Position numbers and translations under genes: made by a program. A stretch of DNA of 34,657 bases from Arthrobacter sp. RIT-PI-e (GTDB taxonomy: Bacteria; Actinomycetota; Actinomycetes; Actinomycetales; Micrococcaceae), in the NCBI RefSeq assembly GCF_001187915.1, contig NZ_LGIU01000048.1, positions 1-34,657 on the forward strand, in the 5' to 3' direction. Under the pieces are notes generated by a model that saw only the letters and a list, made by a program, of their open reading frames with translations, searched no databases and was not told the origin of the DNA. Position 1 is the stretch's first letter, and every line of letters starts with the position of its first letter. Below, in pieces: positions 1 through 34,657 of this stretch.

Positions 1-71
1 TTCTGGTCGATGATTTCTCCTGTCACAGGATCGATCATCGTCTCTGTTGCTTCGGTCGTGAAGTCTTTCAC
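1..71 (-). CDS. 5' end of an unknown protein, cut by the left edge
   Basis: Reading the minus strand, an AAGGAG Shine-Dalgarno (complement of about 78-85) lies six bases upstream of a GTG at 69-71. The frame stays open to the edge and gives VKDFTTEATETMIDPVTGEI followed by I-D-Q. An in-frame ATG at 75-77 directly abuts the Shine-Dalgarno and is less likely to be used. Only about 23 residues are visible, so no family can be assigned. Its position beside an integrase remnant suggests it belongs to the accessory block. Confidence 0.5.
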   Translation of the reverse strand, partial: MKDFTTEATETMIDPVTGEIIDQ

Positions 72-483
72 GGCCATCTCCTTTCGGATCAGGCCGGACC
101 CTCACACACCGTTATTCAGACAGTCCCCCGGAGGCCCGCCGAGCGGGCCCGCACCTAGGGCGGCACCCGGGGTGGTGCCCTAAGTGCGCAGACAGAGGGG
201 CGGCGGGAACACCCGGGGCGAGGGTAGCCCCTCACCCACCCACCAGCTCGAAGCCAAGAACAAAGGTGCGAGGTAGGTAAGGGCCGGGGATGAGACGACA
301 CCCCAGGAGAGACCAGACAACGGCACAGGGTCAATGGTGGGGGAACACCAGAGGACCGTGTGCCGCCGACACGGGTAAGTCGAGCAGCGAGCGCGGTGGG
401 TTACGTGAACCAGGGCACGCCACGAGGCCCTGGGGTTCGCGCAGGGGTCGGGTGCTGAATGGGCAGGCTTGGGTGCTCGATGG
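72..483. other. Intergenic stretch without a supported gene
   Basis: This stretch of about 410 bases separates the edge gene from the integrase remnant. The short frames here have no Shine-Dalgarno and no recognisable protein content. The only structure seen is the hairpin pair at 133-182, annotated separately. It probably contains the promoter and leader of the minus-strand gene at the left edge. Confidence 0.5.
133..182. repeat. Two adjacent GC-rich hairpins
   Basis: GGCCCGC at 133-139 pairs perfectly with GCGGGCC at 143-149 across a three-base loop. Directly after it, TAGGG at 156-160 and CACC at 164-167 pair with GGTG at 174-177 and CCCTA at 178-182, leaving a three-base bulge. There is no T-tract. 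They lie 60-110 bases upstream of the minus-strand gene at the left edge. They could be a leader structure, a terminator pair for a plus-strand transcript, or part of an element end; the sequence does not decide. Confidence 0.4.
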
Positions 484-984
484 TCAGGCCAGGGTGCGAG
501 CGGGGTTGTTGCGTACCCGGTCGTATCTGTGCGTGGTGCGGGAGCCGGTGTGGCTCATGTTGTCCTGCAAAACGTGAAGGGAGATGCCGGTTTTTGGTGC
601 GGTGGTCGTGGAGGTGTGGCGGAGGCTGTGTGGGTTGATCTGTCCCTGGGTACCCGCTACGCGGGCCAGGTACTGCACAGTGCGGACTGTCTCGGATGCG
701 CTTTGGTATCTGCTCGTGGCTGTCGTGAGAGTAGGTGGGCCTGTGCTGCGAGCGCTTGTGGGTTCTTGCCCGATGGTTTTGGGGTGTGTGTTCGGTGTGT
801 GCGTTGCTGGTGCCGGCGCCGCCGTCTTTGCCGTAGGGCCGCTCGTGCGCTGGATGGTCAGAGTTCGATGCCCTGTCTCGTGTGCGTAGTGTGTGGTGTC
901 CGTGGTCAGCGCCTCACCGGATCGAACACCTGTGGTGGGTCCGCTCCGGGCTGAGCAGGTCGAGCCCGTGGAGCGTCGAGCCGC
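484..984 (-). pseudogene. Tyrosine recombinase/integrase remnant, N-terminus lost
   Basis: A minus-strand frame stays open from about 984 to a TGA at 484-486 (about 166 codons) but has no good start; a TGA at 985-987 closes it upstream. It matches the catalytic half of actinobacterial phage-type integrases in order: GVRSGEAL (box I arginine), TGHRTLTIQR followed by a lysine (beta-hairpin), INPHSLRHTS (H-x-x-R box), and MSHTGSRTTHRYDR with the box II histidine and candidate tyrosine nucleophile. The N-terminal core-binding domain cannot be found in any frame upstream, although 906-1106 is open in another frame. Only a GTG at 676-678 could start a short 64-residue product. I infer a decayed integrase of the element to which neighbouring genes may belong. 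Confidence 0.72.
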
Positions 985-1297
985 TCATACAGTGCGGTGA
1001 TGTTCCTGCTGTACGCGCGCAACGTGTGCGGGTGTACCAGGACGGGGAAGCTTTCACGCCGCGATGATCCGCTCATGAGCAATCGGGTTGGCAGGTGGAC
1101 TACCACTTGGGGTGAGACCCATACCCATGATCACGGACACTTTTCATCCGGATATCAGGGGCTGCGGTGCAGGACCTGCTTCTGGGTGAGAGCGGTCATC
1201 ACCTGTGCCGGTTTCACGAACTGACGCTGTCGTGTCCGGCTCGCAAGGAGAGGAACTTGGTCGTCGGCTTGCAGGTCCGCCGAGCGTTCACGGCGGT
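985..1297. other. Gap between orphan gene and integrase remnant
   Basis: This stretch of about 310 bases has no convincing gene. It should have held the N-terminal half of the integrase, but the minus frames are broken (TGA at 985-987) and the translation does not resemble a core-binding domain. No clear terminator was seen for the gene ending at 1298. Confidence 0.4.
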
Positions 1298-2446
1298 CTA
1301 GGAGTCCTCCGCGTCGTCGTCCTCGTCGTCGTCGACGACTTCCCCGAGGTACTGGATCGTCAACACGGGCGCGTCCATCTCGTCGGTGCCGGCGACCGCG
1401 ACGATGTAGGCCTTCTCACCGTCGAAGCCGGGCGCGATGTAGTTGTAGCTCTTCCATGCCGGGTGTTCCGCGGCACCGTGCCAGAGGATGTGCAGCAGGA
1501 CGTCCTGCCACTGGGCGTCCTGTGGCAGATCGTTGAACCCTAGGGCGGTAAGGACTGTCTGCTCGACGGCGACCGGACACAGGAAGTAGTGCCGGGACGC
1601 ATACGGGCTGATGTCGATCAGCTCACCGGACCTCAGTGCTCCCTGGCGTGCGGTACCCGGGTATCTCTCGGGAACCTCACGGGTGAGCTGGTGCTCGAGG
1701 AGGTCGAGCTGCTCCGTGGTGGGCTGACCCTGCGGATGCAGATACGGGTTGACCCGCGACGCCGCGTCGTAGGGGTCGAACCAGGACGGCGGTCCTCCTG
1801 TGTCGTCCGAGCCCTGGTGGTACACCTCCTGCAGTACCGACGCGTCCTCGAGGAACCCGGTCATGATGCGGTCGATCCCGACAGCACCGAGCCTCGTCCC
1901 GCACTCCGCGTCGACGTGCCTGACGCCTTTGCGGGCGAAGCAGTAGACGGCCAGTTCGTGGGCGAAGGTGCGCGCCACGTCCCAGCCCATCTCGAAATCG
2001 GCGGCGACCTCGGCGAGCACGACGGCGAACCGCTGCACGAACGCTGAGGTGTAGTGGTCCCGGTACGCCGCAGGGAGCATGTCCACGACCTGGGCCGAGG
2101 CCGAGGCGATGTGACTGCCGATGTCGCCCCCGGTGGCCTCCAGGGTCCGAATGGCGAAGATGTCCTCGAAGATCCCGGCCAGCACGATCGGGATGGACCG
2201 GCGCAACGCCCCGCGCAGCGACTGCACGAGCACGAGGTCCCGGAGCCGTTCCTCGGGCGAGTCGTAGTTGGAGGCCGGTAACCGGCCCTCCTCGTCGAGC
2301 TGCATCCGGCCGATACACGCACCCTGCAATTCGGGCCCCCCGAAGTAGCCGAACAAGGTGAGGTCGATGCCTTCGAGCTTCCGGCCCTCGTTGATCACCT
2401 CGATGTGCTCCGGCGTCAGGTCCTGCGGGTCGATCTCAAATGCCAC
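1298..2446 (-). CDS. Orphan 382-aa protein with acidic C-terminal tail
   Basis: I do not recognise this family. The GTG start at 2444-2446 is preceded by AAGGAG, about 11 bases away, which is long but usable. A TAGTCT -10-like box sits at 2480-2485. The product looks soluble, with no signal peptide or membrane segment. The middle is alpha-helical and carries two His/aromatic-rich patches, FAHELAVYCFARKG (about residues 165-180) and HILWHGAAEHPAW (about 315-330). The last 15 residues, starting EVVDDDEDDD, are almost entirely acidic. Codon use and continuous length support real coding. It stands alone between the integrase remnant and the PolB-like module, so it may be cargo of the same element. 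An acidic tail can mimic DNA or bind a basic partner, but that is speculation. Confidence 0.7.
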   Translation of the reverse strand: MAFEIDPQDLTPEHIEVINEGRKLEGIDLTLFGYFGGPELQGACIGRMQLDEEGRLPASNYDSPEERLRDLVLVQSLRGALRRSIPIVLAGIFEDIFAIRTLEATGGDIGSHIASASAQVVDMLPAAYRDHYTSAFVQRFAVVLAEVAADFEMGWDVARTFAHELAVYCFARKGVRHVDAECGTRLGAVGIDRIMTGFLEDASVLQEVYHQGSDDTGGPPSWFDPYDAASRVNPYLHPQGQPTTEQLDLLEHQLTREVPERYPGTARQGALRSGELIDISPYASRHYFLCPVAVEQTVLTALGFNDLPQDAQWQDVLLHILWHGAAEHPAWKSYNYIAPGFDGEKAYIVAVAGTDEMDAPVLTIQYLGEVVDDDEDDDAEDS

Positions 2447-3053
2447 AGTGCAGCGTGCTCCTTGCTCGGCGATGGCGCCAGACTAACAAAGGCCACGCTG
2501 TGGGCGCTGAGCCACCTGCAGGTCACCCGCCGTCGGCAGCATCGCTCGATGGATGCACCCCTACCCGAGCCTCGGAGCACCACCCCGACCGCCGATCCGA
2601 CCGACCGTGCCGGTTGTGCCCCGCCTCGTGGTGCAGCGCGCCCGGGCATGGTGCGGTGCGGCGCTGATTCTGGACTGCTTCCGGGCCGGGCCCGGGTAGT
2701 CTCCTGCACATCGTGTGGCATCCCGGCCGTGGTGGGGCCCTTCCACGGGTAGAGGTGCACAAGTCGGCTGCGGCCCCCAGATCGGTGAATCCGCGTGATC
2801 CGCACAACCATCTCCGGGAGGATCAGCGGTGAGGCTGATGTACGCACCCTGTGGCGCTTGGGGGCGGATGTCCTCGAACAAACTCCCCAGCGCCGCGGCG
2901 GCCCCGCGGGCCGCCCGCCGCAACGCACGGACGAAGGAACACCGCAACCCCCCACCACGGGTGAGAGCCGCCACCCAGGTGACTCCGGCCCGGTGACTGG
3001 GTGCGTGGTCACGGTCGGAGAGGACCGACCGCCCGGGTGTCCGGTCAGGCCTT
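2447..3053. other. 600-base gap, possibly with a decayed gene
   Basis: No intact gene is supported. On the minus strand, fragments such as ALGSLFEDIRPQAPQGAY (near 2860-2910) and RLVHLYPWKGPTTAG (near 2720-2770) look protein-like. They lie in different frames, with no start or Shine-Dalgarno, so this may be a frameshifted remnant. The right end follows the stop of the helix-turn-helix gene; the left end contains the promoter of the 382-aa gene. Confidence 0.35.
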
Positions 3054-3842
3054 CTACACCGCGCCCTTCTTCCTCGAGTATCGAGCGAGTCCGTCCTGGG
3101 TCTGGTACTCGGTGACGTTCATCCTGAACCCGGTGATCTTGTGTGGCCCCGGCGCGCTGGTTCTGCCCTCGTACATGGCGGCCATCACGACGTCGACCCA
3201 CTGCTCGATACCACCGGCGGTCCTGATGGACCTCAACGCCTGGGAGACATAGGTGCCGCCCTTCTCCCCGATGGTGACCTGGCGGCCGTTGTCCAGGGTC
3301 GCGGTGAAAGTGACCTTCTTGTCCCGGTGGGCCTGGCTGCGGGCCACACCGGCGAGCTTGTCCATGATCGCTTTCAGCCCTCGGGCGCGGCTGTCCTTGT
3401 TGGTCCTGCTCATGGTGACCTGATGGACCCGGTTGCCGTCCTTCGAGTACGACGAGCTCTGACTGAACCTGTTGGGCACCTTGGAGACATACCGGCCGTC
3501 GGTGTCCTCGGGCACGACGGTGGGCGCTTTGACCTTACTGCCGTCCGGGGTTGGCACGGGCGGGTGCTCGGCGCCCTGCTTCGCGCGCACGGGCACGATC
3601 CCGCCGTCCTTGCTCCGTCGCCGGGGTGGACGACGATCCACCACCCCGTTGTCCCGTAACGAGACCAGGGCGGCCCGGAACGACTCACCCCGGGACTCCC
3701 CGTTCAGCAGCTTGCCCACCATGCGCGGGGACCGGCCCAGCTCCGCGGCGATGTCGGCCCGGCTGAGCTTGCGCACCTCCATGACGCCGCGCACGAGGTC
3801 CGCCACGGACTCGGGCCCATCGGGTACACCGTTCTCGGTCAT
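3054..3842 (-). CDS. Helix-turn-helix protein paired with the PolB-like gene
   Basis: This is a 262-aa protein. Residues about 15-50 form a helix-turn-helix, with LSRADIAAELGRSPRMVGKL at its core, as in XRE-type DNA-binding domains. A basic, low-complexity linker follows (about 70-150, RRPPRRR then Pro/Lys-rich). A C-terminal globular domain of about 110 residues contains VTFTATLDNGRQVTIGEKGG and ends in Arg/Lys. I do not recognise the C-terminal domain. The ATG at 3842 lies three bases after the TAG of the upstream PolB-like gene and has no strong Shine-Dalgarno, which points to translational coupling and a shared function. It could be an origin-binding or priming partner, or an autoregulator of the pair; the sequence alone does not separate these. 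Confidence 0.78.
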   Translation of the reverse strand: MTENGVPDGPESVADLVRGVMEVRKLSRADIAAELGRSPRMVGKLLNGESRGESFRAALVSLRDNGVVDRRPPRRRSKDGGIVPVRAKQGAEHPPVPTPDGSKVKAPTVVPEDTDGRYVSKVPNRFSQSSSYSKDGNRVHQVTMSRTNKDSRARGLKAIMDKLAGVARSQAHRDKKVTFTATLDNGRQVTIGEKGGTYVSQALRSIRTAGGIEQWVDVVMAAMYEGRTSAPGPHKITGFRMNVTEYQTQDGLARYSRKKGAV

Positions 3843-3845
3843 GGT

Positions 3846-5474
3846 CTATGCACCCCAGGCTGCGCAGGGTCCTGCCACTGCAGCTCTCTTCTTCAATGCG
3901 TCACGCTGATCCTTGGTCACCGGAATCTTCATCTCACCAAGGAGCAGACCCTGGAGGCGGATGCGGCCCTCCCTGCCGTCGTCGCCCCCACCGTGCCCGG
4001 CCGGCAACGACCACCCGGGCACGGTACTGGTGTAGATCGCGTCCCCCTCGATCCCCAGCAGGGTCCTCGGGTCGACGTGCAGGGCGCCTGCGTACCGGCC
4101 CTGCGTCCCCGGGACCGGGGAGGGCGCGGAGAGCACCTGGGCTCTGGACCACCCCCATACCTGGGACGCCAGCTCCGGGTGATACCGGGACCTGTCCGCA
4201 GCGGACAGCTCCGGGCGGGCCGAATACACGAATCGATCCCCCACCTGCTCGTACTCCACGTTCGGCGGCAGGTCATCGACATGATCGACCGAGAGGGGCG
4301 ACTCCTTACCGCGCATCACGAACCGGCCGATCCCGTGGATCAGGATGTTCCGCAGTGCGTTCAGCACCGCCCGCTTCACCACCGGCTCCGCTTCGGCGTC
4401 GGCCACCTGGGCGCGCAGGCGCTTGATCCGTTCGGCGAACGTGTCCAGTGGCCGTAGTTTCTCGGTGAACCGGATGCCTTCCAGGGGTTCGATGCCCCAC
4501 CCGAAGCGCTCCGCGACCAGCAGCTCCCGGTGATCGGCCCACGTCACCCCGGTGGCCCCGGGACGGTTCGGGTAGTACCAGTCCGTCGAGCTACCGGGAT
4601 CCTGCACGCCCAGGATGCCGACATGCGGCCAGGTGTCAGGCACCCGGAACCTCACGCGGTAGCGGGCCTTGGCGTACCTACCCGCTGATCCCTGGAAGAA
4701 CCACAGATCATTGGCCTGCTCGTAGGTCAGCTCGGTCGCCGGTCCGACGCCGAGCTCGGCGCAGTGCGCCGCGTACATGAACCTCCCGTCCGAGTGCGCG
4801 AAGGTATCGATCATCGGGGTCTGCCTGGAGTCCACGAGCGCCACGGTATCGGGGTGCTCGGAAGCATTCGGACCGGCGACCAGATGCTCCATGTGGTGCT
4901 GACCCGAGGTCGCATGCAGGAGTTCCGCGACGGCGTCACTGACCGGTTCCGGGTCGAAACGCGTCCCCTTGCGCTCGGTGACACTGAACGCCCACAGAAT
5001 TGCTCCCGTGAGCCCGGGGGACATCAGCGGCGTCGCCATCTCCGGTTCGACCCGGTTGAGATAGTAGCGCAGCGCACCCCACGCGTGCGATGCCTGGACG
5101 GGAGACAGGATCACATCACCGAACCAGGTGGAGGCCATGCTGATCTCCACCTTCTGCCCTGTCAGCGTGTTCGTGTACCGTCCGCGCTTGTCGTCACGCC
5201 GGTAGTGCTCCCCGTGAGCCCACCCCGGGGTCGGGGTGTCCATCCAGCTCTGACGGTCCTTCGGCGTCCGCGGCTCAGCCCCGGTGAGCATGATCCACTC
5301 GACCCCCGCATGTGCGGCCGTATCCAGCAGGTCATCGAGCTGCGGTGTCCTGTGCCGCGACTTGATCACCGTCGACACCGAGCGCCCGTCCAACGTCACA
5401 CCCCTGCCGGTGGTGGCGTCCAACCACATCACCGGTTTCGGCTTCGGCTTCATCGTCACCGGCCGCACAGCCAC
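3846..5474 (-). CDS. Diverged family-B DNA polymerase-like protein (palm motifs, degenerate catalytic site)
   Basis: This is a 542-aa protein without an obvious name, but its architecture follows compact PolB enzymes such as phi29 polymerase. Motif A-like SDGRFMYAA has D229 and Y234 spaced as in D-x4-Y. A TPR-like segment follows at about 270-340 (YRVRFRVP, then WADHRELLVAERFGWGIEPL). Motif B-like VVKRAVLNALRNILIHGIGR has K367 and N372. A helix HPELASQVWGWSRAQVL (432-448) precedes motif C-like GIEGDAIYTS, where D478 is present but the second Asp of D-T-D is replaced. The N-terminus has only a faint exonuclease I match (LDATTG, D19, no Glu), so proofreading is probably absent. GTG at 5474 is annotated; a second GTG at 5468 sits five bases after ACGGAG and may be the true start. 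The helix-turn-helix gene follows. Polymerase activity is doubtful. Confidence 0.6.
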   Translation of the reverse strand: MAVRPVTMKPKPKPVMWLDATTGRGVTLDGRSVSTVIKSRHRTPQLDDLLDTAAHAGVEWIMLTGAEPRTPKDRQSWMDTPTPGWAHGEHYRRDDKRGRYTNTLTGQKVEISMASTWFGDVILSPVQASHAWGALRYYLNRVEPEMATPLMSPGLTGAILWAFSVTERKGTRFDPEPVSDAVAELLHATSGQHHMEHLVAGPNASEHPDTVALVDSRQTPMIDTFAHSDGRFMYAAHCAELGVGPATELTYEQANDLWFFQGSAGRYAKARYRVRFRVPDTWPHVGILGVQDPGSSTDWYYPNRPGATGVTWADHRELLVAERFGWGIEPLEGIRFTEKLRPLDTFAERIKRLRAQVADAEAEPVVKRAVLNALRNILIHGIGRFVMRGKESPLSVDHVDDLPPNVEYEQVGDRFVYSARPELSAADRSRYHPELASQVWGWSRAQVLSAPSPVPGTQGRYAGALHVDPRTLLGIEGDAIYTSTVPGWSLPAGHGGGDDGREGRIRLQGLLLGEMKIPVTKDQRDALKKRAAVAGPCAAWGA

Positions 5475-5778
5475 TCCGTTCGCATCTGTCCTCGTACTCC
5501 CACTTCATTCTTGCATCAGCGCCATCGACCAGCCGTCCCGCGACATCACCCGCCAGCAGAACCGGCCTGCCGACGAGCACGACGACGAGCCGGGTCCGTC
5601 ACGCCGAACCCCGTCCGCCAGCGCGCCACGATCCGGCCGGGACCCGGCCAGCGGTGCGCGACCGGATGCAGGGATGAGGACCGCCGCAGCCCGGCACCGA
5701 CCTCACGACGGAGGTCCCCGGTGCTCGTGGGTCTCACCGGGAGTCACCCTGATCAGGGTGGCTCCCGGTGGTGGCGTG
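5475..5778. other. Spacer between accessory block and aldo/keto reductase
   Basis: This spacer of about 300 bases has no gene. It contains the presumed promoter region of the PolB-like operon on the right-to-left strand and the strong hairpin at 5735-5770 near its right end. Frames crossing it have atypical composition and no start signals. Confidence 0.5.
5735..5770 (-). terminator. 16-bp stem hairpin terminator after the aldo/keto reductase
   Basis: CACCGGGAGTCACCCT at 5735-5750 pairs with 5755-5770 across a GATC loop, with a single G-T wobble. It begins eight bases past the stop of the minus-strand reductase gene. There is no long T-tract, as is common in high-GC actinobacteria. It also insulates the accessory block to its left. 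Confidence 0.75.
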
Positions 5779-6591
5779 TCAGAGCATGTCGAGGGGTTGC
5801 GGGCGTGTGGGCGGCGGGAAAGCCTGGTCCAGACGGGCGAGGTCGGTGTCGTCGAGGTGGATCTCGCGAGCGGCTGCGTTCTCACGCACGTGCTCGGCGG
5901 TCGAGGCCTTGGGGATCGCCAGGACGTTGCCGGTACGCATCGTCCACGCCAGGGCGAGCTGCGCAGGTGTCGCACCGAGCTCATGCGCGAGATGTGCCAG
6001 GTCGGCGTTGCCGAGCAGCCGTCCTTGCTCCACGGGGGAATAGGCCATGACGGGCATGCTCGCCGACGCGGCGAACGGCATCAGGTCGAACTCCGGCCCA
6101 CGGCGGGTCACGTTGTAGAGGACCTGATCGGTCTGGCACCCGTCGGGTAGGTCCCGGAGTTCGTCGGTGTCGAAGTTACTCACACCCCACCCACGAATGG
6201 AGCCCTCCGCGACGAGGGACTCGAACCCCGCGACGGTCTCCCCGAGGGGGAATCGTCCACGCCAATGCAGCAGGTACAGATCGAGGCAGTCGGTACCCAA
6301 CCGCTCCAGGCTGGCATGGCACGCCTGAATGGTTCCCTTCATCGAGGCGTTCGAGGGCAGGACCTTGCTCACCAGGAACACCTCCTCGCGTCTGCCGAGG
6401 ATCGCGTCGCCGACGAGGTCCTCGCTGCGCCCGTTCCCGTACATCTCGGCCGTGTCGATCACGGTCAAGCCCAGATCGATACCGGTACGCAGCGCATGGA
6501 TTTCGGTATCGCGATCCGCGGGAGAGTCGCCCATGTTCCACGTCCCCTGCCCCAGAGCAGGAACCGCCGTACCGTCAGGGAAAGTGATCAT
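5779..6591 (-). CDS. Aldo/keto reductase
   Basis: This 270-aa NAD(P)H-dependent reductase has the (beta/alpha)8 barrel of the AKR superfamily and presumably acts on aldehydes or ketones in the cytoplasm. The catalytic tetrad is visible: D46 and Y51 in DTAEMYGNGRSE, K76 in VSKV, and H109 in LYLLHW. GWGVSNFD is the family's GxSN signature, and IPKASTAEHVREN near the C-terminus is the cofactor-phosphate binding segment. The length fits the short AKR5-like/YeaE-like branch. The ATG at 6591 has no Shine-Dalgarno; a TAGCGT box ends six bases upstream, suggesting a leaderless message. The gene stands alone and is followed by a strong hairpin. The substrate cannot be read from the sequence. Confidence 0.95.
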   Translation of the reverse strand: MITFPDGTAVPALGQGTWNMGDSPADRDTEIHALRTGIDLGLTVIDTAEMYGNGRSEDLVGDAILGRREEVFLVSKVLPSNASMKGTIQACHASLERLGTDCLDLYLLHWRGRFPLGETVAGFESLVAEGSIRGWGVSNFDTDELRDLPDGCQTDQVLYNVTRRGPEFDLMPFAASASMPVMAYSPVEQGRLLGNADLAHLAHELGATPAQLALAWTMRTGNVLAIPKASTAEHVRENAAAREIHLDDTDLARLDQAFPPPTRPQPLDML

Positions 6592-7212
6592 CCCCCAACG
6601 CTACAACCCGAGCAGCTGACCCGAGGGGCGCCGCCCGTATTCTCGTGGGACTCCACGGTGGGGCGCGCCCATGCGCGAACCCTCGTTCGTCGAGCCGGCG
6701 AGCGCGGTGATGAATCCTGGACCGGGTGGAACCCTGTGGTGAGAGCGGATACCTGATCCGAACGACGTCGTGGGCGCGAGCCGTCCACGGCTCCACCGGT
6801 GACGAGGTGCGGACCCCGGACGCGGTGGGACCGATGACCTGGGCACGTTCCTGTTCGAGCTGTCCGTGTCGGATCACGAATGGTGACCGGGGTGTGTCGA
6901 GGTTCCGAGCTCCGGCCCATCCCGTCGCTCCGCAACGGGCGGCGAGCGCATGCCGTGCCAGCGCCGGTGGGTGTCCGGGTAGCATCCCGAAATGGCGATG
7001 CGTCGACGTACGGCACGGTGTCCCGGACAGCGACGACCTGCCTCCTCCGGCAATTGCACATGTGGTCGCTGGCTACCTGTCGGCAGGATTCGCCAGGAAG
7101 ATCATGAAGCCGCCGGAACACGACCCGGATCATGCATCGGCCTCGTGGAGAAGGACGATCCCGCCAGAGGCGATGGTCGGTTCCGTACTGCGCCAAGGGA
7201 TTTGGAGAGGCT
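6592..7212. other. 620-base stretch without a supported gene
   Basis: Apart from the reductase promoter, no gene, tRNA-like fold or repeat is evident between the UvrA-like stop and the reductase start. Open frames exist on both strands (for example minus 6588-7196 and plus 6992-7369), but they are Arg/Pro-rich, lack Shine-Dalgarno sequences and resemble no protein I know. A decayed gene or an untranslated RNA cannot be excluded. Confidence 0.45.
6598..6603 (-). promoter_or_regulatory. -10 box of the aldo/keto reductase gene
   Basis: The minus strand reads TAGCGT here, and exactly six bases separate it from the ATG at 6591. No Shine-Dalgarno is present. Transcription would start at or next to the start codon, so the message is probably leaderless. 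No clear -35 was seen. Confidence 0.45.
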
Positions 7213-9612
<2,400 letters not shown>

Positions 9613-9760
9613 GGTGTCCCCTCGAAGCTCCTGCTCGGCGGTCGGCACCGCCCCTGCCACCGCCCTGCGCGGGCCGGCTCGTCCGATTGTCCTGGGTGGG
9701 GGCGTGAGCGGCAACGGCCCCGTGACCCGGACCTGTCCGCGAGTGTGATTGGCTGAAGGG

Positions 9761-10426
9761 ATGAGCACCCCTGACCCCGGCCCCGAGCCCTCGGCATCCG
9801 GCGACGCCCTCACGGCGGCAGCGATCACCGAGCTGGTCGAGTCCGTCCTCGCGTACGACCTCCCGCCCATCGTCGTGGCGGGCCATCCGGTGCTGCGCCG
9901 TCCCGCAGAAGAGGTCCGTGGCCGGCTCGACGACGAACTCCTCGGCCGACTGGTCGCCACCATGAGAAGGGTGATGCACGCAGCTCCCGGTGTGGGCCTC
10001 GCCGCGCCGCAGATCGGCATCCCCCTCCGCATCGCCGTGCTCGAGGACCGCGGTGTCCTGGACGAGACCGTGGCTGCGGCCCGCTCCCGCACGCCCCTTC
10101 CCTTCACGGCGATCATCGATCCGCGCTACACAGCGATCGGCGACCCGATGGACAGCTTCTACGAGGGGTGTCTCTCCGTCCCCGGTTACCAGGCGGTCGT
10201 CGAACGCCACCACGCCGTCGAGGCGACCTGGACAAGGCCGGACGGCACCCGCACCACGGAGGTCTTCGAGGGCTGGCCGGCGCGGATCGTCCAGCACGAG
10301 ACGGACCACCTGGACGGACGGCTCTACCTGGACCGGGCGCACCTACGCTCCCTCTCGGCCGACAGGGAACACGCACGGTGGGTGCAGCCGACCGTCGAGG
10401 AAGCGCGTCGCGGACTGGGATTCTGA
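9761..10426 (+). CDS. def: Peptide deformylase
   Basis: This enzyme removes the formyl group from the initiator methionine of nascent proteins; it is a metal hydrolase working at the ribosome exit. All three family motifs are present: GVGLAAPQIG (motif 1), EGCLSVPG (motif 2, Cys metal ligand) and QHETDHLDG (motif 3, HExxH type, two His ligands and catalytic Glu). At 221 aa it has an N-terminal extension of about 35 residues, common in actinobacteria. The ATG at 9761 directly follows GAAGGG with no spacing, and an in-frame TTG at 9749 is the alternative, so the exact start is uncertain. It converges on the S9 peptidase gene with only 30 bases between stop codons. Confidence 0.95.
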   Translation: MSTPDPGPEPSASGDALTAAAITELVESVLAYDLPPIVVAGHPVLRRPAEEVRGRLDDELLGRLVATMRRVMHAAPGVGLAAPQIGIPLRIAVLEDRGVLDETVAAARSRTPLPFTAIIDPRYTAIGDPMDSFYEGCLSVPGYQAVVERHHAVEATWTRPDGTRTTEVFEGWPARIVQHETDHLDGRLYLDRAHLRSLSADREHARWVQPTVEEARRGLGF

Positions 10427-10456
10427 CCACGGCGCGCCTCCTACCGACCGCGGCCG

Positions 10457-12499
10457 CTACCGGACGGCGGTGTCCGAGGGGTTCGACGCCGTCGGGAGGT
10501 GGCGTGCCCACCAGCGCAGGATGTGCTCGAACCGCTGCCTGCGGTGCCACGGGGATCCGGAGCGTGAGAGCTCATGCGTCTCGCCCGGGAAGATCAGCAT
10601 CTCGGTCTCGACGCCCTGCTTCCTGAGGGCCGTGTAGTACCGCTGGGCCTGCTCGATGGGGCAGCGCAGGTCCTCCTCGGAGTGGATCACGAACGCCGGT
10701 GTCCGCACGTCACCGATCTTCGCGAAGGGGTTCTGCGTCTCCACATGTCCCGGATTGGTGCCGGTGTACGCCTCGGAGAAGAACCAGCCGATGTCGGCGG
10801 AGCCCACGAACGACGGCGGGTCCAGGTACCCGCGCTCCACGATCGCCGCCTGGAAACGGTGGTCGTGGGCGATGGTCCACGCCGTGAGGTACCCGCCGTA
10901 GGAACCCCCCATGACACCCAGCCGCTCGGCGTCCATGGCGTCGAACTCGGCGAGCGCCCCGTCGAGATAGGCGAGCACGTCCTCCAGGTCCACGGTGCCC
11001 ATCGCCTCCTTGATGACCCGCCCGTGGGCCTGGCCGTACCCCGCGGCTCCGCGGGGGTTGCAGAGCAGGACGGCGTAGCCGGCAGCGGCGTACACCTGGG
11101 CCTCGTCGAAGTAGCCCCAGCCGTACTGCGCGAACGGCCCGCCGTGGATGACGAGCAGGACGGGGTGTGGTCCGTCCCCCTCGGGCAGCACCACCCAACC
11201 GTGGACCGGCGTCCCGTCCGGAGCGGTGTAGGTCCGCTCCTGCGGTTCACCGACGCGGGTGTCCGCACGGAGTCGCGCCGAGAAGTCGGAGAGCGTCCGG
11301 AGACCGGTGCCCTCGACCACCGCGACGTCGCCCGAGGTGGAGGGGTCGGTGTAGGACACGACGACGGCGCCGCCCGCCGTGTCCGCCCCGGTGACGACGG
11401 TGGCGCCGGTGACGAGGGTCTCGGTCTCCCCCGTGGAGGAGATCCTCAGCAGTTCACCGGTGCCCCGGGTCCGGTTGAAGGCGAGGACGGCGTCCGGTCC
11501 GGCGGCCACGAGGTCCTGCACGTCACCGAAGTCGACCGTCTCGGGATCGCTGAGCCTCCGGACGCTGGCCGGATCGTCGACGCACAGCACGTAGAGGGCG
11601 GTGTTCCGGGCCACGAAGTCGAGGCCCGACGGCGAGAGGTCCGAGGCCAGGAAGAAGACGGAGGACCCGTCCGTGCTGGGGCGAGGTGCCCCGCAGCCGA
11701 GCAGCGTGTCCCCGCCCAGATTGGTGAGTTGCCGGCGGTCGCCGCCGTCGAGGGCGATCGAGTGGATGTCGGAGACCAGCGTCGAATCGGCATCGTCGCC
11801 CAGCGCCGCCGTGAACAGGATGCGGCGTCCGTCCGCGGAGAAGACCGGTTCGAGGTGGTCGGCGTCCGCGCCCGTCAGCTGCGTGGCCGGCGGCACCGTC
11901 CCCTGCTCCTCGAGGGCGCCGGGGCCCTCCACGGGCTTCTGCCCGAGCCGTCCGACGGCGGTGACGTACGGCTCGTCGTCGAGGTCCGGGAGGGCGAGGG
12001 AGAAGAGCTGTGACCGCTTGTCGGTCGTGTAGCCGAGCCCGTTCATGCGGTACTTGTACTGCGTGACGAGCCGGGGGTCCTCGAGGCCGGCACCGACGCC
12101 GTCGATGGTCCCGTAGCGACCGTGCTCGGGGACGCGGGCGGCGAAGACGACGGTCGTCGAGTCCGGGGAGATGTCGAACCGGGCGACGCCGAGCGGTTGG
12201 TCGGCCAGCCGGACGGGCGCCCCGCCGGTGGCGCGCACGGCGAACAGCTGCGGCTTCCCGCCGGCGGACGCGCGCAGGAAGACGAGGACGGCCCCGTCCG
12301 GCGTGAACCGTGGCGAGGTGTCGCGGAAGCCGCGCGTGAACCGGCGACGTCCGCCGTCGAGGGTGATCTCCCAGAGCTGACCCACGTACGCGTCCGCGCG
12401 GAGGTCCGGTCGGGTGGCGGCGACCACGAGGCGGTGCCCTTCGGGGTGGAGGGCGGGAGCCCCGGTGGTGCTGAGGAGTTCGATCTGGTCCGGTTTCAT
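10457..12499 (-). CDS. S9 family (prolyl oligopeptidase-type) serine peptidase
   Basis: This is a 680-aa peptidase. The N-terminal two thirds show repeated WD40/TolB-like beta-propeller blades (for example SPRFTPDGAVLVF, DISPDSTTVVF, PVFSADGRRILF) that gate the active site. The C-terminal alpha/beta-hydrolase domain carries the nucleophile S533 in GVMGGSYGGYLTAW, D610 in HSEEDLRCP and H642 in FPGETHELSR; HGGP in VIHGGPFAQYGWGYF contributes the oxyanion region. This layout matches acylaminoacyl-peptidase/DPP-like S9C enzymes. No signal peptide is seen, so it is probably cytoplasmic and cleaves short peptides. The ATG at 12499 abuts GGGAGA but lies seven bases from a -10 box, suggesting a leaderless message. 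It is divergent from the methyltransferase gene. Confidence 0.93.
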   Translation of the reverse strand: MKPDQIELLSTTGAPALHPEGHRLVVAATRPDLRADAYVGQLWEITLDGGRRRFTRGFRDTSPRFTPDGAVLVFLRASAGGKPQLFAVRATGGAPVRLADQPLGVARFDISPDSTTVVFAARVPEHGRYGTIDGVGAGLEDPRLVTQYKYRMNGLGYTTDKRSQLFSLALPDLDDEPYVTAVGRLGQKPVEGPGALEEQGTVPPATQLTGADADHLEPVFSADGRRILFTAALGDDADSTLVSDIHSIALDGGDRRQLTNLGGDTLLGCGAPRPSTDGSSVFFLASDLSPSGLDFVARNTALYVLCVDDPASVRRLSDPETVDFGDVQDLVAAGPDAVLAFNRTRGTGELLRISSTGETETLVTGATVVTGADTAGGAVVVSYTDPSTSGDVAVVEGTGLRTLSDFSARLRADTRVGEPQERTYTAPDGTPVHGWVVLPEGDGPHPVLLVIHGGPFAQYGWGYFDEAQVYAAAGYAVLLCNPRGAAGYGQAHGRVIKEAMGTVDLEDVLAYLDGALAEFDAMDAERLGVMGGSYGGYLTAWTIAHDHRFQAAIVERGYLDPPSFVGSADIGWFFSEAYTGTNPGHVETQNPFAKIGDVRTPAFVIHSEEDLRCPIEQAQRYYTALRKQGVETEMLIFPGETHELSRSGSPWHRRQRFEHILRWWARHLPTASNPSDTAVR

Positions 12500-12506
12500 T
12501 CTCCCG

Positions 12507-12535
12507 ACTAGATCGGAAATAGTGTCCTGCGTCAA
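12507..12535 (-). promoter_or_regulatory. Promoter of the S9 peptidase gene
   Basis: On the minus strand, TTGACG (12530-12535) and TCTAGT (12507-12512) are separated by 17 bases, a good sigma-70-type layout. Seven bases follow before the ATG at 12499, which places the transcription start at or next to the start codon. Confidence 0.5.
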
Positions 12536-12568
12536 CGGTTCCGCCGAACTTTCCCGGTCGGGGCTCCG

Positions 12569-12574
12569 TAGGAT
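12569..12574 (+). promoter_or_regulatory. -10 box of the RlmA-like methyltransferase gene
   Basis: TAGGAT ends six bases before the GTG start at 12581, again fitting a leaderless transcript. The -35 is not clear. It lies in the 81-base region between two divergent genes. Confidence 0.45.
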
Positions 12575-12580
12575 GAGCAG

Positions 12581-13465
12581 GTGCCCGCGATCCCCGCCTC
12601 CCTGCTCCGCTGCCCCGTCTGCACGGGAGCACTCTCGCAGCAGGACCGTGCGCTGGTGTGCGATCGCGGTCACCGGTTCGATGCGGCGCGTCAGGGGTAC
12701 GTCAATCTGCTCACCGGCAGGGGATCCTCCTTCGAGGGGGACGACGCCCGCATGGTGGACGCCCGCGAGGAGTTCCTGGCCTCCGGGCACTATGCGCCGC
12801 TGAGGGACGCGGTGGTCTCCGCCGTGCAGCGGCACAGGCCCGACGCCTCCGTGGTCCTCGACGCCGGCGCCGGCACGGGCTACTACCTCCGGGGAGTCGT
12901 GGACGCCGCGCCGGACACCTTCCCGGTGGCCATCGACGTCTCGAAGCCGGCACTGAGGCGGGCAGCGCGGCGCATACCGGAGGGCATCGGTCTCGTCTGG
13001 GACATCTGGCGTCCCCTTCCGCTGACCACCGGCTCCGTGGACGTGCTGCTCAACGTGTTCGCGCCACGCAACACGGACGAGTTCCTGCGGGTCCTCTCCC
13101 CCGACGGATGCGTGGTGGTGGTGACCCCGCGCCCGGGCCATCTCGCCGAGCTCGCCTCCATCGGCCCGCTGCTCTCGGTCCCTGCGCAGAAGGCCGACGA
13201 CGTCGCGGCCTCGTTCTCGGCCACCTTGATCGAGGCGGAGCGCAGGGAGCTCGACCACGTGATGCACCTCCCCGAGCATCTCGCGCGCTCCGCCCTGGTG
13301 ATGGGGCCGGCGGCCCGTCACTCGGCCGTCGCCGGCGGGCGGCACCCGGGTGGGACGGACGACGATCCGCCCGAACTCGAGGTGTCGGCACGGTTCACGA
13401 TCCAGGTGCTGACCACGGCCGGTGACACGAAAGCCGACAATCCGGGCGATGGCACAGAAGTGTAA
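12581..13465 (+). CDS. RlmA/TlrB-like 23S rRNA guanine-N1 methyltransferase
   Basis: This 294-aa SAM-dependent enzyme of the RlmA family methylates N1 of a guanine in helix 35 of 23S rRNA (G745/G748 in E. coli numbering); the exact position is not predictable here. An N-terminal zinc finger uses C11, C14, C27 and H31 (CPVC then CDRGH), as in RlmA. FDAARQGYVNLL follows, then the SAM-binding VVLDAGAGTGYYL (D94). The central IDVSKPALRRAARR and NVFAPRN segments are family-typical. The start is GTG at 12581, with no convincing Shine-Dalgarno beyond AGGA. Some members of this family (TlrB) give macrolide resistance, but nothing here indicates a resistance role. Confidence 0.88.
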   Translation: MPAIPASLLRCPVCTGALSQQDRALVCDRGHRFDAARQGYVNLLTGRGSSFEGDDARMVDAREEFLASGHYAPLRDAVVSAVQRHRPDASVVLDAGAGTGYYLRGVVDAAPDTFPVAIDVSKPALRRAARRIPEGIGLVWDIWRPLPLTTGSVDVLLNVFAPRNTDEFLRVLSPDGCVVVVTPRPGHLAELASIGPLLSVPAQKADDVAASFSATLIEAERRELDHVMHLPEHLARSALVMGPAARHSAVAGGRHPGGTDDDPPELEVSARFTIQVLTTAGDTKADNPGDGTEV

Positions 13466-13567
13466 CGAGTGCCGCTCATCGGCGGGTGAGCCTGGTTAAT
13501 GTCCGTGGGCTTTGCGAGAATGGTTCCGACGCTGCTCCCCGCGGCACGGAGATGGAGGAACGCCCTG

Positions 13568-14044
13568 ATGGAATGGTTGCTCGCCAACGGCTGGGTCCTG
13601 TGGTTGATCCTCCTCCTGGGACTCGCCGCCGTGGAGACCCTCACCCTCGACCTGTTCTTCATCATGATGGCGGTCGGCGCACTCGCCGCACTCGTGGCCA
13701 CCTTCGTCGGTGCAGGTCTCGTGCTGCAGATCGTCGTCTTCTCGGTGGTCTCCCTCCTGATGATCCTGCTCGTGCGACCCATCGCGGTCCGGCACCTGCG
13801 GAAAGGGCTGGAGGACCAGCAGAACAACATCGAGCGGCTCGTGGGAGCCGCCGCCACCGCGCTGGAGCCGGTCACGGCGCACTCGGGCACGGTCAAGATC
13901 GGCGGTGACACCTGGACGGCACGGTCCGTCGACGGAGCCGCGCTCCCCGAGGGTACGCGGCTCTCGGTCTCCAGGATCGACGGCGCCACCGCCGTGGTGG
14001 AGCGGGAGGTCCAGCGGCCCACGCCGCCCGTCGCGGAGGTGTGA
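13568..14044 (+). CDS. NfeD-like membrane protein
   Basis: This is a 158-aa protein with hydrophobic segments at about residues 5-25, 28-48 and 50-70, followed by a soluble C-terminal domain (about 85-150; EDQQNNIERLVGAAATAL then GGDTWTARS) of the OB-fold type found in NfeD. It lies 76 bases upstream of an SPFH protein, the classic NfeD-stomatin pairing thought to organise or proteolytically regulate membrane microdomains. The start was set at the ATG at 13568 because GGAGGA lies eight bases upstream; an earlier start at 13499 would add 23 residues without a good ribosome site. It lacks the N-terminal ClpP-like protease domain of long NfeD proteins. Confidence 0.88.
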   Translation: MEWLLANGWVLWLILLLGLAAVETLTLDLFFIMMAVGALAALVATFVGAGLVLQIVVFSVVSLLMILLVRPIAVRHLRKGLEDQQNNIERLVGAAATALEPVTAHSGTVKIGGDTWTARSVDGAALPEGTRLSVSRIDGATAVVEREVQRPTPPVAEV

Positions 14045-14120
14045 ACCCCCGACGATGCTCCACTCGTGAATTATTCGCGGCCCGGTCCGCGGGTCGCACC
14101 CACTCCGACAAAGGGGATCC

Positions 14121-15053
14121 ATGGAAGGCAACGCCGGAACGATCGGGCTCACAGTAGTCCTGATCGCTCTCGTCATATTCGTGCTGGTCGTACTCGTGAA
14201 GTCCGTCCGCATCGTCCCGCAGGCCCGGGCGGGCGTGGTGGAGCGGCTCGGGAAGTACCAGCGGACCCTCAACCCCGGACTCACCATCCTGATCCCGTTC
14301 GTGGACCGGTTGCTGCCCCTGCTGGACCTCCGCGAGCAGGTGGTCTCCTTCCCTCCGCAGCCGGTGATCACCGAGGACAACCTCGTGGTGTCGATCGACA
14401 CCGTGGTCTACTTCCAGGTCACGGACGCACGTGCGGCGACCTACGAGATCGCCAACTACATCCAGGCGGTGGAGCAGCTCACCACCACCACGCTGCGCAA
14501 CGTGGTGGGTGGGCTGAACCTCGAGGAGGCACTGACCTCCCGTGACCAGATCAACGGTCAGCTCCGCGGGGTGCTCGACGAGGCGACCGGACGCTGGGGC
14601 ATCCGTGTCGGTCGTGTGGAGCTCAAGGCGATCGACCCGCCCGTGTCCATCCAGGACTCCATGGAGAAGCAGATGCGCGCCGAGCGTGACCGCCGCGCGT
14701 CCATCCTCACCGCGGAGGGCACCAAGCAGTCCCAGATCCTCACCGCCGAGGGACAGCGCCAGGCTGCCATCCTCGCCGCCGAGGGTGACGCGAAGGCCGC
14801 GATCCTGCGGGCCGACGGCGAGGCGCAGGCCATCCACAAGGTCTTCGACGCGATCCACAAGGGCAACCCCACGCAGAAGCTGCTGGCCTACCAGTACCTG
14901 CAGACGCTGCCGAAGCTGGCGGACGGGACGTCCAACAAGCTATGGATCATCCCGAGCGAGGTCGGCGAAGCGTTGAAGGGCATCGGTAACGTGCTCGGGA
15001 GCAGCACTCCCGACTCCCCCACCGACGACGACGGCGTGATGCCGCGGGTGTGA
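14121..15053 (+). CDS. SPFH/band-7 (stomatin-like, paraslipin) membrane protein
   Basis: This is a 310-aa protein with one N-terminal membrane anchor (about residues 8-26, VVLIALVIFVLVVLV). The SPFH domain follows (ARAGVVERLGKYQRTLNPGL, IPFVDR, VVSIDTVVYFQVTD, NVVGGLNLEEALTSRDQIN), then a heptad-rich Ala/Glu coiled region with repeated ILTAEG/ILAAEG/ILRADG units (about 195-240), typical of stomatins. These proteins form large membrane-bound oligomers. The ATG at 14121 has AAAGGGG seven bases upstream. It is co-directional with the NfeD gene, probably as an operon, and is followed 10 bases later by a strong hairpin terminator. Confidence 0.95.
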   Translation: MEGNAGTIGLTVVLIALVIFVLVVLVKSVRIVPQARAGVVERLGKYQRTLNPGLTILIPFVDRLLPLLDLREQVVSFPPQPVITEDNLVVSIDTVVYFQVTDARAATYEIANYIQAVEQLTTTTLRNVVGGLNLEEALTSRDQINGQLRGVLDEATGRWGIRVGRVELKAIDPPVSIQDSMEKQMRAERDRRASILTAEGTKQSQILTAEGQRQAAILAAEGDAKAAILRADGEAQAIHKVFDAIHKGNPTQKLLAYQYLQTLPKLADGTSNKLWIIPSEVGEALKGIGNVLGSSTPDSPTDDDGVMPRV

Positions 15054-15063
15054 CGCGTCATCG

Positions 15064-15104
15064 GTGGAACGGCCGCCCACGCACTGCGTGGGCGGCCGTT
15101 CCAC
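15064..15104 (+). terminator. Long perfect hairpin terminator after the SPFH gene
   Basis: Bases 15064-15083 are the exact reverse complement of 15085-15104, so about 18 base pairs can form around a short loop. It lies 10 bases after the TGA of the SPFH gene. There is no T-tract downstream. Confidence 0.85.
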
Positions 15105-15193
15105 GTCCACCCCGCGTCGGGTTCCCCCAGCGGTCCGCACCGCGCACCGGCCCATCGGCCCGCCCCGCCGGGGAACGGAGGCGGTCCCGGCTG

Positions 15194-15199
15194 TATACT
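15194..15199 (+). promoter_or_regulatory. Candidate -10 box (TATACT) of rbpA
   Basis: TATACT is the best -10 match upstream of rbpA. It lies about 190 bases before the preferred ATG, implying a leader of about 187 bases. The leader has an in-frame TTG at 15207 and a CCCCGG/CCGGGG hairpin (15355-15369) just before the Shine-Dalgarno. The -35 region (about 15171-15176) is not a good match. Confidence 0.45.
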
Positions 15200-15392
15200 T
15201 AGGTGTTTGACCGCCCGCCGCAGGAACATCTGCACCACGAGCGGTGTTGAAACCCAAGCTTCCCTCCGTGCACGTGCAGGAGTGGATCCCGAACTGATCG
15301 ACGTCGTCCTCGCCATCCGACGGACGTCCTCGACGAACCACAGCGGCAACGGCTCCCCGGTACCCGGGGGCCCTGGTGACAAGGAGATGATC

Positions 15393-15740
15393 ATGAGCGA
15401 TCGCAGCCTACGCGGCATGCGCCTCGGAGCGCAGTCCATGGAGACGGAATCCGGTGTCGAGCCGGCGCCTCGTCAGCGGGTGGAGTACCGCTGCGAGGAC
15501 GGCGAGCGGGTGTTCGTCACCTTCTCCTCCGAGGCGGAGATCCCCCCCACCTGGGTGTCGAAGACCGGTAAGGAAGCGCTCCTGGTGGACGGCGAGAAGC
15601 CGGACACCTCGAACGACAAGCCGGTGCGCACGCACTGGGACATGCTCCTGGAACGCCGATCGGTGGAGGAGCTCGAGCAGATCCTCCAGGACCGCCTCAC
15701 CATCCTGCGGGAACGTCGCGGAGACCGCCGCTCCGCCTAG
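15393..15740 (+). CDS. rbpA: RNA polymerase-binding protein RbpA
   Basis: This 115-aa actinobacterial transcription factor binds the principal sigma factor and RNA polymerase and stabilises open complexes. Family hallmarks are clear: N-terminal SDRSLRGMRLGAQS (residues 2-15), a small beta core domain (about 28-75), a basic linker, and the sigma-interacting C-terminal RTHWDMLLERRSVEELEQIL (79-98). The start is the ATG at 15393 with AAGGAG six bases upstream; the ATG at 15387 abuts the Shine-Dalgarno. C34 is the only cysteine, so the zinc site of the Streptomyces protein is absent, as in the mycobacterial type. The frame is open upstream for 62 codons to a TTG at 15207 beside the -10 box, so an N-extended form is formally possible. 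Confidence 0.95.
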   Translation: MSDRSLRGMRLGAQSMETESGVEPAPRQRVEYRCEDGERVFVTFSSEAEIPPTWVSKTGKEALLVDGEKPDTSNDKPVRTHWDMLLERRSVEELEQILQDRLTILRERRGDRRSA

Positions 15741-15785
15741 GACGCCGCGCGCCCGAGCCCGCGGGGGACGGCCCCGGAGGGAGAG

Positions 15786-15813
15786 GAAGGCCCCCGCCAC
15801 GGCGGGTGCCTTC
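15786..15813. terminator. Bidirectional terminator between rbpA and ppm1
   Basis: GAAGGC at 15786-15791 pairs with GCCTTC at 15808-15813, and inner C-rich and G-rich arms extend the stem with one mismatch. It sits between two convergent genes, 45 bases after the rbpA stop and 24 bases past the ppm1 stop, so it can serve both. Confidence 0.7.
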
Positions 15814-15836
15814 GTCGCATGGGAGATCGTCCCGGC

Positions 15837-16562
15837 TCAGGAACGGCCGGTCAGTTGCCCCCAGCGAGCGACGAGACCCCAGCGGGTGACGTTGGCGATC
15901 GCCTCGAGGACGATGTTCCCGCTCATCTTCGACGCACCGAGCTCGCGCTCCACGAACGTGATGGGCACCTCCACGATCGTCAGGCCGTGCCGGGCGACCC
16001 GGAACGTCATGTCCACCTGGAAGCCGTAACCCACCGACTCGACCGCGGAGAGGTCGAGCGCCTCGAGCGTGGAGCGACGGAAGGCCCGGAAACCGGCGGT
16101 GATGTCCCGGACCGGCAGACCGAGCATGAGCCGGGAGTAGGTGCTGCCCGCACGCGACAGCAGTTTGCGGTGAACCGGCCAGTTCACCACGCTGCCACCC
16201 CGGACCCAGCGACTGCCGATCACCAGATCGGCGCGGTCCACGGCGTCGAGGAGGGACTGCAGCTGCTCCGGGCGGTGGGAACCGTCCGCATCCATCTCCA
16301 CGAGGACGTCATAGCCGCGCTCGAGACCCCAGCGGAAGCCCGCGATGTAGGCCGCACCGAGCCCCTCCTTACCCGTCCGGTGGAGGACGTGGACGCTCTG
16401 GTCGTCGGCAGCGGCGCGGTCGGCCAGCTCCCCCGTGCCGTCCGGGCTGTTGTCGTCCACGATCAGGACGTCCGAGTCGGGCACCGCCGCCCGGAGCCGG
16501 GCGAGGGTCAGCGGGAGCGACTCGATCTCGTTGTAGGTGGGGATGATCGTGACGACTCGCAC
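15837..16562 (-). CDS. ppm1: Polyprenol monophosphomannose synthase (GT2 family)
   Basis: This 241-aa glycosyltransferase transfers mannose from GDP-mannose to polyprenyl phosphate at the cytoplasmic membrane, supplying the donor for lipoglycan and protein mannosylation. The GT-A/GT2 signature is complete: IIPTYNE at the start, VDDNSPDGTG (D36-D37), the metal-binding EMDADGSH (D91-x-D93), GSRWVRGG and DITAGFRAFRR. It ends near SKMSGNIVLEA, typical of DPM1/Ppm1. GTG at 16562 has GAAAGG nine bases upstream; the frame is open further upstream but loses similarity. It lacks the C-terminal membrane domain and the fused apolipoprotein N-acyltransferase found in the mycobacterial enzyme. It converges on rbpA. 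Confidence 0.92.
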   Translation of the reverse strand: MRVVTIIPTYNEIESLPLTLARLRAAVPDSDVLIVDDNSPDGTGELADRAAADDQSVHVLHRTGKEGLGAAYIAGFRWGLERGYDVLVEMDADGSHRPEQLQSLLDAVDRADLVIGSRWVRGGSVVNWPVHRKLLSRAGSTYSRLMLGLPVRDITAGFRAFRRSTLEALDLSAVESVGYGFQVDMTFRVARHGLTIVEVPITFVERELGASKMSGNIVLEAIANVTRWGLVARWGQLTGRS

Positions 16563-16999
16563 GCGGATGGGCCTTTCGACGGGAGGTGCGCAGCGCGCAG
16601 GAACCGGCTCCATACCTGGAGCCAAGCAGCAAGTATAGGCGACGCGCGCACCGAGCCGGGATCCCGCCGGTTCCGGCCTCGGGAACCGGGACTCCGAACA
16701 GGTCCACACACCTTCGTACCGATGTCCGCACGGACGGCGGCACCGTTCTCTACTGATCCGTGGACCTGCCCAGAGTGCCGACCCCACGTCGATGAGCAAC
16801 ACGCGCCAGAGAAGAGGCCGATGCGTTGCGTTCGTGGAGACCAGCCAGGTTCACCCCCGAAGGAGTTCCGCTAACCCGTAGGGCAAAAGCTTACGTGCTG
16901 TGGAGGACGTGTCAATCCGGCTCTGACCTGGGACGATGCCCTTTCCCGCAGGTCAGAGGGTGGTTACCCGGCCTCCGCCGATCGTGTGTTGCACGGGTC
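16563..16999. other. 440-base intergenic stretch upstream of ppm1
   Basis: No supported gene. It holds the ppm1 promoter region and the inverted repeat at 16921-16958. A plus-strand frame at 16722-16874 encodes 50 residues with a CPEC pair, a following His and a later Cys, but it has no Shine-Dalgarno and is not annotated as a gene. Confidence 0.4.
16921..16958 (-). terminator. Inverted repeat after the amidohydrolase gene
   Basis: CTCTGACCTG at 16921-16930 is the exact reverse complement of CAGGTCAGAG at 16949-16958, with an 18-base spacer. It lies about 40 bases past the stop of the minus-strand amidohydrolase gene, so a terminator role is the simplest reading. The large spacer also allows an operator or RNA structure. 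Confidence 0.45.
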
Positions 17000-18640
17000 T
17001 CACCCCTCCCCGAAACCCTCGTCCGTGTACAGCCGCCGCCCCTCGTGCACGGTCTGGAGGCACCGCGGCGCGTTCTCGGTGTCGAGGGCGGGAAGCAGGG
17101 GTGTGCCCGCCCTCGGGTCCGTGCTCCAGGACTGCACCCGGTTGTCCGGCGTCTGCACCATCAGTTCGTCGACCTGCCAGACGGCGAAGGAGGCCGGGGT
17201 GCCGGGCGCCAGCTGTCCCAGCATCGGGTTGCGGCCCGCCGACCGCCATCCGGCCCTGCTGTGGGCCAGGAACGCGGCGCGCGCGGAGATGTTCTCGTCG
17301 GGTGTGCTGTGCTGCAGGCATGCGCGCACCGAGGCCCACGGGTCCAGGGGCGTCACGGGGCTGTCGGAGCCCAGCGCCACCGGGACCCCCGCCGACAGGA
17401 GGGAGGCGAAGCGGTTCATCCCCGCCCGGCGTTCCCCCAGCCGCTGCTCGTACAGGCCCCCCGGCCCACCCCAGAGTGCATCGAAGACCGGTTGGCCGCT
17501 GACGGACACCCCGTAGTGGGCGAGGGCGGCGATCGATGCGTCATCGGCGAGCTCCACGTGCTCGAGGCGGTGGCGCGCACGGCGCACCTCCTCCACGCCG
17601 AGTTCACGCGCGGTCCGTTCGAGACCGCGGAGGACGACGTCGAGCCCGGCGTCACCGATCACGTGGAAGCCCGACTGCACGGTCTGGGCCGTGGTGGCCA
17701 CCAGGTGGGCGGTGACGTCGTCCTCGGTGAGGAAGAGCGTGCCGCTGCTCACAGCATCATCGGTGTAGGGCTGACGGAGGGCGGCCGTGCGGGAGCCGAT
17801 GGAACCGTCCACGTTGAGGTCTCCTGCGAGTCCGGCCAGCCGACCACCGAACCCCCGCATCAACTCGGTCACCTGCTCCCGGGAGGAGGCCGGTTGACCC
17901 CAGTACGGGATGACCTCGGGCAGCGGGAGGTCGTGCGCGGGTCCGTCGAGGGAGAGCAGCATCTCGAGATCCTCGCGTGGAGCGATGTGGGGTGCCGCCA
18001 TCTCGGTCACGGCCACGTATCCCTGGCCGGCGGCATGGAGCAGTGCCGCCCGCTGGTAGGTACCGCGCTGCGCGGGTGTCAGGTTCCGCGTGGCACGGCG
18101 GGCCGCCTCGTGCGCGGCACGGACCACGAAGCCGTCGGACCAGCCGTCCACGGAAGCGAGGCCGAGCGCGGCGGCGAGGCTGCCGGACACCGCCGCCGAG
18201 TGGAGGTCGGCCCGCACCAGGTACACCAGGGCCCCGCGGCCTGCCCAGTCCAGCTCCGCGGCGGTCGGTACACGCGCCTCGGGCCACGACGATTCGTCCC
18301 AGCCGTATCCCAGGATGGTGGTGGCCCCGGTCGCTCCGGCACCCGACACCGCCTCCAGGAGATCCCCGAGTGACCGGCACCCGGTGAGGTCGAGGGAGCC
18401 GAGGGCTATCCCCGTCTCGGTGGTGTGGACGTGCGCGTCGACGAACCCGGGCGTGATCAGTGCGCCGTCGAGATCCACCGTGGTCACGTCCGGGCCCGTC
18501 AGGTTCGCGGCCGCGTGCTCGGAGCCCACCCAGGCCACCGTGTCGCCGTCCACCAGCATCGCCGTGGCGAAGGGGTCCGCGGGGCTGTAGACGGAACCGT
18601 TGCGGTACAGGACGGGGCGGGACTGATCAGCAGGCTGCAT
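17000..18640 (-). CDS. YtcJ-like metal-dependent amidohydrolase
   Basis: This 546-aa protein of the amidohydrolase superfamily (Amidohydro_3/YtcJ branch) hydrolyses amide or ester bonds in unknown small molecules. An N-terminal beta-sandwich segment (residues about 10-60) precedes ITPGFVDAHVHTTETG, which holds the HxH metal ligands. Later come FHVIGDAGLD, HRLEHVEL and LGSDSPVTPLDPW with the conserved His and Asp. The C-terminal part returns to the composite sandwich (LAPGTPASFAVW). ATG at 18640 was chosen because it begins the similarity and clears the helY stop at 18684 by 43 bases. No Shine-Dalgarno is visible, and a longer start overlapping helY is possible. It follows helY on the same strand. 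Confidence 0.85.
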   Translation of the reverse strand: MQPADQSRPVLYRNGSVYSPADPFATAMLVDGDTVAWVGSEHAAANLTGPDVTTVDLDGALITPGFVDAHVHTTETGIALGSLDLTGCRSLGDLLEAVSGAGATGATTILGYGWDESSWPEARVPTAAELDWAGRGALVYLVRADLHSAAVSGSLAAALGLASVDGWSDGFVVRAAHEAARRATRNLTPAQRGTYQRAALLHAAGQGYVAVTEMAAPHIAPREDLEMLLSLDGPAHDLPLPEVIPYWGQPASSREQVTELMRGFGGRLAGLAGDLNVDGSIGSRTAALRQPYTDDAVSSGTLFLTEDDVTAHLVATTAQTVQSGFHVIGDAGLDVVLRGLERTARELGVEEVRRARHRLEHVELADDASIAALAHYGVSVSGQPVFDALWGGPGGLYEQRLGERRAGMNRFASLLSAGVPVALGSDSPVTPLDPWASVRACLQHSTPDENISARAAFLAHSRAGWRSAGRNPMLGQLAPGTPASFAVWQVDELMVQTPDNRVQSWSTDPRAGTPLLPALDTENAPRCLQTVHEGRRLYTDEGFGEG

Positions 18641-18683
18641 GGGGGAGGAGGCGACTTTCTGGTGGGGAGGATGCCGTGCGGGA

Positions 18684-21509
18684 CTACTCGGTGATGTTCG
18701 AGTAGGCCACCACACCGCGTCGGACGAGGCGGATGGCGCGGACACAGGTCTGGTGGAGGTTCCCGGGAAGATCCGGGACCTTCGCCACCTGGTCGAGCAG
18801 GTCGATGACCTGCTTCGACCAGCGCACGAAGTCCCCGGCCGCGAGATCCGTCCCGCTCAGCGAGGCCTGCAGCGACCGGCCCTGCGCCCACTTGAACATC
18901 GGCCACACCAGCGACAGCTCCGGTTCACCGGTGACCGGGAGCCGGTGCTGCTCCTCGACGTCGTTGAGACGCGACCACTGGCGGATGATGATGTCCACGG
19001 AACTCTCCAGGGCTCCGGTGGGCATCACCGGCCGCAGGCCGCGCTCCTCACGCTTCGCGTGGTACACGGGGACCGTGGCGAGAGCGGCGAGCTCCGCGGC
19101 GTCGAGATCCGTGAAGGCCCCCTCCTCGATGCAGAGGGCGATCAGCAGATCCTTCTCGCCGTAGATCCTGCGCAGCTTCTGCCCCGAGGCGCTCACCACC
19201 ATGCCGTTCCCGGTGTCCTCCAGGTACCCGTAGGAGCTCAACACCTCGGACACGCGGTCGAACGTCTTGGCGATGGTGTTGGTCCGGCCGCGGATCTGGC
19301 TGCCGAGCTTGTCGGTCTCCCGGCGCAGCTTCCACCAGCGCTCCGCCCACCGGGCGTGCTGCTCGCGTTCGCTGCACCCGTGGCAGGGATGCGAGCGCAA
19401 CCGGCGTCGCAGGTCGGTGATGGCCCGCTCCTCCGCGGCGGCGGACGCCGAGTACCCGGCCGCCACGCGGTCCGCACCGCGGCGGGGCGGGCGTTTCTCC
19501 GCGAGGGCGTTGCGCAGCGAGGAGGTGAGGTCGCGGCGGTCCTTGGGGCTGCGGGCACTGAAGTGCTTGGGGATCCGGATGCGGGAGAGCACCTCCACCG
19601 GTCCGTCGAGGTCCTGGACCCCGACGCGGCGGATCTGCGTCTCAAGGGTGAGCACCGTGGGGCGTGGCTCCCGGGCGGTGTCGGTGTCCAGGACCACGGC
19701 GTATCCCTGGCTCCGTCCCCCGGGAACGTCGATGACGTCCCCGGGCCGCAGTGACTCGAGGGAGGACTCCGCCGCGGAGCGCAGGGAACGGGACCTGTCC
19801 CGGGATGCCGCCGTCTCGAGGTCGGACAGCTGACGCCGGAGCTCGGAGTACTCGCCGAAGTCACCCAGGTGGCAGGTCATCGACTTCTCGTAGCCCTTGA
19901 GGGACTCCTCGCGGCTCCGGACCTGCTTGGCGAGACCCACCACGGAGCGGTCGGCCTGGAACTGCGCGAAGGAGGTCTCGAGGATCTCGCGGGAGCGCAC
20001 CTGGCCGAACTGCGCCATGAGGTTGATGCTCATGTTGTAGGTGGGCCGGAAGCTGGAGTTCAGCGGGTAGGTGCGACGCGATGCCAGACCGGCCACCGCG
20101 CCGGGGTCGGTGCCCGGCTGCCAGAGCACCACGGCATGTCCCTCGACGTCGATCCCGCGCCGGCCCGCGCGGCCGGTGAGCTGCGTGTACTCCCCCGCCG
20201 TCACGTTGACGTGGGCCTCGCCATTGAACTTGTCCAGCTTCTCCAGCACCACCGTGCGGGCCGGCATGTTGACGCCGAGGGCGAGCGTCTCCGTGGCGAA
20301 CACCGCCTTGACGAGCCCGGCGGCGAACAGGCGCTCCACCACCTCCTTGAAGGTGGGCAGCATCCCGGCGTGGTGGGCGGTGAAGCCCCGCACCAGACCT
20401 TCGCGCCACGTCCAGAAGCCCAGGATCTCGAGGTCGTCGGGCGGGATGTCCAGGGTGACGGCGTCCACCAGCTCGGCGATCCTGTCGCGTTCATCCTCCG
20501 TGGTCAGCCACAGCCCGGCGTGCAGGCACTGGGTGACCGCCGCTTCGCAGCCTGCGCGGGAGAAGATGAAGGTGATGGCGGGGAGCAGGTCGGCGCGGTC
20601 CAGAGCCGTGATCACCTGCGGCCGGGTGGCGCGGCGGACCAGGGTGGTCTGCGGCGGCGCCCCGCGCCCGTTCCGGGACTTCCCCCGGCGCCCCCCGGAC
20701 CCACCCCAGGAGGCTCGCTGGTTCAGCCGCACCTCGTTGCTGGCGAGCTCCAGCAGCTCCGGGTTGACGTCGTACTGGTCCCTCGCCCCGGTCTCCGTGC
20801 CGGACCGCGCGGCCTCGTCGAAGGCGATGTCACCGGCGAACAGGTCCAGCAGGTTGGATCCCACCATGACGTGCTGCCACAGGGGTACGGGCCGGTGCTC
20901 GGACACCACCACGTCGGTGTCACCGCGCACCGTGTCCAGCCACGCGCCGAACTCCTCGGCATTGGACACCGTGGCGCTCAGCGACACCAGCTTGACCTCG
21001 GTGGGCAGGTGGATGATCACTTCCTCCCACACGGCTCCGCGGAAGCGGTCGGCGAGGTAGTGGACCTCGTCCATGACCACGTACCCGAGGTCGTCCAGGG
21101 AGGACGAGTTGGCGTACAGCATGTTCCGGAGCACCTCGGTGGTCATCACGATGACGTCGGCGTCGCCGTTGATGCTGGTGTCCCCGGTCAGCAGTCCCAC
21201 CCTGTCGCTGCCGTGCACGGCGGCGAGCTCGGAGTACTTCTGGTTGCTGAGCGCCTTGATCGGGGTGGTGTAGAAGGCCTTCAGACCGTGCTGGAGGGCC
21301 AGGAAGACGGCGAACTCCCCCACCACGGTCTTCCCCGCCCCGGTCGGCGCGGCGACGAGGACACCCTTGCCGTCCTCGAGTGCGGTACAGGATTCGCGCT
21401 GGAACGGGTCGAGCTCGAAGTCCAGGGTCTCCTCGAAGCGGCCCAGCTGGGTCCGTGAGTGTTCCGTCCGGGCCTTCGCCGCTGCGTATCTCTCCGCGGG
21501 GGTACTCAT
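18684..21509 (-). CDS. helY: HelY, Ski2/Mtr4-like DEAD/DEAH-box RNA helicase
   Basis: This 941-aa superfamily 2 helicase has Walker A APTGAGKT (residues 54-61), the DEVH box MDEVHYLAD (147-150), motif III SLSATVSNAEEFGAWL, the helicase C domain with HHAGMLPTFKEVVE, and QLTGRAGRRGID as motif VI. The C-terminal half contains CHGCSEREQHARW and a long helical DSHCT-type domain, as in actinobacterial HelY. It presumably unwinds or remodels structured RNA. Its place after tatA-tatC matches the mycobacterial order. The ATG at 21509 has no Shine-Dalgarno and sits seven bases after a TAGGGT box, pointing to a leaderless transcript from its own promoter. Confidence 0.96.
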   Translation of the reverse strand: MSTPAERYAAAKARTEHSRTQLGRFEETLDFELDPFQRESCTALEDGKGVLVAAPTGAGKTVVGEFAVFLALQHGLKAFYTTPIKALSNQKYSELAAVHGSDRVGLLTGDTSINGDADVIVMTTEVLRNMLYANSSSLDDLGYVVMDEVHYLADRFRGAVWEEVIIHLPTEVKLVSLSATVSNAEEFGAWLDTVRGDTDVVVSEHRPVPLWQHVMVGSNLLDLFAGDIAFDEAARSGTETGARDQYDVNPELLELASNEVRLNQRASWGGSGGRRGKSRNGRGAPPQTTLVRRATRPQVITALDRADLLPAITFIFSRAGCEAAVTQCLHAGLWLTTEDERDRIAELVDAVTLDIPPDDLEILGFWTWREGLVRGFTAHHAGMLPTFKEVVERLFAAGLVKAVFATETLALGVNMPARTVVLEKLDKFNGEAHVNVTAGEYTQLTGRAGRRGIDVEGHAVVLWQPGTDPGAVAGLASRRTYPLNSSFRPTYNMSINLMAQFGQVRSREILETSFAQFQADRSVVGLAKQVRSREESLKGYEKSMTCHLGDFGEYSELRRQLSDLETAASRDRSRSLRSAAESSLESLRPGDVIDVPGGRSQGYAVVLDTDTAREPRPTVLTLETQIRRVGVQDLDGPVEVLSRIRIPKHFSARSPKDRRDLTSSLRNALAEKRPPRRGADRVAAGYSASAAAEERAITDLRRRLRSHPCHGCSEREQHARWAERWWKLRRETDKLGSQIRGRTNTIAKTFDRVSEVLSSYGYLEDTGNGMVVSASGQKLRRIYGEKDLLIALCIEEGAFTDLDAAELAALATVPVYHAKREERGLRPVMPTGALESSVDIIIRQWSRLNDVEEQHRLPVTGEPELSLVWPMFKWAQGRSLQASLSGTDLAAGDFVRWSKQVIDLLDQVAKVPDLPGNLHQTCVRAIRLVRRGVVAYSNITE

Positions 21510-21516
21510 GGATCCA

Positions 21517-21549
21517 ACCCTAGACGCTCCCCCGGACACGGGTGTCCGG
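21517..21549 (-). promoter_or_regulatory. helY promoter overlapping an 18-bp palindrome
   Basis: On the minus strand TAGGGT (21517-21522) forms a -10 box seven bases from the ATG. CCGGACAC at 21532-21539 and GTGTCCGG at 21542-21549 are perfect inverted arms around two bases, covering the spacer and -35 position. Such a palindrome is a candidate operator. Two further small palindromes lie upstream, GTCCG-GTA-CGGAC at 21544-21556 and CCCGATCGGG at 21590-21599. Confidence 0.45.
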
Positions 21550-21624
21550 TACGGACGATGTACGCGCAGAGCGTGGAGAGGCTCCAGGACCCGATCGGGA
21601 CCACGCCGCGGTACGGGCGGACGA

Positions 21625-22464
21625 CTAGAGACCGTCGATGCGCGATGCCGTGTCGGCCCCCTGCTCCACCTCCGCCTCACGTGCGGCGTTCCTCCGGTCC
21701 CTGCGGCGATCGTTCAGGAGGCACAGGCCGATCGCGACGAAGAACAGCAGCAGCAGGGGTACGGCGAGGTAGAACATGCTGAGTGCATCCCCTCCCGGCG
21801 CGGCCATCGCCGCGAAGAGGCAGACCAGGAAGACCGTGATGCGCCAGGCCTTCAGGATCTGCCTGCCCTTGACCAGGCCCACGAGGTTGAGACCGAAGAG
21901 GAACACCGGGAGGAGGAACGCGATGCCGAAGGCCAGCATCAGCCTCAGGACGAAGGCGAAGTAGACCGAGACGTTGATCAGGTTGGCGAAACCCTCCGGG
22001 GTGAAGCCGGTGAGCACGACGACCGCGTTGGGCAGGATCAGCCAGGCCAGCGCGATGCCGGCGAGGAACAGTGGTACGGCCACGGCGATGAAGGCCAGGG
22101 CGGTCCTGCGTTCCTTGACCTTGAGGCCGGGGGTGATGAACGCCCACAGCTGGTACAGCCAGACCGGGCTCGAGATGAGGACGCCGAGGAAGACCGAGAT
22201 CTGGATCAGCAGATCGAAGGGGGAGGCCGCCGTGTCGAAGTTGAGGGCGGCTTGCCGGCCCTCCTGGGCGTTGATCGTCTCGATGGGCGTGCCCAGCGCC
22301 TGCAGCACCGGATCGTAGAGGAAGAATCCTGCCACCGTACCCACGATGACGGCGAGGGCGGCCTTGAACAGGCGGTTACGCGCTTCGCGGAGATGTTCCT
22401 TGAGGGCCATTCGGCCCTCGGGGTTGGCTTTCCGACCACGGGGCCGGCCCTTTGCAGGTGACAC
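21625..22464 (-). CDS. tatC: Sec-independent translocase subunit TatC
   Basis: This 279-aa integral membrane protein is the signal-peptide receptor of the twin-arginine translocation system, which exports folded proteins. The N-terminal KEHLREARNRLFKAA motif and the conserved Phe-Tyr/Pro region are present. Six membrane segments can be placed at roughly residues 38-58, 93-113, 130-155, 175-205, 215-235 and 237-255, with FITPGLKVKER in a cytoplasmic loop typical of TatC. The GTG at 22464 gives an 18-residue basic leader ending NPEGRMALKEHL; the ATG at 22410 is the alternative. No good Shine-Dalgarno precedes the GTG, but it is only 14 bases after the tatA stop, so coupling is likely. A charged C-tail ends the protein. 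Confidence 0.95.
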   Translation of the reverse strand: MSPAKGRPRGRKANPEGRMALKEHLREARNRLFKAALAVIVGTVAGFFLYDPVLQALGTPIETINAQEGRQAALNFDTAASPFDLLIQISVFLGVLISSPVWLYQLWAFITPGLKVKERRTALAFIAVAVPLFLAGIALAWLILPNAVVVLTGFTPEGFANLINVSVYFAFVLRLMLAFGIAFLLPVFLFGLNLVGLVKGRQILKAWRITVFLVCLFAAMAAPGGDALSMFYLAVPLLLLFFVAIGLCLLNDRRRDRRNAAREAEVEQGADTASRIDGL

Positions 22465-22478
22465 TCGCGGATACCGGC

Positions 22479-22823
22479 CTAAGGGTTGGTGTGCGGGGTG
22501 CCGCTCTGTCGAGGAGCCCCTGCCTGACCCGGATTCTCGACATGAGGGTCTGCGCTGTAGCGCGGAGGTTCGGTGCCCTGGTGCGGCGAGGGGTTCTGGT
22601 AGGTGGGAGTGTAGGTCTGCTGACCGTCCATCACGCGTCCCTCGACGGGGTCGGTACCGGACGGGCGATCACTGTTGTTCTCGTCCTTCATCTGCTTCAC
22701 CTCGGACTTGAAGATCCGCAGGGACTGCCCCACGCTCCGTGCCAGCCCGGGCAGCTTCGGGGCCCCGAACAGAACGATCGCAAGAACGATGATGATGACG
22801 ATGTGCCAGCCTTCGAGCCTCAT
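22479..22823 (-). CDS. tatA: Twin-arginine translocase subunit TatA
   Basis: This 114-aa protein has a single N-terminal membrane helix (residues about 7-20, HIVIIIVLAIVLF) followed by the conserved FGAPKLPGLARSVGQSLRIF amphipathic helix and a long Pro/Gln/Asn-rich hydrophilic tail. This is the pore-forming TatA type. The ATG at 22823 has AGGGA about seven bases upstream. It is the first gene of the tatA-tatC pair and follows the small membrane protein gene by 37 bases on the same strand. Confidence 0.96.
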   Translation of the reverse strand: MRLEGWHIVIIIVLAIVLFGAPKLPGLARSVGQSLRIFKSEVKQMKDENNSDRPSGTDPVEGRVMDGQQTYTPTYQNPSPHQGTEPPRYSADPHVENPGQAGAPRQSGTPHTNP

Positions 22824-22860
22824 ACCCAGTCCCTCTCGTTGATCCCTGATCCAGTTTAGT

Positions 22861-23211
22861 TCACAAGTGCGGCATGTCCCGCAGGAGCTGCGGCTGACCC
22901 CGGTCCACCCGCTTCTGCACCCGGCGGCTGCGCCGACCGTCCACACGCCGGTCCCGTGCCATCTCGCGGGCCGCACGAACACTCTCCGGGTCCGAGAAGA
23001 CCGCGGGTACGGTGATCCCGGGTACGTGCGCACTCGCGGGCCGACCGCCGTCGTCCGAGGGGACGGGGACCTGGAGGCGGTCCGTCGCCTCCCCGAAGTC
23101 ACGCAGGGTGCGCATGCCCTTCCGGAACACCCGGAACCCCACGAGGGCCAGGACGATGACGCTCACCGCGACCACGGCGACCCACAACACGATCCACATC
23201 CACCACAGCAT
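22861..23211 (-). CDS. Small membrane-anchored protein of unknown function
   Basis: This is a 116-aa protein with one strongly hydrophobic N-terminal segment (residues about 3-27, WWMWIVLWVAVVAVSVIVLA), then a cytoplasmic part starting FRVFRKGMRTLRDFGEATD and ending in an Arg-rich stretch (RDRRVDGRRSRRVQKRVDRG). I recognise no domain. The ATG at 23211 lies nine bases after the pafBC stop and the gene precedes tatA, so it sits in the same run of genes and may be co-transcribed. Basic tail plus anchor suggests association with the membrane surface or with RNA, which is inference only. Confidence 0.8.
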   Translation of the reverse strand: MLWWMWIVLWVAVVAVSVIVLALVGFRVFRKGMRTLRDFGEATDRLQVPVPSDDGGRPASAHVPGITVPAVFSDPESVRAAREMARDRRVDGRRSRRVQKRVDRGQPQLLRDMPHL

Positions 23212-23220
23212 GCTGCCAGT

Positions 23221-25206
23221 CTAGGCCAGCGAATGGTGGGCGCGGGCAGCTTCCAGCCAGCGCAGCGTCTCCTCGCGCAGGGCATCGGGGGCCACCACGG
23301 CCGCGGATCCGCCGAGGCCGGCCACCAGGCCCGGGATCCAGGTACTCGAGGCCACCCGCAGGCGTGCAGCCAGCCGGTCCTCGCCGAACTCCTCGACGGC
23401 CTCCGCCTTGTACTGTGCGGCGATCCACCGTGCCCGCGGTTCCAACAGGAGCGTGACCGCCTGATCGGCGTCGTCGGAGCGGTAGGGGGACGATGCACGC
23501 CGGGGCGCGCCGTCGTCCGGTTCCCCCGTCTCCGTGGCGGGCTGCTCGGTCAGCGTCGCACTCTGGATGCGGTCGAGGCGGAAGTTCCGCAGTCCCCCGG
23601 AATCGACGCACCACGCCTCCAGGTACCAGGTGTCCTGGTGCAGGAAGATCCGGATGGGTTCCAGCAGCCGGTGCGTGATCTCGTCGCGGGTGGGGACGAA
23701 GTAGTCCACGGCGACCCGCACCTTGGACTGCAGTGCGGCCTGGAGCACCTCGAGGGTCGGATCGATGTCGTCCTCGGTGAGCTTGGTGGCCACCGCCGTA
23801 CCGATCATGGCGGCGTCCCCCGCGGCCGCCGTCAGCTTGGTCTGCGCGCTCACGATCGCCTCGTTGTTCCGCATGCCGGGCAGCTCCCGCAGCGCCTGGA
23901 GACCCACGATCAGCGAGCAGGCCTCGTCCATGCTCAGCTTCACGGGTTCGGCGAGGTCCCGGGCGTTGGTGAGGTAGATGCGGCCGTCCTCGATGTTCAC
24001 GTCCATGAGGCTGTCCGGGTAGTGGCGTGGTCCGCTGACGAAGAGCAGGTCGAGGTCCTTGGTGAGCTGGGACTCGGAGACGTCGAATCTCCTCGCCGTC
24101 TCACCCACCTCCTCCCCGGGGTGCGCCAGGAGGTAGGGCACGAGATCCAGCAGGCGCAGCAGGTGGTCCTGGGAGGAGGACTTCCTGCGCGGCGCGGGCC
24201 GTACGCCCCCGGTGATCTCCAGCCCTTCGGGGGCGGCGCGTGCGGCGTCGAGCGCGCCGTCGAGCAGCCGGCCCACCTCCGCGGCCAGCTCCGCCGGTTC
24301 CTCGAGCCGTGCGTTGGTGCCCAGCCCGGCGATGGTGGCCGCCATGGGGCTGGAGGCGGCGTACGGGACGCGCAGGAGGTCCCACTCCTCCCCGGTCCGG
24401 AGGATCTCGGTGTCCTTCCTCACCCGGAGCACCTGGCACGATCCGGGGCGGACGGCGACGACGGCCACCCGGTCGGCCTCGCCGCGGGAGAGCGAGGACA
24501 GGGTGGCGTTCATGTCGAAGTCCTCCGGGACCTCGAAGGTGCCCTTCTGCAGTGCGGGCTCCCCGGTCATCCGCGAGAGCCGGAAGAACCGCTCGGCCTG
24601 ACGCGTGGTGTCGAAACCCACCAGGTACCAGTGCCCGAAGCGCGCGCCCATCCCCCAGGGATGCACCGTCCGCAGCTCCTCCCGGCCCGTGCTGGCCGCC
24701 CGGTAGGGGAACCGCAGGGGCGTCCTGGAGGTCAGCGCCTGCCAGACGAGGTCCCAGTAGGGCGCGTCCGTGGTGATGCGCGGCTGGATGAGGGGGGTGA
24801 GTTCCACGGCGCCGGGCGTGCTGCGGGAGCTGAGTTTGCGCAGCGCGCGGGACGCCGCGGAATCGAGGGACCCCTGGTCCCAGACGCCGGCGGCGAGGTT
24901 CAGGACTGCGTACTCCTCCGGCCTGAAGGTGACCCCGCCGAGCCGGTAGTCCTCCGCGTTGATCCGGTACCGCTGCACCGTGTTGTCGTGGTCGAAGAGA
25001 CTGTCCTCGCTGAAGGCCTCCAGGGGTATCCCCTGTTCGCGCAGCGCGGCCTTGTCGCGGTCGAAGAGCTTCTCGCGCGCCGCCGCCGAGGTGGCTTCGC
25101 GGTAGAGATCGATCTCGTCGAACAGCTGCTCCTTCGTGAACCCGCGCCGGCTGGAGAGCAGCAGGATCACGAGGGTGAGGAGGCGTTCGGTACGTTTCAC
25201 AGACAC
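23221..25206 (-). CDS. pafBC: PafBC, fused WYL-domain transcriptional activator of the DNA-damage response
   Basis: This 661-aa protein joins PafB and PafC, which are separate genes in mycobacteria. Each half has a winged helix-turn-helix (residues about 1-70; about 345-400), a WYL domain (VHPWGMGARFGHWYLVGFD near 180; LEPIRIFLHQDTWYLEAW near 530) and a C-terminal extension. In Mycobacterium, PafBC activates the LexA-independent DNA-damage regulon, and a fused form is known from Arthrobacter. Two GTG starts are possible, 25206 and 25200. The first lies six bases after a TAGGGT box and has no Shine-Dalgarno, consistent with a leaderless message. Despite its name and location next to pafA, it is a regulator and not part of Pup ligation. 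Confidence 0.93.
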   Translation of the reverse strand: MSVKRTERLLTLVILLLSSRRGFTKEQLFDEIDLYREATSAAAREKLFDRDKAALREQGIPLEAFSEDSLFDHDNTVQRYRINAEDYRLGGVTFRPEEYAVLNLAAGVWDQGSLDSAASRALRKLSSRSTPGAVELTPLIQPRITTDAPYWDLVWQALTSRTPLRFPYRAASTGREELRTVHPWGMGARFGHWYLVGFDTTRQAERFFRLSRMTGEPALQKGTFEVPEDFDMNATLSSLSRGEADRVAVVAVRPGSCQVLRVRKDTEILRTGEEWDLLRVPYAASSPMAATIAGLGTNARLEEPAELAAEVGRLLDGALDAARAAPEGLEITGGVRPAPRRKSSSQDHLLRLLDLVPYLLAHPGEEVGETARRFDVSESQLTKDLDLLFVSGPRHYPDSLMDVNIEDGRIYLTNARDLAEPVKLSMDEACSLIVGLQALRELPGMRNNEAIVSAQTKLTAAAGDAAMIGTAVATKLTEDDIDPTLEVLQAALQSKVRVAVDYFVPTRDEITHRLLEPIRIFLHQDTWYLEAWCVDSGGLRNFRLDRIQSATLTEQPATETGEPDDGAPRRASSPYRSDDADQAVTLLLEPRARWIAAQYKAEAVEEFGEDRLAARLRVASSTWIPGLVAGLGGSAAVVAPDALREETLRWLEAARAHHSLA

Positions 25207-25212
25207 GGGGGA

Positions 25213-25218
25213 ACCCTA
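25213..25218 (-). promoter_or_regulatory. -10 box of pafBC
   Basis: The minus strand reads TAGGGT, followed by six bases (TTCCCC) and the GTG at 25206. This is the same box and spacing class seen at helY. No Shine-Dalgarno is present, so the transcript is probably leaderless. The 103-base gap to the FKBP gene supports an independent promoter here. Confidence 0.5.
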
Positions 25219-25309
25219 TCTTCAGGGGATGCGGCAACGGGGGCGCCGGCCAACACTGTTGACCTGCGCCCCCGGGGACTGCTGCGGGGCGGAACCCCGA
25301 CGGGAGGTC

Positions 25310-25705
25310 CTAGCGGACGGCGAGAAGGTCCACCACGAAGATCAGGGCTTCGTTCGGGCCGATGGCGGACCCGGCGCCACTGGCACCGTAGGCGAGGTGC
25401 GCGGGGATCTCGAGACGGCGTCGCCCGCCCACCTTCATGCCGAGCAGGCCCTGGTCCCAGCCCTCGATGACCTGGCCCACGCCCACCTTGAAGTCCAGCG
25501 GTGCCCCCCGGTTCCAGGAGGCGTCGAACTCCTCACCGGTGGAGAACGCCACACCCACGTAGTGGGTGGACACGGTGTTCCCGGGTTTCGCCTCGGGCCC
25601 CGTCCCCTCGACGATCTCCTCGATCTTCAGTTCCGTGGGGACGTCGTGCTCGGGGAAGTCGATCTCCGGCTTCTGCCGGTCGAAGCTGCGCTGTCCGAAG
25701 GACAT
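25310..25705 (-). CDS. FKBP-type peptidyl-prolyl cis-trans isomerase, cytoplasmic
   Basis: This 131-aa single-domain FKBP catalyses cis-trans isomerisation of X-Pro bonds. A short N-terminal extension precedes the domain, whose conserved positions are visible: STHYVGVAFSTGEEFDASW, VGVGQVIEGWDQGLLGMKVG and RRLEIPAHLAYGASGAG, ending IFVVDLLAV. No signal peptide is present. The ATG at 25705 has AAGGAGAGG with good spacing. It lies 44 bases downstream of the FKBP lipoprotein gene on the same strand; the two probably form an operon with a cytoplasmic and an exported isomerase. Confidence 0.95.
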   Translation of the reverse strand: MSFGQRSFDRQKPEIDFPEHDVPTELKIEEIVEGTGPEAKPGNTVSTHYVGVAFSTGEEFDASWNRGAPLDFKVGVGQVIEGWDQGLLGMKVGGRRRLEIPAHLAYGASGAGSAIGPNEALIFVVDLLAVR

Positions 25706-25749
25706 GGTGTTCCTCTCCTTGGGTGTGGGTACGGGGGTGATGTGCGGGC

Positions 25750-26724
25750 CTACTGCCCGGTGTCCTTACTGACGATGTCCACGTAGAACACGAGCGTCCC
25801 GGACGGGCGGCCGCCCGGGGCGGGGTCGCCGTAGGCCCAGGGCGCGGGAATCACCAGGAGGACCTTGGAGCCCACCTTCTGCCCGGCCAGGCCGTTGGTC
25901 CAGCCGGTGATGACGCCGGTCAGCGGGAAGCTGGAGGGCTCGCCGCGCTCATAGCTCGAGTCGAACTGCTCGCCGCTGCTGTAGGTCCAGCCGCTGTAGT
26001 TCGCACTGATGGTGTCCTCCTCGGTGAGGACGTCGCCGTCGCCCTCCTCGAGGACCTTGACCACGAGGTCCTCGGACGGCTCGGTGTCCGGGATGCTGAC
26101 CTCGGGCGCGCCGTCGTCGTCGAAGGTGAAGGTGGGCAGCTGGCCGTCGTCGTCCAGGCGCTGCACGTCCTCCTGCGGGAGGATCTCGGGCTCCGGCAGC
26201 GGCTCGGGCTGGTCCTCCACGGAGACGATCCGCAGCAGCAGGATCTGCGAGGGGAGCGGGTCCGTGCTCTCCGAGCCCTCGGGGGCCTCCGGCGCCGGTT
26301 CGGTGTAGGCGACCTGCGCGCCGACGTGGGTCCCCACGAGGACGTCGTACAGGTCCGGGAGCTCGGTCTGGAGCTGATCGTCCACCACGAGGACCTGGGC
26401 CTCGTTCGCGTAGGTGTCGCCGAGGACCTCGCCGTCGTTCGCATCGAGGCCCAGGAGCTTGAAGCGGACCTGCTGCCCCGCCTGGATCTCGTCGCCCTCA
26501 CCGTCCACGACCGCCTTCGCCGCGGTGGCCGTGATGTCGAGGGGGGAATCGAACTCGACGGTGGGCGCCTCGTCGTCGGACCCTCCGCTCACGCTGAAGG
26601 AGTCGAACACCTCGGCGGCCCCCGCGGAGCGTCCCACGGTGGGTTCGGAGCTTCCGCCGGGAGCTCCTCCGCACGCCGTCAGCAACAGCAGCAGCGGGAG
26701 GAGGATCGCTAGTACTTTTCGCAC
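25750..26724 (-). CDS. FKBP-type prolyl isomerase lipoprotein
   Basis: This 324-aa protein has a lipoprotein signal (basic start, then LLPLLLLLTAC with lipobox LTAC; C18 would be acylated), so it is anchored on the outer face of the membrane. A region at about 50-200 (VRFKLLGLDANDGEVLGDT through QILLLRIVSVED) looks like a degenerate FKBP-like domain. The C-terminal region (about 230-322) is a proper FKBP domain with NYSGWTYSSGEQFDSSYERG, GVITGWTNGLAGQKVG and VIPAPWAYG. The Asp/Glu-rich linker is striking. GTG at 26724 has AAAGTGG upstream and begins the signal; longer starts lose it. It probably helps folding of exported proteins. Located between pafA and pafBC. Confidence 0.9.
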   Translation of the reverse strand: MRKVLAILLPLLLLLTACGGAPGGSSEPTVGRSAGAAEVFDSFSVSGGSDDEAPTVEFDSPLDITATAAKAVVDGEGDEIQAGQQVRFKLLGLDANDGEVLGDTYANEAQVLVVDDQLQTELPDLYDVLVGTHVGAQVAYTEPAPEAPEGSESTDPLPSQILLLRIVSVEDQPEPLPEPEILPQEDVQRLDDDGQLPTFTFDDDGAPEVSIPDTEPSEDLVVKVLEEGDGDVLTEEDTISANYSGWTYSSGEQFDSSYERGEPSSFPLTGVITGWTNGLAGQKVGSKVLLVIPAPWAYGDPAPGGRPSGTLVFYVDIVSKDTGQ

Positions 26725-26827
26725 AGAACCACTTTCAGTGTCGGTATCCGGTTCGGGCCGCCCGTGGAGGAAGAGCCCTCCCAAGCCTAACGGCTGAGCG
26801 CTCCCCCGTTCTCCCGGGAGGCGCCCG

Positions 26828-26862
26828 GACACCGGAGCGGCGCACGGGGCGGGTCCGGTGTC
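26828..26862 (-). terminator. Hairpin terminator at the end of pafA
   Basis: GACACCGGA at 26828-26836 is the reverse complement of TCCGGTGTC at 26854-26862, which overlaps the pafA stop codon (26861-26863). It probably ends the proteasome operon and separates it from the FKBP genes, which start transcription independently. Confidence 0.65.
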
Positions 26863-28222
26863 AGAGCTGCTCGAGGAGCGCGTCCACGCGCGCGTCCACC
26901 GAGACGAAGGGGTCCTTGCAGAGCAGTGTCTGCTGCGCGCGGTCGTTGAGCTTCAGGTGCACCCAGTCCACGGTGTAGTCGCGGTCCGCCTCCTTCGCCC
27001 GGCGTACGAACTCCCCCCGGAGACGTGCGCGCGTGGTCTGCGGGGGGACGTCCACGGCGTCCTCGATCGCGGTGTCGTCCACCACCCGCCTGACCTCACC
27101 CCGTGCCTGGAGGAGGAAGAACAGCCCGCGGCTCCGTGAGATGTCGTGGTAGGTGAGATCGAGCTGCGCCGCCTTCGCGGAGTCGAGGGTGTCACCCGAC
27201 CGCGCGAGGTAGCGGTCGATCAGTCTCTTCTTGATCGCCCAGTCCACCTCGGTGTCGATCCGCGCCGTGTTCCCGCTCTCCACGGCGTCCAGGACCCGTT
27301 CCCACAGGTCGAGGATCGCAGGTACGTGTGCGTTGTGCGCCCCGTGCTGCTCCACGAACGCGCTCACCCGGGCCAGGTACTCGCGCTGCATCTCCAGGGC
27401 CGTCAGCTGACGGCCGTTGGCGAGCCGCAGCAGGTGGCGGCCGGTGAGGTCGTGGGAGATCTCCCGGATGCTGCGGATGGGGTTCTCCAGCCGGAAGTCG
27501 CGCATGATCTCCCCGGCCTCCACCATGCGCAGCAGGAGGTCCACGGAGCCGATCTTCAGCAGCATCGTGGCCTCGGACATGCTGGAGTCACCGGCGATCA
27601 CGTGGAGCCTGCGGTAGTGCTCGGCGTCGGCGTGCGGCTCGTCCCGTGTGTTGATGATGGGCCGCGAGCGCGTGGTGGCGGAGGAGAGGCCCTCCCACAG
27701 GTGGTCCGCCCGCTGCGAGAAGGCGTAGATGGAGCCGGTCTGGGTGGACAGCACCTTGCCCGCACCGACGAGGAGCTGGCGCGTCACGAGGAAGGGGATG
27801 AGGATGTCCGCGAGACGCGAGAACTCGAGCTTGCGCGGGATGAGGTAGTTCTCGTGGCTGCCGTAGGAGTTCCCGGCCGAATCGGTGTTGTTCTTGAACA
27901 GGTAGATCTTGCCGTCGTAGCCCTCGTGGGCCAGTTTGCGCTGCGCCTCGGACACGAGGTCCTCGAGGATCAGCTCTCCTGCGCGGTCGTGGACGATCAG
28001 CTGCGCGAGGTCGTCGCACTCCGCCGTCGCGTACTCGGGGTGCGAGCCCACGTCGAGGTAGAGCCGTGCACCGTTGGTGAGGAACACGTTGGAGGACCTG
28101 CCCCAGCTCACCACCTTGCGGAACAGGTACCGCGCCACCTCCTCCGGGGAGAGCGGGCGTGAGCCCGGCCCGGAGTAGGAGATGCCGAATTCCGTCTCGA
28201 CGCCGAAGATCCGCCGGTCCAT
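26861..28222 (-). CDS. pafA: Pup-protein ligase PafA
   Basis: This 453-aa enzyme of the carboxylate-amine ligase (glutamine-synthetase-like) fold uses ATP to phosphorylate the C-terminal glutamate of deamidated Pup and joins it to substrate lysines. Signatures are the N-terminal [13 protein letters not shown] (E9, E11 metal ligands), [18 protein letters not shown] with candidate catalytic base D57, [30 protein letters not shown] and the C-terminal domain that binds Pup ([15 protein letters not shown]). The start ATG at 28222 overlaps the prcA TGA (TGATG), implying translational coupling. Length and order match the family. A hairpin overlapping the stop codon closes the operon. Confidence 0.98.
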
Positions 28223-28962
28223 CAGGTTCCCGATCCGGAGGTGAGCACCAGGTGCAGTTCAGGGGCGTCCACCCTGCGGAACGCGCGGCGGCTTCCCCGG
28301 GAGGTTCCCGGATGTCGTTCGAGGAACGCCACCTCGAGCAGCGCAGGGTCGAGGGCGGTGCCGGGAGGACGCGGGCCGTCGGCGTCGACGCCACGGCCGG
28401 TGTGCAGGGCGCGTGCGGCGGCACGGACCGCGCCGGGGAGGTCCAGATCGGCGGACCACTCCGACCGCAGGGCCGCCACGACGACGTCGGCCGCACCGCC
28501 CATGACCACGAAACCGCGCTCGTCGGCGATGGAACCGTCGAACGTCAGGCGGTAGAGGTGGTCCGCGTCCTGCGTGTGGCCCACCTCCGCGACCACGAGT
28601 TCCACCTCGAACGGCTTGCTCTCGGCCGTGAACACACCGCCGAGGCTCTGCGCGTAGACGCTGGCGAGCCCACGGGCGGTCACGTCCTCGCGGGCGTAGG
28701 AGTACCCACGGACGTCGGCGTAGCGCACACCGGCCTGCCGGAGGCTATCGAACTCGTTGTACTTGCCCACCGCCGCGAACGCGATGCGGTCGTAGATCTC
28801 CCCGAGCTTGTGCAGGGACGGCGAGGGGTTCTGTGCCACGAGGGCGATGCCGTCGGAGCAGCTCATCACCACCACGGAGCGGCCGCGGGCGATCCCCTTG
28901 CGGGCGAAGTCCGCGCGGTCCTTCATGAGCTGCTCGGGGGACACGTAGAACTGGGAGGTCAT
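28222..28962 (-). CDS. prcA: 20S proteasome alpha subunit PrcA
   Basis: This 246-aa outer-ring subunit is non-catalytic, gates the core and docks ARC. The N-terminal [20 protein letters not shown] is the canonical alpha-subunit helix H0/gate. [38 protein letters not shown] and [20 protein letters not shown] complete the proteasome fold. The C-terminus is long and Gly/Ser-ended, as often in actinobacteria. It begins three bases after the prcB stop and its own stop overlaps pafA, so prcB-prcA-pafA are tightly coupled. Confidence 0.98.
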
Positions 28963-28965
28963 GGC

Positions 28966-29784
28966 TCAGGCCTCCCGTCCGGCCGAGGAGCGGGTCCCGA
29001 CGATCGTCCTCGCCACGGCTTCGAGCTCCCGGTCGGGGATCCGCCGCGCACCGGCGGAGTCCACCACGAACACCACCGGCCACAGATTCCGCACGGTGTC
29101 CGGTCCGCCCGTGGCGGAGTCGTCGTCGGCGGCGTCGTACAGCGCCTCGACGGCCACGCGGACGGCCGTGCGCTCGTCCAGGCGCGGGTTCCACAGCTTC
29201 TTGAGCGCCCCGCGCGCGAAGACGGAGCCGGAGCCCACCGAGTGGTGCTCGTACTCCTCGTACCTGCCGCCCGTGGCGTCGAAGGAGAACAGCCGGCCCA
29301 CGTGCCGGGCCGTGTCGAATCCTGCGAAGAGGGGGACGACCGCGAGACCCTGCAGGGCCAGGGGGAGATTCTGCCGCACCATGGCGGCGAGGCGGTTGGC
29401 CTTGCCGTCGAGGCTCATCATGGTGGCCTCGATCTTCTCGTAGTGCTCCAGCTCCACCTGGAACAGTCGTGTGAGGTCCAGGCCGATCCCCGCAGACCCC
29501 GCGATCCCGAGCACCGAGGAGCGGTCCGCCGCGAACACCTTCTCGATGTGCCGGCTCGCGATCACGTTGCCCATGGTCGCGCGGCGGTCCCCGGCCATCA
29601 GCACGCCCCCGGGATAGGTGAGGGACACGATGGTGGTGGCGTGCGGGGCGAGGGAGGACGCGTCGACCGGACCCCCGGGACCGGGTGTGCGGCCGGCGGG
29701 CAGCAGGCCGGGGTGGTGCTCGCCCAGGTACTCGCTGAAGGAGACCGGGGCGGTGCGAGGGACAGCGGCGTCGTCCCGCAGCAT
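28966..29784 (-). CDS. prcB: 20S proteasome beta subunit PrcB
   Basis: This 272-aa catalytic subunit is an N-terminal nucleophile hydrolase made as a precursor. The propeptide is about 49 residues; cleavage before T50 in [20 protein letters not shown] exposes the nucleophilic threonine. The preceding residue is Ala here, while the mycobacterial protein has Gly. Conserved [19 protein letters not shown] and [12 protein letters not shown] follow. The start ATG at 29784 lies three bases after the pup stop. Assembled with PrcA it forms the 28-subunit core that degrades pupylated proteins. Confidence 0.98.
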
Positions 29785-29787
29785 CCG

Positions 29788-29991
29788 CTACTGGCCGCCC
29801 TTCTGCACGAATCCGCGCACGAACTCCTCCGCGTTGGACTCGAGGACGCCGTCGATCTCGTCGAGGAGATCAACCACGCCCTGTGTCTGGGCGGTGTCCT
29901 GGGTCGCGGGGACGGCCGGTGCGGGCTCGGGCACCTCCTGCTCGGTGTCCGCCGAGGTCCCGCTCCTGGTGATACGATCCTGCGCTGCCAT
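29788..29991 (-). CDS. pup: Prokaryotic ubiquitin-like protein Pup
   Basis: This 67-aa disordered tag has an acidic, Ala/Pro/Thr-rich first half and the conserved helix VVDLLDEIDGVLESNAEEFV (residues 39-58), which binds the ARC coiled coil. It ends FVQKGGQ. The terminal Gln must be deamidated by Dop to Glu before ligation by PafA. The ATG at 29991 was preferred over the GTG at 30000 because GGGAAGG sits eight bases upstream of the ATG. It lies 37 bases after the dop stop and three before prcB, so all are likely co-transcribed. Confidence 0.97.
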   Translation of the reverse strand: MAAQDRITRSGTSADTEQEVPEPAPAVPATQDTAQTQGVVDLLDEIDGVLESNAEEFVRGFVQKGGQ

Positions 29992-30028
29992 GGTGGTCAC
30001 CTTCCCGTGCTCGTGCTGCCGTCGATGC

Positions 30029-31624
30029 TCAGGCTCCTATGGTGCCACGCGGACGGGAGGGCCCGCTGAACAACCGGGTGAGGAAGTCCTCGGCATCCAC
30101 CGCCGCGTCGAACAGCTCCTCCGTGAGAGCGGCCGTGCCCCTGAGCGGCTCACGCGTCTGGACGCGCTGCAGGCGCCGCTCCCCCGGCAGGTCGAAGATG
30201 AGGGAGTCCCAGCTGGCACCGACCACCTGCGCCGGGTACTGCGAGATGCACCGGCCCCGGAAGTAGGCCCGGGTGTCCCGCGGGGGCTCCACGGCGGCCC
30301 GGGCGACGTCGTCCGCGTCCACGAGCAGGTCCACCTCGCCCCGGCGCGCCAGGCGCTGGTAGATGCTCCTGTCCGGTCGCAGGTCCGCGTACTGCAGGTC
30401 CACGAGCGCGAGCCGCGGGTCGGCCCACCCGAGACCGTCGCGGGCCCGGTAGGCCTCGAGCACCTTCAGCTTGGCCACCCAGTCCACCTGTCGTGCGGCC
30501 TCCAGGGGATCGCGGCGGAGGGTGAGGAGCAGGCGCTGCCAGCGGTCGACGACGTCGCGGGTCTGGGCGTCCGCGTCGTCCGGGAGGGCGGCCGCCGCGG
30601 CCTCGCAGTACAGCTCCTGCAGGTCCAGGCCGGTGAGCTCCCGGCCGTCCTTCAACCGCACGGTGGCACGCAGGGTGGGGTCGTGGCTGATGACCTGCAG
30701 TGCTGCCACAGGATCCTCGAGGACCGGCACCGGGGCGAGCCCGTGCTCGATCAGGGACAGGACCAGCGAGGTGGTGCCCATCTTGAGGTAGGTGGAGACC
30801 TCGTTGAGGTTCGCGTCCCCGATGATCACGTGCAGGCGCCGGTACTTCTCGGCGACGGCGTGCGGCTCGTCCCGGGTGTTGATGATGGGTCTGCGCACCG
30901 TGGTCTCCAGGCCCACCTCGTTCTCGAAGAAGTCGGCGCGCTGGCTGAGCTGGAACCCCGCCTCCTGATGGTGGGCCCCGATGCCCACGCGGCCCGCCCC
31001 GCAGATGACCTGACGGGACACGAAGAAGGGCAGGAGGGCTTCGGCGATGCGCGAGAACGGGACGCTCCGCGGCACGAGGTAGTTCTCGTGCGACCCGTAG
31101 GAGACGCTCTTGTTGTCGGTGTTGTTCTTGTACAGGATGACGGGCGAGAACCCGGGGGTGGCACCGATGCGTTCCATGGCCACCCCGGCGACGTGGTCGC
31201 CGGCCCGGTCCCAGAGCACGGCGTCGAGCGGGTTGGTGACCTCCGGGGAGGAGTACTCGGGGTGGGCGTGGTCCACGTACAGCCGCGCACCGTTGTCCAG
31301 GACGAGGTTCATCAGCACCGCCGCCTCCGGGGAGCCGCCCCGTTCGAGGGCGATCTGCTCGGCCGTGAGCTCGTCCGGAGCGTCCGGCTCGTCGGTGAGC
31401 TGACTGGGATGCGCCTCGGAGCGGTTCTGCACGAATCCCCGGGCGTCACTGAGCGGGGACTCGTCCGTGTAGTCCCAGCGGGTGCCGGCCAGGTTGCCGA
31501 GGCCTTCCCGCAGGGTGGCCGCGTAGGCATTGACCACCTGCGAGGAGAGCAGCACGGGATTCGCCGCGGGGAGGGCGGGCGCCATGACGCCGTACTCCGT
31601 CTCGGTCCCCATCACCCGGTGCAC
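30029..31624 (-). CDS. dop: Dop, deamidase and depupylase of Pup
   Basis: This 531-aa PafA paralogue hydrolyses the C-terminal Gln of Pup and removes Pup from substrates. Features are VMGTETEYGVMAP (E8/E10 metal site), SDARGFVQNRSEAHPSQLTD as the Dop-specific loop, GARLYVDHAHPEYSSPE with the catalytic Asp, [19 protein letters not shown] and INTRDEPHA. The segment between the Dop loop and the Asp motif holds about a dozen extra residues. GTG at 31624 follows GAGGGG by six bases and matches family N-termini. A longer frame starts at an ATG at 31696 overlapping the arc stop (TGATG), adding 24 residues; either start is plausible. Confidence 0.96.
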   Translation of the reverse strand: MHRVMGTETEYGVMAPALPAANPVLLSSQVVNAYAATLREGLGNLAGTRWDYTDESPLSDARGFVQNRSEAHPSQLTDEPDAPDELTAEQIALERGGSPEAAVLMNLVLDNGARLYVDHAHPEYSSPEVTNPLDAVLWDRAGDHVAGVAMERIGATPGFSPVILYKNNTDNKSVSYGSHENYLVPRSVPFSRIAEALLPFFVSRQVICGAGRVGIGAHHQEAGFQLSQRADFFENEVGLETTVRRPIINTRDEPHAVAEKYRRLHVIIGDANLNEVSTYLKMGTTSLVLSLIEHGLAPVPVLEDPVAALQVISHDPTLRATVRLKDGRELTGLDLQELYCEAAAAALPDDADAQTRDVVDRWQRLLLTLRRDPLEAARQVDWVAKLKVLEAYRARDGLGWADPRLALVDLQYADLRPDRSIYQRLARRGEVDLLVDADDVARAAVEPPRDTRAYFRGRCISQYPAQVVGASWDSLIFDLPGERRLQRVQTREPLRGTAALTEELFDAAVDAEDFLTRLFSGPSRPRGTIGA

Positions 31625-31695
31625 CGAGATCCCCTCGCCCACCGCGGGGAGGGACACGCCTTCCGCCGGTGTGGTGCGGCGACCACCGGTGGGCA

Positions 31696-33453
31696 TCACA
31701 GGTACTGTCCGGTGTTCGCCGCGGTCTCGATGGACTTGCCCGGCTCCTGACCGGCCTTGCCCTGCACGATGGTCCGGATGTACGTGATGCGCTCCCCCTT
31801 CTTGCCGGAGATACGGGCCCAGTCGTCCGGGTTGGTGGTGTTGGGCATGTCCTCGTGCTCACGGAACTCGTCCACCACGGCGCGCAGGAAGTGCTCGAGG
31901 CGGAGCCCTCTGCTACCCCCGAGCAGCAGCTCCTTGATCGCGTACTTCTTGGCCCGGTCCACCACGTTCTGGATCACCGCGCCGGAGCTGAAGTCCTTGA
32001 AGTACAGCATCTCGGTGTCGCCGTTGGCGTAGGTCACCTCGAGGTACTCGTTGGACCTCTCCGTGGAGTACATCCGCTCCACGGTGCGTCGGATCATCTC
32101 CGCGACGGTGGCAGCGGCGTCGCCCCCGTTCTCCGCGAGGTCGTCCGCGTGGATCGGGAGGTCCGGGGTCACGTACTTCGCGAAGATCTCCGCCGCACCC
32201 TCGGCGTCCGGCCGCTGGATCTTGATCTTCACGTCCAGGCGGCCGGGCCGGAGGATCGCCGGGTCGATCATGTCCTCGCGGTTGGAGGCACCGATCACGA
32301 TCACGTTCTCGAGCTTCTCCACGCCGTCGATCTCGCTGAGCAGCTGCGGCACGATGGTGGTCTCGACGTCGGAGGAGACGCCGGTGCCGCGCGTGCGGAA
32401 CAGCGACTCCATCTCGTCGAAGAACACGACCACGGGGCTGCCGTCCGAGGCCTTCTCCCGTGCACGGGCGAAGATCAGCCGGATGTGGCGCTCGGTCTCC
32501 CCCACGTACTTGTCCAGCAGCTCGGGGCCCTTGATGTTCAGGAAGTAGCTGCGGATCTGCTCCAGGCCGGCGCGTTCCGCGGCACGTGCGGCGAGGGAGT
32601 TCGCCACCGCCTTCGCGATGAGCGTCTTGCCGCACCCGGGAGGGCCGTAGAGGAGGATCCCCTTGGGTGGTTTGAGCCCGTGCTCCCGGTAGAGGTCGGG
32701 GTGCAGGAACGGCAGTTCGACGGCGTCGCGGATCTGCTCGATCTGCGGGCCCAGCCCTCCGATGTCGCCGTAGGTGATGTCCGGGACCTCCTCGAGCACC
32801 AGGTTCTCCACCTCGCTCCGTGCCACCTTCTCGAGCCCGTAGCCCGACTTCGGGTCCACCGCCAGGGCGTCACCCACCCGGATGCTCTCCGCCCGCAGCG
32901 GACCGCTGAGCCTGATCACCCGCTCCTCGTCGGTCCGTCCCACCACCAGGGCGCGGTCCTCGCCGATCAGGTCCTTGACGGTGACGATCTCACCGGCCCG
33001 CTCGAAGCCGAGGGCCGCCACGACGGTGAGCGACTCGTTGAGGAGCACCTCCTGCCCGGGTGCGAGGTTCCGCACACCGATGAGCGGGCTGACGGTCACA
33101 CGCAGTTTCCGACCGGACTGCAGGATGTCCGCGGTGTCCTGCACGGTGGCCTCGGTGGTGACACCGGCCTGCACCCCCTGCTTCGGGTTCACCTGCAGCA
33201 CCGTGGCGAAGCTGAACGGGGTGGCCCCCTCCTTCTCGAGCGCCGCCTTCAGCCGCACGATCTCCGAGCGCGCCGCTTCGAGGGCCGCGACGAGCTTCCC
33301 GTTGTTGGCACTCGCCGTCGCCAGTTGCCGGTCGATCGAGCGCACCCTGTCCTTCAGGACGTTCAGCTGCCGCTGGGTCGCCGCGGTGTCGGTGGTCGGG
33401 ACGGCCCCGCCCCGCGCATCGGCGGCGGGGGCCTTGTCCTCGGGGTCTGGCAT
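31696..33453 (-). CDS. arc: Proteasomal AAA+ ATPase ARC/Mpa
   Basis: This 585-aa hexameric unfoldase recognises pupylated substrates and threads them into the 20S core. An N-terminal coiled coil (about 25-75), the Pup-binding part, is followed by two OB-type inter-domains (about 80-210). The AAA module has Walker A GPPGCGKT (270-277), Walker B VVFFDEME (342-349), sensor GASNRED and arginine-finger RPGR (402-405). The C-terminus ends GQYL, the penultimate-Tyr motif that docks in PrcA pockets. The ATG at 33453 has AAGGTGG about nine bases upstream. Its stop overlaps a candidate dop start. Confidence 0.98.
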
Positions 33454-33494
33454 GGTCGTGGGCCACCTTCGATTCGACAGTCAGCTGTCTCCCG

Positions 33495-33500
33495 ACCCTA
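33495..33500 (-). promoter_or_regulatory. -10 box of the arc-dop-pup-prcBA-pafA operon
   Basis: The minus strand reads TAGGGT in the 115-base gap between trmI and arc, about 40 bases before the ATG. A GACAG-TCAG-CTGTC hairpin sits between box and gene in the leader. The -35 is not clear. The same TAGGGT box precedes helY and pafBC. Confidence 0.4.
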
Positions 33501-33568
33501 GCGCAGACGGTCGGCGTGACGTACTCGGATCCACGGGGTGAACGGCGCCCTGCCCGCCGGCCGGGACC

Positions 33569-34654
33569 TCACTCGATCGAGCCGCCCTCGGCCAGCGCAT
33601 CACGCCGGGCCTGGGCCTCCTCGGGCGGCAGGGAGCCGCGCTGGATGGTGGACGCCGCGTCCCGGGCCACCCTGCGGAGCCGCTTGTCCGAGACCTCCCG
33701 CTCCCCGACCGCCTGCGGGGTCCAGGCGTCCAGGTCCTCCTGGCTGAAGCCGGTCTTGGACGGCCTGCGCTTGGGCGTGAACCCGACGGCCCCGTCGGCG
33801 AGGCGGCGGGTGGTGAGCAGGAACCCGGTGTGCGCCACCATCCGATGGTCCGGGCGCACGGCGAGGCCCTCCAGGTGCCACCCGCGCACCATCGACTCCC
33901 ACCCCTCCGGCTCGGTGAACCGCCCGTCGGCGCGGATGGCCTCGGCGGTGCGCGAGAGCTGGGTGACGGTGGCCACGTAGCTGATCCACACACCTCCGGC
34001 CGCCAGGACGGTCGCGACGGCGTCCAGGCACTCCCAGGGCGCGAGCATGTCGAGGACCACGCGGTCCACGGACCCCGGTTCCTCGTGCTGCACCACCTGG
34101 TCCTGGAAGTCGCCGAGCGTGATCCGCCAGGCGGGGTGCGGGCCACCGAAGATCGTCTCGACGTTGCCGCGGGCGATGTCCGCGAACTCCTCGCGGCGCT
34201 CGAAGGAGTGCAGCGACCCGGCGTCGCCCACCGCCCGCAGGAGCGAGATGGACAGGGCACCCGAGCCCACGCCCGCCTCCACCACGCGCGCACCCGGGTA
34301 GATGTCCGCCATCGTCACGATCTGCCCGGCGTCCTTCGGGTACACCACGGCAGCGCCGCGGGGCATGGAGAGCACGAAGTCGGAGAGCAGCGGCCGCAGC
34401 GCCTGGTACAGCTGCCCGCTGGTGTTGGTGTGGATGGACCCCTCGTCCGCACCGATGAGGGCGTCGTGCTGCAGATACCCCTTGTGGGTGTGGAACGCGC
34501 CACCCGGTGTGAGGGTGATGGTGCTCATCCGCGCCTTCTCGTCGGTGAGCTGCACGCGTTCCCCGGCACGGAAGGGTCCGCGCCGGGCCCCGGCTCCGTG
34601 CGGGCCCACGGGGGTGTCGGGGCCGGCACCGGTCCTCACCACCGGTGGGAACAC
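33569..34654 (-). CDS. trmI: tRNA (adenine-58-N1)-methyltransferase TrmI, start possibly beyond the edge
   Basis: This SAM-dependent enzyme of the TrmI/Gcd14 family methylates A58 in the tRNA T-loop as a tetramer. The N-terminal beta domain starts RRGPFRAGERVQLTD and continues GGAFHTHKGYL. The SAM motif is RVVEAGVGSGALSISLLRAV, followed by FERREEFADIARGNVE, DRVVLDMLAPWECL and GVWISYVATVTQLSRT. A charged C-terminal extension with GFTPKRRPSKTGFSQEDLDA is usual in actinobacteria. The frame is open to a GTG at 34654, three bases inside the edge, so the true start may be here, at an internal GTG, or outside. In mycobacteria trmI also lies just upstream of mpa. Confidence 0.95.
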   Translation of the reverse strand: MFPPVVRTGAGPDTPVGPHGAGARRGPFRAGERVQLTDEKARMSTITLTPGGAFHTHKGYLQHDALIGADEGSIHTNTSGQLYQALRPLLSDFVLSMPRGAAVVYPKDAGQIVTMADIYPGARVVEAGVGSGALSISLLRAVGDAGSLHSFERREEFADIARGNVETIFGGPHPAWRITLGDFQDQVVQHEEPGSVDRVVLDMLAPWECLDAVATVLAAGGVWISYVATVTQLSRTAEAIRADGRFTEPEGWESMVRGWHLEGLAVRPDHRMVAHTGFLLTTRRLADGAVGFTPKRRPSKTGFSQEDLDAWTPQAVGEREVSDKRLRRVARDAASTIQRGSLPPEEAQARRDALAEGGSIE

Positions 34655-34657
34655 CCT

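What the first reader, a model, noticed from the sequence alone, without database searches (positions are those of the whole stretch)
3054..5474. Two-gene module: degenerate family-B DNA polymerase-like protein plus helix-turn-helix partner
The 542-aa protein reproduces the order and spacing of compact PolB enzymes: motif A D-x4-Y at 229-234, a WADHREL/GWGIEPL segment, motif B VLNALRN near 370, the HPELASQVWGWSRA helix, and motif C GIEGDAIYTS. The second motif C aspartate is gone and the exonuclease region is barely recognisable. A helix-turn-helix protein starts three bases downstream, and an integrase remnant lies nearby. This could be a catalytically altered replication protein of an undescribed integrated element (pipolin-, linear-plasmid- or phage-like), or a PolB fold repurposed for DNA binding or regulation.
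Basis: partly seen in the sequence, partly recalled or inferred. Interest (0 to 1): 0.75.

Follow-up and report, generated by a model that had tools for sequence, protein, structure and literature searches.

The report
Telomere polymerase with its protein primer
Two neighbouring genes appear to encode a stripped-down virus-like DNA polymerase and the protein it uses as a primer to finish the ends of linear bacterial DNA; the kind is known from linear plasmids, but here the pair sits in an ordinary chromosome.

Summary
In detail: a 542-aa and a 262-aa gene, 3 bases apart, window 3054-5474 (-). The 542-aa model (pLDDT 86) matches phi29 DNA polymerase over its length (Foldseek E 1e-10). In 37 distinct family sequences the motif A Asp, motif B base and Gly, and one motif C Asp are kept; the first motif C Asp and the exonuclease signature are lost. 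Relatives lie on actinobacterial plasmids (55 of 56 records), several linear in print, beside a relative of the 262-aa gene in 50 of 51 loci. Two carriers, pSCO2 and pFRL3, are in print with SCP1-type telomeres, and pSCO2 with tac and tpc (PMC8743542). I conclude: a Tac-Tpc-like end-patching polymerase and its terminal protein. Four of 18 carriers read show an end starting G6-8C, 0 of 7 controls; all four were among the first nine read. The family shares a domain with Tap (hhalign E 8e-11), which print calls unrelated to Tac. The phi29 likeness of a pCff1 protein was published in 2022. Unusual here: an apparently orphan chromosomal copy near the proteasome locus. SCP1 Tac itself could not be compared.

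The parts
3846..5474 (-). 542-aa Tac-like, phi29-type PolB-fold protein: degenerate exonuclease-like N-terminus, then palm/fingers; proposed protein-primed telomere polymerase
   Evidence: ORF; model; Foldseek; relatives; motifs
3054..3842 (-). 262-aa Tpc-like partner: N-terminal helix-turn-helix, C-terminal alpha/beta domain; proposed terminal protein (primer)
   Evidence: ORF; relatives; alignments; model (pLDDT 83, pTM 0.55)
4788..4790 (-). codon of D229, motif A (D-x4-Y), end of a predicted strand
   Evidence: 37 of 37 sequences; strand 221-230
4326..4352 (-). motif B-like R375...G383 (PolB: K-x7-G, recalled)
   Evidence: R 34 / K 3, G 37 of 37
4041..4043 (-). codon of D478, motif C aspartate in a predicted beta-hairpin turn (472-476 / 479-482)
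   Evidence: 37 of 37
4539..4580 (-). W299-P302-G306-W312 segment, between motifs A and B where phi29 has TPR1; within the stretch shared with Tap
   Evidence: W, P, G, W each 37 of 37; profile matches

Best explanation
The pair is a Tac-Tpc-type telomere module of actinobacterial linear replicons, now in a chromosome. The 262-aa protein is the terminal protein: its helix-turn-helix end is taken to bind telomere or partner, and a hydroxyl of its own primes synthesis. The 542-aa protein is a divergent phi29-type (protein-primed) family-B polymerase. It docks the terminal protein, joins the first deoxynucleotide (dGMP, if the telomere is of the G-run type) to it with metals held by D229 and D478, and extends it by a short oligonucleotide on the 3' overhang left by internally started replication. 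Having lost the exonuclease signature and one motif C Asp, it would be a primer-specific, short-product enzyme; host polymerases would finish. Shown here: fold likeness, invariant residues, conserved pairing, occurrence on plasmids several of which are linear in print, G-run ends in some of them. Shown in print for others: Tac plus Tpc suffice for protein-primed synthesis. Inferred: identity of this pair with Tac-Tpc, the priming residue, and activity in this strain.
For: Model of the 542-aa protein matches phi29 DNA polymerase over its length (1xhx E 1.1e-10, TM 0.51; all 8 PDB matches with E<=1e-3 are phi29 polymerase); among 40 viral models with E<=1e-3 are the polymerases of GA-1, a tectivirus and His1. 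Motif residues kept in 37 distinct sequences. tblastn: 56 plasmid records, 55 actinobacterial, 38 covering at least 80% of the query in one place; linear in print: pLMV7 and pLMA7 with covalently bound terminal proteins (PMC3869321, PMC5823993), pCSL1 (PMC9190974), pSCO2 and pFRL3 (PMC8743542). Of the 18 family records whose ends I read, 12 are labelled linear. The partner is adjacent in 50 of 51 loci, not all of them distinct; the exception is cut by its contig end. Of five small plasmids compared ORF by ORF, the 542-aa family was the only one found in all five. pSCO2 and pFRL3 are family members; both have SCP1-type telomeres, and pSCO2 carries tac/tpc but no tap/tpg (PMC8743542). Tac with Tpc suffices for protein-primed synthesis (PMC4513846). 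Ends starting G6-8C: pLMV7 both, pSCO2 both, pFRL3 right, pC1b right = 6 of 36 ends, against 0 of 14 control ends; background 3e-4 per place. In one host, Curtobacterium sp. C1, the right end of pC1b (this family) starts GGGGGGC and both ends of pC1c (Tap) start CCTGC. No Tap match beyond the N-terminal HTH part of the model in 12 of 12 family plasmids searched.
Against: SCP1, the source of the characterised Tac and Tpc, is not held, so homology to Tac is indirect: which pSCO2 genes the authors call tac and tpc was not seen. 14 of 18 records examined show no G-run end, among them all nine that I read after the pattern had been noticed; of the four with it, two (pSCO2, pFRL3) were already known as SCP1-type. 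Unfinished or rotated record ends would explain the misses, and for pC1b the left end is short of the right one by 436 bases, but for the others this is not shown. Pfam, NCBIfam and PHROGs give no polymerase hit for the 542-aa protein. The first motif C Asp, important in ordinary PolBs (recalled), is missing. The partner has no detectable homology to the pAL1 terminal protein beyond 20 columns of helix-turn-helix (E 0.14), and phi29 terminal protein is not among the 50 matches shown for its model. In this genome no linear replicon or plasmid backbone was recognised (one conjugation ATPase sought, none; no positive control), so a telomere function here is unproven.
Confidence: 0.78

Rival explanations
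1. The pair is a replication initiator (Rep plus regulator) for an internal origin of these plasmids, and linear topology is incidental.
For: No other gene family is found in all five small plasmids compared; the partner carries a helix-turn-helix; six of 18 records read are labelled circular (two of these are linear in print).
Against: phi29-polymerase fold with invariant catalytic residues; the Rothia plasmid has its own RepA (PF04796) besides the pair; G-run ends in 4 of 18 records.
Confidence: 0.1
2. It is a full phi29-like replicase that copies whole plasmids from their ends by strand displacement, not just an end-patching enzyme.
For: Length and fold close to phi29 polymerase (542 against 571 residues in 1xhx); no other family in all five small plasmids.
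Against: Exonuclease signature and first motif C Asp lost; the Tac and Tap enzymes in print make only short oligomers, and Streptomyces linear replicons are said to start internally (PMC4513846); carrier plasmids range from 19 kb (pSCO2) to hundreds of kb.
Confidence: 0.08
3. In this genome the pair is a chromosomal relic or a domesticated copy that no longer serves any telomere (compatible with the best explanation of what the pair is).
For: It lies on the contig of the proteasome/Pup locus; 1 of 38 genus genomes, this one, has it; no plasmid conjugation ATPase found (no positive control); the contig starts in a repeat shared with other contigs.
Against: Both frames are intact and all motif residues are kept; in Kitasatospora viridifaciens chromosomal tac/tpc is proposed to serve both chromosome and plasmid telomeres (PMC7188733).
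Confidence: 0.45

Closest known systems
Tac-Tpc telomere pair of SCP1, pSCO2 and pFRL3 (Streptomyces linear plasmids)
   Same: Two-gene order, downstream HTH terminal protein of similar size (Tpc 259 aa, PMC3572947; partner 262 aa); pSCO2 and pFRL3 carry the present family
   Different: Chromosomal; 28-29% identical to the pSCO2 and pFRL3 members; direct comparison with SCP1 Tac not possible
gp137 of Curtobacterium pCff1 (PMC8929003)
   Same: pCff1 carries a 45%-identical homologue with the neighbour gene; gp137 was published as phi29-like by HHpred and AlphaFold. That the two are the same gene is inferred: the paper's gene numbers were not matched
   Different: The passages seen do not link it to telomeres or to its partner; 'telomere' does not occur in the main text ('Tac' was not searched for there)
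phi29-type protein-primed family-B DNA polymerase
   Same: Overall fold, D-x4-Y motif A, basic-x7-G motif B, motif C Asp in a hairpin turn (motifs of phi29 recalled)
   Different: Exonuclease signature and first motif C Asp lost; no sequence-profile hit
Tap-Tpg and the pAL1.101 telomere-associated protein
   Same: C-terminal domain homologous (hhalign E 8e-11); D, K, G and D invariant in matching order in 6 sequences
   Different: The Tap-type proteins carry further N-terminal parts; control ends mostly start CC (12 of 14); terminal proteins not homologous beyond the HTH

Membership tests
Tac-Tpc (SCP1-type telomere pair) | large gene followed by a terminal-protein gene with an N-terminal helix-turn-helix | tested here: met
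Tac-Tpc (SCP1-type telomere pair) | homology to SCP1 Tac and Tpc | not testable with these tools
   SCP1 not held; indirect link through pSCO2 and pFRL3
Tac-Tpc (SCP1-type telomere pair) | replicon ends start with a G-run followed by C | tested here: inconclusive
   4 of 18 family records (6 of 36 ends): 4 of the first 9 read, 0 of the next 9; 0 of 7 controls; no replicon end in the window
Tac-Tpc (SCP1-type telomere pair) | deoxynucleotidylation of the terminal protein | not testable with these tools
   needs purified proteins
phi29-type protein-primed PolB | PolB fold | tested here: met
   Foldseek E 1.1e-10 to 1xhx
phi29-type protein-primed PolB | both motif C aspartates (YxDTDS, recalled) | tested here: not met
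   position 476 E/N/R/H/Q/G; D478 kept 37 of 37
phi29-type protein-primed PolB | 3'-5' exonuclease motifs | tested here: not met
   D19 mostly kept (32 of 37), but position 21, where the Asp-x-Glu pair would end, is mostly T and E only once; motif positions recalled
phi29-type protein-primed PolB | TPR1 and TPR2 insertions | tested here: inconclusive
   a conserved segment lies where TPR1 would be; no superposition could be read
Tap (NCBIfam NF047542) | match to the family model | tested here: not met
   no hit of the 542-aa protein nor in its genome; distant homology only
Pipolin (piPolB element) | integrase and tRNA attachment site with an intact piPolB | tested here: not met
   no tRNA in the window, no integrase hit in 15 ORFs, motif C incomplete; defining features recalled

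The most novel reading that the evidence does not exclude
All actinobacterial telomere-associated proteins (Tac, Tap, pAL1.101) are one superfamily of reduced protein-primed family-B polymerases: a phage-type replicase that lost proofreading, one motif C aspartate and processive elongation and was turned into a telomere-finishing enzyme, so that end patching descends from phi29-like protein-primed replication rather than being an independent invention.
Probability: 0.6. Interest if true: 0.75.

Novelty: new member of a known kind. Interest (0 to 1): 0.52.

Why it matters
[quoted passage not shown] The results here give the two a common domain and name the residues (D229, R375, D478 in this protein) that would carry catalysis, so a standing puzzle of bacterial telomere replication becomes testable by point mutation. 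They also tie the pCff1-type 'phage-like polymerase' of Micrococcales plasmids to telomere end patching, and offer a way to recognise telomere pairs on linear plasmids that annotation leaves as 'hypothetical'.

Tried and rejected
Viral contigs: no stretch matched the pattern scan. PDB by sequence: nothing meaningful. PADLOC: only weak hits, to the partner. Tpg model in the own genome: nothing, uninformative because its control is empty. Looking for an empty insertion site: the flanking genes are not syntenic in the seven relatives' stretches taken; only the aldo/keto reductase gene or only the 382-aa gene aligned, so no junction could be drawn. The plasmid ends give only short, chance-like matches in the window, and the window has no G6-8C run on its + strand and five GC6 runs, none at an end. 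Partner fold: the best PDB matches are meaningless (HppE, E 1e-3, TM 0.17); a DinB/Dpo4 match of about 125 columns (E 0.02) is a lead only. The K. viridifaciens tac/tpc tags in print (BOQ63_42425/42430) are not the tags of the family pair on pKVP2 (BOQ63_042775/042770), so that paper could not fix identity. Caveats on counts: the HMMs were built from many of the loci they were then run on, and the 51 loci include repeats (ten share one 542-aa protein; L008 and L037 are one record); the independent check is tblastn with the 262-aa protein alone (29 records; the 20 listed all lie beside the large gene, the other 9 were not listed). The model alignment used 20 of the 31 genome-contig loci: nine identical copies, L017 and the truncated L042 were left out. 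Ends were read for 18 of the 56 records, chosen by me: nine, where the G-run was noticed in four, and nine more, where none had it; paired ends are not independent. SAP1 was used as a control without checking its tap gene.
Full report
What is there. Window 3846-5474 (-) encodes 542 aa from GTG, and 3054-3842 (-) encodes 262 aa from ATG, with 3 bases between them. The 542-aa protein has no hit in Pfam, NCBIfam or PHROGs at E up to 10; the 262-aa protein has only weak PHROG hits (best E 0.036, over its helix-turn-helix). The rest of the window is ordinary chromosome: aldo/keto reductase, a UvrA-like ABC ATPase (Pfam says ABC_tran; the name UvrA-like is recalled), S9 peptidase, glycosyl transferase, amidohydrolase, DSHCT helicase, TatC/TatA, PafC-type regulator, FKBP, two Pup-ligase proteins, proteasome subunit and ATPase, TrmI. 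So the pair is in a chromosome, 0.3 kb from the aldo/keto reductase gene. To its left lies a 382-aa gene matched over nearly its length in 10 of the other 37 genus genomes. The contig starts in a 127-bp repeat that is also found whole in four other contigs of the genome, at base 1 of three of them. The pair's large gene occurs in 1 of 38 genomes of the genus, the window's own, and in 2 of 396 sampled from the phylum, the window's own included.

Relatives. tblastn of the 542-aa protein against 72,556 plasmid records found 56 records; 38 hold at least 80% of it in one place; the last two listed (E 5 and 6, one of them the only non-actinobacterial record) are at chance level by themselves. The hosts are Curtobacterium, Clavibacter, Microbacterium, Micrococcus, Glutamicibacter, Paenarthrobacter, Rothia, Kocuria, Kineococcus, Cutibacterium, Streptomyces and Kitasatospora. 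Published linear plasmids among them are pLMV7 and pLMA7, with terminal proteins on their 5' ends (PMC3869321 and PMC5823993, whole texts read), pCSL1 (PMC9190974, passages), pSCO2 and pFRL3 (PMC8743542, passages). Of 18 records whose ends I read, 12 are labelled linear and six circular; pCSL1 and pSCO2 are labelled circular although print calls them linear, so the label is unreliable. The single scan of genome contigs gave 31 loci; ten of them, from Microbacterium, a Leucobacter MAG and an 'Acidobacteria' MAG, encode an identical 542-aa protein, a sign of recent transfer or of contaminated bins.

Pairing. In 50 of 51 loci searched (the window included, some loci redundant) the 262-aa family lies directly beside the large gene; the exception, L042, is cut by its contig end. 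In the genome contigs the two genes mostly overlap by a few bases or lie 2-3 bases apart, once 67 (its crude rule picked a wrong frame for the partner in at least one locus, L027). In some Streptomyces-type records the gap reaches about 125 bases. The HMMs were built partly from the same loci; independently, tblastn with the 262-aa protein alone found 29 records, and the 20 listed all lie beside the large gene. Across five small plasmids compared ORF by ORF (pC1b, the C. acnes plasmid, Paenarthrobacter, Rothia, pSCO2) the large gene is the only one found in all five at E 1e-5; the partner, a ParA and conjugation genes are found in four.

Fold and active site. A 21-sequence alignment gave a confident model (pLDDT 86.2, pTM 0.85). 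Its eight PDB matches with E at or below 1e-3 are all phi29 DNA polymerase, including the complex with terminal protein (2ex3), over about 600 alignment columns, TM 0.46-0.51, identity 8-10%. Of viral models, 40 match at E at or below 1e-3; they include polymerases of GA-1, a tectivirus and His1 but also poxvirus and giant-virus proteins. In 37 distinct sequences (40 before identical ones were dropped, this protein included) D229, G383 and D478 are invariant, Y234 is Y in 36 and F in one, and position 375 is R in 34 and K in 3. D229 closes a strand and D478 sits in a hairpin turn in the model, as motif A and motif C aspartates do in PolB (recalled). Position 477 is T in the seven Streptomyces-type sequences, giving (R/G)-T-D-(A/G) at motif C, which places D478 on the second Asp of D-T-D-S; the first is lost in all 37. 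The exonuclease domain is present as a fold, but its acidic motif is not conserved (position 21). Coordinates could not be superposed with these tools.

Link to Tac-Tpc. A paper on streptomycete telomeres (PMC8743542, passages read) lists three SCP1-type telomeres, on SCP1, pSCO2 and pFRL3, and says that SCP1 and the S. collinus plasmid carry tac and tpc and lack tap and tpg. Both pSCO2 and pFRL3 carry the present pair. Tpc is 259 aa with an N-terminal helix-turn-helix, downstream of tac (PMC3572947, passages), matching the present partner in size and layout. Tac and Tpc alone carry out protein-primed synthesis, and SCP1 telomeres start with a run of G followed by C (PMC4513846: abstract, methods, passages and discussion). 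I read the ends of 18 of the 56 records. Six of 36 ends, in four records, start with G6-8C: pLMV7 both (after three bases, possibly left over from SpeI cloning, which is my guess), pSCO2 both, pFRL3 right, pC1b right. All four were among the nine family records, where I noticed the pattern; the nine further family records gave none. Two of the four were already known as SCP1-type, so the new cases are pLMV7 and pC1b. Background for G6-8C within the first four places is 263 in 861,198. Seven control records gave 0 of 14 ends; 12 of those 14 start CC. Six of the seven have a Tap-type gene seen here; SAP1 was not checked for its tap. pC1b and pC1c come from the same strain and differ in this way. 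The left end of pC1b repeats bases 437-737 of its right end, so that record lacks its left telomere; for the other records without a G-run, incompleteness is likely but not shown.

Link to Tap. A weak hit led to pAL1, whose 1707-aa telomere-associated protein precedes a 210-aa HTH protein. NCBIfam's Tap model matches that protein's C-terminal part (E 2e-26) and the Tpg model matches the small protein weakly (2e-5), both under their curated cut-offs. The present family's profile, which contains no Tap sequence, hits inside the Tap-type gene of 5 of 6 such plasmids (E 1e-9 to 2e-5; Brachybacterium avium missed; SAP1 gave none). Profile-profile comparison of 21 family members with 6 Tap C-termini gives E 8e-11 and 97% probability over 185 columns, from the residue after D229 to residue 487, with D478 set against the Tap Asp. 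In the six Tap sequences an Asp (84), a Lys (208), a Gly eight on (216) and an Asp (267) are invariant, in the order expected of motifs A, B and C. The 2015 paper states that the two classes share no homology and have no polymerase motif. PolB motifs in pAL1.101 were reported by Kolkenbrock et al. 2010; the paper is not held, and that content is recalled, only the citation having been seen.

What is already in print. Curtobacterium pCff1 gp137 was reported in 2022 as distantly related to phi29 polymerase by HHpred and AlphaFold (PMC8929003: sections 35 and 40 and passages). pCff1 carries a 45%-identical homologue of the present protein with its neighbour gene; that this is gp137 is inferred. 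The passages seen do not mention telomeres or the partner, and the word 'telomere' has no occurrence in that paper's main text. Another paper found no Tac/Tpc homologues in its Streptomyces population (PMC7205883, passages). Searches for print joining these lines (listings, some of the listed papers then read in part) showed none; most subscription papers are not held.

Mechanism proposed. Internal replication leaves 3' overhangs; the HTH protein and the polymerase meet there; the polymerase adds a first nucleotide to the terminal protein and a few more, then host enzymes fill in. The segment around W299-W312, invariant at four positions here and within the stretch shared with Tap, lies where phi29 has TPR1, the subdomain that binds terminal protein (PMC6921018, abstract and passages); that it docks the partner is an inference. 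The priming residue is not identified: no Ser, Thr or Tyr of the partner is among the invariant columns.

State in this genome. The frames are intact and all motif residues kept, but no Tap or Tpg match (the latter without a positive control) and no plasmid conjugation ATPase (likewise) were found. The copy may be a relic of an integrated linear plasmid, or it may serve a linear replicon not recognised in the 104-contig assembly. In Kitasatospora viridifaciens chromosomal tac/tpc is proposed to serve both chromosome and plasmid telomeres (PMC7188733, passages).

Noticed in passing
window 1-127: A 127-bp sequence at the contig start occurs whole in four other contigs of this genome (at base 1 of three) and in several other genus genomes, in some more than once: the edge of a mobile or repeated element.
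   Followed up: partly
window 5735-5770: Near-perfect 18+18-nt inverted repeat with no spacer just downstream of the aldo/keto reductase gene, probably its terminator, separating it from the pair.
   Followed up: no
window 504-670 and 2715-2891: Stretches about 73-75% identical to other places of the same genome (contigs C32, C82 and C11), in gene-poor DNA on either side of the 382-aa gene.
   Followed up: no
window 3054-3842 (C-terminal domain, residues about 127-245): The predicted partner weakly resembles Y-family polymerases over about 125 columns (MsDpo4, pol kappa; E 0.02-0.1; that the match falls in this domain is inferred, the aligned range was not shown); of interest because DinB enzymes are implicated in Streptomyces end patching.
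   Followed up: no
L020, L021, L022, L023, L024, L025, L030, L039, L041, L044: Ten loci encode the same 542-aa protein letter for letter, from several Microbacterium records and two MAGs named otherwise: a recently spread plasmid or contaminated bins.
   Followed up: no
G000:C13:39824-40608: A second copy of the aldo/keto reductase gene, about 80% identical, matched in two adjacent pieces.
   Followed up: no
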